DNA from: Actinomycetota bacterium
GTDB lineage: Bacteria; Actinomycetota; Acidimicrobiia; Acidimicrobiales; Ilumatobacteraceae
Direction: 5' to 3'
Assembly: GCA_017856115.1 (NCBI GenBank)
Contig: JAFMFM010000003.1
Coordinates: 1-64,000 of the forward strand
Length of the DNA: 64,000 nucleotides
Positions within the stretch are counted from its first letter, which is position 1, and the number at the start of each line of letters is the position of its first letter. The notes below the pieces were generated by a model. It searched no databases, was not told the origin of the DNA, and saw only the letters and a program-made list of their open reading frames with translations. The translations under genes and the position numbers were made by a program. This document shows, one piece after another, positions 1 to 64,000 of the stretch.

Positions 1-66
1 GAACACTGGCACCTGAAGCCAGCGCGTCTGCCATTTCGCCACTCGCCCGAGTGAATCGCTCCCACG

Positions 67-1371
67 CTAGCGAGAGCGTAGAAGTCCCGCCATGGTGGGT
101 CGAACGTGACCCGACCCCGCAAACACGTACACCAGCAGCACCCCGGCCAAGACCAACGAGCCAGCCGACAACAGATGAAAACCAATCGCCCGACGAACGA
201 AACCGGAGGAAAACCCGGCGAGACCGCCACAAAAACTCATCAACAAATCCGCCGTTCCCTGCACGCGCACGCGTACCGACTCGTGCAGTGATTCCACCAA
301 CAGGCTGGAACCGCCGATCAAGCCGAAGTTCCACCCGATTCCCAGCAACCACAACGACGGGAACAACATGATGTCACCCTCACCCGACAACGCAGACATC
401 GCACTCGCAGCCACCAGGAGCACGGCGGCTATCACGATGGCATTCACGCGACCGTGACGATCCGCATACTTGCCCACGAGAGGGCTGAATGCGAACATTC
501 CGGCGATGTGGAGCGACACGACGAAGGGTGACACGTTCTCGTGTCCGTGCAGGCGGAGGTGGACGGGGGTCATCGTCATCACCGCCACCATCGTGGCCTG
601 TGAGACCACCATCGCCGTGAGTGCGAGCCGACCGGTTCCCGTGGAGGTGATGATTCGAAATGCGGACAGGAAACCCATTCGCTCGGGGGGCGTCAACATG
701 CCACCGCTCAACACCAATGGGTCGGGGCGTAGACGCACCACCGTGTTGAGGGCGGCCAACGACAAGAACATCGACGATGCAAGCCACGGTCCGCTGTACC
801 TGGCAAGCCCGAACCACGTTTCACCCATCCACTGAAAGGGTCGGATGAGAAGCGGGCCGAAGACCGCTCCGAACGTCGAAGCAAACACCACGTAGCTCAT
901 CGCTGATGAACGCTCGGAAGGTTCGGCCAAGTCCGTGGCGGCATAGCGAGCCAGCAAGTTGGCTGCTTGTCCGTTGCCGAACAAGAACAACCCGGAAAGG
1001 AACCACCACAATGACCCGCGCTCGACACCGATCATCGCAATGACTCCGCCAAGCGCGGCGAGCAGATATCCGGTCTGCAATCCACCACGCCGGCCACGAC
1101 GAATCATCAATCGCGCCAACACCTGCGACATGAAGGCCGTACCCATGGTGACCGTTGCCGTTGCGATACCCCCGAGTGGAGTGTCGTCACCGAGAATGTC
1201 TTGTACTACGAATGCCCCAATGGTGACCGCCGATCCGAGCGCGGCAGCTCCGACGATTTGCCCACCAATCAACACTCGCAGTACTCGTCGTTGTGCGGCT
1301 GCTCGATCCACTGGCGACAAGGTGCGAGAAGCGAGTTCGTCTCGATCGTGTTGCCGCTCGCTCTTCACCAT
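67..1371 (-). CDS. MFS transporter, probable drug/solute efflux
   Basis: 434-residue polytopic membrane protein with about twelve hydrophobic segments in two halves and a charged cytoplasmic N-terminus of about 30 residues, as in the major facilitator superfamily. The loop R-M-G-F-L near the middle separates the halves, and the second half has a typical D-R-H-G-R loop. The substrate cannot be told from sequence. The start was chosen at 1371 because an upstream in-frame extension would run through the fhaA promoter and its first codons. A hexamer TAGCGT (1377-1382, minus) lies 5 nt before this ATG, so the message may be leaderless. It is divergent from fhaA, and nothing downstream of it is visible in the window. 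Confidence 0.8.
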   Translation of the reverse strand: MVKSERQHDRDELASRTLSPVDRAAAQRRVLRVLIGGQIVGAAALGSAVTIGAFVVQDILGDDTPLGGIATATVTMGTAFMSQVLARLMIRRGRRGGLQTGYLLAALGGVIAMIGVERGSLWWFLSGLFLFGNGQAANLLARYAATDLAEPSERSSAMSYVVFASTFGAVFGPLLIRPFQWMGETWFGLARYSGPWLASSMFLSLAALNTVVRLRPDPLVLSGGMLTPPERMGFLSAFRIITSTGTGRLALTAMVVSQATMVAVMTMTPVHLRLHGHENVSPFVVSLHIAGMFAFSPLVGKYADRHGRVNAIVIAAVLLVAASAMSALSGEGDIMLFPSLWLLGIGWNFGLIGGSSLLVESLHESVRVRVQGTADLLMSFCGGLAGFSSGFVRRAIGFHLLSAGSLVLAGVLLVYVFAGSGHVRPTMAGLLRSR

Positions 1372-1452
1372 CTCCGACGCTATGTGATGACGAACCACAC
1401 CATTGCAGTCGTGGATCACGGCGATATCACCGATGATGCAATTACCACAGCC

Positions 1453-1458
1453 GTACAC
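1453..1458 (+). promoter_or_regulatory. -10 element of fhaA, leaderless
   Basis: TACACT lies 7 nt before GTG 1466, and no Shine-Dalgarno sequence is possible in so short a leader. Seen directly; promoter activity is inferred. Confidence 0.5.
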
Positions 1459-1465
1459 TGAATTC

Positions 1466-2152
1466 GTGGTGTTTCGTGCGTACGAATCCTCAATCCGCCC
1501 AATCGAATTGGGACGACGTCTCCTCGGTGTGGTGGATTCCCAGGTGGCCGACGACACCCGGAGTATTCCCCACGCCTATACGGTGCTCCTGAATGCCAAG
1601 GACCGTGCGGCATTCGAGGCGGTTGAAAACGACCTGCGCCGCGAACTGGCCGAAGCAGTGACCCAACATAGTGAGCGTGAGTCATATCGACTAGCCGAGC
1701 CCGTCATGGTGGTGTTGCGAGCCAGCGACGAAATACAGCCCGGCAACGTCACGATCCTGCCCTCCTTGGTACACACCCAGGAACAGCCCGTGACACCTGC
1801 CCTTCCCGCCGACGAAGCAGTGGTGGTAACCCCGATTGCAGCGTCCATGTCGACACCCGTAGCGGGGGCCATCACCTCCGCAATCGTGCTTGCGGACGGT
1901 ACCCGACACGTGCTCGACACCGAACGTGTCACCATCGGTCGACAAAGTGGCTGCACCATCACCATTCGGGACACCAATGTGAGCCGTGAGCACGTTCAAC
2001 TGCGACGCCGACCGAACGGCTGGACGCTTCGCGACCTCGGGAGCACCAATGGAACCAAGCTCAACGGCGTTCGGGTGGAGGGTGAACAGCTCCTGGCCAA
2101 TGGGGACGTGATCATGCTCGGTGCAATCCAGGTGACGTTCGAGATTTCGTGA
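1466..2152 (+). CDS. fhaA: FHA domain protein, FhaA-like (DUF3662 + FHA)
   Basis: 228 residues from GTG 1466. The N-terminal part (about 1-95) matches the DUF3662 region of actinobacterial FhaA (S-S-I-R-P-I-E-L-G motif). The C-terminal 85 residues form an FHA phosphothreonine-binding domain with the usual G-R, S-R-E-H and N-G-T/N-G signatures. FhaA proteins bind phosphorylated partners of PknB and regulate peptidoglycan synthesis. Compared with relatives it lacks the first 20 or so residues (the F-E-R-R-L-E segment); an ATG at 1403 would lengthen it, but the added residues do not resemble the family. It heads an apparent operon with pstP and pknB, 25 nt before pstP. Confidence 0.82.
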   Translation: MVFRAYESSIRPIELGRRLLGVVDSQVADDTRSIPHAYTVLLNAKDRAAFEAVENDLRRELAEAVTQHSERESYRLAEPVMVVLRASDEIQPGNVTILPSLVHTQEQPVTPALPADEAVVVTPIAASMSTPVAGAITSAIVLADGTRHVLDTERVTIGRQSGCTITIRDTNVSREHVQLRRRPNGWTLRDLGSTNGTKLNGVRVEGEQLLANGDVIMLGAIQVTFEIS

Positions 2153-2177
2153 ATCACCGCACCCTGGAGAAGTTGCC

Positions 2178-3299
2178 ATGAAGTTGGTGTGGGGTGCAGC
2201 GTCGCACGTCGGCATGTTGCGCCAACAGAACGAAGATGCGTACGTCGCCGAGGAACGTGTCTTCGTCGTCGCGGACGGGATGGGTGGTCACAATGCCGGT
2301 GAAGTGGCCAGTGCCCTTGCCGTGGCGGGCATGCGTTCTGCGGCCGCACGTGGATTTGTATCCGCTGAATCCGTCGTGACGGCAGTGAACGATGCGAATC
2401 GCACCATCCATGAAGCAAGTGGTGGTCCGAGCGAACAGCGCGGCATGGGCACCACGCTGACGGCGCTCATCCCATTGGCTGCGACCGAAAGCGAACCTCA
2501 ACGATTGGTGGTCGCCAACGTTGGTGACTCCCGTGCATATCTGCTGCGCGGCAGCGAACTCAAACAGGTGAGTGCCGACCACTCCTACGTGCAGGAACTG
2601 CTCACCGAAGGTCTGATTACCGCCGACGAGGCACGTGTTCACCCCCGCCGCAACATCGTGACACGTGCGCTTGGTATCGAGGGCGACGTCAACGCCGACT
2701 CGTGGACGTTGCCCATGGTCATCGGAGATCGCTACATCCTGTGCAGTGATGGTCTCGTCGACGAGGTAGATGACAACCACATCGAGCTGATCCTGCGGTC
2801 CTGTCCGGATCCGCAGCAAGCGGCCGACCAGTTGGTGAAGACGGCGAACACCAACGGGGGCCGGGACAACACCACCGTGGTGATCGTCGACGTGGTGGAC
2901 GAGTCCGCGGTGCCAGCCGTCGTCGCCACCACCCCGAGCACACCATCGTCGACATCAACGGCAAAACGAACACGCATCGTCGTGGCCGCGGCGGTGGTGC
3001 TGACGCTGGTCATCGGATCGGTTTCCGCCATCGGGTGGTATGCGCGGGGTGGGTACTACGTGGGATTCGACGGACGAGGCGACACGGCGCACCTGGCGGT
3101 GTTCAAGGGACGACCCCGCAGCATTCTCTGGTTCCGACCCACGGTTGAAATCGACAGTGGCGTCGAACGGAAGCAGGTCTTCCCGGCACTCGCCGACGAC
3201 ATCGACGACAAGCCCACCTACACGTCCTTCGCCCGCGCCGAGGCTTACGTAAATTCGATCCGCGACGTAGTTGCTGCACAGTCCGAAGGTGGCGACTGA
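2178..3299 (+). CDS. pstP: PP2C-type Ser/Thr phosphatase PstP
   Basis: 373 residues. Residues 1-238 form a PP2C phosphatase domain with the metal-binding motifs Q-N-E-D-A-Y (17-22), V-A-D-G-M-G-G (31-37), G-D-S-R-A (116-120), S-D-G-L (190-193) and G-G-R-D-N-T (227-232). A Ser/Thr-rich linker, one membrane helix (about 266-288) and an outer tail of about 85 residues follow, as in mycobacterial PstP. It removes phosphate from PknB and its substrates. A Shine-Dalgarno sequence (GGAGAAG) precedes ATG 2178. Its stop overlaps the pknB start by one base (TGATG), so the kinase/phosphatase pair is probably translationally coupled. Confidence 0.93.
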   Translation: MKLVWGAASHVGMLRQQNEDAYVAEERVFVVADGMGGHNAGEVASALAVAGMRSAAARGFVSAESVVTAVNDANRTIHEASGGPSEQRGMGTTLTALIPLAATESEPQRLVVANVGDSRAYLLRGSELKQVSADHSYVQELLTEGLITADEARVHPRRNIVTRALGIEGDVNADSWTLPMVIGDRYILCSDGLVDEVDDNHIELILRSCPDPQQAADQLVKTANTNGGRDNTTVVIVDVVDESAVPAVVATTPSTPSSTSTAKRTRIVVAAAVVLTLVIGSVSAIGWYARGGYYVGFDGRGDTAHLAVFKGRPRSILWFRPTVEIDSGVERKQVFPALADDIDDKPTYTSFARAEAYVNSIRDVVAAQSEGGD

Positions 3300-5296
3300 T
3301 GAGTGATCCGGTGGTCGTCAACGGGCGTTACGAGCTGGGCCGTCGTATCGGCAGGGGCGGTATGGCGGAGGTGTTCGTTGCGCGCGACAAGTTGCTCGAC
3401 CGTCCCGTGGCAATAAAGATTCTCTTTGCCGAATACGCCAAGGACCCGCTGTTCGTCGAGCGTTTTCGCCGCGAAGCGATGTCGGCTGCGTCACTCAACC
3501 ATCCCAACATCGTTGGTGTGTACGACTGGGGGCAGGTCGATACCACCTACTACATCGCGATGGAATACGTGCAGGGACGGACCCTGGCCGACATTCTGCA
3601 AAAGCACGAACGTTTGAGCGTGTTGCAGGCCTGCGATATCGCACTCGACATCGCATCCGCACTGTCTTCGGCGCATGCCGCCGGGGTGGCGCATCGAGAC
3701 ATCAAGCCGGCCAACGTCATCGTGAGTGCGACCGGACACGTGAAGGTTGCCGACTTCGGCATTGCGCGGGCGATCGGCGCGGCAATCGAGCAAGGCCTGA
3801 CCCAAACCGGAGCCGTGATGGGTACCGCAACGTATTTCTCCCCGGAACAAGCCCAGGGCGCACAACCCGACCCGCGCTCCGACCTTTATTCCCTCGGCGT
3901 GATCATGTACGAAATGTTGGCTGGCCAACCGCCGTTCACCGGTGAGAACGCCATCGCCATCGCCTACAAGCAAGTGCACGATGCGCCGATTCCGCTCCGT
4001 ACGAAGAACCCGGAGGTCTCACCCGCCTTCAGCGCCATCGTCATGAAATGCTTGGCAAAGGACCGTGACCGTCGCTACCCCACGGCATTGGCACTCGCCG
4101 ACGACTTGCGTCGATTCGTCGACGGCAAGGAAGTGCTCGCGTTGCTCGACGAACAAGCTGCAATTGCAGACGCGGGAGCCACCACCCAACTCCCCGTGGT
4201 TGACGGCGACATGAACGACGAGGCATACGACGCGCAACCCACCACCGTGCTTCCATCGACCGGACGCCGTGGGTTGGGATCGGCGGGGAGTCGAGGTGGT
4301 GATTATCCGCCATACGACGACGTGGTTCCGCGACGCACTGCGGCATGGCTACTTGGCTCCGTGGTCTCGATACTGGCGCTCGTTGCGGTGGCAATCTTCG
4401 GATTCCGTGCCCTTACGGACGAGAATGCCGGTGCCAACATCTCCATTCCGAACGTGATCGGCCTGAACATCGAGGAAGCAAAGAGTCTGCTGATCGACCT
4501 TGGGCTCACGCCGATTGAAGACCCGAAGGTTCGCGACAACGCCAGCAACGACATCGTGTACGAACAATCACCAACCGCCAACACGTTGGCCCGTCAAGGT
4601 GAGAATGTGATTCTCGTTTACAACCCGGGTTTCGTTCCGGTCATCGTGCCGAACCTGGTCGGACTCTCCGTTCAGGAAGCCACGGACGTACTGAAACAGG
4701 TGGGACTACGACTGGTGGTGGACAAGTTCGTTGCGTCCCTCGACATTCCGGCCAACCAGATTCTGTTGCAATCCCCCACGGCCGGATTGGGGGCGCGTCC
4801 CAACTCGGGGGTCACGGTGGATGTATCGGGCGGTACCAATACCGTTCGGGTTCCTGACGTAATCGGCGACGAACAGGGTGCTGCCGTCAAACTGCTCACC
4901 GCCACGCCGCTCAATTTCGTGGTGACCGTGGTGTCGGAGGCGAGCGATGTCATCGAGGCAGGGCGAGTGATACGCAGTGATCCCCTCGGTGACACCGCGG
5001 TAGCACCCGGTGGGCCGATCACGCTGTACGTCTCGACCGGTAAACCACTCGTTGCCGTACCGAACGTGGTCGGTCAAGACGGTGCGTCGAGTGCAACACA
5101 GCTTGCCTCGCTCGGGTTCGTGGTGACATTGGACGATCAACCACTGGCTGCCGGTGATCCGCTGAACGGCAAGGTGTTGTCACAAAGCGTGGCGGGGGGA
5201 ACCACTGTCGTGCCGGGTAGTGAGATCGTGTTGGTGATCGGGCGAGCCGATACCTCACCGTCAACCACGGTGGATACCGCAACCACCTTGCCGTAG
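3299..5296 (+). CDS. pknB: Ser/Thr protein kinase PknB with four PASTA domains
   Basis: 665 residues. The kinase domain (about 1-275) has the glycine loop G-R-G-G-M-A-E-V, Lys40, H-R-D at 132-134, D-F-G at 152-154 and S-P-E at 181-183, so it should be active. A flexible juxtamembrane stretch and one membrane helix (about 345-368) follow, then four extracellular PASTA repeats, each opening with a V-P-N/D-V-I/V-G type motif; these sense peptidoglycan fragments. It ends in a Thr/Ser-rich tail. In other actinobacteria this locus also carries rodA, pbpA, pknA and fhaB; none is present here. Confidence 0.95.
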   Translation: MSDPVVVNGRYELGRRIGRGGMAEVFVARDKLLDRPVAIKILFAEYAKDPLFVERFRREAMSAASLNHPNIVGVYDWGQVDTTYYIAMEYVQGRTLADILQKHERLSVLQACDIALDIASALSSAHAAGVAHRDIKPANVIVSATGHVKVADFGIARAIGAAIEQGLTQTGAVMGTATYFSPEQAQGAQPDPRSDLYSLGVIMYEMLAGQPPFTGENAIAIAYKQVHDAPIPLRTKNPEVSPAFSAIVMKCLAKDRDRRYPTALALADDLRRFVDGKEVLALLDEQAAIADAGATTQLPVVDGDMNDEAYDAQPTTVLPSTGRRGLGSAGSRGGDYPPYDDVVPRRTAAWLLGSVVSILALVAVAIFGFRALTDENAGANISIPNVIGLNIEEAKSLLIDLGLTPIEDPKVRDNASNDIVYEQSPTANTLARQGENVILVYNPGFVPVIVPNLVGLSVQEATDVLKQVGLRLVVDKFVASLDIPANQILLQSPTAGLGARPNSGVTVDVSGGTNTVRVPDVIGDEQGAAVKLLTATPLNFVVTVVSEASDVIEAGRVIRSDPLGDTAVAPGGPITLYVSTGKPLVAVPNVVGQDGASSATQLASLGFVVTLDDQPLAAGDPLNGKVLSQSVAGGTTVVPGSEIVLVIGRADTSPSTTVDTATTLP

Positions 5297-5332
5297 TTGC
5301 ATCATCGCATCGCTCGCTGAACGTGCGAACGG

Positions 5333-5914
5333 TCAGGCGGCAAACGACAGGAAGTTCTTCAGCATGGTGTGACCTTGCTGGGTGAGAATACTCTCCGGAT
5401 GAAACTGCACGCCTTCCATGGCGTACTGCTGATGTCGGACACCCATCACGATGCCATCGCTGGTCGTGGCGGTAACCACCAGCTCACGCGGGAGCGATGC
5501 TGGATCAATGACGAGCGAGTGATAGCGGGTCACCTCGAGTGGCGACGGGAGTGACGAAAATATTCCGTCTGCATCGTGTGAGACATGCGAGGTCTTTCCG
5601 TGGCGGAGTTCTGGTGCACGCACGATGGCGGCACCGAACACGTGTCCTATCGCTTGATGGCCCAAACACACTCCGAGTAACGGCACTCGTCCGGCCGCAG
5701 CACGAATCAACTCGCATGTCACGCCCGCATCCTCTGGTCGACCTGGTCCTGGGGAGATGAGGATTGCATCACACGCCATGCCGAGAAGTTGCTCGACGGT
5801 GTGTTCGTCGTTGCGTACCACCACGGGATCGGTGCCAAGTTCGCCGAGGTATTGCACGATGTTGTAGACGAAGCTGTCGTAATTATCGACGACCAACACT
5901 CGCTGCAGACTCAC
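5333..5914 (-). CDS. trpG: Glutamine amidotransferase, anthranilate/aminodeoxychorismate synthase subunit II
   Basis: 193-residue class I glutamine amidotransferase. The nucleophile is Cys83 in G-V-C-L-G-H, and His172/Glu174 (F-H-P-E-S) complete the triad. It supplies ammonia to TrpE (tryptophan) or PabB (folate); which partner cannot be decided, and no synthase subunit I gene is in the window. The same gene follows pknB in mycobacteria, but there the orientation relative to crgA and pknB should be compared. Start is GTG 5914. A CAGGCT hexamer 6 nt upstream could give a leaderless message, but this is weaker than in neighbours. Confidence 0.87.
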   Translation of the reverse strand: MSLQRVLVVDNYDSFVYNIVQYLGELGTDPVVVRNDEHTVEQLLGMACDAILISPGPGRPEDAGVTCELIRAAAGRVPLLGVCLGHQAIGHVFGAAIVRAPELRHGKTSHVSHDADGIFSSLPSPLEVTRYHSLVIDPASLPRELVVTATTSDGIVMGVRHQQYAMEGVQFHPESILTQQGHTMLKNFLSFAA

Positions 5915-5957
5915 CCAAGTAGCCTGCCAACACTCGTCCAGGGATGCACTATGCCCC

Positions 5958-5963
5958 TACACT
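5958..5963 (+). promoter_or_regulatory. -10 element of crgA
   Basis: TACACT, the same hexamer as before fhaA, ends 5 nt before GTG 5969. The short spacing suggests leaderless transcription. Confidence 0.5.
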
Positions 5964-5968
5964 GAAAA

Positions 5969-6232
5969 GTGCATATGGCGCCGAAAAAACGACACACGGG
6001 TGGCCGCACCACGCCACCGGCCACCACTCGGTACACGCCTCCCGTGCCCATTACCGTGAAGGAAAGCCCCCGTTGGGTCCCGATCCTCATGTTCGTACTC
6101 TTGGGAGTTGGTGCGTTGGTGATCTTGTTCTACTACCTGGGATTCGTCCCGGGTGGACGTAGCAACTGGTATCTCTTTGCTGGTCTCAGCATGGTGCTCG
6201 GCGGATTGTTCACCGCCACCAAATACCGCTAA
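5969..6232 (+). CDS. crgA: Cell division protein CrgA
   Basis: 87 residues: a basic N-terminus, then two membrane helices (about 38-57 and 68-84) joined by a short loop with the family pattern P-G-G-R-S-N-W-Y, ending near K-Y-R. CrgA is an actinobacterial membrane protein that recruits FtsZ/FtsI partners to the septum. A second possible start is the ATG two codons later. Its stop overlaps by 4 nt that of the convergent gene at 6229-6486. It keeps the usual position near pknB and trpG. Confidence 0.9.
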   Translation: MHMAPKKRHTGGRTTPPATTRYTPPVPITVKESPRWVPILMFVLLGVGALVILFYYLGFVPGGRSNWYLFAGLSMVLGGLFTATKYR

Positions 6233-6486
6233 TCCGCGGGGGCGACGAGTTCCATGTCTTCCATGCAGTGCCGTGGCGGCGGCGGATGCTGATCCGGGGC
6301 CATCGTGAGTCGAAGTTCCACCCCACACAACGAACATCGGTAGCGAACGTTGATACGACGCATTTCCCCCGAGGGTGGCGGGGGTGGAAGTGAACTGGTC
6401 ATGCTTCGCAACATGCCAAGCCCCACCTTCCAGATGAACGCCAGGAGCAGCAACCCGATCGTCACCCAGACGATCGTGCCGAACAT
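6229..6486 (-). CDS. Small membrane-anchored protein with a zinc-ribbon-like tail
   Basis: 85 residues, not recognised by name. One N-terminal membrane helix (about 4-24) is followed by a proline run (P-P-P-P-P) and a small cysteine-bearing domain (Y-R-C-S-L-C-G-V-E-L, then H-C-M-E-D-M) that could bind zinc. This layout recurs in short actinobacterial proteins of unknown role. It lies 17 nt downstream of the thiolase gene's end on the opposite flank and may be on its own transcript. The function is unknown. Confidence 0.65.
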   Translation of the reverse strand: MFGTIVWVTIGLLLLAFIWKVGLGMLRSMTSSLPPPPPSGEMRRINVRYRCSLCGVELRLTMAPDQHPPPPRHCMEDMELVAPAD

Positions 6487-6503
6487 CGTGGCGAACGACT
6501 GGG

Positions 6504-7670
6504 CTAGAGCCGCTCGATGATGAAGGCGTTGGCCAACCCGCCACCTTCACACATCGTCTGCAAACCGTAACGACCACCCGTGCGCTCCAGTTCGTTGAGC
6601 AACGTGCACGTGAGGCGGGCTCCCGAGGCGCCGAGCGGGTGACCGAGTGCGATGGCACCGCCATTCACGTTCACCTTGTCCATGTCGGGATGTAGTTCCT
6701 TGGCCCACGCCAACACCACCGCGGCGAAAGCTTCGTTGATTTCCACCAGGTCGATGTCGTCCATTGTCAGGTTGGCACGCTCCAGCACCTTCTTGGTGGC
6801 AGGAATCGGTGCGGTCAACATGTAGCGGGGATTCTCCGCCGCCAAGGCGAAACTCACGAACCGTGCCCGCGGCTTCAGACCGAGCTTCTTGGCCTTTTCT
6901 TCGCTCATGATGAGCAGAGCAGAAGAACCATCGGTGATTTGCGACGAGTTGCCCGCAGTGACACGGCCACCCTCTTCCACCGGACGGAACGACGGCTTGA
7001 GCGACGCCAGTTTCTCCAGCGACGTTTCACGAATGCCTTCATCGGTGGTCATCATGACACCCTCGGCGTCGAGAACGGGAACGATCTCGTTTTGGAAACG
7101 CCCCTCTTGCGTTGCCCGAGCTGCATATTGCTGCGAGCGCAATCCGAACGCGTCGAGGTCTTCGCGGGAAAGCTTCCATTTCTCGGCAATCAGTTCGGCG
7201 GAGATGCCCTGGTTCACGAGGCCACCCTCGCTCTTGTAGCGCTCTTGTACTCGCGGACCCATCGGGAAACCGAACTTTCCTTCGGCGATCGATGAGCCCA
7301 TCGGAACACGGGTCATCACTTCCACACCGTTGGCCACGACCGCGTCGTATGCACCTGCAATCACACCCTGAGCAGCAAAGTGGGCGGCCTGTTGGCTCGA
7401 GCCACACTGTCGATCCACCGTGGTGCCGGGAACCGACTCGGGCCAACCCGCAGCGAGCACCGCATTGCGAGCGATGTTGAGGCTTTGCTCACCAACCTGC
7501 ATGACACACCCCATCACCACGTCATCGATCAGTGCGGGGTCGATGTTGTTGCGCGTGGTGAGGGCGCTCAACATCTCGGCAGCGAGATCGACTGGGTGCC
7601 AATTCTTCAGGCGGCCATTGCGCTTCCCGAGCGGGGTGCGGACGGCATCAACGATGACTGCGGTGGACAT
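6504..7670 (-). CDS. Acetyl-CoA acetyltransferase family thiolase
   Basis: 388 residues. It has all the thiolase catalytic residues: acylated Cys89 in D-R-Q-C-G-S-S, His344 in G-H-P-L-G-A-S-G, and Cys374 in C-E-G-G-G-L-A-N-A. It either condenses two acetyl-CoA or cleaves 3-ketoacyl-CoA; sequence alone does not say whether it serves beta-oxidation or biosynthesis. No other fatty-acid gene is adjacent. Start ATG 7670 has a good Shine-Dalgarno (AAGGAG, 5 nt spacing); a longer reading to 7706 lacks this. Divergent from pxpA. Confidence 0.93.
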   Translation of the reverse strand: MSTAVIVDAVRTPLGKRNGRLKNWHPVDLAAEMLSALTTRNNIDPALIDDVVMGCVMQVGEQSLNIARNAVLAAGWPESVPGTTVDRQCGSSQQAAHFAAQGVIAGAYDAVVANGVEVMTRVPMGSSIAEGKFGFPMGPRVQERYKSEGGLVNQGISAELIAEKWKLSREDLDAFGLRSQQYAARATQEGRFQNEIVPVLDAEGVMMTTDEGIRETSLEKLASLKPSFRPVEEGGRVTAGNSSQITDGSSALLIMSEEKAKKLGLKPRARFVSFALAAENPRYMLTAPIPATKKVLERANLTMDDIDLVEINEAFAAVVLAWAKELHPDMDKVNVNGGAIALGHPLGASGARLTCTLLNELERTGGRYGLQTMCEGGGLANAFIIERL

Positions 7671-7755
7671 AGTGCTCCTTTGAACGGTCTCTTCAGTATT
7701 GCGCACGATCGACCATGTTCAACAAGCCGGGCAATTCACAGGCAGGATGCTTGGT

Positions 7756-8508
7756 GTGGCTCGACGGATGGACGTGAATTGCGACATTGGAGAGACCGCT
7801 GGTTTCTGGCACGCCAGCCACGAGCCGGAGCTCCTCGAGATCATTACCAGTGCCAACGTGGCCTGTGGCGGGCATGCCGGCAGTGACGAATCGATGCACG
7901 CGATCTGCGAACGCGCCGCTCGGATCGGCGTCACCATCGGGGCACAGGTGTCGTACCCCGATCGACCGAACTTCGGGCGGATTCCGATGAACATCTCGTC
8001 GACGGAACTCTTTGCCTCGCTGTGCGAGCAGTACGACGCGCTGGATGCAATCGCCCGACTCCACGGCTCACGTGTGTCGTACGTCAAACCGCATGGAGCC
8101 CTGTACAACACGGCTGCTCGCGATGCGGACCATGCGGAGGTTGTCGTACGCCTCGCCGAGCACCACCAAGTGGCGCTGTTCGGACTGCCTGCTTCGCAAA
8201 CCGAGGTCCTCGCAACGATGCGTGGCGTTCGTTTCCTACGGGAGTGGTTTGCTGATCGCGGATATCTTTCGAGCGGAGAGCTCGCACCTCGGTCGCGACC
8301 CGACGCCCTGGTCACCAATCCGACGACGATTGCATCGCGCGTAACGCAGGTGGTTCGTGATGGAACCGTCACATGCATCGATGGCTCCGTGCTCCAAGTG
8401 GACTGTGACACGATGTGCGTTCACAGTGACACTCCCGGTGCAGCACGTCTCTTGTGGGCGGTTCGAGACGCTCTGACGACGGAGCAGGTGGTCATTCGTG
8501 CCCACTGA
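7756..8508 (+). CDS. pxpA: 5-oxoprolinase subunit A (LamB/YcsF family)
   Basis: 250 residues from GTG 7756, or 246 from ATG 7768, where the family's usual first residues (M-D-V-N-C-D-I-G-E) begin. Family motifs include A-C-G-G-H-A-G-S, Y-P-D-R and V-K-P-H-G-A-L-Y-N. With PxpB and PxpC it hydrolyses 5-oxoproline to glutamate using ATP. A CAGGAT hexamer (7743-7748) 7 nt upstream of GTG 7756 suggests a leaderless message. First gene of a three-gene operon with overlapping ends. Confidence 0.92.
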   Translation: MARRMDVNCDIGETAGFWHASHEPELLEIITSANVACGGHAGSDESMHAICERAARIGVTIGAQVSYPDRPNFGRIPMNISSTELFASLCEQYDALDAIARLHGSRVSYVKPHGALYNTAARDADHAEVVVRLAEHHQVALFGLPASQTEVLATMRGVRFLREWFADRGYLSSGELAPRSRPDALVTNPTTIASRVTQVVRDGTVTCIDGSVLQVDCDTMCVHSDTPGAARLLWAVRDALTTEQVVIRAH

Positions 8509-9157
8509 GGAATCGGTACGCGAGCCCCGACAACCGCGAGTAGTCGAATACGGTCCGCTCGCAAGCATGTTGGATCACCTTCCAGCGGGTGCAGCCCCAC
8601 ATGCTCGCGAGGCACTCCTGCGTGCATGCTCGACCACCGGCATCCGAGTGGACGACGTGATCGTTGGGGCACGCAGCGTGGTGGCAACGCATGATCCTGG
8701 CCTCGGCCCGGTGATCCGCGACATCATGCACGACGTACTGCGTCATTCCGGGAGTGATTACACGAGTGAGTCAGCGCCGGCGGTGGAAATCGCCGTCCGT
8801 TACGACGGAATCGATCTCGACGACGTTGCACGACGGTGCGACATGACGACAGATTCTGTCATCGAGTTGCATACGAAGACCGAGTTCGTGGTGGAATTCT
8901 GTGGATTCTCACCCGGATTCGCCTATCTCGCAGGGCTTCCTTCGGCACTGGTACTTCCACGTCGAGCCACACCACGAACGCGAGTGCCGGCAGGTTCGGT
9001 GGCGATTGCTGCCCAGTACTCCGCGGTGTATCCACGCGAATCTCCCGGAGGCTGGCATCTTCTCGGCACCACCGACCACCTCCTCTGGGATGAACATCGC
9101 CGTCCTCCTGCGACGTTGCAACCAGGTACACGTATTCGATTCGTGGTTGCATCGTGA
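8498..9157 (+). CDS. pxpB: 5-oxoprolinase subunit B (KipI family)
   Basis: 219 residues, allophanate hydrolase subunit 1 / KipI fold. Recognisable motifs are F-C-G-F-S-P-G-F-A-Y-L, the arginine-rich R-A-T-P-R-T-R-V-P-A-G-S-V, and G-G-W-H-L-L-G. It starts with GTG 8498 inside the last codons of pxpA (11-nt overlap) and ends in a GTGA overlap with pxpC, so the three subunits should be made in step. Confidence 0.92.
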   Translation: MPTEESVREPRQPRVVEYGPLASMLDHLPAGAAPHAREALLRACSTTGIRVDDVIVGARSVVATHDPGLGPVIRDIMHDVLRHSGSDYTSESAPAVEIAVRYDGIDLDDVARRCDMTTDSVIELHTKTEFVVEFCGFSPGFAYLAGLPSALVLPRRATPRTRVPAGSVAIAAQYSAVYPRESPGGWHLLGTTDHLLWDEHRRPPATLQPGTRIRFVVAS

Positions 9158-9999
9158 CGCTCATCGTCGAGCAGGTTGGTTTCACCACGGTGCAGGACCT
9201 CGGTCGGGTGGGGTGGGCGCACCTTGGAGTATCGCCGTCGGGCGCCGCAGACCGAACATCACTCCAACTTGCCAATCGTCTGCTCGGAAACTGGTCGGCT
9301 GCTGCCACGTTGGAAACCACCGGTGGATTGGCTCTGTTGGCCGCCGCAGATACGGGTGTGGTGCTCACGGGAGCAGAATGCAATGCCAGTCTTGATGACA
9401 AGGCGGTTGCACATTGCCAGCCCTTCGTTATGCCAGCTGGGTCTCTCCTACGAATCCCTACCATGCGCAATGGTGTGTGGACCTACATCGGTATCGCAGG
9501 CGGAATCGAGGGACCTGAACGACTGGGCTCCCGCTCGCACGACACGATGGGCAACATTGTGCCACTGTCGCTTCATGCTGGCATCACACTGCACCCAGGC
9601 CCCACACGTGGGACCGCCTTGGGTTTGGATACGCCCATCGTGCCCAGCGATACCGAACGGTTGACGGTTGACGTGGGGCCACATATGAATCTGGTTGGGA
9701 ACCACGTATGTGTTCGGGCATTTCGACGCACGTGGTCGGTTTCAGGTGAACCAAATCGAGTCGCAGTTCGCCTCACGGGACCATCGCTACACCCGCGACA
9801 CAGCGAGGAGCTCCATTCCTTCCCCTTGGTGCGTGGTGCAATCCAACTCACACCAGCCGACGAACTGGTGGTGATGCTGGCCGACCATCCCACCACGGGG
9901 GGTTATCCGGTGGTTGGTGTGGTGTCCCCACGCGATGTGGACCGCCTCGCACAAGCGCGGACCGGATCACGTGTCACGTGGAAACTCGCGGTGACCTGA
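9154..9999 (+). CDS. pxpC: 5-oxoprolinase subunit C (KipA family)
   Basis: 281 residues, allophanate hydrolase subunit 2 / biotin-dependent carboxyltransferase-like fold. Typical landmarks are T-T-V-Q-D-L-G-R-V-G near the start, G-V-S-P-S-G-A-A-D, and T-G-G-Y-P-V-V-G-V-V near the end. It completes the PxpABC enzyme. It begins at GTG 9154, overlapping the pxpB stop by 4 nt. No terminator hairpin is evident in the 23 nt before the convergent purU. Confidence 0.92.
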   Translation: MTLIVEQVGFTTVQDLGRVGWAHLGVSPSGAADRTSLQLANRLLGNWSAAATLETTGGLALLAAADTGVVLTGAECNASLDDKAVAHCQPFVMPAGSLLRIPTMRNGVWTYIGIAGGIEGPERLGSRSHDTMGNIVPLSLHAGITLHPGPTRGTALGLDTPIVPSDTERLTVDVGPHMNLVGNHVCVRAFRRTWSVSGEPNRVAVRLTGPSLHPRHSEELHSFPLVRGAIQLTPADELVVMLADHPTTGGYPVVGVVSPRDVDRLAQARTGSRVTWKLAVT

Positions 10000-10022
10000 C
10001 CCAACAGCTCACCAGATTCGGA

Positions 10023-10877
10023 TCATTCAAATACCACGGTTCGATTTCCCATCACGAGAATGCGATGCTCCACGTGAGCTCTCACGGCGTTTGCTAGCAC
10101 CACGGTCTCCAGATCTCGACCTCTACGGTTGAGTTCTTTGACGTTGTCACGATGCGTCACACGAACGACATCCTGAGCAATGATCGGACCTTCGTCCAAG
10201 TTTTCCGAAACATAGTGTGCCGTCGCACCAATCAGTTTCACACCGCGATCATGGGCTTGGCGATAAGGATTTGCGCCAACGAAGGAGGGAAGGAATGAAT
10301 GATGAATATTGATCATCTTTGCCGACCATGGGGCAACAACTGATTGCGGAAGTACCAGCATGTAACGTGCAAGAATCACCAACTCAAGCGAAGAACTACT
10401 CAGTAGCGAAGCAAGTTGTTGTTCCTGTTCTGCTCGCTCACCGTCTGATGTGCCGACCGGAAGATGCACGAAGGGCTTGCCGTACATACTGCTGATTCCC
10501 TCGGCGTCCGAATGATTTGAGATGACGAGCTGTACATCAATAGAGAGGTCACCGAGATGAGCTCGACTCAGGAGATCGCTCAAACAATGTAGGTGTTTGG
10601 ACACCAGGATTGCCGTTCGCGGTCGGTGAGGCAACGAACAGAATTGGTAGTCAAGACCGAATTGACCCGCGATGACAGCAAACTGCTGTTCCAGATCATC
10701 GAGGTTCACCCCACTTGGGGGCGTGAACGATACCCGTTGGAAAAACACACCATCTTCTGCGTCGGTGTGTTGCTGGGCATCAATGATGTTCCCACCGATT
10801 GATGCAATCCAACCGGAGACACCGGCAACAATGCCAACTTTGTCGCGACATGAGAGCAGCAACACGACGGAGCTCAT
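10023..10877 (-). CDS. purU: Formyltetrahydrofolate deformylase
   Basis: 284 residues. An N-terminal ACT domain (about 1-80, starting L-L-S-C-R-D-K-V-G) is followed by a formyltransferase-like domain with the catalytic Asn/His/Asp pattern (I-N-I-H-H-S-F-L-P-S-F, T-A-H-Y-V, D-E-G-P-I-I). It releases formate from 10-formyl-THF and balances one-carbon and purine pools. The ATG at 10877 is the real start; a longer open frame upstream merely reads through tRNA-Ala, which lies 4 nt before it. Confidence 0.93.
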   Translation of the reverse strand: MSSVVLLLSCRDKVGIVAGVSGWIASIGGNIIDAQQHTDAEDGVFFQRVSFTPPSGVNLDDLEQQFAVIAGQFGLDYQFCSLPHRPRTAILVSKHLHCLSDLLSRAHLGDLSIDVQLVISNHSDAEGISSMYGKPFVHLPVGTSDGERAEQEQQLASLLSSSSLELVILARYMLVLPQSVVAPWSAKMINIHHSFLPSFVGANPYRQAHDRGVKLIGATAHYVSENLDEGPIIAQDVVRVTHRDNVKELNRRGRDLETVVLANAVRAHVEHRILVMGNRTVVFE

Positions 10878-10881
10878 GTTG

Positions 10882-10955
10882 TGGAGACGATGGGACTCGA
10901 ACCCACGACCCCCTGCTTGCAAAGCAGGTGCTCTAGCCAGCTGAGCTACGTCCCC
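10882..10955 (-). tRNA. tRNA-Ala (TGC)
   Basis: 74-nt cloverleaf: acceptor GGGGACG/CGTCTCC with one G-U pair, D arm GTAGCTCAGC, anticodon loop TTTGCAA (anticodon TGC), T loop TTCGAGT, discriminator A, no encoded CCA. In mycobacteria tRNA-Ile and tRNA-Ala follow gyrA together; here they are about 4.6 kb apart. Confidence 0.97.
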
Positions 10956-10990
10956 GAAATCGAGACGCTTCACTCTACGGGGGTGATTCG

Positions 10991-10996
10991 TACCCT
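10991..10996 (+). promoter_or_regulatory. -10 element of the ydcF-like gene
   Basis: TACCCT, 7 nt before ATG 11004. The tRNA-Ala gene reads away from this gap on the other strand. Confidence 0.45.
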
Positions 10997-11003
10997 GTAG
11001 GAG

Positions 11004-11759
11004 ATGCGTGATCTCGTGGAACCACTTTGGTTGCCGCTGTTGATGTTTGGTGGTGTGTGGGTGGCGTTATGGCGAACGGGGCGACTTGTTCGCTGGTCCA
11101 AGATCGTTGGGACCGTCGCAATCGCCGCACTCTGGCTATCGAGCATGCCGTTTGCTGCCTTCATCATCGAGCGTCCGCTCGCGCATGAATCGTTGCCTGA
11201 GCGCGGCTGGGTGCCCGATTACATCTACGTGCTGAGTGGCGGGTACGAACTTGGTGACCGTCCGGATGACGACTCCTCGGGACTCGAGACCATACGACGA
11301 GTGAATCGGGCCGTCTCGCTGTGGCGGGAGTATCCCTCGGCCACCCTCGTGATGACCGGGGCACAACCCGGAATGGGGAATGTGCGAGGGCCTGAACAGC
11401 AGGGACTCTTGATGCAAGCGCAAGCCGAACGGCTCGGCGTGCCCGCCGAGGCCATCATCATCGAATCGGTTTCACTCAACACCAACGGCCACGCCAAGGA
11501 GGCGAACGGTGCATCATTTCTTCGATCCTCCACGCCGTTGCTCATCGTGACCTCGGATTTCCACCTGCGACGGGCTCGCCGGGAGTTCTCGCGATTCTTC
11601 ACCGACATTCGAACGGTTGGTGCCGACCCGGACATCACCGACACCACGTGGGGGGATATCGGTATCACCTCGTTCTTTCCCCGGGTGGAGGCACTTCGAA
11701 ACACCACGGTCTACCTCCGTGAATACGTGGCACTCCTCCTGAGTGATCTCCGCAACTGA
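11004..11759 (+). CDS. YdcF/ElyC family protein (DUF218)
   Basis: 251 residues. Two N-terminal membrane helices (about 8-24 and 32-55) precede a DUF218 domain with I-Y-V-L-S-G-G, L-V-M-T-G and V-T-S-D-F-H-L-R-R-A motifs. Members are linked to cell-envelope or undecaprenyl-carrier homeostasis (ElyC) but the reaction is uncertain. TACCCT (10991-10996) lies 7 nt before ATG 11004; the AGGAG immediately next to the ATG is too close to serve as a normal ribosome site. Single-gene unit, with 73 nt before the next gene. Confidence 0.83.
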   Translation: MRDLVEPLWLPLLMFGGVWVALWRTGRLVRWSKIVGTVAIAALWLSSMPFAAFIIERPLAHESLPERGWVPDYIYVLSGGYELGDRPDDDSSGLETIRRVNRAVSLWREYPSATLVMTGAQPGMGNVRGPEQQGLLMQAQAERLGVPAEAIIIESVSLNTNGHAKEANGASFLRSSTPLLIVTSDFHLRRARREFSRFFTDIRTVGADPDITDTTWGDIGITSFFPRVEALRNTTVYLREYVALLLSDLRN

Positions 11760-11832
11760 CGGTCAACATCGTCAAGCAAAAATCCGTCGGAAGTGCGAGT
11801 TTCATACGCAGGGTCGTGGGTAGCCTCGCTTC

Positions 11833-13089
11833 GTGATACCCACAACCGACCTCATCTACGCGTACCGCATTATGCGGTTGCCGCTACTTGATGCCGGCGG
11901 TTCACCCATCGGAAAAATCGACGACATCGTCGTGGTGCCCGGCCGTGGACACGAAGCGCCACGCGTGTTGGGGTTCGTGGCAAGTAGCCAACGGCGGCGA
12001 ATCTTCGTTACCGCGGCCCGGGTCGCCTCACTCGACAACACCGGCGTTCGTCTAAAGAGTTACGACATCGATCTCAACCCCTTCCGTTCTCGAGTCGGCG
12101 AGCGACTGCTGGCAAACGATGTGTTCGACCAAAAGCATGGCGACGAAACCGTGGTTGACGTCGCACTTCAGCACCAGGGTGGACACAACCCGGTGTGGTA
12201 CGTGAGCAAGGTTCGACTCGCAAAGCGTGGGCTGCTTCTTTCGCGACCAACCTTTCGCCTGGTGGAATGGCAGGAAGTGTCGGCGCTCTTTGCGCCAACC
12301 ACACCGATGGCCGCCGAAGCAGCGCGACTTCGCACCATGCATCCCAGTGACGTCGCCACCTTCATTGCATCGCTCCCCGTCGAGCAACGTCGCACCATCG
12401 CATCTGCAATGGATGACGAGCGCTTGGCCGACGTCCTCGAAGAGCTCCCCGAGGACGAACAACTCCGCTTGATCGAGGGACTCGACCTCGACCGACTGAA
12501 CAGTGTGTTCGACGAGATGGAATTCGACGACCTCGCCGATCTTCTCGCCAACATGGGATCCGAACAGCGCACCAAGGTGTTGGAGTCCATGGACGAAGAC
12601 GATGCCGACACCATGCGACAACTTCTTTCGTGGCCCGACGGCACAGCAGGTGCCCTGATGACACCCGAAGTAATCGTTCTCTCCCCGGAAGCCACCATCG
12701 CCGAGGCGCTGGCGCACGTTCGGGACCCGGAACGTCATCCGTCGATTGCCGCGCAGGTGTTCGTTACCCACGGGCCGCACCAGCCGCCTACCGGCGGATA
12801 CATGGGCGTCGTGCACTTTCAGCGACTCCTGCGTGAGCCACCCCAGACCAAGTTGAAGGATTGCCTGCAGCACGAGCCGACCATTCCACCCACCATGCCC
12901 GAACGTGAGGTCATGACCCGTCTGGCCACCTACAACCTCATGTCGGTGGCCGTCGTCGATGCCGGCAACCACTTGCTCGGTGCCATCACCGTGGACGACG
13001 TACTCGACCGCGCACTTCCCAGGAACTGGCGTCGTGAACAACTCACCAGCAATGCATCGGAGCTGTCCGCCGTGCGAGGTACGTCATGA
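11833..13089 (+). CDS. Soluble MgtE-N/CBS protein with PRC-barrel-like N-terminus
   Basis: 418 residues. An N-terminal PRC-barrel-like region (about 1-140) precedes the acidic MgtE N domain (about 155-275, rich in D-E-D/E-E-L-P repeats) and two CBS motifs (about 275-400; G-A-L-M-T-P and A-V-V-D-A-G-N-H-L-L-G-A-I-T-V-D-D-V-L). These are the cytosolic Mg2+-sensing parts of the MgtE channel. The membrane channel domain is missing, so it cannot transport by itself. TAGCCT (11821-11826) sits 6 nt before GTG 11833 (leaderless). ATGA overlap with the DUF1003 gene suggests the two act together. Confidence 0.85.
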   Translation: MIPTTDLIYAYRIMRLPLLDAGGSPIGKIDDIVVVPGRGHEAPRVLGFVASSQRRRIFVTAARVASLDNTGVRLKSYDIDLNPFRSRVGERLLANDVFDQKHGDETVVDVALQHQGGHNPVWYVSKVRLAKRGLLLSRPTFRLVEWQEVSALFAPTTPMAAEAARLRTMHPSDVATFIASLPVEQRRTIASAMDDERLADVLEELPEDEQLRLIEGLDLDRLNSVFDEMEFDDLADLLANMGSEQRTKVLESMDEDDADTMRQLLSWPDGTAGALMTPEVIVLSPEATIAEALAHVRDPERHPSIAAQVFVTHGPHQPPTGGYMGVVHFQRLLREPPQTKLKDCLQHEPTIPPTMPEREVMTRLATYNLMSVAVVDAGNHLLGAITVDDVLDRALPRNWRREQLTSNASELSAVRGTS

Positions 13090-13583
13090 AACGTCGGGAG
13101 GACCTCGCCAATCCGCGCTACCGCCGAAAGCTGAACGTGCCGTACGAAGCAGGAGCATTCGGTCGGTTCTCCGAAGCAGTGGCACGCAACCTGGGGACCG
13201 CACGATTTCTCGTGGTTCAAACGTTCCTGGTGTTCGTGTGGATCACCATCAACGTCGTCTCCATCTCGTTGCGTTGGGATCCGTACCCGTTCATCCTGTT
13301 GAACCTCATGTTCTCCGTCCAGGCTGCATACGCTGCTCCGCTGATCTTGCTGGCACAAAACCGCCAGGAGGACCGTGACCGCCACGCAGTGGAAAATGAC
13401 CGGGCAGTGGCGGCTCGCACACAAGAAAATGCCGAATACCTGGCTCGTGAACTTGCAGCAGTGCGCTTGGCACTCTCCAACACGGTGACCACGAACGAAC
13501 TTCGTGAATCCCTTGATGCGCTCAATGCGCGATTGGAGCAGTTGCTGGAGCGTTCAGCACCTCCTGCACCGCACGAGCAGTAG
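13086..13583 (+). CDS. DUF1003 membrane protein
   Basis: 165 residues. Two membrane helices (about 42-60 and 75-95) typical of DUF1003 lie in the middle, followed by a charged coiled-coil tail with repeated R-E-L/L-E-Q-L. The start ATG overlaps the stop of the MgtE-N/CBS gene by 4 nt. The pairing of these two genes recurs in actinobacteria, and a role in metal homeostasis is plausible but unproven. The last 62 nt overlap the end of the convergent hydrolase gene. Confidence 0.85.
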   Translation: MKRREDLANPRYRRKLNVPYEAGAFGRFSEAVARNLGTARFLVVQTFLVFVWITINVVSISLRWDPYPFILLNLMFSVQAAYAAPLILLAQNRQEDRDRHAVENDRAVAARTQENAEYLARELAAVRLALSNTVTTNELRESLDALNARLEQLLERSAPPAPHEQ

Positions 13584-14403
13584 TCGCGCTGAATTCTGCG
13601 GGCTTCATTACGTTCACGAAGTGATCACCATCGAGTGGTAGCACGGTTGCGCTGGTTGCGTCGGCGAGTGTTCGCTGCTTGGCCGGTGCCACGAGTTGAT
13701 CCTTGGACGTGAGCACCACGCATACCGGAACCGAAAGCGACGATGCCCAGGGTCGCGCGTCAAAGTGGGCGATTGCTCGTCCGGCTTCGGCCATGTGCCA
13801 CGGATCGTTGCGACGCCACTCCGACATCAACCAGCCAAGATTGGCTCGCAATGGGTGTCGACGAGAAATGCGTCGGGCAAAGGCAAATCGAACGGTGCTC
13901 GGGCGAATGAAGCGGCGGGTCACTGGTCCGACCATCCGTGCGATACGAAAACGGGCTCGCTCGCGGGCAGTTGCACACCACTCCAATGCCGTGGCCTGAA
14001 GCACCAGTCCCTGCACCAGCGTTGGATGACGTCGAGCAAGCAACATCGCGATGGGGCCGCCCATGGAGTATCCCACCGCCACCACACGAGAGATACCGAG
14101 TGCCCCGCACACCGCTGCGGCGTCATCGGCACAGTCCTCCAAACTGAATGGCTCGTCAGGTCGAAGTCCTCGACCGTGTCCACGATGGTCGATTCCGATG
14201 ATTGAAGCGTGCTCGCTCAATTCCTGGTAGGCCGTGAAGAAATTGATGTCACTCGACGCCGTCCATCCGTGCAACAACAACACCACTGGTGCCGAGGGAT
14301 CCCCATGGACACTGTGACGAACGAAGAACTCCCCCCGTTGCGGAATCGAAACGAGTCGACCTGGCAACAATGCCGGCGGATCAATCGTGAATCGTCGGCC
14401 CAT
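13522..14403 (-). CDS. Alpha/beta hydrolase
   Basis: 293 residues with the alpha/beta-hydrolase fold: oxyanion motif L-L-L-H-G-W, nucleophile Ser113 in G-Y-S-M-G-G, and catalytic His261 in D-G-D-H-F. The substrate is unknown. ATG 14403 has TAGGTT (14412-14417, minus) 8 nt upstream, compatible with leaderless reading. Its 3' end runs 62 nt into the convergent DUF1003 gene, so both C-termini are encoded by the same DNA. Confidence 0.87.
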   Translation of the reverse strand: MGRRFTIDPPALLPGRLVSIPQRGEFFVRHSVHGDPSAPVVLLLHGWTASSDINFFTAYQELSEHASIIGIDHRGHGRGLRPDEPFSLEDCADDAAAVCGALGISRVVAVGYSMGGPIAMLLARRHPTLVQGLVLQATALEWCATARERARFRIARMVGPVTRRFIRPSTVRFAFARRISRRHPLRANLGWLMSEWRRNDPWHMAEAGRAIAHFDARPWASSLSVPVCVVLTSKDQLVAPAKQRTLADATSATVLPLDGDHFVNVMKPAEFSATTARAVQEVLNAPATAPIAH

Positions 14404-14445
14404 CGCCTCGCAACCTATCTGGACGTGTATGCGAGCCGCATCAGC

Positions 14446-15432
14446 TCAGTGCGACGACGTACCCACGAACTCACGGAGATGGATTCCCGCATCGACGACT
14501 GCTTGCAGCATCGCGTTGTTCGGCGAATCGGAGTCCCCGACGACGCGCGCACCACTGGCGAATCCTCCCGTCACCACTCCGCGGGCACACGCCGCGGCGA
14601 GCGATCCAGCGATGTGCGCCACTCGGTCTGCGGCACCAATGACCTCGACGTGGCGTGAGTCGTTACGCCAGCCTCGCACCTCTACCCGCAGTGCGCCGAT
14701 GCCACCCTCGGCATGCGGGGGCGTCAACATCGGCAAGCGCGCGGTGAGGCGATCGCGCCGGGTCGCCGAGACTCGCACCGTCACCCGGGTAAGTTCCGGA
14801 AATCCGTGATGCATCACCACTGGATCGGCGAGTTCGGCACGATAACAATCACGCGGTCCCACCGGATCGGGGAACCAGCACAACTCGCGACCACTTCCCG
14901 CGGGACGCCGTAGCCAGTCACCGTCATGCCAACCGATCGATTGGCGTGCGAGAGCTCGGTGATGCTGCTGAGCACAGGATGGTCCCGCCGTACCATGCAC
15001 CGCCACGTGTGCTTCGTCGATGGAGTCGAAGCGCGACATCAACATCCGCACCAACAGTCCGGAGAGTCCCGGGGACGACGTGGCTCCGACCACCAGCGAC
15101 TGACGTGACTGGCGGGCGATCGCGTCGAGATCCAGGAGCGACAACGTGTCTTCCACGTCGTCGCTACACGACACCACACCGACGCCTGCCTCGAGCAGTC
15201 TCCGCGCAGCCTTGGCATGGGGGGCTGGACACGCCAGCACCACCACGTTGGTGTCGAACATGGCTCTGGTCGGACCCGCCACCACCTGATGCGTCGAATC
15301 GGAGTACCGCTGTGCGACTCGCTTGGCAGCAACGACATTGGTGTCGCTCACGAGCACCTGCACCTGTCCGGCGGCAATGAGTTGTTCCACCACTCGCGTC
15401 CCGACGAGACCGGCGCCAATCACCCCGATCAT
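14446..15432 (-). CDS. Saccharopine-dehydrogenase-like NAD(P)-binding protein
   Basis: 328 residues. The N-terminus carries a Rossmann motif G-V-I-G-A-G-L-V-G. The middle has V-V-G-A-T-S-S-P-G-L-S-G as in homoserine/saccharopine-type dehydrogenases, and the C-terminal third (P-E-L-T-R-V-T-V-R-V-S) resembles a catalytic/dimerisation sheet. The substrate is not known. Start ATG 15432 was chosen because the Rossmann strand begins there. It lies 7 nt after the stop of a 45-codon reading frame and may be coupled to it. Confidence 0.72.
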   Translation of the reverse strand: MIGVIGAGLVGTRVVEQLIAAGQVQVLVSDTNVVAAKRVAQRYSDSTHQVVAGPTRAMFDTNVVVLACPAPHAKAARRLLEAGVGVVSCSDDVEDTLSLLDLDAIARQSRQSLVVGATSSPGLSGLLVRMLMSRFDSIDEAHVAVHGTAGPSCAQQHHRALARQSIGWHDGDWLRRPAGSGRELCWFPDPVGPRDCYRAELADPVVMHHGFPELTRVTVRVSATRRDRLTARLPMLTPPHAEGGIGALRVEVRGWRNDSRHVEVIGAADRVAHIAGSLAAACARGVVTGGFASGARVVGDSDSPNNAMLQAVVDAGIHLREFVGTSSH

Positions 15433-15439
15433 GTGTTGC

Positions 15440-15577
15440 TCATTTGGGCGGTGAATACGACCGCCAGCCACCCTGTTTGGTGGTCACCTTGGCCTTGCTG
15501 CTTCCGCCAAAACGCAAGATACCCACCACCGTGGAGGCGACGGAGAGTACGAGCAGCAGCCGGCGGAAGAGTTTCAT
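15440..15577 (-). CDS. Small basic membrane-type protein, 45 residues
   Basis: ATG 15577 to TGA 15440. The N-terminus is K-L-F-R-R-L-L-L-V-L-S-V-A-S followed by a hydrophobic stretch to about residue 22, then a basic tail (S-S-K-A-K-V-T-T-K-Q-G-G-W-R). This looks like a single-pass or signal-anchored peptide. It fills the whole gap between tRNA-Ile and the dehydrogenase-like gene in the same orientation. No Shine-Dalgarno sequence precedes it. No homolog is recognised, so it may be chance. Confidence 0.45.
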   Translation of the reverse strand: MKLFRRLLLVLSVASTVVGILRFGGSSKAKVTTKQGGWRSYSPPK

Positions 15578-15594
15578 CGTCGTTGCGTCTTTCG

Positions 15595-15668
15595 TGGGGC
15601 TAATTGGAGTCGAACCAACGACCTCATCCTTATCAGGGATGCGCTCTAACCAACTGAGCTATAGCCCC
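15595..15668 (-). tRNA. tRNA-Ile (GAT)
   Basis: 74-nt cloverleaf: acceptor GGGGCTA/TAGCCCC, D arm ATAGCTCAGTTGG, anticodon loop CTGATAA (anticodon GAT), T loop TTCGACT, discriminator A. The order gyrA, (TadE-like), DUF3566, tRNA-Ile is the actinobacterial arrangement. Confidence 0.97.
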
Positions 15669-15693
15669 TTATCGGGAGCTTCATCCTATGGGG

Positions 15694-16113
15694 CTAATCC
15701 CGCGATGGGGAGAGCACCACTTCTTCTTCCAACACGGTGACACGTACTCCTCCGACCAGTTCGGTGATGAGGTTGAACATGACGGCAGCCACCACCCACA
15801 ACCCCGTGCCGAGGATCGCCGACAACAGGCCGAAGGCAAAGAAGTTTCCGAAGAGTGCCGAGCCGTCGAAGGTGAAACTCTCCCAGCCGAATGATTCGAA
15901 GAAGTTCTCCACGTTGTCGATGGTGCCGGTGCTGTTCGCAACGCTCCACAACAAACTGACTGCAATCATCGACACGATGAACAACACCAGGTGAAACACG
16001 AGACCCACCTTGAACACGCTCCAGACGTCGACGTCGCGCACCACTCGGGTGACGCGCCGCATTCGTGGACGGTCACTGCGGCGAGTTCCTGACGTTTCGG
16101 AAGTATCACTCAT
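15694..16113 (-). CDS. DUF3566 transmembrane protein
   Basis: 139 residues. A basic cytoplasmic N-terminus (R-R-S-D-R-P-R-M-R-R) is followed by the DUF3566 signature D-V-D-V-W-S-V-F-K-V and two membrane helices (about 36-58 and 95-118). The protein is conserved directly after gyrA in actinobacteria; its role is not settled. Its ATG overlaps the stop of the TadE-like gene by 4 nt, so gyrB, gyrA, the TadE-like gene and this gene look like one transcript. Confidence 0.88.
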   Translation of the reverse strand: MSDTSETSGTRRSDRPRMRRVTRVVRDVDVWSVFKVGLVFHLVLFIVSMIAVSLLWSVANSTGTIDNVENFFESFGWESFTFDGSALFGNFFAFGLLSAILGTGLWVVAAVMFNLITELVGGVRVTVLEEEVVLSPSRD

Positions 16114-16496
16114 GAATCGTTATCAAGTGTACGACGATGGACGGTGGCGGTTGCCCGTGCCGATACTCCGTCTCGCTCGATCCGAACGGTGACGACGGAT
16201 CCCTGGTGCTCCACGATGTGGTGGGAAATACCGTGATGAATCAGCACGAATTCGATGTCACGTTCTGCTGCAAGTGCGGTGACGAGCGCTTCGGCGGCGT
16301 TCACCGCACGCTGTTGTCGCACCAGTTGATGCGACACTTCCCCGACCCCGAGCACGCACAGTGATGCGACGACCAGAACCCCCGTCATGAGTGGTGTCAC
16401 TGAACCACTGTCCGTCGCTGGCCGAACCAAGTGGTGACCACGCATGGTTTGCGCTCTGAAACGGCGTCGTGGGCGAGCGCGATTACGCGTCGTCAC
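16110..16496 (-). CDS. TadE/TadG-like pilus-associated membrane protein
   Basis: 128 residues from GTG 16496, which lies inside the last codons of gyrA (14-nt overlap), or 111 from ATG 16445. The core G-S-V-T-P-L-M-T-G-V-L-V-V-A-S-L and the following Q-R-A-V-N-A-A-E-A-L helix are the hallmark of TadE/TadG-like pseudopilin relatives: a single membrane helix with a short outer domain. No tad secretion genes are nearby. Insertion between gyrA and DUF3566 is unusual. Which start is used is undecided. Confidence 0.62.
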   Translation of the reverse strand: MTTRNRARPRRRFRAQTMRGHHLVRPATDSGSVTPLMTGVLVVASLCVLGVGEVSHQLVRQQRAVNAAEALVTALAAERDIEFVLIHHGISHHIVEHQGSVVTVRIERDGVSARATATVHRRTLDNDS

Positions 16497-18999
16497 CGGC
16501 GAAGATTGGCGCCACTGAGGCGACCACTTGACCGGATTCGAGGGTCATCACACGAACGCCGGTGGCGGCACGACCCTGACTGGAAATCTCGCGAACCGGC
16601 ATACGAATGGTGGTTCCACCGGAGGCCACGACGACGATCTCGTCCTCCAAGCCCACCATGAAGGCAGCGACGACGCGACCTTTCTTGCCGGTGAGTTTGA
16701 TGCCGATCATGCCCATACCGCCGCGACCCTTGCGGGCAAAGTGCGAAATTTGCGTGCGCTTGCCGTACCCGGACTCGGTGATCATCAAGATGGACGAGTC
16801 ATCGCTTGCAACGTCCACGGCCACCACTTCATCAGAACCGCGCAACTTCATGCCGCGCACCCCGGCAGCAGTTCGACCCATCGGGCGAACGAGTTTTTCA
16901 CTGAAGCGAATGGTTTGCCCGCCGCGCGTCACCATGAACACATCGTCGGTGCCGTTGGTTTCGATGACACGTACCAACTCGTCCTTCGGACGTAGTTTCA
17001 GCGCAATCAACCCGTCGCGACGACTCGAGTCGTACTCGTCGAACTTGGTCTTTTTCACCTGACCCTGCTTGGTGGCAAAGAACAAATTGCGCTCGCCGGG
17101 GAACTCCCGGGTGTCGATGATGGCCTGGATCGTTTCACCCTGCTGGAGGGGCAACAAATTGACGATCGGGATGCCCTTGGCGGTTCGTTCGCGCTCCGGT
17201 ACTTCCAATGCACGGAGCCGATACACGCGACCTCGATTGGAGAAGAACAGCAGGTATGCGTGCGCCGTGGTGAAGATGACGTGACGCACGATGTCGTCGC
17301 TCTTCATGCGCGCACCGCTGACGCCACGACCACCGCGACCCTGGGTTCGGAACGAATCGGCTGAGACCGACTTGATGTACTGCTCCTGCGTCATCACGAT
17401 GACGAGTTCCTTGTCCTCGACGAGATCCTCCACGCCCATCTCCCCCACGTCGGCAGCAATCTGGCACACCCGCGGGTTGGCAAAGGTTTCGCGAACCTTC
17501 GTGAGTTCGGTGGAGATGACGCCGCGCAGGACCTTGTCGTCATTCAGAATGGTGGTGAGTTCCTTGATCCTGGCGCGGATCTCCTTCTGCTCGGCCTCCA
17601 GATCGATGCGGGACAATTTGGTGAGTTGTCGCAATTGCATGTCGAGAATGTCGATGGCCTGACGTTCCGTGAAACCGAACTTCTTCTCCATCAAGGCCGC
17701 CTTGGCCGCATTCGCATCGTCGCTGGCACGAATCACCTTGATGATGTCGTCGATGACATTGAGCGCCTTCAACCGACCTTCGAGGATGTGGTTTCGTTCC
17801 TTGGCCTTGTCGAGCCGGAACTGGCTTCGCCGTGTGATGACCTCGATCTGGTGGCGAATGTACCCCTCGATGGCGTCCTTCAGGTTGAGGGTGCGTGGCA
17901 CACCATCCACGAGCGCCACCATGTTCACCGGGAACTGGCTCTGCAACTGTGTGTTCTTGAAGAGGTTGTTCATCACGACGTTGGCATTCGCGTCGCGCTT
18001 CAACGTGATGATGAGATTGGTGGTGCCACCTGCGGAGTTGTCGTTGACGTCGGCGATGCCGTCGAGTCCGTCGTTGTCGACCAGTTCCTGGATGCGGGCA
18101 GCGATCGCCGAGCAACTCGCCTGGTACGGCAACTCGGTGACGACGATCTGCATCTGGCCACGCTTGCCTTCTTCGATCGACACCTTTGCACGCATCTTGA
18201 TGCTTCCCCGACCCGTTTTGTAGGCGTCGGCGATGCCGTCACGACCAAGGATGAGTCCGCCGGTCGGGAAATCGGGGCCCTTCACGAACTTCATCAAGTC
18301 CTTCACCGTTGCGTCGGGATTGTCGATGAGGTGCAACGTGGCATCCACGATTTCACCGAGATTGTGTGGCGGAATGCTCGTTGCCATACCCACGGCAATG
18401 CCCTGCGAACCGTTCACCAGCAGGTTGGGGAAACGAGCCGGAAGCACCCGGGGTTCTTCGGTGGTGCCGTCGTAGTTGGGCATCAGGTCGACGGTGTTTT
18501 CCTCGATGTCGGCGAGGAGTTGCATGGCCAACGGATGCAGGCGGGCTTCGGTGTACCGACTGGCGGCTGGTCCGAAGTCGGGTGAGCCGTAGTTGCCGTG
18601 GAAGTCGATCAACGGGTGACGCAGCGAAAAGGGCTGGGCCATGCGAACCAAGGCGTCGTAAATGGCGCCGTCGCCGTGTGGGTGGTAGCGGGCCATCGTG
18701 TCACCGGTGACGCGTGCGCACTTGACGTACGGGCGATCGGGACGGAATCCCTGTTGGTCCATGTCCCAGATGATTCGACGATGCACCGGCTTCAATCCGT
18801 CACGAACGTCGGGTAGGGCGCGCGACATGATGGTGGAAATGGCGTAATCGAGGAACGACCGTTCCATCTCCTCTTTCAGTTGCACCGGTTGCACGGAGTC
18901 GCCACTGGAAAGCGGCAAGGTGGCGGACCCGTTGCCGTCACCACCACCCTTGCGACCGCCGCCCTTGGGTGCACCGGCAGCAGACCTCTTCTTTGCCAT
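16483..18999 (-). CDS. gyrA: DNA gyrase subunit A
   Basis: 838 residues. A Gly/Lys-rich N-terminal extension of about 35 residues precedes the breakage-reunion domain with catalytic Tyr149 (S-R-Y-T-E-A-R-L). The GyrA box variant Q-G-R-G-G-R-G and six-blade DNA-wrapping repeats form the C-terminal half. The residue equivalent to E. coli Ser83 in the quinolone-binding region is Gly111 (H-P-H-G-D-G-A). A strong Shine-Dalgarno AGGAGG overlaps the gyrB stop region, with an 8-nt gap between the genes. With GyrB it introduces negative supercoils. Confidence 0.98.
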
Positions 19000-19007
19000 G
19001 TCGCCTC

Positions 19008-21050
<2,043 letters not shown>

Positions 21051-21089
21051 CTACCTTTTTGCGTGCGATGAAACGGGGAGCCGACGTGC

Positions 21090-21116
21090 AAAAAACGCCC
21101 GATTTATCGGCGTTTT
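21090..21116 (-). terminator. Intrinsic terminator of the dnaA-dnaN-recF-dciA unit
   Basis: Read on the minus strand, a stem AAAACGCCGAT pairs with its complement across a TT-type loop with one bulged C and is followed by six U. The stem begins within the last codons of dciA and contains its TAA stop. It is the clearest Rho-independent terminator in the window. Confidence 0.75.
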
Positions 21117-21415
21117 ACGCGCACTTCGAGTGATGTGACCGGAGTCGTGGTGAGGTGCGACAATTTGCTGCACAACGAGGCTTCGAGGAACTTCATTTCG
21201 GTGGCCCAATGGGGATCGTCGACTTCCACCAAGAGCACGGAACCGTTGAGTTTCACCGGTTGTACGTGGGCAGCCACCGCGTCTCCAACGAGACTGCTCC
21301 ATGCACCGAACACGCCGTGGACGCTTGCTGCATCGTCGGACCCGAGCGACGAAAGGAGTCGATTGAGTTGACTCTGCAGGGTGACGGGTGGTGTTTCGGG
21401 GTGATTGGTGCTCAT
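21104..21415 (-). CDS. dciA: DUF721/DciA-like helicase-loading protein
   Basis: 103 residues of the DUF721 family, which in many bacteria (DciA) loads the replicative helicase DnaB. Landmarks are a central V-F-G-A-W-S-S-L-V-G helix and the strand V-L-L-V-E-V-D-D-P-H-W-A-T-E. The ATG overlaps the recF stop by 4 nt. It keeps the actinobacterial position between recF and gyrB. Confidence 0.88.
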   Translation of the reverse strand: MSTNHPETPPVTLQSQLNRLLSSLGSDDAASVHGVFGAWSSLVGDAVAAHVQPVKLNGSVLLVEVDDPHWATEMKFLEASLCSKLSHLTTTPVTSLEVRVKRR

Positions 21416-22521
21416 TGCTCATCCTGTGTGCACGAGGAAATGGTTCCGGCCACCACTTCTAACCAGTGGGTAATGCGGGGTGACGCAGGTAACGGATGCG
21501 CACTCGTCACCAGTACTTGTCGATACGGCAGCGCCGACAGGAGTCGTTCGAACAGTGCACTTGCCCGTTTGTTGTCCAGAGCCGACAACACGTCGTCCAA
21601 GACCACCAACGGAGGTGTACCCCAACGTTGCGACACCAGATGATGCACCGCCATTCGTAGCGCGAGACCGAGCGAGTGTTGCTCGCCGTGCGAACCCTGG
21701 GTGCGTGAGGCGAAATCATCGAGCGACACCACCATGTCGTCCCGGTGGGGTCCGACCGTGCTGGAACCCCGCCGTAGGTCGTCTTCCCGCGACTCGCGCA
21801 GAGCACACGCCAATCCCGCCTCTCGCCAGGGGGCGTCGTAGGCAAGAAGCAGCGAACACTCATCACCAACCAATGCCCGATACGACGATTGGGCGAGTGG
21901 CAACAACTCTTGGATCAATTCAGCGCGAGCACGACCCACTTCGTCGCCAACGGCGGCCAACTTTTCGTCCCAGGCATCCAACGCATCGAAGGTTGACGCA
22001 CTCGGTCGATAACCGGACTCCTTCAACAGTGCATTGCGTTGTCGAAGCACGCGCTCCAGTTCGTTGATGGTGTCCTGACGAGCGGGGTCGAGTGACACCA
22101 CTGCGTCGTCCAGTAGCGACCTGCGTAACGACGCCGCACCGTGGACCAGATTGCGGTCATCGGGCGTGAACACCGTGGTTCGCAACACCGAAAGGAGATC
22201 CCGAGTTCGTGTTACGCGTTTGCGGTTCACCTGCGCAACGGATCGACCGGCACTTTTCAGCTCTATCTCCACGAGAAACTCACGGAGATCGTCGTGAACG
22301 ATGTCGGCGCGCAGAAAGGCGCTTGCTGCATCTTTTCGTACCACGGCATCGTTGGCAACGCCTCGGAACGACTTCATGGTGGAGAGCACCACCAGTGCCT
22401 CCACGAGATTGGTTTTTCCCTGTGCATTGTCGCCGGTGAGGGCGTGCACACCGGACCCGAGGGCGAGATGCAACGTGGAGTAATTGCGAAAATCGGTGAG
22501 CTGCAGCGAGCGAACGATCAC
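21412..22521 (-). CDS. recF: DNA replication/repair protein RecF
   Basis: 369 residues, SMC-like ATPase. The N-terminus has L-Q-L-T-D-F-R-N-Y and Walker A G-D-N-A-Q-G-K-T-N; the C-terminal part has the signature Q-G-S-H-G-E-Q-H-S and Walker B V-V-L-D-D-V-L-S-A-L-D. It loads RecA at gaps together with RecO and RecR. It overlaps dnaN and dciA by 4 nt each. Confidence 0.96.
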   Translation of the reverse strand: MIVRSLQLTDFRNYSTLHLALGSGVHALTGDNAQGKTNLVEALVVLSTMKSFRGVANDAVVRKDAASAFLRADIVHDDLREFLVEIELKSAGRSVAQVNRKRVTRTRDLLSVLRTTVFTPDDRNLVHGAASLRRSLLDDAVVSLDPARQDTINELERVLRQRNALLKESGYRPSASTFDALDAWDEKLAAVGDEVGRARAELIQELLPLAQSSYRALVGDECSLLLAYDAPWREAGLACALRESREDDLRRGSSTVGPHRDDMVVSLDDFASRTQGSHGEQHSLGLALRMAVHHLVSQRWGTPPLVVLDDVLSALDNKRASALFERLLSALPYRQVLVTSAHPLPASPRITHWLEVVAGTISSCTQDEQ

Positions 22522-23612
22522 GACGTGAGTCGTTGTGGCATCACCAAGTAGAGATAGCCGTCGTTGGTGGAGCCCCGCAATACCGCTGGCTTGATCGGAT
22601 CGCTTGATTCGATGGTGATGGTCTCACCATTGCACGCCTCCACTCCCTGCAACAGGTAGTCCGGATTGAAACCGATGGTGATCTCGGGGCCGGTGTACTC
22701 GGCATCCAACTCTTCGATGGTTTCCCCGGTGTCGTTGGTGTGCACCGACAACCTGAGTGAACCGGCACCTTGCGTGAGACGCACCGGAATGGTGTCGCGA
22801 GCAAAGACCTTTGATCGGCGTATGGCATCCAACAACGCCTCGCGGTTGACCGCGAGCTTGTTGGGATACGAGGGCTGAATGAGCTGTTTGTAGTTGGGAA
22901 ACTGCACGGCCAACAGCGACGTGGACAGCGTGGTGTTTCCAACGGTGAACGTGGCACGGTCGGCCGCGAGGCGATAGGTGATGGTCTTGGCGTCCTTGAT
23001 CAACCGGGACAATTCGCCAAGTGCTCGGGCAGGAATGATCACCGTGCTCTCCCCCGCAAGGGCCGTTCCTGCAACTTGTCGTACCGCCAGGCGGTAACTG
23101 TCGGTGGCGACGAACGTGAGGCCTTCAGCCTGGTTGGAAATGAGCACTCCCGTTAGGGCCAGTCGACTCAGGTCCGCGCTTGCCGCACGCACCACCTGAC
23201 GAAGGGCCTCGCCAAACACGTCGGCCGACACCGTTCCTTCGGCCGCACTGGCATGGATGATTTTCGGGAAATCCGACGCCGCATAACAGTGCACCGATGA
23301 ACGGTTTCGTGCAGCTTCCACCACCAGTGATTCACCCTCGAGTGCAACCTGGATCTTTCCGTCGGGCAGTCCCCGTACCAGGTCGGTGAGTATGCGGGCA
23401 CTGGGTACCGCAATGCCATCGTTTTGCCCTCCAACCGACAGTGTTGCCTGAATCGAAATCTCCTTGTCGGTGGCGGAAAGCGTGAGGGTTTCGCCGGACA
23501 CCGCCAGTTCGATGCCCGCAAGTGCCGGCATGGCGCTGGTTCGGGCGGTGGCGATACGGCTCACGTCACCGAGTGCATCGTTGAATTCTGCTCGTTCGAC
23601 TCGAAATTTCAC
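22518..23612 (-). CDS. dnaN: DNA polymerase III beta clamp
   Basis: 364 residues, three repeats of the sliding-clamp fold, ending in the hydrophobic Y-L-V-M-P-Q-R segment that forms part of the partner-binding pocket. Start GTG 23612 has AGGA 7 nt upstream. Overlaps recF by 4 nt. The 250-nt gap to dnaA holds candidate origin sequence. Confidence 0.97.
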   Translation of the reverse strand: MKFRVERAEFNDALGDVSRIATARTSAMPALAGIELAVSGETLTLSATDKEISIQATLSVGGQNDGIAVPSARILTDLVRGLPDGKIQVALEGESLVVEAARNRSSVHCYAASDFPKIIHASAAEGTVSADVFGEALRQVVRAASADLSRLALTGVLISNQAEGLTFVATDSYRLAVRQVAGTALAGESTVIIPARALGELSRLIKDAKTITYRLAADRATFTVGNTTLSTSLLAVQFPNYKQLIQPSYPNKLAVNREALLDAIRRSKVFARDTIPVRLTQGAGSLRLSVHTNDTGETIEELDAEYTGPEITIGFNPDYLLQGVEACNGETITIESSDPIKPAVLRGSTNDGYLYLVMPQRLTS

Positions 23613-23862
23613 GGTTGGATCCTCATTGCGTTGAAGTGGTGATTACGACGATGGAAGGTAAGAAAGTCAATAACAGTAATAAGTGCTGTGGATTGTGGAT
23701 GGAGCAGATGTTTCCCAGCGTAGACAAGGCTCCCAGCACCCACAGGCACGTGCGCACCACGCACACCTTGCACGCGTGTCGTTTGGGGTCGTGGAAGAAC
23801 CCGACCTTTTTCAACACCTGATGCACAGTCCGTCCACCGGCTACCCACAATCAGCGGTGACA
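23613..23862. other. oriC: Candidate origin of replication, dnaA-dnaN gap
   Basis: Non-coding gap in the classic oriC position. It contains an AT-rich stretch (about 23656-23683), two overlapping imperfect DnaA boxes on the minus strand (CAATCCACA at 23687-23695 and CCATCCACA at 23694-23702) and CTACCCACA at 23841-23849. No box matches the consensus fully, so the main initiator contacts may lie on the other side of dnaA. Confidence 0.55.
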
Positions 23863-25281
23863 TCACGAGACCTTCAACATCCGAAGGAGCTCGTTGACCT
23901 GGTCGAACACCAATTGGCGGTCCTTCATCACGTGTTGTGTCTTCTCCACGGCGTGAATCACGGTGGTGTGGTCACGACCACCGAACAATCGGGCGATTGC
24001 TGGATAGGACAGATCGGTGAGCTCGCGCACAACGTACATGGCGGTTTGGCGGGCCGTCACGATCGGACGCTGACGGCTACGACCCCGAATGGCCTCGACG
24101 CTCACCCCGAGATAGTCACAGATTTCGGTCAGCAGCTGTTCGGCGCTGCGCTGCTTGCCCGGGCGTCGTGATACCAGATCCACGAGGAGCTCGCGGGCCA
24201 GGTCGACATCGATATGGGTCTTGTTGAGCGATGCATACGCCGCCACGCGAACCAAGGCACCTTCGAGTTCGCGAATGTTCGTGGTGACGCTTGATGCGAT
24301 GAACTCGAGCACCTCGGGTGCCGCATCCAGATGTTCTCGTTCTGCCTTGTTCCGCAGGATCGCCAACCGCGTCTCCACATCTGGCGGCTGGATGTCGGTG
24401 ATGAGACCCCATCGAAAACGACCACGCAGACGGTCCTCCAACGTTGGAATGGCATCGGGAACACGGTCACTGGAGATGACGATTTGTTTGCTGGATCCAT
24501 GCAGTGAGTTGAACGTGTGGAAGAACTCCTCTTGCAGGCCCTCCTTGCCTTCCATGAATTGGATGTCGTCGATGAGCAACACATCCACTTCGCGATATCG
24601 ACGCTTGAAGGCACTGATGGTGTTGTTGCGGATGCCATCGACGTACTCGTTGAGGAATGCCTCCGTCGATACGTAGCGAACCTCGTAGTTCGGATAGTGC
24701 TCGTGCACGTACGAGCCGATCGCATGCAACAGGTGCGTTTTGCCCAGACCGGCAGATCCATAGATGAACAGCGGGTTGTAGGAGCGCCCCGGAGTCTCCG
24801 CCACTCGTTGGGCCGCGGCGAGCGCGAACTGGTTGGAGGCGCCTTTTACGAAGGTGTCGAAGGTGTATCGCGGATTGAGACCAATCGCTGCTCCGCGTCC
24901 GGTACGAACGCTGACCACCGGGGCATTGGTATTTGGCGCGATGAGCGGCGCGACCGCGGACGACGTTGGTGGAGGCGACGGATCGGCCGGCATCGTTCGA
25001 ACATCGACACTCAATTCATGGGCCGCTCCCCCAGCCTCGTTCAATGCATCACGAACGAGCGACATGTATCGGGTGAGCACGCGATCACGTACGAATGCGT
25101 TGGGGACGTGCAACTTGAGGCTCATCGTGCCGCCGACCTTGGCAACCGGCTCGCGTTCAACGACGATGTCGCTGAAGGTCGAGTACCACACGGCTTCGGA
25201 CACCTGTTGACGCAACACCGCTGATGCGCGCTCCCACAACGCCTTGGGCTGGTCGGTGGTATCAACGGTGTCGTTGCTCAT
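23863..25281 (-). CDS. dnaA: Chromosomal replication initiator DnaA
   Basis: 472 residues from ATG 25281. Domain I (1-90), a Pro/Ser/Ala-rich linker, an AAA+ domain with Walker A G-S-A-G-L-G-K-T-H and Walker B L-L-I-D-D-I-Q-F-M, and domain IV with the DNA-binding signature G-G-R-D-H-T-T-V-I-H-A. Upstream in-frame codons (to 25416) overlap DnaA boxes and look non-coding. Upstream of the start lies only a weak AAGAAAGAG ribosome site. It heads the leftward replication operon. Confidence 0.97.
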   Translation of the reverse strand: MSNDTVDTTDQPKALWERASAVLRQQVSEAVWYSTFSDIVVEREPVAKVGGTMSLKLHVPNAFVRDRVLTRYMSLVRDALNEAGGAAHELSVDVRTMPADPSPPPTSSAVAPLIAPNTNAPVVSVRTGRGAAIGLNPRYTFDTFVKGASNQFALAAAQRVAETPGRSYNPLFIYGSAGLGKTHLLHAIGSYVHEHYPNYEVRYVSTEAFLNEYVDGIRNNTISAFKRRYREVDVLLIDDIQFMEGKEGLQEEFFHTFNSLHGSSKQIVISSDRVPDAIPTLEDRLRGRFRWGLITDIQPPDVETRLAILRNKAEREHLDAAPEVLEFIASSVTTNIRELEGALVRVAAYASLNKTHIDVDLARELLVDLVSRRPGKQRSAEQLLTEICDYLGVSVEAIRGRSRQRPIVTARQTAMYVVRELTDLSYPAIARLFGGRDHTTVIHAVEKTQHVMKDRQLVFDQVNELLRMLKVS

Positions 25282-25536
25282 GACGTGCTCTTTCTTGTCC
25301 ACAGGGACACCCACATGATGTGGAGAATCCCATTCGTGTAGTTCTCGATTGCTGTGTGCCGCACGGAACCCGAGGTGCGGGGAGAGGCAACGTAGCACGT
25401 TTTCCACAGGGGGCAAAATGTCAAATCACATCGCGGGAGTTCTTGATGATGTCGGGGCGTTGTGAGGTTTCGCACGCTGCCCTAGCCTGAAGGACGTTGC
25501 TTCCAATCGCCTTGAAAGTGACGTCAGGAGAGAGGC
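25282..25536. other. DnaA-box region between dnaA and rpmH
   Basis: Three boxes: TTGTCCACA (25295-25303, plus, the usual actinobacterial form), TTCTCCACA (25319-25327, minus) and TTTTCCACA (25400-25408, plus). It also carries the divergent promoters of dnaA and rpmH. Either a second half of a bipartite origin or an autoregulatory site for dnaA. Confidence 0.6.
25460..25488 (+). promoter_or_regulatory. Promoter of rpmH operon
   Basis: TTGTGA (25460-25465), 17-nt spacer, TAGCCT (25483-25488). It is the best-spaced -35/-10 pair seen and predicts a leader of about 40 nt ending in the AGGAGAG ribosome site of rpmH. Confidence 0.65.
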
Positions 25537-25671
25537 GTGAAACGTACATTCCAACCCAGCAAGCGTCGTCGTGCAAAAAAACACGGATTTCGTAAGCGGA
25601 TGAAGACCCGAGCCGGTCGTGCCGTATTGAAATCGCGCCGCTCCAAGGGTCGCGCCCGTTTGTCGGCGTGA
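25537..25671 (+). CDS. rpmH: 50S ribosomal protein L34
   Basis: 44 residues from GTG 25537, very basic, with the invariant L34 pattern [25 protein letters not shown] precedes the start. The stop overlaps the GTG of rnpA by 4 nt. The rpmH-rnpA-yidD-yidC-khpB order is the standard origin-flanking set. Confidence 0.97.
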
Positions 25672-26039
25672 TCAGCCGGATTTCTCGTCGCGCCGGATTT
25701 GCCCGTTTTTCGGGATCCCGAGCGACTCGACACCAGGGACTGAGCGTGCGGGTAGTGAGAGACGAGGCCGCCAACGGCGTTCATGTGGCATTCTCAACCC
25801 CAAAACGCATCGGCACTGCAGTGGTTCGCAATCGGGTTCGACGGCAGCTGCGAGAGGTGATGCGTACGCACGCACCACACCTTCCTTCAGGTTGGTACCT
25901 CATCGGCGTTGATCATCTCCCTGTGGACAACAGTTGGGGACAACTCAACGCAACACTGCAAACGCTCCTCCCATCGAATCGGGGAGAAGGCTCTGACCCT
26001 CGTCCCGCACGCACCACACCACCCGAGCAGGGCATGTGA
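25668..26039 (+). CDS. rnpA: Ribonuclease P protein component
   Basis: 123 residues with the RNR motif [10 protein letters not shown] that contacts the RNase P RNA and a following amphipathic helix. It aids tRNA 5' maturation. Start GTG 25668 (4-nt overlap with rpmH). A perfect TTGTCCACA DnaA box (minus, 25922-25930) lies within its coding region. The tail beyond about residue 100 (Pro/Arg/Thr-rich) is poorly conserved. Confidence 0.94.
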
Positions 26040-26332
26040 CGAACGTCACACCAAATTCTGCGGTTGTCCACAGCCTGGGGAAAGCGCAGCGAGCGATGCT
26101 GCGGGCGATCGAGTGGTATCAGTCGCAACGAACGGGGGCTCTGTCACCCTGTCGCTTCTTTCCATCGTGTTCGGAGTACACCCATGAGGCCATCACGCAA
26201 CACGGACCATGGCACGGACTCTGGCTGGGGCTCCGTCGCATGAGTCGTTGTCGGCCCTTTGGCCCGTCCGGCTACGACCCAGTTCCCGAGGCATCGTCAT
26301 GTTGCAATCACAACGCCCCACAGAAAGGCTGA
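26036..26332 (+). CDS. yidD: Membrane protein insertion factor YidD
   Basis: 98 residues with the YidD pattern I-E-W-Y-Q, then [17 protein letters not shown] and [14 protein letters not shown]. It is a small amphipathic protein that assists YidC. GTG 26036 overlaps the rnpA stop by 4 nt. Another TTGTCCACA box (26064-26072) lies in its first codons. Confidence 0.94.
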
Positions 26333-26338
26333 CGTTTG

Positions 26339-27298
26339 ATGTTTGACCCCATTTTTGACGCCGTCGGATGGTTGATCGCGTGGATTTACTCCTGGAGCAA
26401 CGACTACTCGATCTCCATCGGCATGATGGCGGTCGTCGTGATGCTGGTGATCACACCGCTGACGTTGAAGAGCACACGAGGCATGTTGGAGATGCAACGC
26501 CTCCAGCCAGAGTTGCGACGACTGCAGATCGAGCACAAGGGTGATCGCCAGGGTCTCAATGAGGCCATGATGAAGCTCTACCAGGAGCACAAGGTGAACC
26601 CACTGGCGTCCTGTTTGCCCTTGTTGGCCCAGATGCCGGTGTTCATCCTGATGTTCCGATTGTTGACGGGACTCACCTACCGCCCGTCACCCGATGTTGG
26701 ATTTGCCCCCAAACACCTGGCGGAGTCGTCGGAGCTGTACCAGTCCCTCGTCGGCCGCGACGAGATGCGATCCATTGGTCTGGATCTTGCCGTCACTCCC
26801 ATCACGGTAATGCGCGACAATTTCGCACGAGGCCTCGTTTATGCCGGACTCGTTGCAGCGCTGGCACTGTTGTATTTCGTTCAGCAACGGATGGTGGCAT
26901 CGCGCACGGTCAGTCCGACGATGTCGGCAAGTCAACAAAAGATCATGCAGTACCTGCCGGTGGTTTTTGCCGTGTTTCAGGTGATACTGCCCACCGGTTT
27001 GATCGTGTATTACTTCGTGCAGGCTGCGGTACGAATTGGTCAACAGGCCTACATCACGAAACGCTTCTATGGTGGCGACGATTCGATTGGTCGCCAAGCC
27101 CAACAAGCCAGCGCAAAGGCCCGTGAACTAAAAGAAGACGACACCAAGAGGGCGAAAAAGCAAGAAAAATCGGGTAAAACCGACGAGTTCACCAGCAAGC
27201 GAGTGACGCCCCCAAAGAACAAGCCAACCACGCAGATCACCCCTCCGACACCCGGCGCAAAGTCTCCACCGAAGCGCCCAAAACCACCACAGCGATAA
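26339..27298 (+). CDS. yidC: Membrane protein insertase YidC
   Basis: 319 residues from ATG 26339, with AAAGG about 9 nt upstream. YidC/Oxa1 core with about five membrane helices: the first near residues 5-25, the charged cytoplasmic hairpin (Q-P-E-L-R-R-L-Q-I-E-H-K-G-D-R-Q), L-A-Q-M-P-V-F-I, and P-T-G-L-I-V-Y-Y-F-V near the C-terminus. A Lys/Pro-rich tail of about 60 residues may bind ribosomes. It inserts membrane proteins, alone or with Sec. Confidence 0.96.
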   Translation: MFDPIFDAVGWLIAWIYSWSNDYSISIGMMAVVVMLVITPLTLKSTRGMLEMQRLQPELRRLQIEHKGDRQGLNEAMMKLYQEHKVNPLASCLPLLAQMPVFILMFRLLTGLTYRPSPDVGFAPKHLAESSELYQSLVGRDEMRSIGLDLAVTPITVMRDNFARGLVYAGLVAALALLYFVQQRMVASRTVSPTMSASQQKIMQYLPVVFAVFQVILPTGLIVYYFVQAAVRIGQQAYITKRFYGGDDSIGRQAQQASAKARELKEDDTKRAKKQEKSGKTDEFTSKRVTPPKNKPTTQITPPTPGAKSPPKRPKPPQR

Positions 27299-27347
27299 GC
27301 GATATACCACAACTGTCTCACATATCTCTCAACAAGGAGCACACACA

Positions 27348-28160
27348 ATGGAATGGGTAACAATCACCGCAGCAACGATGGAGGACGCCAAGGCAATGGC
27401 CCTCGATCAACTTGGGGTTGCCGCTGAGGATGCCGAGATTGAAGTCGTAGAGGAGCCAAAGCCAGGTTTGTTCGGCCGCATGCGTGGCGAGGCGGTGGTG
27501 CGTGCACGAGTTCGACCAACCTCGACACGTGAGTCGACGCGTCGTGACCGTGGAGGTGAACGTTCCGAACGAGGCGATCGTCGTGGCGGCCGGACCCGGC
27601 AACGTCCACGCAATGGAGAGCGCCGCCGCGAGCGCGGTCCGTCGGATCGAAGTGCTGACGATGAGGCCCCACGTCGGGAAGACGCCCCCAAGGTGCCCGT
27701 GACCACGGTGCGTGACGCAGCGACCACATTTTTGGAAGGGCTGTTTGCAGCAGCAGACCTCTCCGCTCGAGTGGAATCATCGATCGATGGTGATGACATT
27801 GAAATTGCGGTGCACGGTGACCAACTCACCATGTTCGTCGGCGCCCGTGGCATGACCTTGACTCAGTTGCAGGACATCACTCGAGTGGTCAGCCAACGAC
27901 GCCTGGGCGACCACGACACCCGCTTGCGAGTGGATGTCGGTGGCTATCGTCAGCGCCGTAAGGATGCGCTCGGTCGATTCGCCCAAAAAGTGGCCAACGA
28001 CGTGATGGAAACTGGCACCCCACGCATCTTGGAGCCAATGAATTCCGCCGATCGAAAGATTGTGCATGACACGTTGGCCACCGTGGAGGGTGTTGTCACC
28101 CACTCCGAGGGCGATGACCCATTCCGTCGGGTGGTGGTTTCGCGAGCTCCCGGAGCCTAA
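27348..28160 (+). CDS. khpB: RNA-binding protein KhpB (Jag)
   Basis: 270 residues. An N-terminal Jag-N domain (1-50) precedes an Arg/Glu/Asp-rich disordered linker (about 55-115), then a KH domain (about 120-195, with G-A-R-G-M-T-L in place of the usual G-x-x-G) and an R3H domain (about 200-265, R-K-I-V-H-D-T-L and H-S-E-G-D-D-P-F-R-R-V-V-V). AAGGAG precedes ATG 27348. In firmicutes the homolog links cell elongation and RNA control. Confidence 0.94.
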   Translation: MEWVTITAATMEDAKAMALDQLGVAAEDAEIEVVEEPKPGLFGRMRGEAVVRARVRPTSTRESTRRDRGGERSERGDRRGGRTRQRPRNGERRRERGPSDRSADDEAPRREDAPKVPVTTVRDAATTFLEGLFAAADLSARVESSIDGDDIEIAVHGDQLTMFVGARGMTLTQLQDITRVVSQRRLGDHDTRLRVDVGGYRQRRKDALGRFAQKVANDVMETGTPRILEPMNSADRKIVHDTLATVEGVVTHSEGDDPFRRVVVSRAPGA

Positions 28161-28185
28161 GGGCCCCCTGCCACCCCATCCGACC

Positions 28186-28191
28186 TACGCT
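28186..28191 (+). promoter_or_regulatory. -10 element of rsmG
   Basis: TACGCT, 6 nt before GTG 28198. The gap from khpB is only 37 nt, so rsmG may be read both from the operon and leaderless from here. Confidence 0.45.
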
Positions 28192-28197
28192 GGGTCG

Positions 28198-28755
28198 GTG
28201 CCAGATTCCGGACAAGAACGGCTGCTCGTCGACGTCTTGTCGCGTGCACAGGCCGAGGGGGCGCTCGGACAACGGCCAATAGCTGACGTGATTCAGCATG
28301 CGCGGTCGTTTGTTGACGCACTCCCCTCGGACGTCACCACGGTGATGGATATTGGCTCCGGAGCAGGCGTTCCCGGGCTCATTATCGCACTGGACCGCCC
28401 CACCGTGCAGCTCACATTGGTGGATCGACGGGCAAAGCGGGTGGATGCACTACGTCGAGCCATCGCGATGTTGGAGTGGGGCGATCGTGTGGTTGCCCAT
28501 GAAGGCGATGTCAACCAGTTGAGCCGAGATCCGGCGTGGGAGGGAACCCAGGATGCTGTGGTAGCACGAGGTTTTGGGGAGCCTGCTCGGACGCTCCCCC
28601 TTGCCCGTCAATTGGTGAGGGTCGGAGGTTGGCTGGTCATCAGCGAGCCACCGCCGGAACGGGGATCCCGGTGGGATCCGGCCTGGGTTGCCTCCCTCGG
28701 GTTGAGTTCCCCGGAGCGTTGTGGTGCGGTGGTTCGGTTCCACGTGGAACAGTGA
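28198..28755 (+). CDS. rsmG: 16S rRNA m7G527 methyltransferase RsmG
   Basis: 185 residues. SAM-binding motif D-I-G-S-G-A-G-V-P-G-L and the following V-D-R-R-A-K-R are typical. It methylates G527 in 16S rRNA. The start was set at GTG 28198 from the -10 spacing and homolog length; earlier in-frame codons overlap the end of khpB. The last residues, F-H-V-E-Q, are encoded by the parS palindrome. Confidence 0.94.
   Translation: MPDSGQERLLVDVLSRAQAEGALGQRPIADVIQHARSFVDALPSDVTTVMDIGSGAGVPGLIIALDRPTVQLTLVDRRAKRVDALRRAIAMLEWGDRVVAHEGDVNQLSRDPAWEGTQDAVVARGFGEPARTLPLARQLVRVGGWLVISEPPPERGSRWDPAWVASLGLSSPERCGAVVRFHVEQ
28737..28750. other. parS: parS centromere site
   Basis: GTTCCACGTGGAAC, a perfect 14-bp palindrome flanked by G and A. 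It is the well-known TTCCACGTGGAA form of the ParB site, here inside the end of rsmG and about 60 nt before parA. Confidence 0.85.
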
Positions 28756-28799
28756 CCCCCTCCTGATTCGTGGTGTTCGGGGTGATTCCCGAACTGCGA

Positions 28800-28805
28800 T
28801 ACCGT
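28800..28805 (+). promoter_or_regulatory. -10 element of parA
   Basis: TACCGT, 6 nt before GTG 28812. The parS palindrome lies about 50 nt upstream, so ParB bound there could affect this promoter. Confidence 0.45.
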
Positions 28806-28811
28806 AGAAGG

Positions 28812-29588
28812 GTGATGTCTCCTCCGCCCCGGGTCATAGCGGTTGCCAACCAAAAGGGTGGCGTCGGAAAGACGACATCCGTCGTCAATCTGTCCGCAAG
28901 CATTGCCCTCTTGGGACATCGAGTGTTGGTGGTCGACTTGGATCCGCAAGGTAACGCCTCAACCGGACTGGGAATCGACATTCGGTCGCTCAACAACAGC
29001 GTCTACGACGTCCTGCTGCATGAAACACCAATTGACGACGTGGTGCAGGCGAGTGCAGTAAGAGGGTTGTTCGTGGTGCCCGCAAATCTGGATTTGGCTG
29101 GCGCAGAGATCGAACTCGTGCCAATGATGGGTCGCGAGACACGACTCCGCAAGGCCATCGAACGAGTCGCCGCCGATTATGCGTACGTGTTCATTGACTG
29201 TCCGCCATCACTCGGTCTGCTGACCGTCAATGCCTTGACCGCCGCCGCCGAAGTGCTGGTGCCGGTGCAGTGCGAGTACTACGCCCTGGAGGGACTTGCT
29301 CAACTCCTGCGAAACATCGAACTGGTGAACAAAAACCTCAATCCCACGTTGCAGGTCAGCACGATATTGTGCCAGATGTACGACAACCGAACCAAGCTGT
29401 CCGCGGATGTGGTGCGAGAGGTGCGACAGCACTTCGGCGCAAAGGTCCTTCAAACGGTGATCCCACGTACGGTAAAAATTGCCGAGTCTCCCAGCCACGG
29501 TCAGCCTGCGGTGGTACTCGACCCCTCAGGTGTGGGGGCAAAGGCGTATATGGCAGCTGCACAGGAGGTAGTCAATGGCCGGTCTTAA
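28812..29588 (+). CDS. parA: Chromosome partitioning ATPase ParA (Soj)
   Basis: 258 residues from GTG 28812 (an ATG follows directly). The deviant Walker A K-G-G-V-G-K-T-T is close to the N-terminus; also present are D-L-D-P-Q-G-N-A-S and D-C-P-P-S-L. It moves ParB-bound origins by ATP-driven DNA binding. Overlaps parB by 14 nt. Confidence 0.96.
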   Translation: MMSPPPRVIAVANQKGGVGKTTSVVNLSASIALLGHRVLVVDLDPQGNASTGLGIDIRSLNNSVYDVLLHETPIDDVVQASAVRGLFVVPANLDLAGAEIELVPMMGRETRLRKAIERVAADYAYVFIDCPPSLGLLTVNALTAAAEVLVPVQCEYYALEGLAQLLRNIELVNKNLNPTLQVSTILCQMYDNRTKLSADVVREVRQHFGAKVLQTVIPRTVKIAESPSHGQPAVVLDPSGVGAKAYMAAAQEVVNGRS

Positions 29589-30444
29589 ATCCGGAAAAGG
29601 GCTCGGATCGCTGATCCCAAGCGGGGGAGGTGTGCCACCCGTCACAGGCGGACTCACTGAGGTGACCCTTGCTGCAATTGAAGTAAATCCGCATCAACCG
29701 CGCACACACTTTGACGATGAGGCACTGACCGAACTTGCGGCATCGATACGTGCCGTAGGGGTACTGCAACCCCTGCTCGTACGCACCCTCAAGCCCGGCT
29801 CGTATCAACTCATCGCCGGTGAGCGCCGCCTTAAGGCCGCACAACGAGCCGGGCTGACCCATGTTCCGGTGATTGTGCGTGATACCAGCGACATTGGCTC
29901 CGCAGAACAAGCGCTCATCGAGAACGTACATCGCGAGGACTTGGGACCACTCGAGGAAGCCGCGGCATACCAGCAACTCCTCGAAGATTTTCGATTGACC
30001 CACGATCAGTTGGCGGCTCGAGTGGGGAAGAATCGTGTCACCATCAGCAACTCGATTCGCCTGTTGGCCCTACCGGCATCGGTACAACAGCTCATTGCCG
30101 ATCGTCGCTTGTCGGCGGGTCACGCCAAGGTGCTTCTCAGTGTCACGGATCGTGCCCAACAGGAACGACTTGCACAACAGGTCGTGCGAGAGGCACTCTC
30201 GGTTCGGGCGACTGAAGCATTAATTACCAGTTCTGGTACATCGGTACGCAAGAAACAAGGAGGCAAACGCCACGCGGTTGCCGGCGATCCCGCCCTGAAC
30301 GACGTTGCACATCTCGTGGCCGAACATTTGGCGACGAGAGTGGAGGTTGCTCCACCCACACGCTCTACCCGTGGCCGCTTGACGATCGAATTTGCCGACC
30401 TTGCGGATCTGGAGCGAATCGCACGGACGATTCTGGGCGCCTAA
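29575..30444 (+). CDS. parB: Chromosome partitioning protein ParB
   Basis: 289 residues. An N-terminal ParA-interacting segment (G-L-K-S-G-K-G-L-G-S-L) precedes the CTPase box (G-E-R-R and E-N-V-H-R-E-D-L), a helix-turn-helix domain (about 115-185) that recognises parS, and a C-terminal dimerisation domain (L-T-I-E-F-A-D-L-A-D-L-E-R-I). Start ATG 29575 lies in the last codons of parA. Confidence 0.96.
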   Translation: MAGLKSGKGLGSLIPSGGGVPPVTGGLTEVTLAAIEVNPHQPRTHFDDEALTELAASIRAVGVLQPLLVRTLKPGSYQLIAGERRLKAAQRAGLTHVPVIVRDTSDIGSAEQALIENVHREDLGPLEEAAAYQQLLEDFRLTHDQLAARVGKNRVTISNSIRLLALPASVQQLIADRRLSAGHAKVLLSVTDRAQQERLAQQVVREALSVRATEALITSSGTSVRKKQGGKRHAVAGDPALNDVAHLVAEHLATRVEVAPPTRSTRGRLTIEFADLADLERIARTILGA

Positions 30445-30460
30445 GGCCCGTCACGACTCT

Positions 30461-30479
30461 CACCGTCTACCTGACGGTG
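30461..30479. terminator. Hairpin between convergent parB and trxA
   Basis: CACCGTC / GACGGTG, a perfect 7-bp stem with a 5-nt loop. No U tract follows in either direction, so termination here is only likely. Confidence 0.4.
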
Positions 30480-30488
30480 TCCCCAACC

Positions 30489-30521
30489 TGTGGATAATGC
30501 TGGGGAAAGCCTTGTGGGTAA
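30489..30521 (-). promoter_or_regulatory. DnaA-box pair between parB and trxA
   Basis: Minus-strand TTATCCACA (30489-30497), identical to the classic consensus, and TTACCCACA (30513-30521), one mismatch. The first is enclosed by CCCCA/TGGGG arms (30481-30485 and 30501-30505). Confidence 0.65.
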
Positions 30522-30851
30522 CTAGCCGAGGTGTGGTGCCAGGTCGCGTAGAAGCGCTGCTTTGCCGCGGGCGCCAACCAGGGTGTCGACCGCCTCGCCG
30601 TTCTTGAACACGATCATCGTCGGAATACTCATGACCTTGAATCGCATGGCGATGTCGCCATGATCATCGACATTGAGTTTTGCAACGGTGAGAGCGCCGG
30701 CCTGTTCGGTGGCGATTTCACGGATGACGGGATCGATTTGCTTGCACGGACCGCACCACTCGGCCCAGAAATCCACCAGAACGGGTGTGGTTGCCGAGCG
30801 AATCGTTTCGTCGAAGTTTGCGGTGGTGAGGGTGATGACGTTTTCGGACAT
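30522..30851 (-). CDS. trxA: Thioredoxin
   Basis: 109 residues with the redox site W-C-G-P-C-K (Cys33, Cys36) and the cis-proline segment S-I-P-T-M-I. It reduces protein disulfides using electrons from TrxB. ATG 30851 lies 7 nt after TAGCGT (30859-30864), a -10 hexamer that includes the TAG stop of trxB, so trxA can be transcribed separately from trxB as well as with it. Confidence 0.96.
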   Translation of the reverse strand: MSENVITLTTANFDETIRSATTPVLVDFWAEWCGPCKQIDPVIREIATEQAGALTVAKLNVDDHGDIAMRFKVMSIPTMIVFKNGEAVDTLVGARGKAALLRDLAPHLG

Positions 30852-30861
30852 GCGCGCCACG

Positions 30862-31827
30862 CTACTTGTTGGCTGATCCGTGGTGGTGCTCCAGCCAGCG
30901 CTCCGCATCGATTGCGGCCATACAGCCGGAACCTGCGGCGGTGATTGCTTGTCGATACGTGTGATCCTGTACGTCGCCACATGCAAACACACCGGGAACG
31001 TTGGTTCGTGACGAACCTGGTTGCGTGACGAGATAGCCGTTGTCATCCATGTCGAGGACGCCCGCGAATACGTCCGTGTTCGGACGATGACCGATGGCTA
31101 CGAAGAGACCGCCGATGTTCATGGTGTCGGTTGCGCCAGTCACGGTGTCGGTTACTTCGATTGCCGACAACTTCGCTTCACCGACGATGCGTGTTACTTG
31201 AGCGTTCCACCGCACCGAGATCTTGGGGTTTGCAAGGGCGCGTTCCTGCATGATCTTGGAGGCGCGAAACTTGTCGCGACGGTGGATGATGGTGACCTTG
31301 GAGGCGAATTTCGTGAGGAACGAGGCTTCCTCGATGGCGGAATCACCGCCACCGACCACGACTATTTCTTGTCCACGAAAAAAGAAACCATCGCACGTTG
31401 CGCAAGTCGAGACACCATGGCCGATCAGTCGCGCTTCGTTCTCCAATCCAAGCATGAGCGAACGCGCACCGGTGCTGACGATGACCACATCGGCGGTGTA
31501 TTCGTCGTCACGAACCCACACCCGATGTGGATGCGAAGAAAAGTCGATTTTTGTTGCCTTTTCGGTCAGAAATTCGGCTCCGAAGCGAGCTGCTTGGTCA
31601 CGCATGCGTTGCATCAATTCCGGACCCTGCACCCCCTCCGGAAAGCCGGGGAAGTTCTCCACCTCCGTGGTCAGCATCAACTGGCCGCCGGGTTGATCGG
31701 ATGTGGAGGATGGCTCACCCTCGATGACGAGGGGTGAGAGCGAAGCCCGCGCCACGTAGATGGCGGCCGTAAGTCCGGCCGGACCCGACCCGATGATGAT
31801 CACGTTGCGATGTGGATGGGTGGTCAT
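30862..31827 (-). CDS. trxB: Thioredoxin reductase
   Basis: 321 residues. FAD-binding I-I-G-S-G-P-A-G-L-T-A near the start, active-site C-A-T-C (Cys142, Cys145), NADPH motif G-G-G-D-S-A, and C-terminal G-V-F-A-C-G-D-V. It overlaps the upstream membrane-protein gene by 4 nt. trxB-trxA next to parB is the usual actinobacterial origin arrangement. Confidence 0.96.
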   Translation of the reverse strand: MTTHPHRNVIIIGSGPAGLTAAIYVARASLSPLVIEGEPSSTSDQPGGQLMLTTEVENFPGFPEGVQGPELMQRMRDQAARFGAEFLTEKATKIDFSSHPHRVWVRDDEYTADVVIVSTGARSLMLGLENEARLIGHGVSTCATCDGFFFRGQEIVVVGGGDSAIEEASFLTKFASKVTIIHRRDKFRASKIMQERALANPKISVRWNAQVTRIVGEAKLSAIEVTDTVTGATDTMNIGGLFVAIGHRPNTDVFAGVLDMDDNGYLVTQPGSSRTNVPGVFACGDVQDHTYRQAITAAGSGCMAAIDAERWLEHHHGSANK

Positions 31828-32156
31828 GGTTGCTCTTTCTCGTCGGAGTGCCTGGCTCGCAGCAGGAATGACCCAACGAGGATAAACGCTGCGCCAACGA
31901 CGAAGTATGACACCCACACGGCACGGCGCTCACTGAGCACTACTTCGAACAACTCCTGGACACCGCGCATCACGGCGATGAGGGAAAGCGCCACGAGTGC
32001 GATCGAGACCACCGCAATGAGTGAGCCGAACACCACCCCACGAGTGACGGCGACGATGGGCCGCGTGGTTCGATCTCGAACGGCACCAACGATCCGGTCG
32101 ATGAAATCGACGGTCTTGCGCGGAAACTCGGGATCACGAAGCGGGTTGCCGACCAC
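31824..32156 (-). CDS. Two-helix membrane protein, phage-holin/DUF-like
   Basis: 110 residues, not named with certainty. A charged N-terminus (D-F-I-D-R-I-V-G-A-V-R-D-R-T) precedes two hydrophobic helices (about 40-65 and 80-100) and a charged tail. GTG 32156 has TAGCCT (32163-32168, minus) 6 nt upstream. It overlaps trxB by 4 nt and lies where other actinobacteria carry sigM. Confidence 0.6.
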   Translation of the reverse strand: MVGNPLRDPEFPRKTVDFIDRIVGAVRDRTTRPIVAVTRGVVFGSLIAVVSIALVALSLIAVMRGVQELFEVVLSERRAVWVSYFVVGAAFILVGSFLLRARHSDEKEQP

Positions 32157-32181
32157 GACGTCAGGCTAACGCTGACGAAAA

Positions 32182-33753
32182 TTACGCGGGAACGAACGCC
32201 ACCTCGTTGATACGACCCTGGTACGGGTTGGTCGCACTGCACGCAGCACTTTTGCCGATTTCCGTCAACACGATGAGAAGATGCGTGACCGGAGTAGTGA
32301 CGGAAAACTTCACGATTTTGCCACGAGTCTGGTAATCCTTGGCCAGGGGAGCACCCCATCCGTCGAAACCAGACGGCGGAGTGGATGCAACACCGTAGAT
32401 TTCCGTACCCGTCGGACCGTTGGCGAAGTTCACCCGGAGCGTTCCAGTTCCCGCCCCGCTCAGGGTGACGAGTACACCAACCCGCTCCTTGGTTCCGAAG
32501 AACTTGTCCGCATAACAGGATGTGGCCCACGACGATTGAGGATTCTTGTCGACCAACGCGCCGATGAGTTCTTCGTTCTCGACACCGTCATCGCCGTTCG
32601 GGTCGAACGAGTTGATCGCGGCAATCGTCGCAGGACCCGAAGCAATCGGCGGGGTAACCACTTCCGAGACAACCTCGGGAATTGCGACATTTTCAGGATC
32701 ACGCGTGCGTAATACGGCGGTGATGACCAGACCGGTGAGGATGAGCGTGGCAAGCAACAGCCTCGTGGTGGTGCTTCGCCAGAAACCCCCGAACGAAAAT
32801 CGACGTGAGGGCTTGAGCGGAGCACGGACGCTCGTGCGTGTGGTGGTGGTCGCACGCTCCAGGATCACGCGTTGTCCCGCCGGTGGCGTGAGGGCAGAGT
32901 GATCATCGCGCTCGTCACGCAACGCCTCCAGGAGTGCAACGCGGGTTGCTTCCCCGGTTTGGTATCGATGATCGGGGTTTCGAGCCAACAGTTTGTGTAC
33001 GACCCGAACCAGTCGAGGTGACAGTGTCGGGCGCAGGTGCCCAAGATCGGTCGGTTCCCGCTGGAGTCGAGCCAGGGCCGTATCGGCGTCGTTATCGCTC
33101 AAAAACGGCACTTTTCCGGACAAACACTCATAGAGCACGAGGCCGAGGCTGTAGAGGTCGGCCCGTCCATCCAGTTGTCTTCCGCGCACGATCTCGGGTG
33201 ACAAGTACTTGGCGGTGCCCATCATGATGTTGTCGCTGGTGAGATCGCTGCCCTCGGAGGGAGTGATTGCCTTGGCGATTCCGAAATCGGCCAGCAAGAA
33301 GTGTCCGTCGGGGCGCACGAGGATGTTCCCCGGCTTTACGTCACGATGGATGTATCCGTGTTGGTGTGTTGCGTCCAGTGCCGACGCAATGGCTGCACCC
33401 ATCATGATGGACAAACCAGGCGTGAGTTTCTTCTTTTTGTCGAGAAGGTCGCGGAGACTTCGACCCTGCACGTATTGCATGACCACCACCTGGAAACCGT
33501 CGTGCGCGAACGAGTCGTAGACGGCGACGATGTTCGGATGATTCAGTCCCGCACACGCCAGGGCCTCGCGACGGAATCGCTCGATTGCCGTCTCATCGCG
33601 GGCGATATGGCGCTTGAGAACCTTGATGGCAACTTGCCGGTCGAGGAACGTATCGTGGCCGAGCCACACCTCCGCCATGCCCCCGCGAGCGATGAGTCGT
33701 TCCAGCCGGTATCGGTCGCCAATGAACCCCGGTTCGAGTTCGGCGGCAGACAT
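32182..33753 (-). CDS. Ser/Thr kinase with an extracytoplasmic discoidin-like domain
   Basis: 523 residues. An N-terminal kinase domain (about 12-275) has Lys44, H-R-D at 136-138, D-F-G at 156-158 and S-P-E; the first glycine of the glycine loop is Ala, but other catalytic residues are intact. One membrane helix (about 330-350) leads to an outer beta-sandwich domain (about 380-523) with a D-P-N-G-D-D-G metal-loop-like segment, as in the discoidin-like domain of mycobacterial MviN. Neighbours in other actinobacteria (murJ, sigM) are absent. Confidence 0.87.
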   Translation of the reverse strand: MSAAELEPGFIGDRYRLERLIARGGMAEVWLGHDTFLDRQVAIKVLKRHIARDETAIERFRREALACAGLNHPNIVAVYDSFAHDGFQVVVMQYVQGRSLRDLLDKKKKLTPGLSIMMGAAIASALDATHQHGYIHRDVKPGNILVRPDGHFLLADFGIAKAITPSEGSDLTSDNIMMGTAKYLSPEIVRGRQLDGRADLYSLGLVLYECLSGKVPFLSDNDADTALARLQREPTDLGHLRPTLSPRLVRVVHKLLARNPDHRYQTGEATRVALLEALRDERDDHSALTPPAGQRVILERATTTTRTSVRAPLKPSRRFSFGGFWRSTTTRLLLATLILTGLVITAVLRTRDPENVAIPEVVSEVVTPPIASGPATIAAINSFDPNGDDGVENEELIGALVDKNPQSSWATSCYADKFFGTKERVGVLVTLSGAGTGTLRVNFANGPTGTEIYGVASTPPSGFDGWGAPLAKDYQTRGKIVKFSVTTPVTHLLIVLTEIGKSAACSATNPYQGRINEVAFVPA

Positions 33754-33798
33754 GACTGAGGGGAGACGCTAGTTCTGCGCACCCCGCAGATGGTGGAA

Positions 33799-34632
33799 TT
33801 ACTCCACGTGATACGTAACGCCGATGGTTCCCGGACCGGTATGTGAACCAATCACGGAACCGATGTCACCGACGATGATCTCTCCGGAGTAGATCTCACG
33901 CAGTTGCGCAACGAATGCATCCACATCCGGACACTGTGCATGGAGCACTGCCACATTGGAGACGTTTCCCGCCTCGCGGAATTTGTCGACGACGAAGGCG
34001 AGCGCCTTTTTTCGGGTGCGTTCCTTGCCGCCTTCGGCAACCTTGCCGTCATCCACCGTGATGATTGGCTTGATCGCCAGTGCAGAGGCAAGAAGTGCCT
34101 TTGCACCACCGATACGACCGTTCTTTTTCAGGTTTTCGAGCGTGTCCAATGCACCCCACACCCGGGTTCGACCGGCCAAATCCGTCACCGTGCGAGCGAG
34201 ATCATCGACCCCCATGCCGTTCTTGGCCAGCCGGGCCGCGGCGACCACGTTGATGCCTTCACCCATCGACGCTGATCGGCTGTCCACGATGCGTATGGGG
34301 ATTGTGAGCGCGGCGGCCTGCGCACCCTGCTCGGCAGCCTGTTTGGTGGCGGAGAGCTCGGCCGACAAGGTCACGACGAGGATGGCGGTGGCACCCTCGT
34401 TGGCCAACCTGGTGAACGCCTCGGAAAACTTGCCGGGGGATGGCGCTGCGGTTTGTGGCAGAACCGGGCTGGCCGAGCAGCGGGCCCAGAACTCGCTGGT
34501 GGTGAGCGAAACACGATCGGTGAACTCTTCACTGCCGAAGCTGAAGGTGAGGGGAACGATGGTGATGCCCAACTCGTCGACCAGGTGTTGTGGCAGGTCG
34601 CAGGCGGAATCAGTAACGATGCGTACGGTCAT
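33799..34632 (-). CDS. DegV family fatty-acid-binding protein
   Basis: 277 residues. Starts with V-R-I-V-T-D-S-A-C-D-L-P, the DegV hallmark, and carries S-A-T-K-Q-A-A-E-Q and the lid-type motif S-V-I-G-S-H-T-G-P-G. DegV/FakB proteins hold fatty acids for phosphorylation by FakA, but no fakA is in the window. ATG 34632 overlaps the stop of the DUF6049 gene by 4 nt, so translation is coupled. Confidence 0.85.
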   Translation of the reverse strand: MTVRIVTDSACDLPQHLVDELGITIVPLTFSFGSEEFTDRVSLTTSEFWARCSASPVLPQTAAPSPGKFSEAFTRLANEGATAILVVTLSAELSATKQAAEQGAQAAALTIPIRIVDSRSASMGEGINVVAAARLAKNGMGVDDLARTVTDLAGRTRVWGALDTLENLKKNGRIGGAKALLASALAIKPIITVDDGKVAEGGKERTRKKALAFVVDKFREAGNVSNVAVLHAQCPDVDAFVAQLREIYSGEIIVGDIGSVIGSHTGPGTIGVTYHVE

Positions 34633-36650
34633 GCCTGCGAGCGTAGTGCGGGGTGCTGCCTGGTCGTTCTCTTTCGGTGTGCGCGGCGGGCATGAATGAT
34701 CCACCATGCCAGTAGAAGCACGAGGAATACCAGACTCACACCTCGACCCAGCCCCGCCAGGGCATTCATCCGGATGCGTACTTCGGCGACGTCCATCACG
34801 ACGCCAGCAGGACTGAGCAGGGAAAGTTCCACGGGAATCAGTCCGTTTGCACGAGCCGTTGCGTTGATGATGATTTCTCGTTGTTCACCTGCGGGCAGGG
34901 TTACGTCGAGGGAACTGGGCGCAAACGACATTTTTCCGGTCGGACTTGCGAGTTGTAGTCGAAGTGACACGGTGAAGTCACTCTGATTCAGGAGTGGTAT
35001 GCGCAATTCGCTTTCGCGACTACCGAAGGTGAACGAACGCTCCGGCAGTGCAACCGCATTTCGCACCGCCGCAACCCGAGCGAGTACACCATCGATGTAG
35101 GCATCACGCTCTGATTCCGTGATCGTGGTGTCGTTGGCAACGTCGATGAGTTCCACCCAACGGTCTGCCACACCGTCGTTAGTGGCGATGACATCACGCA
35201 CCGACTCCACCGATGCGAGTGCATCGTTGGTGCGTCTCTGGATGGTTGCGATGTCGAGTTTCGGTACGACGGGTGGATCAATCCGCGCCAGACCTTCCAA
35301 CGTCGGCGCAAAATCCCCGAGTCGTCGGAGTTCGATCTGGGGAGCATTGCGTAAGTGCCGAAGGAGAATGGACGCAATCAATGGTTCTGCCGGTACACCG
35401 CTTGCGCTTGCGATCACCACGTGTCGCGCCGCGAGTGCCGACGCTCCAACGGAGGAACTCGCGATTTCGTTGCGCTGAGCGATGACTTCTGCAGCAAGTG
35501 CCGTCGCCGACTCGTGTGCAGTACCGGTTGGAACGTCGAGCAGCGTCGCGTAGCGAGAGTCAGCAAGGTGGAGAACCACACCGTTGCTGGCCGAACGCAG
35601 TGCGTACGGCCGACTCGGGTTCGTGTCGACACCGTATGCACCAACCGCATCGGGCAGCATGACCACGTTGGTGACGCCGAAGGTTCGAAGAAGGTCGACC
35701 CCGGCCGCGTCAATCGGTGCATCACTGATCCATACCGCGCGCGAAGGCAGCCGGGGTCCGTTTACCGCATCGAGCACGCTTTCTCCACGAAGAAGCTGTG
35801 CATCAAAGGCCGACTTCTGCTCCGCTGCCGCGTAGGACGCCACATCCGTCGGACGAAACGTCGCCACGAGCACGTCATTGTCCGGAAGTTTCGTCGCCAG
35901 TTCGGTGAAGAGTGTGCGATCGGTTTCCGCGGTGGAGCGAGACAGACCATCGAGCACCTCCGGTCGGATTCGAACTCCAATCGGCACACCAGGTGGCTTA
36001 CGGAACAACACGTCCCGCAGGTCGCGAAGCGTTTCCTGCACGGTGCTTGCGACGGTGATGGTTCCATCCGGCTGTAGCGAGGGTGCTCCGTCGGCCGATG
36101 CGATGAACGAGACAGGAAGCGTTGCCACGGAGCGCGCCGACACCACGTTGACGAACGTGGTGAGTTCAGCCACGAGGCCTGATGGCGCAGTCAGCGTGAC
36201 GCGGAGTGCACGGAGCCCATCTCGAGCAATTCGCAGCGAACCATCCCGTCGCGCGGTATCGGATGTTCTGATGAGTAGTTGGTAGGCGGTGCCGTCGTTG
36301 AGTGAGAGCGTCTGAAAGAGCGGGCCCGCAATCGCGGTTTCCGATTCCGACGCAAAGGGTTGTCCTGCCACGATGTTCGTGACGTCACTACGCGCCATGA
36401 GGGGAGAACTCAACTGCACCAGGGCGGTCGATGAAGGATCGGTCAACATCGACTCCACTGCACCGTCGCGCGGTGGTGACACCGTGAAGATCAAGCGTTC
36501 GTTGATCCGGGCGGTGAACGTACCCGTGATCATCTCGAGGCGATAGTCCACGGCGCCTGCCACATCTTCTGCGACCAGCACCGTTGCACCAGCGATCAGA
36601 AGTGCAGTGAGGATTCGGGAAATGGCATGTCGAATGCCGCGTGGCGTCAT
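34629..36650 (-). CDS. DUF6049 family secreted/anchored protein
   Basis: 673 residues from ATG 36650. A signal peptide (about 1-34, A-L-L-I-A-G-A-T-V-L-V-A-E-D) precedes a long extracellular region and a single membrane helix (about 637-652) with a basic tail (R-R-A-H-R-K-R). Such proteins sit beside the murJ/pcnA region in actinobacteria; the function is unknown. A conserved I-G-V-R-I-R-P segment is present. Its start overlaps the GNAT stop by 4 nt and its stop overlaps degV by 4 nt. Confidence 0.75.
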   Translation of the reverse strand: MTPRGIRHAISRILTALLIAGATVLVAEDVAGAVDYRLEMITGTFTARINERLIFTVSPPRDGAVESMLTDPSSTALVQLSSPLMARSDVTNIVAGQPFASESETAIAGPLFQTLSLNDGTAYQLLIRTSDTARRDGSLRIARDGLRALRVTLTAPSGLVAELTTFVNVVSARSVATLPVSFIASADGAPSLQPDGTITVASTVQETLRDLRDVLFRKPPGVPIGVRIRPEVLDGLSRSTAETDRTLFTELATKLPDNDVLVATFRPTDVASYAAAEQKSAFDAQLLRGESVLDAVNGPRLPSRAVWISDAPIDAAGVDLLRTFGVTNVVMLPDAVGAYGVDTNPSRPYALRSASNGVVLHLADSRYATLLDVPTGTAHESATALAAEVIAQRNEIASSSVGASALAARHVVIASASGVPAEPLIASILLRHLRNAPQIELRRLGDFAPTLEGLARIDPPVVPKLDIATIQRRTNDALASVESVRDVIATNDGVADRWVELIDVANDTTITESERDAYIDGVLARVAAVRNAVALPERSFTFGSRESELRIPLLNQSDFTVSLRLQLASPTGKMSFAPSSLDVTLPAGEQREIIINATARANGLIPVELSLLSPAGVVMDVAEVRIRMNALAGLGRGVSLVFLVLLLAWWIIHARRAHRKRTTRQHPALRSQA

Positions 36651-37339
36651 GCGGGTAACCCGGGCATGGGATACACCGCACGTTCCAGCACCACGAGTGG
36701 CTCCGAGAGCGTGTCGAAACCCAGAGACCGGTACAGTGCCAATGCCGCGGTGTTCGTGGGTTCGGTGTTCACCAGCATCGTGGTGGCACCACGGAGATCC
36801 GCCCAACGAGACGCATGGTGGACGAGTGCCCGTGCCACACCGCGGCGGCGAAACTCAGGCGCCACTGCCAGTCGCTGCAAATACGATCGAAAACCGACCC
36901 GTCCGACGATTGCGTACCCGTCGGGCAACGACGAAGCATCGTCCTCGGCGAGGATGACGCGATGTTCACTCGTTGCGTGGCAGGCATGGTGAAAGGTTCG
37001 AGTATCGAGATTCCAGGGCGAAGGAAACGATTCAGCATCGATCTCCAGCATTCGGTGGAGGACATCGGCGCGCTTGGGGGAGAGCACGTGACGTGACGTG
37101 ACATCACGTACCCCGATCGCTGCGGTGTCGGGGGACGGAAGTCGACCCGTGTGCTGAAGCATCACCAGGGATTGGGCGACGGTGAAACCGGCATCCTTCA
37201 ACCAGCGGGATTCCTTCACGCCAACGGCCGGTGAACGGTACGTGTCGACGTCCCCGAGGCGTACCACGCTGCACATGGAGCGAATCTTTTCTTCCACGCT
37301 GCGCCGATTTCCACGCAGTGCGGTCACCACAGCCGACAC
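36647..37339 (-). CDS. GNAT-family acetyltransferase
   Basis: 230 residues. The C-terminal half is a GNAT domain with the acetyl-CoA motif V-A-P-E-F-R-R-R-G-V-A-R-A-L and N-T-E-P-T-N-T-A-A-L-A-L-Y-R-S-L-G-F. The N-terminal 90 residues resemble nothing identified. Substrate unknown. GTG 37339 lies 6 nt after TAGCGT (37346-37351, minus). Divergent from pcnA. Confidence 0.78.
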   Translation of the reverse strand: MSAVVTALRGNRRSVEEKIRSMCSVVRLGDVDTYRSPAVGVKESRWLKDAGFTVAQSLVMLQHTGRLPSPDTAAIGVRDVTSRHVLSPKRADVLHRMLEIDAESFPSPWNLDTRTFHHACHATSEHRVILAEDDASSLPDGYAIVGRVGFRSYLQRLAVAPEFRRRGVARALVHHASRWADLRGATTMLVNTEPTNTAALALYRSLGFDTLSEPLVVLERAVYPMPGLPA

Positions 37340-37345
37340 GTCTGA

Positions 37346-37374
37346 ACGCTAGTGGCGTTGACATTCCGTAACCT
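37346..37374. promoter_or_regulatory. Divergent leaderless promoters GNAT / pcnA
   Basis: TAGCGT (37346-37351, minus strand, for the GNAT gene) and TAACCT (37369-37374, plus strand, for pcnA) face away from each other. The start codons are only 42 nt apart, so the two polymerase sites overlap and should exclude each other. Confidence 0.5.
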
Positions 37375-37381
37375 GTAGTTC

Positions 37382-38785
37382 GTGCAACCTGCGCGCTTCA
37401 ATGCAGTGATTGCGGAGCTTGCGCCGATTACCGAGGCGTTCGCGAAGGCGGGCCATCGGCTCTACATCGTGGGTGGCACGGTTCGTGACCTGATGTTGGG
37501 TCGCAACACCGATGATCTTGATTTCGACTTCACCACCGATGCGCGGCCCGATGTGGTGAAATCGCTCCTCGAAAACAGGGTGGATTCGCTTTGGACTCAA
37601 GGTGAGCGGTTCGGCACCATCGCCGCCCTCCGCGGGAAGCGGTCCTTGGAGATCACTACACATCGGGCGGAGGCGTATTCCCCTGATTCACGAAAGCCCG
37701 ACGTCCAGTTCTCCGATTCGGTTGACGCCGATCTCTCGCGACGGGACTTCACCATCAACGCCATGGCACTCGAACTGACGGCGGCATCGCCCCAGTTGGT
37801 TGATCCGTTCGGCGGTGTAGACGACCTACACGCCAAGCGGCTACGCACCCCGCTGTCTCCGCAGGAGAGTTTCAGCGACGACCCGCTGCGCATGTTGCGT
37901 GCTGCACGGTTCATCGCCACCTTGGGGGTGATTCCCGACACCGACCTCGTCGCGGCAGTGCGAACGATGAACCAGCGGTTGGGCATCGTGTCCCCCGAAC
38001 GTATCCGCAACGAATTCGACCGCATGATCGTGACCGCCGAAGTCACCAACGGGCTTTGGTTCACGGTCGAGACCGGGCTCGCCGATCAGTTCCTCCCCGA
38101 ATTGCCGGCGCTATCGCTCGAGCAGGATCCGATTCATCGTCACAAGGACGTATTGACCCATACGTTCGCCGTCGTTCAGAACGTTCAACCCGAGATGCCG
38201 GGTGATTTGCGAATCACGCGGTTGGCGGCGTTGTACCACGACATCGGCAAGCCACGTACCCGCAAGGTGCTTCCAGGAAAAGGCATGACGTTCTACCATC
38301 ACGAAGTCGTCGGAGCAAAGATGACCCGCAAGCGAATGCGTGAGATGCACTATTCGAACGACGACATTCGCAAGGTGTCCGAACTGGTGTTCTTGAGCGG
38401 TCGTTTCCACACCTACCAGATGGGTTGGACCGACTCGGCGGTGCGACGATACGTTCGCGACGCCGGTGATGTACTCACCGAGTTGAACGTGCTGGTTCGT
38501 TGCGACTGCACCACACGAAGCGAGCGCAAAGTGGAGGCATTGAACGTACGGATGAGCGAACTTGAAGCGCGTATCGATGAACTCGCCAAGAAGGAGGAAC
38601 TTGCCGCGCTGCGTCCCGAGATGGATGGAGTAGCGGTCATGCAGCATCTCGGAGTGGAACCAGGTCCGCTGGTGGGAAAGGCGATGGACTTTTTGATGGA
38701 GCTTCGCCTCGACGAGGGTGTGCTCGGTGAGACGGAGGTTCGTCGTCGACTCGATGCATGGTGGGCTTCGCAGACCACGTCGTAA
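37382..38785 (+). CDS. pcnA: CCA tRNA nucleotidyltransferase
   Basis: 467 residues from GTG 37382. The nucleotidyltransferase head has G-G-T-V-R-D-L-M-L-G and D-D-L-D-F-D-F-T-T-D; an HD domain follows (L-Y-H-D-I-G-K). It adds or repairs the 3' CCA of tRNAs, needed here because none of the seven tRNA genes encodes CCA. TAACCT (37369-37374) lies 7 nt upstream of the GTG, with no ribosome site. Confidence 0.94.
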   Translation: MQPARFNAVIAELAPITEAFAKAGHRLYIVGGTVRDLMLGRNTDDLDFDFTTDARPDVVKSLLENRVDSLWTQGERFGTIAALRGKRSLEITTHRAEAYSPDSRKPDVQFSDSVDADLSRRDFTINAMALELTAASPQLVDPFGGVDDLHAKRLRTPLSPQESFSDDPLRMLRAARFIATLGVIPDTDLVAAVRTMNQRLGIVSPERIRNEFDRMIVTAEVTNGLWFTVETGLADQFLPELPALSLEQDPIHRHKDVLTHTFAVVQNVQPEMPGDLRITRLAALYHDIGKPRTRKVLPGKGMTFYHHEVVGAKMTRKRMREMHYSNDDIRKVSELVFLSGRFHTYQMGWTDSAVRRYVRDAGDVLTELNVLVRCDCTTRSERKVEALNVRMSELEARIDELAKKEELAALRPEMDGVAVMQHLGVEPGPLVGKAMDFLMELRLDEGVLGETEVRRRLDAWWASQTTS

Positions 38786-38790
38786 CCAAC

Positions 38791-38796
38791 TACGGT
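38791..38796 (+). promoter_or_regulatory. -10 element of the DUF5318 gene
   Basis: TACGGT, 7 nt before GTG 38804 and immediately after the pcnA stop. Confidence 0.45.
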
Positions 38797-38803
38797 GAGG
38801 CCC

Positions 38804-39259
38804 GTGACCAAACGAACGGGCACATCCCGTGACGCAACGATCGACTTTCGAATGATGCGCCGCGCGTATCTTGCGCGCGTACATTCGGGTGACGTCCCAC
38901 GTCACGATGCCTGTGACGCCAGTACCGAGTTGGTGTTTGCGGCCCGACACCACGGAGTGCAACGACGTTCGGCGTGTCCCCTGTGCGGTCAGCACGAACT
39001 CCGCAACGTGACGTATTTGTTCGGACCGCGGCTGCCCAAGGCGGGAAAGTGCGTTACCTCGGCACGCCAACTTCACGAAGCAAACACCCGCACGGAGTGT
39101 TTCACCGGATACGCCGTGGAGGTGTGTTTGTCGTGTGGTTGGAACCACCTCTTGTCGGCCACACCGTACGGGGGTCGCCGCCGACACGGTGTGCGACGAG
39201 TGCGCGCCACGACCCCGAAAATTGCACGACCATCGGCGAAGTCGGCGGCACACCGCTAG
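38804..39259 (+). CDS. DUF5318 zinc-ribbon protein
   Basis: 151 residues. Four cysteines in two pairs (C-P-L-C-G about 58-62 and C-L-S-C-G about 108-112) with nearby Cys and His suggest a zinc ribbon. The Arg/Ser/Ala-rich tail varies. The gene lies upstream of rpsF in actinobacteria; its role is unknown. Starting at GTG 38804 follows from the -10 spacing; a GTG three codons earlier is less likely because it overlaps the hexamer. Confidence 0.8.
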   Translation: MTKRTGTSRDATIDFRMMRRAYLARVHSGDVPRHDACDASTELVFAARHHGVQRRSACPLCGQHELRNVTYLFGPRLPKAGKCVTSARQLHEANTRTECFTGYAVEVCLSCGWNHLLSATPYGGRRRHGVRRVRATTPKIARPSAKSAAHR

Positions 39260-39286
39260 ACGGAGACACCGTGTAACAGCGGTGTG
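39249..39286 (+). terminator. Inverted repeat after DUF5318, possible terminator
   Basis: CACACCGCT / AGCGGTGTG, nine perfect pairs; a smaller ACGG/CCGT stem sits inside the loop. It contains the TAG stop of DUF5318. There is no U tract, so it could also be an RNA element at the start of the rpsF region. Confidence 0.4.
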
Positions 39287-39306
39287 GCACGGTGATTAGG
39301 TGACGG

Positions 39307-39312
39307 TACGCT
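39307..39312 (+). promoter_or_regulatory. -10 element of the rpsF operon
   Basis: TACGCT. The predicted start near 39319 gives a leader of about 63 nt that contains both hairpins at 39332-39364. Confidence 0.4.
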
Positions 39313-39331
39313 CAAAGTTCCTATCCACCCT

Positions 39332-39364
39332 GCCCCTTACGGGGCCACGGCCCTACGGGTCGTG
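39332..39364 (+). promoter_or_regulatory. Tandem hairpins in the rpsF leader
   Basis: GCCCC-TTAC-GGGGC (39332-39345) is followed directly by CACGGCCC-TAC-GGGTCGTG (39346-39364, one G-U pair). A structured leader here fits known autogenous control of rpsF by the S6:S18 complex, but the specific binding motif was not identified. Confidence 0.5.
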
Positions 39365-39381
39365 TCCGAAGGGAGTCATAC

Positions 39382-39717
39382 ATGCGTCCATATGAGTTAA
39401 TGGTGATCGTCAGCGGAGCGCTGGACGAGAACACCGCACACGGTTGGGTGAACTCCATCACCAAGTCCGTGTCGAGCGTCGGAGGTTCCGTGCACGGAAC
39501 ACCGGATTGGTGGGGTCGACGTCGTTTGGCCTACCCGATCAAGAAGCAGAGCGATGGCTACTACGCCATCTTCAACCTCATGGCCGAAGGCGGCATGCTC
39601 GACGAGGTCGAGCGAACACTGCGTTTGTCCGATGACGTGTTGCGACACAAGTTGCTGCGACTTCCCGATCACGAAGCACAAAAGCGTGGCATGCTGCCCG
39701 CTGGTGCCGACAAATAA
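39382..39717 (+). CDS. rpsF: 30S ribosomal protein S6
   Basis: 111 residues, ordinary length. Opens with the S6 signature Y-E-L-M-V-I-V and includes W-G-R-R-R-L-A-Y-P-I. AGGGAG precedes ATG 39382. First gene of rpsF-ssb-rpsR-rplI-dnaB. Confidence 0.97.
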   Translation: MRPYELMVIVSGALDENTAHGWVNSITKSVSSVGGSVHGTPDWWGRRRLAYPIKKQSDGYYAIFNLMAEGGMLDEVERTLRLSDDVLRHKLLRLPDHEAQKRGMLPAGADK

Positions 39718-39739
39718 CTCGTCCAACCAAGGAGCACGT

Positions 39740-40177
39740 ATGCCAGACAACACCATCACCCTCGTCGGAAATCTCACCCGCGATCCCGAGTTGCGATTCA
39801 CGGCCAACGGTCGCGCGGTCGCGTCGTTCGGCATTGCAGTGGGTCGTCGCTACCAGGTCAACGGCGAGTGGCAGGAACAAACGTCGTACTTCAACATCAC
39901 GGCATGGGGTCAACTCGGCGAGAACGCCGCAGCGTCACTCTCAAAGGGTGCGCGTATCGTCGTGACCGGCCGACTCGAGCAGCGCGAGTACACCACTCGC
40001 GAAGGTGACAAGCGCACCGCCATCGATGTCATCGCCGATGAACTCGGACCCAGCCTGCGCTGGGCGACTGCGCAAGTGGAACGCACACCACGCCAAGACG
40101 GCGCCGGCAAGAAATCCGGCGGTGGTACCAGCCCATCCGGCGAAGCCAGCCCGTTCGAGGGCGAAGAGCCGTTCTAA
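39740..40177 (+). CDS. ssb: Single-stranded DNA-binding protein
   Basis: 145 residues. OB-fold (I-T-L-V-G-N-L-T-R-D-P-E-L-R near the start, W-Q-E-Q-T-S-Y-F-N-I in the middle), Gly/Ser linker and the acidic partner-binding tip ending E-G-E-E-P-F. AAGGAG precedes ATG 39740. Placed as usual between rpsF and rpsR. Confidence 0.96.
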   Translation: MPDNTITLVGNLTRDPELRFTANGRAVASFGIAVGRRYQVNGEWQEQTSYFNITAWGQLGENAAASLSKGARIVVTGRLEQREYTTREGDKRTAIDVIADELGPSLRWATAQVERTPRQDGAGKKSGGGTSPSGEASPFEGEEPF

Positions 40178-40229
40178 ACCCATCTACCTAAATACATCTA
40201 CCCAGCACTGATCACGAAGGACACATTCC

Positions 40230-40652
40230 ATGACAAGCAAGAAGAACAAACTTCGCGCCGCAAAGTTGTTGCAGCGCCGATACAAGAAGAAGCCGAATCC
40301 ACTCAACCCCGAGCGGATCGTGTACATCGACTACAAGGACATCAACCTGCTGCAACGCTTCATGAGCGACCGCTCGAAGCTCAAGGCTCGCCGCATGACG
40401 GGTGCCGATGTGCAACAACAGCGCGACATCGCCACCGCGGTCAAGAACGCGCGCGAAATGGCCCTCTTGCCCTACACCAAGCGCGTAGCCGGTCTTCGCG
40501 GACCTCGCAATCGTGACGACGACCGCGACGACTCGCGTGGCGGCGTCAGCCGCGAGGTGGTGGAGCGCTACGAGAACGTCCCGGATGTCGTCGACGCCCC
40601 CGAAGCTGCGGCTCCGAGCGACGCCGTGTCTGCAACACCCAGCGAGGGCTGA
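40230..40652 (+). CDS. rpsR: 30S ribosomal protein S18 with C-terminal extension
   Basis: 140 residues. The S18 core (about 1-86) includes V-Y-I-D-Y-K-D and A-L-L-P-Y-T; it is the cysteine-free (zinc-less) form. A charged tail of about 54 residues (D-D-D-R-D-D, then Ala/Pro/Glu/Ser) is added; ordinary S18 is 75-90 residues. The tail should protrude from the 30S platform. The stop is 3 nt before the GTG of rplI. Confidence 0.95.
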
Positions 40653-40655
40653 TTC

Positions 40656-41102
40656 GTGAAGGTGCTGTTGCGCCGGGATGTGAAGGGCATCGGGCGCCGC
40701 GGTGACATCGTGACGGTGTCGTCGGGTCACGCGCGCAACTACCTCATCCCCAACGGCTTGGCGGTGGAGGCCACGGACGGTGCCGTGGCGCAGGCCGAGA
40801 CGTTGAAGCGCTCTCGTGATCTGCGCGAGGCGGCCGACAAGGACTCGGCGCGTGCGATTGCCGCCACATTTGCCGAGACCCCGTTGGTGGTTGTCGCCAA
40901 GGCCGGCGCCACCGGCAAGTTGTTCGGTTCGGTTACCGCCAACGACCTCGTCGCTGCCGTGGAGCAGCAGTTTCATGTGGTCATCGACCGAAAACACGTG
41001 GCGATTCCCGCACCCATTCGTGATCTTGGAACGCATCAGGTCACGGTGACGTTGTATGCCGACGTGCGGGGCACCCTCACGGTCGATGTGCGTTCGGCAT
41101 AG
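40656..41102 (+). CDS. rplI: 50S ribosomal protein L9
   Basis: 148 residues. V-L-L-R-R-D-V-K-G-I-G-R-R-G-D-I at the start, then N-Y-L-I-P-N-G-L-A as in all L9, a long connecting helix and the C-terminal domain. GTG 40656 follows the rpsR stop by 3 nt. Confidence 0.96.
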   Translation: MKVLLRRDVKGIGRRGDIVTVSSGHARNYLIPNGLAVEATDGAVAQAETLKRSRDLREAADKDSARAIAATFAETPLVVVAKAGATGKLFGSVTANDLVAAVEQQFHVVIDRKHVAIPAPIRDLGTHQVTVTLYADVRGTLTVDVRSA

Positions 41103-41145
41103 CGACGACACACCCACCCACTACGCTCCACACGCGACGCACAAG

Positions 41146-41198
41146 TTATACACAGACCCATCACAGCCAGTTCCCAGCAAATTCCCAGGTTGTACACA
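41146..41198 (+). promoter_or_regulatory. DnaA boxes upstream of dnaB
   Basis: TTATACACA (41146-41154, full match to TTWTNCACA) and TTGTACACA (41190-41198, one mismatch to the actinobacterial form), same orientation, 44 nt apart, in the 155-nt gap before dnaB. Confidence 0.6.
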
Positions 41199-41257
41199 GC
41201 AAAGTCACAGGGTTGATCCCCTTGCGATCAACAGGCAGAAACGACGAAGGTAGAGGC

Positions 41258-42658
41258 GTGACAATTACCGATATGCGACGAGGCGGCTCCGAAAGCCGCG
41301 GAGGGTCCGACGATCGATCGTCATCGCAGCGAATTCCACCACACAACGTGGATGCCGAGGCATCGCTTCTCGGAGCGATGATGCTGTCCGAGGACGCAAT
41401 CGCCATCGTGTTGGAGCGCGGCGTAACGTCGGAAGATTTCTACAAGCCGGCTCATCGACACATCTTCGATGCGGCGCGATCACTCAGTGTCGCGGGTGAG
41501 CCCGTCGACCCGGTCACCGTGGGTGAGGAATTGCGTCGTGCCGCGCTCCTCGAGGGTGTCGGTGGTCTCGATGCCTTGGTGCGTCTTCAGAACGCGACAC
41601 CGGCCATTTCCAGTGCCGAGCGTTACGCAAAAATCGTGCGTGATGCCGCCAAACTGCGCCGCGTCATTGCCGCCGCTGCGGCCATCGCTGAGATCGCCTA
41701 CAGCGAACCAGCCGACGTCGATCGCGCACTCGACGAGGCGGAGAGTCGCATCTACGACGTTTCGGCAGGCAATGTCAACGAAGGGGCACACGAGTTGTCG
41801 CCGCTCCTGGAGGAGTCGCTCGAGAAGATCGAAGAGCGTTGGAACAATCCGGGTGCAATGGTGGGTATCCCCACCGGTTTTCGCAAGCTGGACGAAATTT
41901 TGCTGGGTCTGCAGCCCGGTGCACTGCACGTGATAGGTGCCCGACCGGGAATGGGCAAGAGCGCTCTCGCACTGAACATGGCGGTGAACGTCGCTCGTCT
42001 CACGATGCGACCGGTCATCTTTTTCAGTCTGGAAATGAGCGCCCACGAACTGTCGCAGCGCGTGTTGTCGAGCGAGGCAAGCGTTCCATCGGAAGTGTTG
42101 CGTGGTGCCACACCGACGGAGAAACAGTGGCAAGAAATCGGCCGAGCGATCGGTCGACTCGATATTCCCCTCATCATCGACGACTCACCATCCACGTCCA
42201 TTGGGTCGATGCGTGCACGTGCCCGGCGAGTTCGTCTTTCCAAGGGCGACCTTGGCCTCATCGTGATCGACTACCTGCAGTTGATGGGTGGCGAAGCCAA
42301 GGTGGAGAACCGTCAGCAGGAAGTGAGCGATATCAGTCGAAACCTGAAACTGATGGCCCGTGAGTTCAACGTGCCAATCGTGGCGCTGAGTCAGTTGAGC
42401 CGAAACCTTGAAAGTCGGGGAGACAAGCGTCCCAATCTCTCCGACCTGCGCGAATCTGGCGCCATCGAACAGGATGCCGACGTGGTCATGTTCATCTACC
42501 GAGGAGAGGCGGCCGGTGATACCGCCGCGGCCCGAGGAACGGCGGATCTCATCGTGGCCAAGCATCGAGCGGGTCGCACCGACACCGTGAAACTGGCCTG
42601 GATCGAGCCGTTCACCCGGTTCGAGAACTTCTTCGAGAGCACCACCACCAACATTTAG
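41258..42658 (+). CDS. dnaB: Replicative DNA helicase DnaB
   Basis: 466 residues from GTG 41258 (an ATG follows five codons later). N-terminal collar domain (P-H-N-V-D-A-E-A-S-L-L-G), then a RecA-like ATPase with Walker A G-A-R-P-G-M-G-K-S and Walker B L-I-V-I-D-Y-L-Q-L-M. No intein. It unwinds DNA at the fork, and is probably loaded by DnaA/DciA. Confidence 0.96.
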   Translation: MTITDMRRGGSESRGGSDDRSSSQRIPPHNVDAEASLLGAMMLSEDAIAIVLERGVTSEDFYKPAHRHIFDAARSLSVAGEPVDPVTVGEELRRAALLEGVGGLDALVRLQNATPAISSAERYAKIVRDAAKLRRVIAAAAAIAEIAYSEPADVDRALDEAESRIYDVSAGNVNEGAHELSPLLEESLEKIEERWNNPGAMVGIPTGFRKLDEILLGLQPGALHVIGARPGMGKSALALNMAVNVARLTMRPVIFFSLEMSAHELSQRVLSSEASVPSEVLRGATPTEKQWQEIGRAIGRLDIPLIIDDSPSTSIGSMRARARRVRLSKGDLGLIVIDYLQLMGGEAKVENRQQEVSDISRNLKLMAREFNVPIVALSQLSRNLESRGDKRPNLSDLRESGAIEQDADVVMFIYRGEAAGDTAAARGTADLIVAKHRAGRTDTVKLAWIEPFTRFENFFESTTTNI

Positions 42659-42661
42659 ACG

Positions 42662-42874
42662 ATGTTTCTCGGCGAGGATCTCCTGGCATGGTTGCTCCTG
42701 GCGTTCGGTGGCGCAATGTTCGCCGGGAACGTGGCGGCGATGTTTCGACCACGTCAATCGCCACGAGAGGAAGGCGAGTTGACCCAAGCTCCGAAGACAC
42801 GAAGCATTGCCATGGCGCTACTCGGTCTCGTTGCGTCACTCTGGGCACTTTTCACGCTGATGGTCAGCGGCTGA
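42662..42874 (+). CDS. Small two-helix membrane protein
   Basis: 70 residues: a helix at about 6-26, a charged loop (R-P-R-Q-S-P-R-E-E) and a second helix at about 48-67. Not recognised. It starts 3 nt after the dnaB stop, so it is very likely co-transcribed and expressed. Confidence 0.6.
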   Translation: MFLGEDLLAWLLLAFGGAMFAGNVAAMFRPRQSPREEGELTQAPKTRSIAMALLGLVASLWALFTLMVSG

Positions 42875-42878
42875 CTTG

Positions 42879-42949
42879 AGCGGGTGACGGGAATCGAACC
42901 CGCGTTCTCAACTTGGGAAGCTGATGTTCTGCCATTGAACTACACCCGC
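42879..42949 (-). tRNA. tRNA-Gly (CCC)
   Basis: 71-nt cloverleaf: acceptor GCGGGTG/CACCCGC, D arm TAGTTCAATGG, anticodon loop TTCCCAA (anticodon CCC, reads GGG), T loop TTCGATT, discriminator T. Its 5' end lies 40 nt before dcd, on the opposite strand. Confidence 0.96.
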
Positions 42950-42973
42950 GACACCGAAATCGTACCAATTCAC

Positions 42974-42979
42974 TAGGGT
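42974..42979 (+). promoter_or_regulatory. -10 element of dcd
   Basis: TAGGGT, 9 nt before GTG 42989, the longest spacing in the series. Confidence 0.35.
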
Positions 42980-42988
42980 TCGTGGACG

Positions 42989-43552
42989 GTGATTCTCTCC
43001 GATCGGTCCATCCGCGAAGCCCTGGCTGCGGGTCGTATCGTCATCGAGCCGTTCGATGAATCGTGCCTACAACCATCATCCATCGACGTGAAAGTGTCGA
43101 ATTTGTTCCGGGTGTTTCGAAATCATTCGCATGCCGTCATCGACGTCAAGAAGGAACTTGCCGACCTGACGGAGTTGGTGGAGATGAATCCCGACGAAGC
43201 CTTCGTATTGCATCCGGGTGAATTCGTGCTGGGTTCCACGCTCGAGCGAGTGGCGATCGCCAACGACCTCGTCGCACGAGTGGAAGGGAAGAGCTCGCTC
43301 GGCCGACTGGGACTGCTCATCCATTCCACGGCGGGGTTCATCGATGCGGGATTCGATGGACACATCACCCTGGAGTTGTCGAACGTTGCAAACCTGCCAA
43401 TCACGATCTATCCGGGAATGAAGATCGGTCAGGTGAGTTTCATGACCATGACCACACCGGCCGACAAGCCGTATGGTGCGGGGGCGCAAGGCTCGAAGTA
43501 TCAGGGTCAGCGCGGTCCGACCCCCAGCCGCTACTTCGAGAACTTTCGCTAG
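42989..43552 (+). CDS. dcd: dCTP deaminase, probably dUMP-forming
   Basis: 187 residues, trimeric dUTPase-like fold. Motifs [18 protein letters not shown] and [12 protein letters not shown] match closely the bifunctional mycobacterial enzyme, which deaminates dCTP and releases dUMP. A single-function enzyme is not excluded. GTG 42989 has no ribosome site. Confidence 0.93.
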
Positions 43553-43579
43553 GTTCCGCAGTTCGTCGTTACGGGCGGT

Positions 43580-45853
43580 CTATTCGCCGGCAACGGGTTC
43601 GCGCAACGGAGCGCCAATCGCAGTGGCGTTCCTCTCCCCGTTTTCAAGCGCATCAACGAGGTGGATTGCAATGTCACCGACCTTCACCGAACTTTCGTCC
43701 TTGCCCGCACCCTTCACGCCGTCGTCCAACATGATGTAACAGAACGGACATGCGGTTGCCACGCGAGTGGCACCGGTGGCGATGGCTTCACGAGCGCGCT
43801 CGTCGTTCACCTTTGTGCCGATGTTTTCCTCCATCCACATGCGTGCTCCGCCGGCGCCGCAACACATTCCCTTGGTGCCGTTTCGCGGCATCTCCACGAC
43901 TTGGATTCCCTTGATCGACCCGACGACCTTTCGTGGCGCCAGGTACACGTCGTTGTGGCGACCGAGATAGCAGGAGTCGTGATAGGTGATGCGGTCGTCC
44001 AACGAGGCGTTCGACATGTCGAGTTTCCCGGAGGCGATGAGTTCCTCCAAGAGTTGCGTGTGGTGCACTACTTCATAGTTGCCACCGAGTTGCGGGTATT
44101 CGTTCTTCAAGGTGTTGAAACAGTGAGGACACTGTGTGATGATCTTCTTCACACCCATGCCGTTGAGCATCTCAACGTTCGGTGTGGCCAACATTTGGAA
44201 CAAGTATTCGTTCCCGCTGCGGCGCGCGCTGTCGCCCGTGCACATCTCGCTCGGGCCGAGGATTGCAACGTCGATTCCGGCACGCTTCAACAATTTGGCC
44301 ATCGCTTGGGTGACCTTCTTGTTCTTGTCATCGAACGAGCCGGCGCAACCCACCCAGTACAAGTACTCCTGCGTCAGTGGTTGACCTGGATCCAGCACGG
44401 TGACGTCGAATTCATTCGCCCACGCGGCGCGATCACCCTGGTTCATGCCCCACGGATTGCCCTGGTTCTCCATTGCTCGGTACGCATTGCCCAGTTCGGC
44501 CGGGAAGTTGCTTTCCATCAACGACAGGTAGCGACGCATGTCGAGAATCTTGTCGAGAATCTCGATGTTCACCGGACAAATCTCGTCGCAAGCCTTGCAC
44601 GACGTGCACGACCAGACCTCTTCCGCGGTGATGCGTTCGAACACGGAATTGGCGTTGATGGTGATTTCTGCATCGGCGCCGAGTGGCGGCGAGACTCGTC
44701 CACCGGGAGCGTGAGCCGCAGTTGCAGCCATGACCTCGCCGCTCTTCAACACGATCTCTCGTGGGTCGAGTGGTTTCCCCGTGGCATGTGCCGGGCACAC
44801 GCTGGTGCACCGTCCACACATGGTGCAGGCGTCGAGGTCGAGCAGTTGTTTCCAGGTGAAGTTCTCTACGGCGTTGACGCCGAAGGATTCCAGGGACGTC
44901 TCCGCCAAGTTCGGCATCGCGCGCATCGCACCCTTCGGACGATCGCGATCCCGCAGGTACATGTTGAGTGGTGAAGTGAAGATGTGACGCAACATGGTGA
45001 TGGGGAGCAGAGCGAGAAAGGCAATGAACGTGAGCACATGGAACACCCACCATCCTTGGTGCCAAAGTTGCAGCGTGTCGAGCGAGAATCCGTTCACGGT
45101 TTGGGCGAGTGGCCAACCAATCACGCTCCACTTTTCGTAGTCGACGTTCTTGCCGGCGACTTGTTCTGCGGCGATTCGGAACATTTCGGTGCCGAATCCA
45201 CTGATACCGATCGCCAACATCACGCCGAGAATCCACGCGTGTTCGGGCTTCGATTTGATTCGGATGCGATAGGGCCGTTGCACGTAACGACGCAAGATGG
45301 CCCAGACCACACCGGTGGTGAACACCACTCCCGCTACGTCACCCACCAACGCGTAACCGCGGTACACGTCGCCGTGGAGGAACTTGAGCGACTCGGGCAT
45401 CTGGTGGTCGATTTCCAGGACGGTGGTGACGCCCAGGAGAACCAGAAAACCGAAGTACATCATCGAGTGCATGAGACCTGCAGCGGAGTCCCGCAGCAAT
45501 GTGCGCATGTACACACCGGCTCGAAAATCGCGCAGACGTCGCTTTACGTTCTTGGTGGTGGTTCGACGGTTGTCGGGGGCCCCACGTTCCCAGTTGCGTA
45601 TGCGGTCCGCGAAGCGCAACGATCCCCACACCAGCATCATGGGGATGACGGTGTAGAACGCAATTTTCAGGGCACCAGGGATACCTCCAAAGACTTCGCG
45701 GTGGACCGGCGAGTTGCTCTCCCATCCGGTGATGGTGGGAATGATGCCCGACACCAACGTGAACAGTCCGATTCCACAGCCAAGGAGGATGGAGAGCTGA
45801 TACGGCTTCAGTCGTCGCGAACGCGACGTTGCGGTGTTGGTTTCCTCCGACAT
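43580..45853 (-). CDS. Membrane iron-sulfur reductase, HdrD/GlpC-like
   Basis: 757 residues. About six N-terminal membrane helices resemble the heme-b nitrate-reductase gamma type. Two 4Fe-4S motifs follow (C-T-M-C-G-R-C-T-S-V-C-P and C-T-S-C-K-A-C-D-E-I-C-P), then two cysteine-rich CCG domains (W-V-G-C-A-G ... C-P-H-C and D-S-C-Y-L-G ... C-C-G-A-G-G). It is the large Fe-S reductase found in many actinobacteria and thought to pass electrons to or from quinone; partners are not in the window. TATCGT precedes ATG 45853 by 10 nt. Confidence 0.87.
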   Translation of the reverse strand: MSEETNTATSRSRRLKPYQLSILLGCGIGLFTLVSGIIPTITGWESNSPVHREVFGGIPGALKIAFYTVIPMMLVWGSLRFADRIRNWERGAPDNRRTTTKNVKRRLRDFRAGVYMRTLLRDSAAGLMHSMMYFGFLVLLGVTTVLEIDHQMPESLKFLHGDVYRGYALVGDVAGVVFTTGVVWAILRRYVQRPYRIRIKSKPEHAWILGVMLAIGISGFGTEMFRIAAEQVAGKNVDYEKWSVIGWPLAQTVNGFSLDTLQLWHQGWWVFHVLTFIAFLALLPITMLRHIFTSPLNMYLRDRDRPKGAMRAMPNLAETSLESFGVNAVENFTWKQLLDLDACTMCGRCTSVCPAHATGKPLDPREIVLKSGEVMAATAAHAPGGRVSPPLGADAEITINANSVFERITAEEVWSCTSCKACDEICPVNIEILDKILDMRRYLSLMESNFPAELGNAYRAMENQGNPWGMNQGDRAAWANEFDVTVLDPGQPLTQEYLYWVGCAGSFDDKNKKVTQAMAKLLKRAGIDVAILGPSEMCTGDSARRSGNEYLFQMLATPNVEMLNGMGVKKIITQCPHCFNTLKNEYPQLGGNYEVVHHTQLLEELIASGKLDMSNASLDDRITYHDSCYLGRHNDVYLAPRKVVGSIKGIQVVEMPRNGTKGMCCGAGGARMWMEENIGTKVNDERAREAIATGATRVATACPFCYIMLDDGVKGAGKDESSVKVGDIAIHLVDALENGERNATAIGAPLREPVAGE

Positions 45854-45923
45854 GCTGGAGGCAACGATAGTTCTGCCGACGGCGAAGCCCGAGTCGGGCG
45901 CTACGGCGCGATGTGGTGACTAC

Positions 45924-46349
45924 TCAGGCAACGACGGCGCGGTCGAGATCGCGCACTCGTGAGGCGAGCGTCGCCAACAGCTTGCTCGCCAACACCGGAA
46001 CGTCGTGCAGAACGCTGTGGAAGTGCCGCTGATTGATGACGAGCACGTCGCAATCGGTGTCGCAGGTGACGGTTGCGGTGCGAGGACCGTGGTCCAGAAG
46101 TGAAAGTTCGCCAACCATGGAGCCGGCACCGATGGACGCCAGTTTCTTGCCGCTTCGACGAACGGTGGCCTTTCCCTTCAGGATGATGAATGCCTCGCGA
46201 CCCGGCTGGCCCTGCTCGGTCAGCACTCGTCCAGCCTTGAACGACACCTGGTCGGCGGCTTTCACGATGCGTGAGAGGTCCTTCTTCGAGCAGGAAGAAA
46301 ACAATGGAACGTGATGCAAGGTGGTGAGGGGAGTGACGCTGTGGGGCAT
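45924..46349 (-). CDS. Cyclic-nucleotide-binding domain protein
   Basis: 141 residues consisting of one CRP-type cNMP-binding beta-roll (G-E-L-S-L-L-D-H-G-P-R-T-A-T-V) and a short helix; there is no DNA-binding domain. It may sense cAMP or be a bare regulator. TACCGT (46357-46362, minus) lies 7 nt before ATG 46349. Confidence 0.82.
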   Translation of the reverse strand: MPHSVTPLTTLHHVPLFSSCSKKDLSRIVKAADQVSFKAGRVLTEQGQPGREAFIILKGKATVRRSGKKLASIGAGSMVGELSLLDHGPRTATVTCDTDCDVLVINQRHFHSVLHDVPVLASKLLATLASRVRDLDRAVVA

Positions 46350-46408
46350 GGCTTTGACGGTACGGACAAATTCGTGCAGGCGTGCACAAACCGCCGGTGA
46401 AGGTTGTC

Positions 46409-47209
46409 TCAGGTGCCGGCTTGTTGCGCAACAGCCTTGGTTGCTTCGTCGATTTTCGAAGCGTCGCCCAAGTATTCAACCTGTGACACTCGTAACTCAC
46501 TGCGTGCGCGATCATCGTCCGACGGCGAATGAAATCGATACACGCGAGGCACACCGGTGGGGATGTTGAGATCTGCAACGGCCAATTCACTCATCGATTC
46601 GAGATGCATGGCGAGCGCACGCAAGGAGTTGCCGTGTGCAACGACCAACACGTTCCTGCCGGCAGTGAGGTTGGGCACCAGAACCGTTCGCCACATCGGT
46701 ACCACTCGCGCCACGACGTCCTTCAGACATTCGGTTGCCGGAAGTATCGCAGGGTCGAGGTGTGCATACCGAGGGTCGTTGGCGGGATGTTCGGGACTCG
46801 AGCGATCCACGGGAGGGGGTGGTACATCGAAACTTCGTCGCCACAACTTGGTTTGTTCGACACCATGGCGTTGCGTCGTCTCTTTCTTGTCGAGGCCCTG
46901 CAGCGCCCCGTAGTGGCGCTCATTGAGTCGCCAGTCGCCAATGGTTTCCACGTCAGGTTGACCAAGTTGTTGTAATGCGCGCCGATTGGTTTCGATTGCG
47001 CGTGTCAGGAGGGAGGTGAACACGATGTCGAAATGAAGTCCGGCATGTCGAAGGGCGCGACCTGCGTCGTCGGCCTCCGCTTCGCCCTGCGTACTGAGCG
47101 GTACATCGTGCCAACCAGTGAACAAATTGAGGGCATTCCACGTACTTTGGCCGTGCCGAAGTACCACCAGGGTGCCCACTGCAGTGGCTGGTTGCGTTGT
47201 TGCGTTCAC
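46409..47209 (-). CDS. gpmA: 2,3-bisphosphoglycerate-dependent phosphoglycerate mutase
   Basis: 266 residues. R-H-G-Q-S-T-W-N phosphohistidine motif, E-R-H-Y-G-A-L-Q-G-L and second His in V-V-A-H-G-N-S. Interconverts 3- and 2-phosphoglycerate in glycolysis. GTG 47209 follows TAGCCT (47216-47221, minus) by 6 nt. Divergent from the ribokinase gene, 44 nt between starts. Confidence 0.94.
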   Translation of the reverse strand: MNATTQPATAVGTLVVLRHGQSTWNALNLFTGWHDVPLSTQGEAEADDAGRALRHAGLHFDIVFTSLLTRAIETNRRALQQLGQPDVETIGDWRLNERHYGALQGLDKKETTQRHGVEQTKLWRRSFDVPPPPVDRSSPEHPANDPRYAHLDPAILPATECLKDVVARVVPMWRTVLVPNLTAGRNVLVVAHGNSLRALAMHLESMSELAVADLNIPTGVPRVYRFHSPSDDDRARSELRVSQVEYLGDASKIDEATKAVAQQAGT

Positions 47210-47253
47210 GCCGCAAGGCTAGAGCCAGTGACGAAACGAGAAGGAACCATCAC

Positions 47254-48192
47254 ATGACCTCAGACCATGCATTCGATGTGGTGGTGGTTGGTTCGGCAAA
47301 TCTCGATCTCGTCGCACTTACCAAGCGACTGCCCCACCCCGGGGAGACCGTCTCGGCGCACGGGTATTTCGAAGCGTGCGGAGGGAAGGGCGCAAATCAA
47401 GCCATTGCAGCATCACGGGCTGGTGCGCGAACCGCGTTCGTCGGTGCGGTCGGGCGCGATGCAGCGGGCGACACGCTCCGAGCGTCGTTCGTTGAGGACC
47501 ATGTCGATGTGACGCACTTGTCAACGGTGAACGAGCCAACCGGGCGAGCCTTGATTGGCGTCTCAGATGACGCGGAGAATCTCATCATCGTGGTACCCGG
47601 CGCCAATCACGCGTTGTCAGCCGCACACATCGACGCTGCAACGTCAGTGATCGCGACGGCGAAGGTGCTGCTGTTGCAGCTGGAGACTCGTCTCGACGTC
47701 GTGCAGCGCGCAGTTGAACGTGCTGGTGAGAACACCATCGTGGTGCTGAATCCGGCACCAGCCGCCGCACTTCCCGATTCGGTGTTGCAACACGTCGACG
47801 TCATCACCCCCAACGAGCACGAAGTCGAACTGTTGGGGGGAGTCGCGGCGTTGCTCGCACGCGGCGTGAATTCCGTTGTGGTGACCGAAGGAGCACGGGG
47901 GGCACGCTTGATCAACGCATCGGGGGAAACTCGCATTGCTCCGTATCCCGTGACTCCGGTGGACACCACCGGTGCAGGCGACGCATTTTGCGGAGCACTC
48001 GCGGCCCGACTCGCGTGCGATGGTGGTCTTGCGGTGTTGCCGCAGGCATTGCACGCAGCGGCGGTGGCCGGGGCGCTGTCCACCCAGGTGCAAGGAGCGG
48101 TGCCGTCCCTGCCCCGGTGGACGGACATCGCAAAGGCCCTTACCGGAGAAGGGCGTCAACCGAGGACCATCCCTGATACGACTGTGACATAA
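47254..48192 (+). CDS. rbsK: Ribokinase, PfkB family
   Basis: 312 residues. G-S-A-N-L-D near the start, G-G-K-G-A-N-Q-A and the catalytic D-T-T-G-A-G-D-A-F-C-G. Probably phosphorylates ribose; no ribose transporter is adjacent. ATG 47254 has a Shine-Dalgarno (AGAAGGA). Ends 3 nt before the HAIR-like operator of dnaK. Confidence 0.87.
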   Translation: MTSDHAFDVVVVGSANLDLVALTKRLPHPGETVSAHGYFEACGGKGANQAIAASRAGARTAFVGAVGRDAAGDTLRASFVEDHVDVTHLSTVNEPTGRALIGVSDDAENLIIVVPGANHALSAAHIDAATSVIATAKVLLLQLETRLDVVQRAVERAGENTIVVLNPAPAAALPDSVLQHVDVITPNEHEVELLGGVAALLARGVNSVVVTEGARGARLINASGETRIAPYPVTPVDTTGAGDAFCGALAARLACDGGLAVLPQALHAAAVAGALSTQVQGAVPSLPRWTDIAKALTGEGRQPRTIPDTTVT

Positions 48193-48194
48193 AT

Positions 48195-48215
48195 CCTGAG
48201 CCGAAGTGACTCAAC
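48195..48215. promoter_or_regulatory. HAIR-like HspR operator upstream of dnaK
   Basis: CCTGAGC-N7-ACTCAAC, compared with the consensus CTTGAGT-N7-ACTCAAG: 5/7 and 6/7 matches. The second half overlaps the position of the -35 box. Confidence 0.7.
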
Positions 48216-48231
48216 TTTGTGCTCGTCCCCA

Positions 48232-48237
48232 TAGGCT
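48232..48237 (+). promoter_or_regulatory. -10 element of dnaK operon
   Basis: TAGGCT. The -35 position (about 48209-48214) falls in the right half of the HAIR-like repeat, so HspR binding would block the polymerase. It predicts a leader of about 25 nt with GGAGG 7 nt before ATG 48268. Confidence 0.55.
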
Positions 48238-48267
48238 GGCACCCTCAATTACCACGGAGGTAACACC

Positions 48268-50112
48268 ATGCCCAAGGCCGTCGGAATCGACCTCGGAACC
48301 ACCAACTCAGTCGTCGCCGTCTTAGAAGCCGGCGAACCCGTCGTCATCCCCAATTCGGAGGGCGCACGAACCACGCCGTCGGTGGTGGCGTTTTCCAAGT
48401 CGGGTGAAGTGCTCGTCGGTGAAGTCGCCAAGCGTCAGGCCATCACCAACCCCGATCGTACGTTCCGCAGCATCAAGCGGTTCATGGGCCAGAACTGGCA
48501 TTCGGAGGACATCGACGGCAAGAAATACACACCCCAGGAGATCAGCGCACGAACGCTCATGAAGTTGAAGCGAGATGCGGAGGCGTATCTCGGTGACACG
48601 GTGACGCAAGCAGTCATCACGGTTCCCGCGTATTTCGACGATGCACAACGCACGGCAACCAAGGAAGCAGGGCAGATTGCCGGCCTCGAAGTGTTGCGAA
48701 TCATCAACGAGCCGACGGCTGCCGCCCTCGCCTATGGCCTCGACAAGGGGTCGAAAGAAGAGACGGTTCTCGTGTTCGACCTTGGCGGTGGAACCTTCGA
48801 CGTGAGCGTGTTGGAAATCGGAGACGGTGTCTTCGAAGTCAAGAGCACCCACGGCGATACCCACCTTGGTGGTGACGATTGGGATCAGCGCATCATCGAC
48901 TGGCTGGTCGCCCAGTTCAAGTCCGCCCACGGTGTCGACCTGAGCCAGGATCGCATGGCCACCCAGCGTTTGAAAGAAGCTGCAGAAAAGGCGAAGATCG
49001 AATTGTCACAGGTACCACAGACGCAGATCAATCTGCCGTTCATCACGGCAACCGCGAGTGGCCCGTTGCACTTGGACGAGTCACTCAGTCGTGCAAAGTT
49101 CCAGGAGATGACGGCCGACCTCTTGGAGCGTTGCCGTAAACCGTTCGAACAGGCAATCAAGGATGCTGGCCTCACCAAGGGTGAGATTCAGCACGTGATC
49201 CTCGTTGGTGGTTCCACACGAATGCCCGCGGTGCAGGAGTTGGTGCAGTCGTTCACGGGCAAGGAACCGAATCGAACCGTCAATCCGGATGAAGTGGTTG
49301 CGGTTGGTGCGGCAGTCCAAGCCGGCGTACTGCGTGGCGACGTGAAGGACATCCTTCTGCTCGACGTCACGCCGTTGTCGCTCGGCATCGAGACGAAGGG
49401 TGGCGTCATGACCCGACTCATCGAACGCAACACCACGATTCCAACCCGTCGTACCGAAACGTTCACCACGGCAGAGGACATGCAGCCCTCGGTGGAAATC
49501 CACGTGTTGCAGGGCGAGCGCGAGATGGCGTCGTACAACAAGACGCTGGGCAAGTTCCAGTTGGTCGACCTCCCGCCCGCGCCACGCGGTGTGCCGCAAA
49601 TCGAGGTCACGTTCGACATAGATGCCAACGGCATCGTTCACGTGTCCGCCAAGGACCGTGCAACAAGCAAGGAGCAGTCGATGACCATCACCGGTCAGTC
49701 GTCGCTCTCAAAGGACGACATCGACCAAATGGTGAAGGACGCCGAAGCCCACGCCGACGAGGACCGTAAGCGTCGCGCGGATGCCGAAGTGCGTAACAAC
49801 GCCGACTCGCTCGTGTACCAGACCGAGAAGGTCCTGCGCGAACAAGGCGAGAAGGTCACCGAAGATGAACGCAAGGCGGTTGAACAGCCCTTGGCCGATC
49901 TCAAGACTGCGCTCGGCGGCAACGACGTCGACACCATCAAGAATGCGACCGAGAAACTCATGTCTGCCAGCCAGGAATTCAGCCAGAAGCTGTACGAAAC
50001 GGCATCGCGCGATGCGAACGCGGCGGGAACGTCGGCCAGTGGTCAGTCGACCGGCGCAACAGGCGGCAACGACGGTGACATCGTCGACGCGGAAATCGTC
50101 GACGAGAAGTAA
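48268..50112 (+). CDS. dnaK: Chaperone DnaK (Hsp70)
   Basis: 614 residues. ATPase domain ([19 protein letters not shown]), substrate domain and helical lid, ending in the conserved acidic tail (D-A-E-I-V-D-E-K). The first gene of dnaK-grpE-dnaJ-hspR-clpB. A good ribosome site (GGAGG) precedes ATG 48268. Confidence 0.98.
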
Positions 50113-50144
50113 CCGGCACGAGCTGCTGTAAACCGACCCACGCC

Positions 50145-50693
50145 ATGACCGACGACACCACACGCTCGAATCCGGAGGATGCCGGCGACGGTACCCCTCA
50201 CGTTGCCCAGGCATCCTCCGGTGAATCGTCCACGGAAATCGGTGACGTCGTGGATGTCTCGGATGTTTCGGACGTCTTGGACGTGGTCACGAAGGAACGC
50301 GACGAATTCAAGGACCTGGCACTACGTCTGCAGGCGGATTTCGACAACTTCCGCAAGCGCGTCGCAACACAGATGATCGACGACGTGGATCGCGCCACCG
50401 GGAAAATCGTGGAATCGATACTCCCCGTGCTGGACGCATGCGAGGCGGCGGCAGCACACGGCGTGCAGGGCATCGAATCGGTGTGGTCGGCGTTGCTCGG
50501 CTCACTACAGAAACAGGGTCTCGAAGCACTGGACCTTGCGGACAAACCTTTCGACCCGGCTACGGCCGAGGCGGTAGTGCACGAAACGGGCGATGACGAC
50601 GGTTCCGGTCCGGTGGTGGTGGAAGTTCTGCGCACGGGATACCGCTGGAAGGGTCGTGTCGTTCGCGCGGCCATGGTGAAGGTGAAGGGTTGA
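50145..50693 (+). CDS. grpE: Nucleotide exchange factor GrpE
   Basis: 182 residues. Acidic N-terminus (about 1-45), coiled-coil helix with L-R-L-Q-A-D-F-D-N-F-R-K-R, and a C-terminal beta domain with V-E-V-L-R-T-G-Y. It releases ADP from DnaK. Starts 32 nt after dnaK. Confidence 0.95.
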   Translation: MTDDTTRSNPEDAGDGTPHVAQASSGESSTEIGDVVDVSDVSDVLDVVTKERDEFKDLALRLQADFDNFRKRVATQMIDDVDRATGKIVESILPVLDACEAAAAHGVQGIESVWSALLGSLQKQGLEALDLADKPFDPATAEAVVHETGDDDGSGPVVVEVLRTGYRWKGRVVRAAMVKVKG

Positions 50694-50712
50694 ACGCACA
50701 AGCGAGGACGTC

Positions 50713-51846
50713 ATGACTGCACAACGAGAGTGGTTCGAAAAGGACTACTACGCCGTGCTCGGCGTTGCGCAGAATGCTTCGGCAAAGGACATCACCAAGG
50801 CGTACCGAAAACTTGCACGTCAGTACCACCCCGACGCCAACCCGAACAACGCAGCCGCCGAGGAGCGGTTCAAGGAGATTTCTGCGGCGTACGACGTGCT
50901 CGGTGACGAATCCCGCCGTCGCGAGTACGACGAGGTGCGACGTCTCGGTCCTGGTGCGTTCGGTGGCCCAGGCAACGGGTCGTTCCACTTCGACATGAGC
51001 GACATGGCCGGTGCTGGAGGGCTCGGTGATCTCCTCGGCCAGATGTTCGGTGGAGGTCGGCGTGCCGGGGGTGGTGTGGGCCCGCAACGGGGTTCGGATC
51101 TTGAAGCCTCACTCACGATCGACTTCGTCGATGCAGCCAAAGGGCTCACCACGAGCCTGCACATCACGTCCGAAGCGGTGTGTTCCACCTGCAATGGTTC
51201 CGGTGCGCGACCCGGAACGTCGCCAACCCGATGTTCTCAGTGTGGTGGCCGAGGAGTGTCGGACATGAACCAGGGCGGGTTCGCGTTCTCGGTGCCGTGC
51301 GCCCAGTGCGGTGGACGCGGTATGAAGATCGAGCATCGGTGCGGTACGTGTCGTGGTACCGGCGTGGAGATGCGAAACCGTGAAGTGAACGTTCGTGTTC
51401 CGGCGGGGGTCGACGACGGCTCGCGGATTCGTATCAAGGGCCGTGGTGCACCAGGCCGCAACGGTGGTCCGCCGGGAGATCTCTTCGTCGTATGCCGTGT
51501 TGCTCCTCATCCGACGTTCACTCGCGACGGTCGAAACCTGCTGGTGCGTGTGCCGGTGTCGTTCGCGACGGCCGCGCTCGGTGCCGACGTACCGGTTCCA
51601 ACGCTCGAGGGCGACATGGTGATGTTGCGCCTTCGTGCGGGCACACAACCAGGGAGTCGTCACCGAGTGAAGGGTCGAGGAATAACCACGAACAAAACCC
51701 AGGGTGATCTCATCGTCACGGTGGACGTGGTGGTGCCAACATCACTCACCGAGCAACAGCGCGTTGCGTTGCGCGCATTTGCGGATGCAGAGGACCGCAA
51801 CGAACCACATGCCCACGCAACGAGCAGCAAGGAGGCATTCGAATGA
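50713..51846 (+). CDS. dnaJ: Chaperone DnaJ (Hsp40)
   Basis: 377 residues. J domain (about 9-75) with H-P-D, a Gly/Phe-rich linker, four C-x-x-C-x-G-x-G zinc motifs (C-S-T-C-N-G-S-G, C-S-Q-C-G-G-R-G, C-A-Q-C-G-G-R-G, C-G-T-C-R-G-T-G) and C-terminal substrate domains. Stops in an ATGA overlap with hspR. Confidence 0.97.
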   Translation: MTAQREWFEKDYYAVLGVAQNASAKDITKAYRKLARQYHPDANPNNAAAEERFKEISAAYDVLGDESRRREYDEVRRLGPGAFGGPGNGSFHFDMSDMAGAGGLGDLLGQMFGGGRRAGGGVGPQRGSDLEASLTIDFVDAAKGLTTSLHITSEAVCSTCNGSGARPGTSPTRCSQCGGRGVSDMNQGGFAFSVPCAQCGGRGMKIEHRCGTCRGTGVEMRNREVNVRVPAGVDDGSRIRIKGRGAPGRNGGPPGDLFVVCRVAPHPTFTRDGRNLLVRVPVSFATAALGADVPVPTLEGDMVMLRLRAGTQPGSRHRVKGRGITTNKTQGDLIVTVDVVVPTSLTEQQRVALRAFADAEDRNEPHAHATSSKEAFE

Positions 51847-52235
51847 GCCAACCATCGGAACGCGACCACTATCAAATGGCGGTCTACGTCATTTCCGTCG
51901 CAGCCGAACTGTCGGGAATGCATCCGCAAACGCTGCGGAATTACGAGCGTGTTGGTTTGCTGCAACCGGCACGCACCCAAGGAGGAAATCGTCGGTACAG
52001 CCAAGCCGACATTGCTCGACTCCACCGAATCGCACAGTTGGTCGACGCGGGGATGAACCTCGAGGGGATTCGCCACGTTCTTGCGCTCGAGAGCGAAGTG
52101 GCACAGTTGCGCGCTGAGGTTGCCGCGCTGCGCGACCACGTGAGCAAGCAACGTGCATCCCGTGGCGAACTGGTTCCCACGCGTCAGGTGTTGTCGGTGT
52201 TCACTCGTCGCTCCGGCTTCATCGGTGAACGTTGA
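51843..52235 (+). CDS. hspR: MerR-family heat-shock repressor HspR
   Basis: 130 residues. The winged helix ([20 protein letters not shown]-type) and N-R-R-Y-S-Q-A-D-I are typical of HspR; a coiled coil ([10 protein letters not shown]) follows. It represses the operon through the HAIR sites with DnaK as co-repressor in Streptomyces and mycobacteria. Confidence 0.92.
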
Positions 52236-52251
52236 GGAACAGGAGAGCCAC

Positions 52252-54759
52252 GTGACACTCGACCCACGCACCTGGACCACCAAAACCGCCGAGGCCATCT
52301 CTGCGGCAATGCAGGCCGCAACGCTGGCGGGCCACTCGGAACTCACGCCACATCACCTCCTGGCTGAGTTGCTGAAGCAGGACGGAACGGTCGTGTCACC
52401 GGTGCTTGCAAAATTGGGTCTGCCCGTGAACAAGGTGGCGGAGAAGTGCGCCGGGACACTCTCCAAATTGCCGATCGTCACGGGCGGCGCCGAGCCCCGA
52501 CTCAATCGTGAATTGGCAGCGGTGTTCGCGGCCGCCAAGGAACTGCAGGCGGAGTTCCGCGACGACTATCTCTCCGTTGAACTACTGCTCCTTGCGATGC
52601 ACGAAGTGGTTGGAGTACCACGAGAGGAGTTGTTGAGCGCCGTGCGCCTCGTGCGTGGTTCGCATCGGGTTACGTCGCAGAATCCGGAGGATCAATTCCA
52701 AGCGTTGGAGAAGTACAGCGTCGATCTCACTGCCCGAGCACGCGAGGGGAAGATCGACCCGGTCATCGGGCGAGACGAGGAAATCCGACGCGTGGTGCAG
52801 GTGTTGTCGCGTCGCACGAAGAACAACCCGATTCTCATCGGTGAACCCGGAGTTGGGAAGACCGCCATCGTGGAGGGGCTCGCCCAACGCATCGCATCGG
52901 GGGACGTACCCGAGGGGTTGAAGTCCAAACGACTGATTTCACTCGACATCGGTTCGATGCTGGCTGGTGCAAAGTACCGCGGCGAATTCGAAGAACGCTT
53001 AAAAGCCGTCCTGAAGGACATCACCGACGCAGGCGGGGAGGTCATCACGTTCGTGGATGAGATCCACACGCTCGTGGGTGCAGGTGGCGCGGAGGGTGCC
53101 ATGGACGCGGGCAACATGGTGAAGCCGATGTTGGCTCGCGGCGAACTGCGAATGATCGGCGCAACGACGCTCGACGAGTATCGAACGCACGTGGAAAAGG
53201 ACGCTGCGCTCGAACGTCGGTTCCAACAGGTGTACGTGGGCGAGCCCACCGTGGAAGACACCATCGCCATCCTGCGCGGCTTGAAGGAGCGATACGAGGT
53301 TCATCACGGGGTCCGAATCCAGGACAACGCGTTGGTGAGTGCCGCTGTGCTGTCGAACAGGTATCTCACCAATCGATTCCTTCCCGACAAGGCCATCGAC
53401 CTGGTGGACGAAGCCGCCAGCAAGCTGCGAATAGAAATCGATTCGATGCCGACCGAAATCGACGTCGTCGAACGACGCATCATGCAGCTACAGATCGAGA
53501 AGGTTGCGCTCACCAAGGAAACCGACGCAGCCAGCAGGGAACGTCTGCATTCGCTCGAAACGGAACTGCAGTTGCTCAGCACTCAGTCGGCCGAGATGAA
53601 GCATCGGTGGGAAGCCGAGAAGCAGGGCATCAGTGCGGTGAGGACGTTGAAGGAAGAACTCGACGTGCTGCGGCAGCAGGCGGACCGCGAAAGCGACCTG
53701 GAGAAGAAGGCCGAATTGATCTACGGGCGCATCCCGGAATTGGAACGTCGTATCGCCGATGCGACGGAGGGTGACACCGTTGGTTCGGGTGACGAGCGCA
53801 TGCTGAAGGAAGAAGTGGATGCGCAGGACATCGCGGATGTGGTGGCCAAATGGACGGGTATTCCAGTGACTCGCCTGATGGAGGGCGAGATGCACAAGTT
53901 GGTGCACCTCGAAGATTTGTTGCACCAGCGGGTGATTGGTCAGGAACACGCCGTAACGGTGGTGGCGAATGCGATTCGCAGAAGTCGCGCCGGATTGTCC
54001 GATCCGAACCGACCGATCGGCTCGTTCATGTTCCTCGGGCCAACCGGTGTCGGCAAGACCGAACTTGCCCGCTCGATCGCAGCGTTCCTGTTCGATGATG
54101 ACAAGGCAGTCGTTCGTATCGACATGGGCGAGTATTCCGAGAAGCACTCCGTGAGTCGACTGGTTGGCGCACCTCCGGGGTACGTGGGATACGACGAGGG
54201 TGGTCAGTTGACCGAAGCCGTGCGCCGTCGCCCGTACAGCGTGGTGCTACTCGACGAAATCGAAAAGGCCCACCCCGAGGTGTTCAACATCTTGTTGCAG
54301 GTGCTCGATGACGGACGTCTCACCGATGGGCAGGGTCGAACGGTCGACTTCACCAATTCCATACTGATCATGACGAGCAACCTGCCGGTTGAGCCGATCG
54401 AGTACTTCAAGCCGGAGTTCGTGAATCGAATCGACGAGATCGTTCGGTTTGCACCACTCACCCGTGACGACCTCGGTGCAATCGTTGAGATTCAGCTTCA
54501 GCACCTCATCGATCGTCTCGCCGAGCGTCGGATCACGCTCGCCATCACCCCTGCCGCTCGTCTGGCTCTCGCCGAACGCGGCTACGACGCCGAATTCGGT
54601 GCGCGCCCGCTCAAGCGGTTGATTCAGCGAGTGATCGCCGACCCTGCGGCGCTGTTGTTGCTGGAGGGCAAGGTGACGGAAACGGTCGGGAACGCCACCA
54701 TCCGCGTCGACGTCGTCGACGGAGAGTTCACCGTGAATCCCTCCGACTCCGCCAACTAG
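52252..54759 (+). CDS. clpB: ATP-dependent disaggregase ClpB
   Basis: 835 residues from GTG 52252, GGAGAG upstream. Clp N-domain (about 1-140), AAA1 (Walker A G-E-P-G-V-G-K-T), coiled-coil M-domain (about 380-510), AAA2 (Walker A G-P-T-G-V-G-K-T). With DnaK it solubilises aggregates. In AAA2 the segment between the sensor T-S-N-L and the F-K-P-E-F-V-N-R motif has only 7 residues; E. coli ClpB has about 28 there. It lies 16 nt after hspR and is last in the operon. Confidence 0.96.
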
Positions 54760-54792
54760 CTCCTGTCGTTTTCGGCTTCGTACGTAGTCGGC

Positions 54793-56118
54793 TCAGGTGA
54801 AGCGTTCGCGCAGCGCGTTTCCATGAGCGGAGAAGCCTTCGTGATCCGACAGTGCGGTGATGCTCGGCGCCATTCGACGCAGTGCTCGTACATCGGAAGT
54901 TGCGATCGCCGTCGACTTGAGGAACGTCGCCGCGGTGATTCCCGATGACACCGCTGCGAATCCGCTCGTTGGTAGTGACGCGGGGCAACCCAGAACGAAG
55001 TTGGCCGCCGAAAACGGTGTGTCCTGACCGACGAGGATCTCGCCGGCGTTGCTGATTCGCTGTACCAGTTCGTCCGTGCGCGACGAGTGCACCGCCAACT
55101 GCAGGTGTTCGGGGGCAAATTCATTGACGAGGTCGCAGGCCTCGGCCAGCGTTGCAACCAGGATGGCGCCTCCGTTCACACCGAGAGCGGCGCGAGCGGC
55201 AGCGGCGCGAGGGGCGGGGAGTTCGGTGATCAATCCCTGAAGCACCGCGTCGATTGCATCGATGATGCCGCGATCGGCAGAGACGAGTACGACGGTGGAG
55301 TCCTCCCCATGTTCTGCCTCGATCAACAAGTCGAGTGCGGCGCGATGCGCGTCGGTGGAATCGTCGACCACCATCATGCTCTCGGTGGGACCAAGCACCA
55401 TCATGGTGCTCACGCCATGACGTTGCATCTCCACTTGTGCCGCGGTCACTGCCGGGCTGCCGGGGCCAACGATCTTGCGAACTGCTGCGATGGAACGAGT
55501 ACCGAATCCGAGCGCGGCGATCCCGGCCGGGCCGTTTGCGCGGTACACCTCATCAATTTCCAACATTCGACATACCACCAGGACACCCGGGTCGACCTCA
55601 CCCGAACCATTCGGTAGCGGAGGCACCACCACGGCGATACGCGGCACGCCGGCTACCACAGCCGGAACGCCGAGCTGATAGGCGACAGATGGATAACTGG
55701 CTTTGCCGCCGGGTACGAACAAACCGACGGATGAGATTGGCGTGATCTTTTCTCCTACCCGTGCCCCCGGTTCGATTTCCATCGACCAATCGGACATTCG
55801 CGTACGTACCGCCTCGTTGAACCGCCGCACGTGGTCGATTGCATCAACGAGAGCCCGGTGTACGTCGTCACTGACGTTTGCAGAGGCGATTTCCTCGCTA
55901 CTGACGCGCAGTTGGTCGGTTCGCAGCGAGACTCCGTCGAATCGTCGCGTGGCATCGCATACGGCGTCGTCGCCGCGCAGACGAACCTCCTCAAGGAGAC
56001 GGGAAATCTCCATCCGCAGGGTTTCCGGGACGATGTCGTCGATCGAGCGATTCGTGAACGATGTGCGGTCGGTTGCGCTCATGGTGGCCCACTCGCGGCG
56101 TCTCAACACGGCGTTCAC
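54793..56118 (-). CDS. hisD: Histidinol dehydrogenase
   Basis: 441 residues from GTG 56118. Signature G-P-G-S-P-A-V-T-A-A and active-site stretch E-F-A-P-E-H-L-Q-L are present. It makes histidine from histidinol in two NAD+-dependent steps. Start chosen because V-L-R-R-R-E-W resembles the usual HisD beginning; TAGTTT lies 6 nt upstream on the minus strand. A later ATG at 56082 is the alternative. Stands alone, no other his gene. Confidence 0.9.
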   Translation of the reverse strand: MNAVLRRREWATMSATDRTSFTNRSIDDIVPETLRMEISRLLEEVRLRGDDAVCDATRRFDGVSLRTDQLRVSSEEIASANVSDDVHRALVDAIDHVRRFNEAVRTRMSDWSMEIEPGARVGEKITPISSVGLFVPGGKASYPSVAYQLGVPAVVAGVPRIAVVVPPLPNGSGEVDPGVLVVCRMLEIDEVYRANGPAGIAALGFGTRSIAAVRKIVGPGSPAVTAAQVEMQRHGVSTMMVLGPTESMMVVDDSTDAHRAALDLLIEAEHGEDSTVVLVSADRGIIDAIDAVLQGLITELPAPRAAAARAALGVNGGAILVATLAEACDLVNEFAPEHLQLAVHSSRTDELVQRISNAGEILVGQDTPFSAANFVLGCPASLPTSGFAAVSSGITAATFLKSTAIATSDVRALRRMAPSITALSDHEGFSAHGNALRERFT

Positions 56119-56175
56119 GTCACGAAACTATCGGTGAACCTGCGTGTTTTCTCCAGTTTCTGCATCGCAGCGCAG

Positions 56176-56181
56176 TAGACT
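56176..56181 (+). promoter_or_regulatory. -10 element of purA operon
   Basis: TAGACT, 32 nt before ATG 56214; AGGAG 4-5 nt before the ATG shows a leadered message. Confidence 0.4.
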
Positions 56182-56213
56182 TTCTCTACGTTTCCACGAG
56201 CGCAGGAGCGTCA

Positions 56214-57494
56214 ATGCCCGTCACCGTAGTAGTCGGCACTCAATGGGGTGACGAAGGCAAGGCAAAAGTCATTGATCTTCTCGCCGGATCGCACAGCCAT
56301 GTGGTGCGCTATCAGGGAGGCCACAATGCCGGTCACACCGTGGTGGTGGGCGACGAGCGTTATGCACTCCAGTTGGTACCAAGCGGGGTGCTGTACGAGC
56401 ACGTAACGCCCGTGATTGGCAATGGTGTGGTCGTGGACCTGGCCACACTCTTCGGCGAAATCGACACGCTCGAGTCCCGTGGCGTGTCGTGTTCGCGCTT
56501 GCGTGTATCGACGCTCGCCCACCTGATCTTCCCCTGGCATCAACGACAGGATGCCATCAGCGAGTCCCTGCGCGGAGAGTCAAAACTCGGTACCACGTTG
56601 AAGGGAATCGGTCCTGCATATGCCGACAAAGTGAAGCGAATCGGGATTCGCGCGGGTGAGGTTCGTGACAGCGAGCGGTTCCGGGCGCTCGTGAAGGAGC
56701 GTGCAACGCAGGAGAACGCACTGTTTGCCTCGCTCGACGAACCACTGCTCAATGTGGATGACGTCGTCAACCAAAGCGACGCTCTTGCACGACGTTTGGT
56801 TCCGTATCTCGACGACACGGTGAACATGTTGCACGACGCCATTGAACGTGGAGCAACGATCCTCCTGGAGGGTGCCCAGGCGACGTTCCTCGACATCGAC
56901 CACGGAACGTACCCGTACGTGACGTCATCGAATCCCACGGCTGGTGGAGCATGTGCGGGAAGTGGCATTGGTCCACGTGACATCACACGAGTGGTGGGGA
57001 TCGCGAAGGCCTACACGACGCGTGTGGGGGCGGGTCCATTTCCCACCGAGGTGACGGGGGAACTGGGTGACCGCATCGTGGACATCGGACACGAATTCGG
57101 CACCGTTACGGGGCGACGCCGTCGGCCCGGGTGGCTGGATCTGGTGATGTTGCGTCACGCCGTGCGCGTGAACTCGCTCTCGGACATTGCTCTCACCAAG
57201 TTGGACGTCTTGGACGACTTCGACACCATTCGGGTGTGCGTTGGATACAAACTCGATGGTCGCACCACCACCGCCTTCCCCGACGACGCCGAGACCCTGT
57301 CGCGTGTGGAGTGCGTCTATCAGGACATCGCCGGATGGAAGAAGTCGCTTCGGCGGTGTCGCGCCGATTCCGAACTACCAGCGCAGGTTCAGCACTTGTT
57401 GTCGTTGGTGGAGTCGCATACGGGTGTGCCAGTCAGTGTGGTTGGTGTTGGGCCGGAGCGAGACGATGTAGTTCTACGGAGGTCGATGTCGTGA
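56214..57494 (+). CDS. purA: Adenylosuccinate synthetase
   Basis: 426 residues from ATG 56214. Catalytic Asp and P-loop in G-T-Q-W-G-D-E-G-K-A-K; the usual enzyme reads G-K-G-K, so one glycine is alanine here. Also R-Y-Q-G-G-H-N-A-G-H-T and S-S-N-P-T-A-G-G. Converts IMP and aspartate to adenylosuccinate. Overlaps purB by 4 nt (GTGA). Confidence 0.95.
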   Translation: MPVTVVVGTQWGDEGKAKVIDLLAGSHSHVVRYQGGHNAGHTVVVGDERYALQLVPSGVLYEHVTPVIGNGVVVDLATLFGEIDTLESRGVSCSRLRVSTLAHLIFPWHQRQDAISESLRGESKLGTTLKGIGPAYADKVKRIGIRAGEVRDSERFRALVKERATQENALFASLDEPLLNVDDVVNQSDALARRLVPYLDDTVNMLHDAIERGATILLEGAQATFLDIDHGTYPYVTSSNPTAGGACAGSGIGPRDITRVVGIAKAYTTRVGAGPFPTEVTGELGDRIVDIGHEFGTVTGRRRRPGWLDLVMLRHAVRVNSLSDIALTKLDVLDDFDTIRVCVGYKLDGRTTTAFPDDAETLSRVECVYQDIAGWKKSLRRCRADSELPAQVQHLLSLVESHTGVPVSVVGVGPERDDVVLRRSMS

Positions 57495-58807
57495 TTGAGC
57501 GTTACTCACTGCCGGAGATGGATGCCATCTTCAGCGACACCGCCCGTTTCTCTCGATACCTCGAGATCGAACTGCACGCATTGGATGGTCAAGCAGCGCG
57601 TGGAGTGGTTCCGGTTGCCGCGGCTGCAGCCTGTCGAAATCGCGCGCCAAGCGTCGACGAGGCGTTCGTTGTCGCGGTTGGTGAACGCGAGTCCATCACC
57701 AATCACGACGTTGCGGCGTTCGTTGACGTGGTGCAGGATCGAATCGGTTTGCCGGACGGTGCGTGGGTGCATCACGGACTCACGAGTAGCGACGTGGTCG
57801 ATACTGCGTGGTGCGCCATGTTGCGCGATGCCGCAGAGGTGATCGACACGGCCCTGGCGGAATTGATCGGTGTGCTCGCACGTGAGGCGACGACCCATCG
57901 CGACACGGTGATGATCGGCCGCACACACGGCATCCATGCCGAGCCAACCACGTTCGGGGCGAAGGTGGCGCTGTGGGCGTTGCAGGTCGATCGTGATCGG
58001 CGTCGGATGAAGTCCGCCCACTACACGATTTCCGTCTGCAAACTGTCGGGAGCCGTCGGCACGTATTCCAACATCGACCCCGAAGTGGAACGTCATGTGG
58101 GTCAGGCAATGGGACTTCGGCCGGTTCCCGCCACCCAGGTAATCAGCCGCGACCGCCACGCGGAGTTTCTCTCGGCGTGCGCCAGCATCGCCGGCACCAT
58201 CGAGATGATTGCGGTGGAACTACGCCATCTTCAGCGCACCGAGGTGGCGGAGGTTCGCGAAGGTTTTGCTGCGGGACAAAAGGGCAGCTCGGCGATGCCG
58301 CACAAACGCAATCCGATTTCAGCAGAGACACTCACCGGTTTGGCGCGCGTCGTGCGCGGAAACCTGCAGGCCGGACTACAGAACGTGGCCTTGTGGCACG
58401 AGCGCGATATTTCGCACTCGTCGGTGGAGCGAATCATCCTCCCCGACACCGCGACACTCACGTGTTACATGGTGAAACGGCTCACCCGACTGGTGGCTGA
58501 ATGGGAGGTCGACGTCGAACGGATGCGCACCAACGTGGAATCGACTCACGGTGCGGTGTTCTCCCAATCGGTGTTGCTCGCTCTCGTGCAGGGAGGTATG
58601 TCACGCGACGCTGCCTACCGCATTGTTCAGGATGCCGCGCGACACTCACACGACACCAAAACCCACTTGCACGACGTACTGGCCGGTATGTCCGAAGTGA
58701 CTGCCGCCGTCGACCCAGCGGAGCTTGCGAGAGCCTTCGAGTTGGGTCGTCTCGTACGACACGCAGGACGCGCTGTTGATGCAGTCGTTCAACTTGGCGC
58801 GCACTGA
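57491..58807 (+). CDS. purB: Adenylosuccinate lyase
   Basis: 438 residues. Signature S-S-A-M-P-H-K-R-N-P and G-R-T-H-G. Acts both in IMP formation and on the PurA product. GTG 57491 overlaps the purA stop; a longer in-frame reading is not supported because it lies wholly inside purA. Confidence 0.95.
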   Translation: MIERYSLPEMDAIFSDTARFSRYLEIELHALDGQAARGVVPVAAAAACRNRAPSVDEAFVVAVGERESITNHDVAAFVDVVQDRIGLPDGAWVHHGLTSSDVVDTAWCAMLRDAAEVIDTALAELIGVLAREATTHRDTVMIGRTHGIHAEPTTFGAKVALWALQVDRDRRRMKSAHYTISVCKLSGAVGTYSNIDPEVERHVGQAMGLRPVPATQVISRDRHAEFLSACASIAGTIEMIAVELRHLQRTEVAEVREGFAAGQKGSSAMPHKRNPISAETLTGLARVVRGNLQAGLQNVALWHERDISHSSVERIILPDTATLTCYMVKRLTRLVAEWEVDVERMRTNVESTHGAVFSQSVLLALVQGGMSRDAAYRIVQDAARHSHDTKTHLHDVLAGMSEVTAAVDPAELARAFELGRLVRHAGRAVDAVVQLGAH

Positions 58808-58809
58808 TC

Positions 58810-59379
58810 GTGTCGTCACTGCCTCCACTCGAACCCGCACGCGAGGCTTTGCGACGACACGTATTGACGCATTCGCTGAAGACGGGGACCTTCACCCTCA
58901 AATCCGGGCGGGCAAGCACGTGGTTTCTGGATACGAAACAGACGGCCTGTCGTCCGGACGGCATCGTGCTGGTGGCCGACGTTGCGTTGTCCCTCATTCC
59001 ACCGGAGGTCACCGCAATCGGCGGGTTGACCATGGGTGCCGATCCGGTGGCATTCGGTGTGGCGGCGATTGCCGCATCGCGCGGTCGCAGTCTGCGAAGT
59101 TTCAGCGTTCGCAAGGAGGCCAAGGATCACGGTGTGACCGGCCGCGTTGCCGGAGCACTGCAGCCCGGTGACAAGGTGGCAATCGTCGAGGACACCGTCA
59201 CTCGTGGCACGTCGCTATTCGACGCAGTCGAAGTAGTACGAGCCTTCGGCGCACATCCGGTGTTCATCACGGTGATCGTCGATCGCGGTGGAACATGTGC
59301 AGAGATGGCGCGCAGCGCGAAGATTTCTTACGAGCCGATGCTCACCGCACCGCAACTCGGCTACGACTTTGGTTCGTGA
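58810..59379 (+). CDS. pyrE: Orotate phosphoribosyltransferase
   Basis: 189 residues. PRPP motif V-A-I-V-E-D-T-V-T-R-G-T-S and substrate loop K-E-A-K-D-H-G. It makes OMP in pyrimidine synthesis. GTG 58810 follows the purB stop by 2 nt. Confidence 0.93.
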   Translation: MSSLPPLEPAREALRRHVLTHSLKTGTFTLKSGRASTWFLDTKQTACRPDGIVLVADVALSLIPPEVTAIGGLTMGADPVAFGVAAIAASRGRSLRSFSVRKEAKDHGVTGRVAGALQPGDKVAIVEDTVTRGTSLFDAVEVVRAFGAHPVFITVIVDRGGTCAEMARSAKISYEPMLTAPQLGYDFGS

Positions 59380-59432
59380 CCCGTTGGAACAGCGAGTAGC
59401 AGTGTCACATGACGCGCCACGCTGACGCCTTG

Positions 59433-59505
59433 TGGTCGGGACCGGCGTCGATCCGGTGACCCCGCGCTTTTCAGGCGCGTGCTCTGCCAACTGAGCTACC
59501 CGACC
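59433..59505 (-). tRNA. tRNA-Phe (GAA)
   Basis: 73-nt cloverleaf: acceptor GGTCGGG/CCCGACC, D arm TAGCTCAGTTGG, anticodon loop CTGAAAA (anticodon GAA), discriminator A. Confidence 0.96.
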
Positions 59506-59530
59506 ATGATTCGGTGTTGCCACCGTCTCG

Positions 59531-59605
59531 CGGTCCCGACGGGATTTGAACCCGCGACCTCCGGCTTGACAGGCCGGCGTGAACTCCAAACTTCACCACG
59601 GGACC
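59531..59605 (-). tRNA. tRNA-Asp (GTC)
   Basis: 75-nt cloverleaf: acceptor GGTCCCG/CGGGACC, anticodon loop CTGTCAA (anticodon GTC), T loop TTCAAAT, discriminator G. Confidence 0.96.
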
Positions 59606-59631
59606 AGATTCGTTTCCGAAACCGATCTTTG

Positions 59632-59704
59632 CACCCCCAACGGGATTCGAACCCGTGCCGCCACCTTGAAAGGGTGGTGTCCTAGGCCTCTAGACGATGG
59701 GGGC
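59632..59704 (-). tRNA. tRNA-Glu (TTC)
   Basis: 73-nt cloverleaf: acceptor GCCCCCA/TGGGGGT with a first-pair G-U, D arm TCGTCTAGAGG, anticodon loop CTTTCAA (anticodon TTC), T loop TTCGAAT, discriminator G. Confidence 0.96.
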
Positions 59705-59792
59705 AAGGAATTTGAATTCGTTGGAAGAGCATCTGAAATCTACCAGCGCAATTCACGGGTTGCTCTGGCCACCGACGCGCTGCCACGGTCGA

Positions 59793-60263
59793 TTATCCGA
59801 GGTATTGGAGAGCCGTGTGCAGCAGCCAGCCGAGGTAGTCGTACACCTCGCGTTGTGCGGCGGTCGGGTCATCTTCCCCCACGTCGTCTGCTTCATCTTC
59901 GCTTACGTCCAGGATGGTTCCCAGCACGAGACGCATCGCATTGATTGCCCGAACGAATTGCTCGAGATCGCCTTGATTGAACACTCGTTGTGGTGTGAGT
60001 AGCGAGAGCGTGTCGTCAATCGCTGCAACGTGGGAGTCGGCAAGGTCCGCATGGGTGAATCTCCGGTATTCCTGATTGCGCCGTTCATCATTGTGGTACG
60101 CGGTCGGAAACAGTCGTTTCATGTGAGAAGCCAGTTCGTTCTCGGACGTGGACTTGGCCCGCACGAGTTCGTGACGTAGTTCGCCGAGAAGCTGGACGAG
60201 GACGTTGCGCGAGTGATCGTCGATCGTGAGCTGCAGTCCACCCTCTGCGCGTTCGAAACTCAC
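59793..60263 (-). CDS. DUF2017 protein
   Basis: 156 residues from GTG 60263, which overlaps the clpS stop by 4 nt (GTGA). Mostly helical, with L-L-G-E-L-R-H-E-L and the closing [12 protein letters not shown]2017 follows clpS in actinobacteria and may be linked with ClpS-ClpA/C proteolysis; its activity is unknown. A longer start (60290) lies inside clpS. Confidence 0.8.
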
Positions 60264-60541
60264 GCGTCGTCTCGCTGCATCGTGGCCCACAGACCGTGTT
60301 CGTGCAGGCGCTGAACGTCGACTTCGGCACGCTCACGTGTTCCGTTTGAGACGACCGCACGACCTTTCTCGTGCACGTCCAACATCAATGCGGTGGCCTT
60401 CTCGAGGCTGTAACCGAAGAGCTTCTGAAATACCCACGTCACGTATGCCATGAGATTGATCGGATCGTTCCAGACGATGACCACCCACGGCCGGTCGAGA
60501 TCGACGATGTCGTCCGGCTTGACTTCAGTCACCGTTGCCAT
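60260..60541 (-). CDS. clpS: ClpS adaptor protein
   Basis: 93 residues. N-end-rule-binding [11 protein letters not shown] and [12 protein letters not shown] are diagnostic. It delivers substrates to a Clp protease. ATG 60541 has CACACT 6 nt upstream on the minus strand; a GGAAG just before ATG may serve instead. Confidence 0.93.
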
Positions 60542-60583
60542 GCTTCCAGTGTGCCGAGTGGAGGTGCGGGGGTGGAAGCCTCG

Positions 60584-60589
60584 TAGCCT
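60584..60589 (+). promoter_or_regulatory. -10 element of ctaB
   Basis: TAGCCT, 8 nt before GTG 60598; divergent from clpS. Confidence 0.45.
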
Positions 60590-60597
60590 TCGTGCGC

Positions 60598-61530
60598 GTG
60601 GTGCTGAGTCGTCCGTTCGTTCCGTCGCGACTGGCCAAAGCGTTTTCACACGTCGGCTCTCGTCCAGCGCGTACGACGATCGGCGCATACGTGGCACTGA
60701 CCAAACCGCGAATCATCGAGTTACTGCTCATCACCACGATTCCCGCGATGGTGCTGGCGAAAGGGGGCTGGCCCGACACGTGGCTCGTGGTGTGGACGGT
60801 GATCGGCGGGTCATTGGCGGCGGGTGGAGCGAATGCAATCAATATGTACATCGATCGCGATATCGACCAGTTGATGGCTCGCACTCGAAGTCGACCGTTG
60901 GTTACGGGAAAGGTCTCGCCACGTAACGCCCTGGTGTTTGCAATTGCACTCGAGGTGTTGGCATTCGTCGTGCTGGCGTTGTCGTCCAACGTACTCGCGG
61001 GAACCCTTGCCGTCTCGGCCACGTTGTTCTATGTATTCGTCTATTCCTTGTGGCTGAAGCGCACCTCTCGTCAGAACATCGTCATTGGGGGTGCAGCCGG
61101 TGCGGCACCGGTGTTGGTCGGTTGGGCCTCGGTCACTGACTCGTTGTCGTGGTCGGCGGTGGTGCTGTTCCTGGTGATCTTCCTGTGGACACCTCCGCAT
61201 TTCTGGGCACTGGCGATTCGCCACGCCGATGAGTACAAGGCCGCATCCGTGCCGATGCTCCCCGTGGTGGAAACAACCGCTCGAACGGTGCGCACGATGG
61301 GGTGGTATGCCGTCGCCGTCACGGTGACTTCGTTGACGCTCATCCCGGTGAACGACATGGGTGTCATTTACGGTGTCATGTCCGCGGTGTTGGGCATCGT
61401 GTTCATCGCCCTCACGTTCGGTCTTGGAAAAGCCCCCACCATGTCTCAGGCCATGCGGGTGTTCACGTTTTCCATCACCTACCTGACGCTGTTGTTTCTT
61501 GCAGCGATGATCGACGTGCTCGTGCGCTAG
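60598..61530 (+). CDS. ctaB: Protoheme IX farnesyltransferase (heme O synthase)
   Basis: 310 residues from GTG 60598. Nine or so membrane helices; UbiA-type motif N-M-Y-I-D-R-D-I-D and R-T-R-S-R-P-L. Makes heme O for heme-copper oxidases. Its neighbourhood with oxidase-like genes is usual. Confidence 0.93.
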
Positions 61531-61611
61531 TTCGCGCACGTGTTTCGTACCGCGGTGCACTCTGCGTGGCTCAATCGGTGCCGAGATATCGGTCCAAACT
61601 CGCAAACTGAG

Positions 61612-61617
61612 TAGCCT
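61612..61617 (+). promoter_or_regulatory. -10 element of the oxidase-like cluster
   Basis: TAGCCT, 6 nt before GTG 61624, so the cluster has its own leaderless promoter. Confidence 0.45.
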
Positions 61618-61623
61618 TGACCC

Positions 61624-63123
61624 GTGGTGATGACGGCTACGCAAGCGCAATCCGCGACGGGTTCGGTTGCCGTCTCGACGAGTCCCCTTGGCGCAGTTGC
61701 TCGCTGGGTGACCCTGGCAGATCACGTCCGAATTGGCATGTCGCTTGCGCTCGGCGCGGCATTGTGGCTGGCAATTGCCGCCGTGGTGGGTGTCGTGCTC
61801 GGGGTCGAGCGTTTCGATGTCGGCGCATCGGTGGTCAACGCCGATGCCCATATCCAGTTGTTCTCGGTGCATCAATTTGCATTGGTATTCGGTGTGGCCG
61901 CCCCGTTGATGCTGGGTATCGCGCTCTGGAGCGTGCCTTCCCAACTGCACGCATCGAACATCTCGCTACCACGCCTCGCGGCTTTCGGATGGTGGGCCTG
62001 GCTCGCCGGCAGCATCACGGTGTTGGTGTCGTACCTCGGGAACGGCGGTCCTGGTGGCGGCAGCGAGCGCTACGTCGAGACGTACCTGCTTGGCCTTGGC
62101 CTCGTCATGCTCGGGCTCGTTGCTCTCGCGATCTCGCTCGCCACCACCGTGCTGACACGTCGCAACGGGTTACCACTCTCGGCCATTTCTCTCGGCGCCT
62201 TCAGCGCCGTCGTCGGTGCGCTCGGAATGGTGCTGACATTGCCGGTTGCGATCGGCACCATCGTTTATCTGTGGGTCGACTACACGAATGCGCGAGTTGC
62301 GTTCGGTGGAGCCGGCCTCATCGATTCATGGCTCGGTTGGACCATGCGTGAGCCGCAGACGCTTTTGTACGTGGCGCCGGCCTTGGGAGTGCTTGGTGAT
62401 GCCGCGGTTCGCACCGCCAAGTCGCGACAGCCGTTGCGAGGCGTGATGCTTACCGCAATGGGAATCGCGGCCACGGTGATCCTGAGTTCTGTTACCCAAC
62501 AGGCTCACGTATTCACCGTCGGTACCTCACCGTCGGAGACACTGGCTTCCTTCGTGCCCTACGCGCTGTTCAACGTGGTGCCACTCCTTGCCCCAGTCGT
62601 GGTGATTTTGCTGTCGCTCCTGGCACTCAAGGCGGGTACGCCGTCCCTCTCAGGCGCGTTTGTTGCAGCATTCCTCGGGGTTGGAATGATCTTCACCGGG
62701 TTGGTTGGTTCCGCGGCCATGCACCTTGATGTACTCGATCTGGTAGGCACCGTCTTTGGTGAGGCAGCTCTCGTGTACGTGGTGTACGGCGCGGTACTGG
62801 CGTCCATCGGAGCAGTCGCTCTGCATGCCGGAGCCGTTACCGGCAAGGCCCTGCCGGATCTTCCCGTGACATTGTTGGCATTGCTCGGAGTAGCGGCCAC
62901 CGTGCTCGCGTCACTTCCGCATTACATTGCCGGGCTGCTGGATCAACCCCGAGCGGCTGCGGTGGGTTACGACGACTCTGGCATCGTCGGCATCGCGAAC
63001 ATCGCAACCTCACTCGGGCATGCATTGATGCTGTTGGTGCTGATCGCATTCATTGGATTGTTCGTCTCGTCCCGTCGGTCTGCTGCGATTGCGGATCGTT
63101 ATCGAGTGGAGGCTTCGGCATGA
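61624..63123 (+). CDS. Degenerate heme-copper oxidase subunit I homolog
   Basis: 499 residues, about 12-13 membrane helices. Alignable landmarks of CtaD: helix II F-S-V-H-Q-F-A-L-V-F then L-P-R-L-A-A-F-G-W-W, L-T-L-P-V, and helix VII A-H-V-F-T-V-G. But the H-P-E-V-Y motif is E-P-Q-T-L (Glu243, Leu247), only one His (295) remains of the H-H pair, and the H-F-H motif is A-A-L (381-383). So of the six metal ligands only His83 and His295 stay. It is unlikely to reduce oxygen; role unknown. Overlaps the next gene by 4 nt. Confidence 0.78.
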   Translation: MVMTATQAQSATGSVAVSTSPLGAVARWVTLADHVRIGMSLALGAALWLAIAAVVGVVLGVERFDVGASVVNADAHIQLFSVHQFALVFGVAAPLMLGIALWSVPSQLHASNISLPRLAAFGWWAWLAGSITVLVSYLGNGGPGGGSERYVETYLLGLGLVMLGLVALAISLATTVLTRRNGLPLSAISLGAFSAVVGALGMVLTLPVAIGTIVYLWVDYTNARVAFGGAGLIDSWLGWTMREPQTLLYVAPALGVLGDAAVRTAKSRQPLRGVMLTAMGIAATVILSSVTQQAHVFTVGTSPSETLASFVPYALFNVVPLLAPVVVILLSLLALKAGTPSLSGAFVAAFLGVGMIFTGLVGSAAMHLDVLDLVGTVFGEAALVYVVYGAVLASIGAVALHAGAVTGKALPDLPVTLLALLGVAATVLASLPHYIAGLLDQPRAAAVGYDDSGIVGIANIATSLGHALMLLVLIAFIGLFVSSRRSAAIADRYRVEASA

Positions 63124-63725
63124 CCGCCCCTGCACTGACGGCCGGCCCCGCACGCCGAACCAGCACGGTTCTCGTGGCCAGCGCGCTCGTTGCGGCAGGC
63201 GCCGCCGCGCTCATGGGTGGAATGTTGGCGATGTGGCTGCAGTTCCGCGCGAATGCGCCCACGCGTGTCGCGAGCGATGGCGTGTCGCTCATCAAGGACT
63301 GGTTGAAGAAGGACGTTGCGATTCCCGAAGTGGCATCCAACACCATGATGTTCACGTTCGTCATCGCGTGTGTCATGGCGCAATGGGCGGTGTATTCGGC
63401 GCGACGTGGCGACAAGTCGCACACCACGTTGGCACTGGCGGTCACGCTGTTCACCGGTCTGGCGATTCTGAACGCCCAAGTGGCCCTGTGGATGCAAATC
63501 GACATCGTGTTGCGTAATGATGCGTACGAAACGATGTTCTATACGGTCACCGGCACGATGTTCGCCATCGTGGCAAGCGCCATGGTGTACTCCCTGGTCG
63601 CGATGTTCCGGGTACTCGCGGGTCGTACGGGTGACCACGATGTTCTCACGGGCCACGCTCTCTATTGGTATGCCGTGTCGGGCATGTTTGCCGCGATGTG
63701 GTTCGTCGTCTACGTACAGAAGTAA
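63120..63725 (+). CDS. Heme-copper oxidase subunit III-like protein
   Basis: 201 residues with about five membrane helices (near 17-40, 75-95, 105-128, 136-160, 175-197). Similarity to CtaE is seen in F-Y-T-V-T-G-T and Y-W-Y-A-V-S-G-M-F, corresponding to the family's T-G-x-H-x-x-H-V and Y-W-H-F-V-D, but the histidines are replaced by Met, Ile and Tyr. It starts in an ATGA overlap with the subunit I homolog. Function unknown. Confidence 0.68.
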   Translation: MTAPALTAGPARRTSTVLVASALVAAGAAALMGGMLAMWLQFRANAPTRVASDGVSLIKDWLKKDVAIPEVASNTMMFTFVIACVMAQWAVYSARRGDKSHTTLALAVTLFTGLAILNAQVALWMQIDIVLRNDAYETMFYTVTGTMFAIVASAMVYSLVAMFRVLAGRTGDHDVLTGHALYWYAVSGMFAAMWFVVYVQK

Positions 63726-63728
63726 CCC

Positions 63729-64000
63729 ATGTTCAAGGTCGGCTCGAAACTCTTCCTCGGTCTCACCGGCTTCGCGGCACTCACCCTTGTTGCGTACCTG
63801 ATCTTCGTCGAACGTTTGGCTCTCGGCGGGGTAGCCCTCAGCGTGGTGTTTGCAGTGCTCGTCGGTCTGTCGGCAGTGATCATCATGATCAACGACGGCG
63901 ACAGCGAAGTGCAGCCACGCGACGTGTCGTTGGTTCGTGCATCCATGTGGCCGCTCGTAACGGTCGTCGGGTTCGTGCTGCTCATCCTGGGTCTGGTGGT
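63729..64000 (+). CDS. Membrane protein resembling oxidase subunit IV (CtaF), partial
   Basis: Starts at ATG 63729, 3 nt after the previous stop; 90 codons seen before the window ends. Helices at about 8-26, 33-53 and 75-90. The layout and V-Y/A-Y-L-I-F-V-E with S-M-W-P-L recall actinobacterial CtaF, but similarity is modest. The 3' part lies outside the window. Confidence 0.5.
   Translation, partial: MFKVGSKLFLGLTGFAALTLVAYLIFVERLALGGVALSVVFAVLVGLSAVIIMINDGDSEVQPRDVSLVRASMWPLVTVVGFVLLILGLV

Follow-up and report, generated by a model that had tools for sequence, protein, structure and literature searches.

A metal-ligand-free homolog of oxidase subunit I in Ilumatobacteraceae, a possible cofactor-free partner of the adjoining caa3 oxidase

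Genes of the oxidase cluster

We analyzed a stretch of 64,000 nucleotides from an Ilumatobacteraceae genome (the window; contig JAFMFM010000003.1, positions 1 to 64,000), the end of which falls within a cytochrome oxidase gene cluster. Followed past the window along the contig, the gene order was ctaB-D'-E'-F'-ctaC-ctaD-ctaE-COX4-ctaG, in which the order D'-E'-F' parallels that of oxidase subunits I, III and IV (Table 1). The ctaC of this operon combines COX2 with cytochrome c, as in the caa3 type, and its ctaD is ligand-complete and carries a CtaF-like tail. A search for another complete oxidase set in the genome, proposed in a previous reading of the sequence alone, ended in the same operon, ~3 kb downstream of D'. 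D' and this complete CtaD were the only two COX1 genes found in the 1.67-Mb focal genome, which also encodes a cytochrome b of the complex III type. ctaB was a conserved neighbor upstream of D' in the relatives inspected, and E' orthologs were present in D' clusters.

Table 1 Features of the oxidase cluster and ligand sites of D' in window coordinates
Feature	Coordinates	Strand	Description
tRNA genes Phe, Asp, Glu	59432-59704	-	In tandem, upstream of the oxidase cluster
ctaB	60637..61530	+	UbiA-family protoheme IX farnesyltransferase that opens the cluster; Pfam UbiA 213 bits
D'	61624..63123	+	Ligand-less subunit I (COX1) homolog, 499 aa, 12 TM helices
His83 codon	61870..61872	+	Only position of D' that matches a metal ligand (heme a, TM2); varies within the family
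E243-P-Q-T-L247	62350..62364	+	Replaces HPEVY (CuB His1, gating Glu, cross-linked Tyr)
Q292-Q293	62497..62502	+	Replaces the CuB His-His pair
F378-G-E380-A-A-L	62755..62772	+	Replaces VAHFH of TM10, which holds the ligands of heme a3 and heme a
E'	63120..63725	+	Subunit III (COX3/CtaE) homolog; NF050119 CtaE 37 bits, Pfam COX3 19.6 bits
F'	63729..64000, to contig 64862	+	377 aa, cut by the window end

The D' frame was open over exactly the tabulated interval and overlapped the next gene by an ATGA at position 63120, as the sequence-only reading had described; a Met conserved in the family makes the ATG at 61630 the likely start. That reading had also assigned D' to the CtaD-related subunits I, an assignment that profile scores and predicted structure both upheld. 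Pfam COX1 matched D' with 97 bits (cut-off 34.8) over 414 of 436 positions, and NCBIfam CtaD with 109 bits against a cut-off of 671, placing D' far under every curated NCBIfam oxidase model. An AlphaFold2 model built from 109 aligned sequences (104 D' homologs and 5 canonical CtaD) had a mean pLDDT of 90.3 and a pTM of 0.91, with helices as expected, and its top solved matches in Foldseek were cytochrome c oxidase subunits I (TM-score ~0.80, rmsd ~3.8 Å, identity ~19%). D' thus has the COX1 fold and the 12 transmembrane helices of a heme-copper oxidase subunit I. It is homologous over its whole length to CtaD/COX1 of the A-type caa3 and aa3 oxidases, likewise shares its operon with genes for subunit III and a CtaF-like protein, and has the DHK and FPR motifs in common with them, while a C-terminal DPW..LEW motif is found in most D'. 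The D' of the focal genus ends (63060-63123) without the DPW..TLEW..SPPP..NF tail common to CtaD and most other D'.

F' comprises about seven transmembrane helices followed by a C-terminal domain with a cupredoxin fold. Its N-terminal part resembles actinobacterial CtaF (Cyt_c_ox_IV) and the CtaF-like tail of CtaD, and the C-terminal domain shares the fold of auracyanin/plastocyanin-type cupredoxins (top Foldseek match auracyanin, E 7e-5). F' differs from both in that the two are fused in one protein of 377 residues, and the focal copy lacks copper ligands but keeps two conserved Cys. The D'E'F' unit contains no second ctaC with a CuA site.

Ligand sites of D'

The register of the ligand sites was set by profile-profile alignment of D' to the operon's own CtaD (probability 100), by intermediates that align without gaps, and by the family alignment. 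Two of the replacements named in the sequence-only reading held under this alignment, HPEVY by EPQTL at residues 243-247 and the TM10 H-F-H by A-A-L, with no His left in the TM10 HxH. A third, in which the His-His pair would read A-H, was reproduced by pairwise phmmer alignment; the ungapped intermediates (W-A-H-H, Y-A-Q-P and V-T-Q-x at this site) favor a Q-Q register. Since profile alignment and intermediates place Q292-Q293 on the pair, His295, two residues on, is not at a ligand position. Of the two histidines that had been thought to remain, His83 does align with the TM2 heme a ligand, but it is unconserved in the family and His295 is off-site. The same reading had raised the possibility of missing histidines at shifted positions, and profile alignment with the intermediates revealed no shifted metal ligands in D'.

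Cofactor by cofactor, D' lacks the ligand sets for CuB, heme a3 and heme a that CtaD/COX1 has, as well as its D- and K-channel residues. The CuB triad is absent in either register, Q-Q or A-H, and the positions of the triad and the cross-linked Tyr are occupied by E243, Q292, Q293 and L247. For the low-spin heme, His83 is there on TM2 and the TM10 His is gone; among 30 rows of the focal family the TM2 column reads mainly H (10), Y (8), Q (4), F (3) and L (2), the His rows being essentially those of the focal genus. The column of the proximal His of the high-spin heme is mostly A, S, T or V in the family, with His mainly in deep relatives. The equivalent of D132 is S, N, A or Q and that of K362 is V or L in the focal family; channel residues are gone from nearly all D' rows (0/14 retained in the deepest rows), and the heme-propionate arginines are also missing.

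Subunit I homologs with an altered CuB site occur among nitric oxide reductases (NORs) and heme-copper oxidase members of the nitric oxide dismutase type; NORs retain hemes, and FeB with His/Glu ligands replaces CuB. D' differs from NORs in lacking FeB-type ligands (His triad and Glu, with heme His), and in the focal protein the CuB and TM10 columns are free of His.

Q292 was kept in 28 of 30 focal-family rows and in 41 of 57 intermediate rows, E380 was kept in 29 of 30 focal-family rows, and both belong, with R63, R268, R272 and Q441, to the residues conserved in a family-specific manner in D'. The ligand losses recurred in congeners at 67-97% identity and in about 80 named loci from MAGs of the family, where the sequence-only reading had suggested looking for them. 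A sequencing or assembly artifact was ruled out as their source, the same losses being found in orthologs from many independent assemblies.

Distribution and graded loss of ligands

Matches were found in 58 of 61 relatives, some of them to CtaD only, and the named matches were MAGs of the Ilumatobacteraceae and Acidimicrobiaceae type, acIV included. G032, a genome of the same family (3.9 Mb, 96% complete), had no D' or CtaD match, unlike its relatives, which may be a gap or a real oxidase loss. D' was conserved throughout the focal family (Ilumatobacteraceae-type MAGs) and preceded ctaD by ~3.0 kb, a fixed distance in the family loci examined. To cover the order, D' loci from some 70 further genomes with more than 30 family codes were retrieved and read, and D' was present in more than 30 families. 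It was not found outside the order; the best matches examined elsewhere in the class and phylum were canonical CtaD. A dedicated NCBI model matched neither the focal D' nor the 16 order-level relatives scanned. In a phylogenetic tree all D' formed one clade with support 100 on a long stem from CtaD, such that the parent of D' among CtaD types was not pinpointed.

The CuB triad was missing from every D' found, and none of 78 tree rows had more than one of the three His. Other ligands were lost to different degrees. Scored for the TM2 His, the a3 His, the a His and the type-1 copper site, 41 tips of the 78-tip tree had none and 9 had all four; a further 4 lacked a3 only, and 7 had the heme a pair only. 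Type-1 copper was confined to tips that keep both heme a ligands (13/13), a coupling that is descriptive, as the tips are related and the independent pairs were too few for paired sign tests to reach significance. On the deepest D' branches the heme ligands of TM2 and TM10 are retained, R-P-E-V-Y stands for H-P-E-V-Y and W-A-A-G for W-A-H-H, and the accompanying F' carries a complete type-1 copper motif (H-N ... C-D-x-H-x(2-3)-M, Pfam Cupredoxin_1). The next set has lost the heme a3 His and retained the low-spin heme pair. In other F' copies the copper domain is missing or has given way to an acidic tail, often rich in His, and 29 of 50 intermediate F' proteins (for example L232, L224, L245 and L240) have at least three His in the last 45 residues; these His- or acid-rich tails are possibly metal-binding. 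The focal family stands without a heme ligand set in D' and with a ligand-free cupredoxin fold, including the two conserved Cys, in F'. Because the CtaD outgroup is intact, the direction of the series would be loss rather than gain.

Eight deep loci (L058, L055, L057, L061, L209, L210, L212 and L251) encode a CuB-less subunit I with R-P-[ED]-x-[YF] and both heme ligand sets intact, next to a membrane protein that carries a type-1 copper domain, apparently an uncharacterized redox unit. A redoxin/TlpA-type gene with a thioredoxin fold lies between F' and ctaC in deep relatives (L058:7552-8100, L055:9591-10232, L066:11226-11798) and is missing from the focal cluster.

Between the focal species and its congeners, dN/dS was 0.10-0.16 for D', 0.03-0.11 for E' and 0.07 for F', compared to 0.02-0.06 for ctaD and ctaE, with D' at ~2.5 to 5 times CtaD, ratios that are approximate because dS was near saturation. 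D' is under purifying selection, not decay. Together with the intact fold and the occurrence in more than 30 families, this agrees with the earlier view of D' as functional.

Possible roles of D', E' and F'

We infer that D' in the focal lineage serves the caa3 oxidase of its own operon as a structural or assembly partner without cofactors, a proposal that we regard as the likeliest reading, at about even odds. The caa3 oxidase is the likeliest client because the linkage of D'E'F' to its operon is fixed. D', E' and F' would derive from a heme-copper oxidase as its subunit I, its subunit III and a CtaF-like subunit with a periplasmic cupredoxin. CuB would have been lost first, leaving a unit unable to reduce oxygen in the usual way, while the complex stayed, its hemes and blue copper being retained by some branches but not by others. 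In later branches the ligand of heme a3 and the copper site would have gone, and last the ligands of heme a, with fold, gene order and purifying selection kept, such that the use remaining in the focal lineage is presumably independent of redox chemistry. D'E'F' could then act as a pseudo-symmetric partner or docking platform for the caa3 oxidase, comparable to CydB with CydA.

CydA and CydB show pseudo-two-fold symmetry, for which gene duplication has been proposed, and the hemes reside in CydA (PMC8324918). Like CydB, D' is homologous to a catalytic subunit, lacks cofactor ligands and is encoded beside its catalytic counterpart, CtaD. The two belong to different fold families, CydB is a proven enzyme subunit whereas D' is known as a putative partner only, and D' comes with subunit III and IV homologs of its own. 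The fuller account, in which a whole oxidase unit (I, III and the IV/cupredoxin fusion) lost CuB and then hemes and blue copper to become a cofactor-free caa3 partner complex, a pseudo-oxidase analogous to CydB with CuB-less di-heme and mono-heme intermediates still living, is put forward tentatively, at a little below even confidence. Against a partner role, operon linkage alone would also suit an assembly factor or a membrane role unrelated to the oxidase, and the dN/dS of D' is loose for a tightly docked subunit. D' might, moreover, bind a cofactor through non-canonical ligands that sequence would not reveal.

A biogenesis module, in which a D'E'F' platform passes copper or heme to nascent CtaC/CtaD, or stabilizes them, and then leaves, is suggested by the position of the three genes, which follow ctaB (heme O synthesis) and precede ctaC and, farther on, ctaG, by the redoxin/TlpA-type gene of deep relatives, and by the type-1 copper site of deep F' and the His-rich ends of intermediate ones. 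The focal F', however, has neither copper ligands nor a His-rich C-terminal tail, a set of subunits I and III is large for a chaperone, and other CtaD-bearing genomes of the class do without D'E'F', so we consider such a module rather unlikely. D' could also be an independent membrane protein, a channel or transporter of protons, ions or small molecules that uses the old cofactor cavity, and the conserved polar and charged residues listed above, some of them at old sites, would suit this. Its linkage to the oxidase operon, E' and F', the loss of D- and K-pathway residues and the lack of any recognized transport motif make this improbable.

The sequence-only reading had offered a non-oxidase membrane role or a very changed redox site. 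The first is favored by purifying selection, the breadth of families, the intact fold and the complete CtaD adjoining. The second may hold for basal relatives, which have heme ligands and type-1 copper without CuB, but is disfavored in the focal family, where there is no conserved His column and the copper ligands of F' are gone. That the focal D' still binds heme or metal through His83 and another ligand, as the alignment of His83 with the low-spin heme ligand and the closeness of His295 to the old CuB site might suggest, is very doubtful given that both His vary within the family, TM10 lacks the partner His and the F' copper site is lost. A decaying, functionless copy or an assembly artifact would account for drifting ligand columns and evolution faster than that of CtaD, but is scarcely credible for a gene with open frames in complete orthologs, fixed synteny, a dN/dS of ~0.1 and E' and F' retained.

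Few known proteins are as constrained as subunit I of the heme-copper oxidases. The open-access literature searched held no description of a ligand-less COX1 paralog or of a D' operon; a conserved subunit I lineage without metal ligands would be, as far as we found, new to the superfamily, and its novelty is provisional. The series suggests an order in which CuB, heme a3, blue copper and heme a can go while the protein is still needed, such that non-catalytic roles of the oxidase scaffold become testable. The di-heme relatives without CuB, with their blue-copper subunit, seem to form an uncharacterized type of redox protein of their own. As genes of the D' type are automatically annotated as oxidase subunits, the number of oxidases counted in MAGs of freshwater actinobacteria may be too high.
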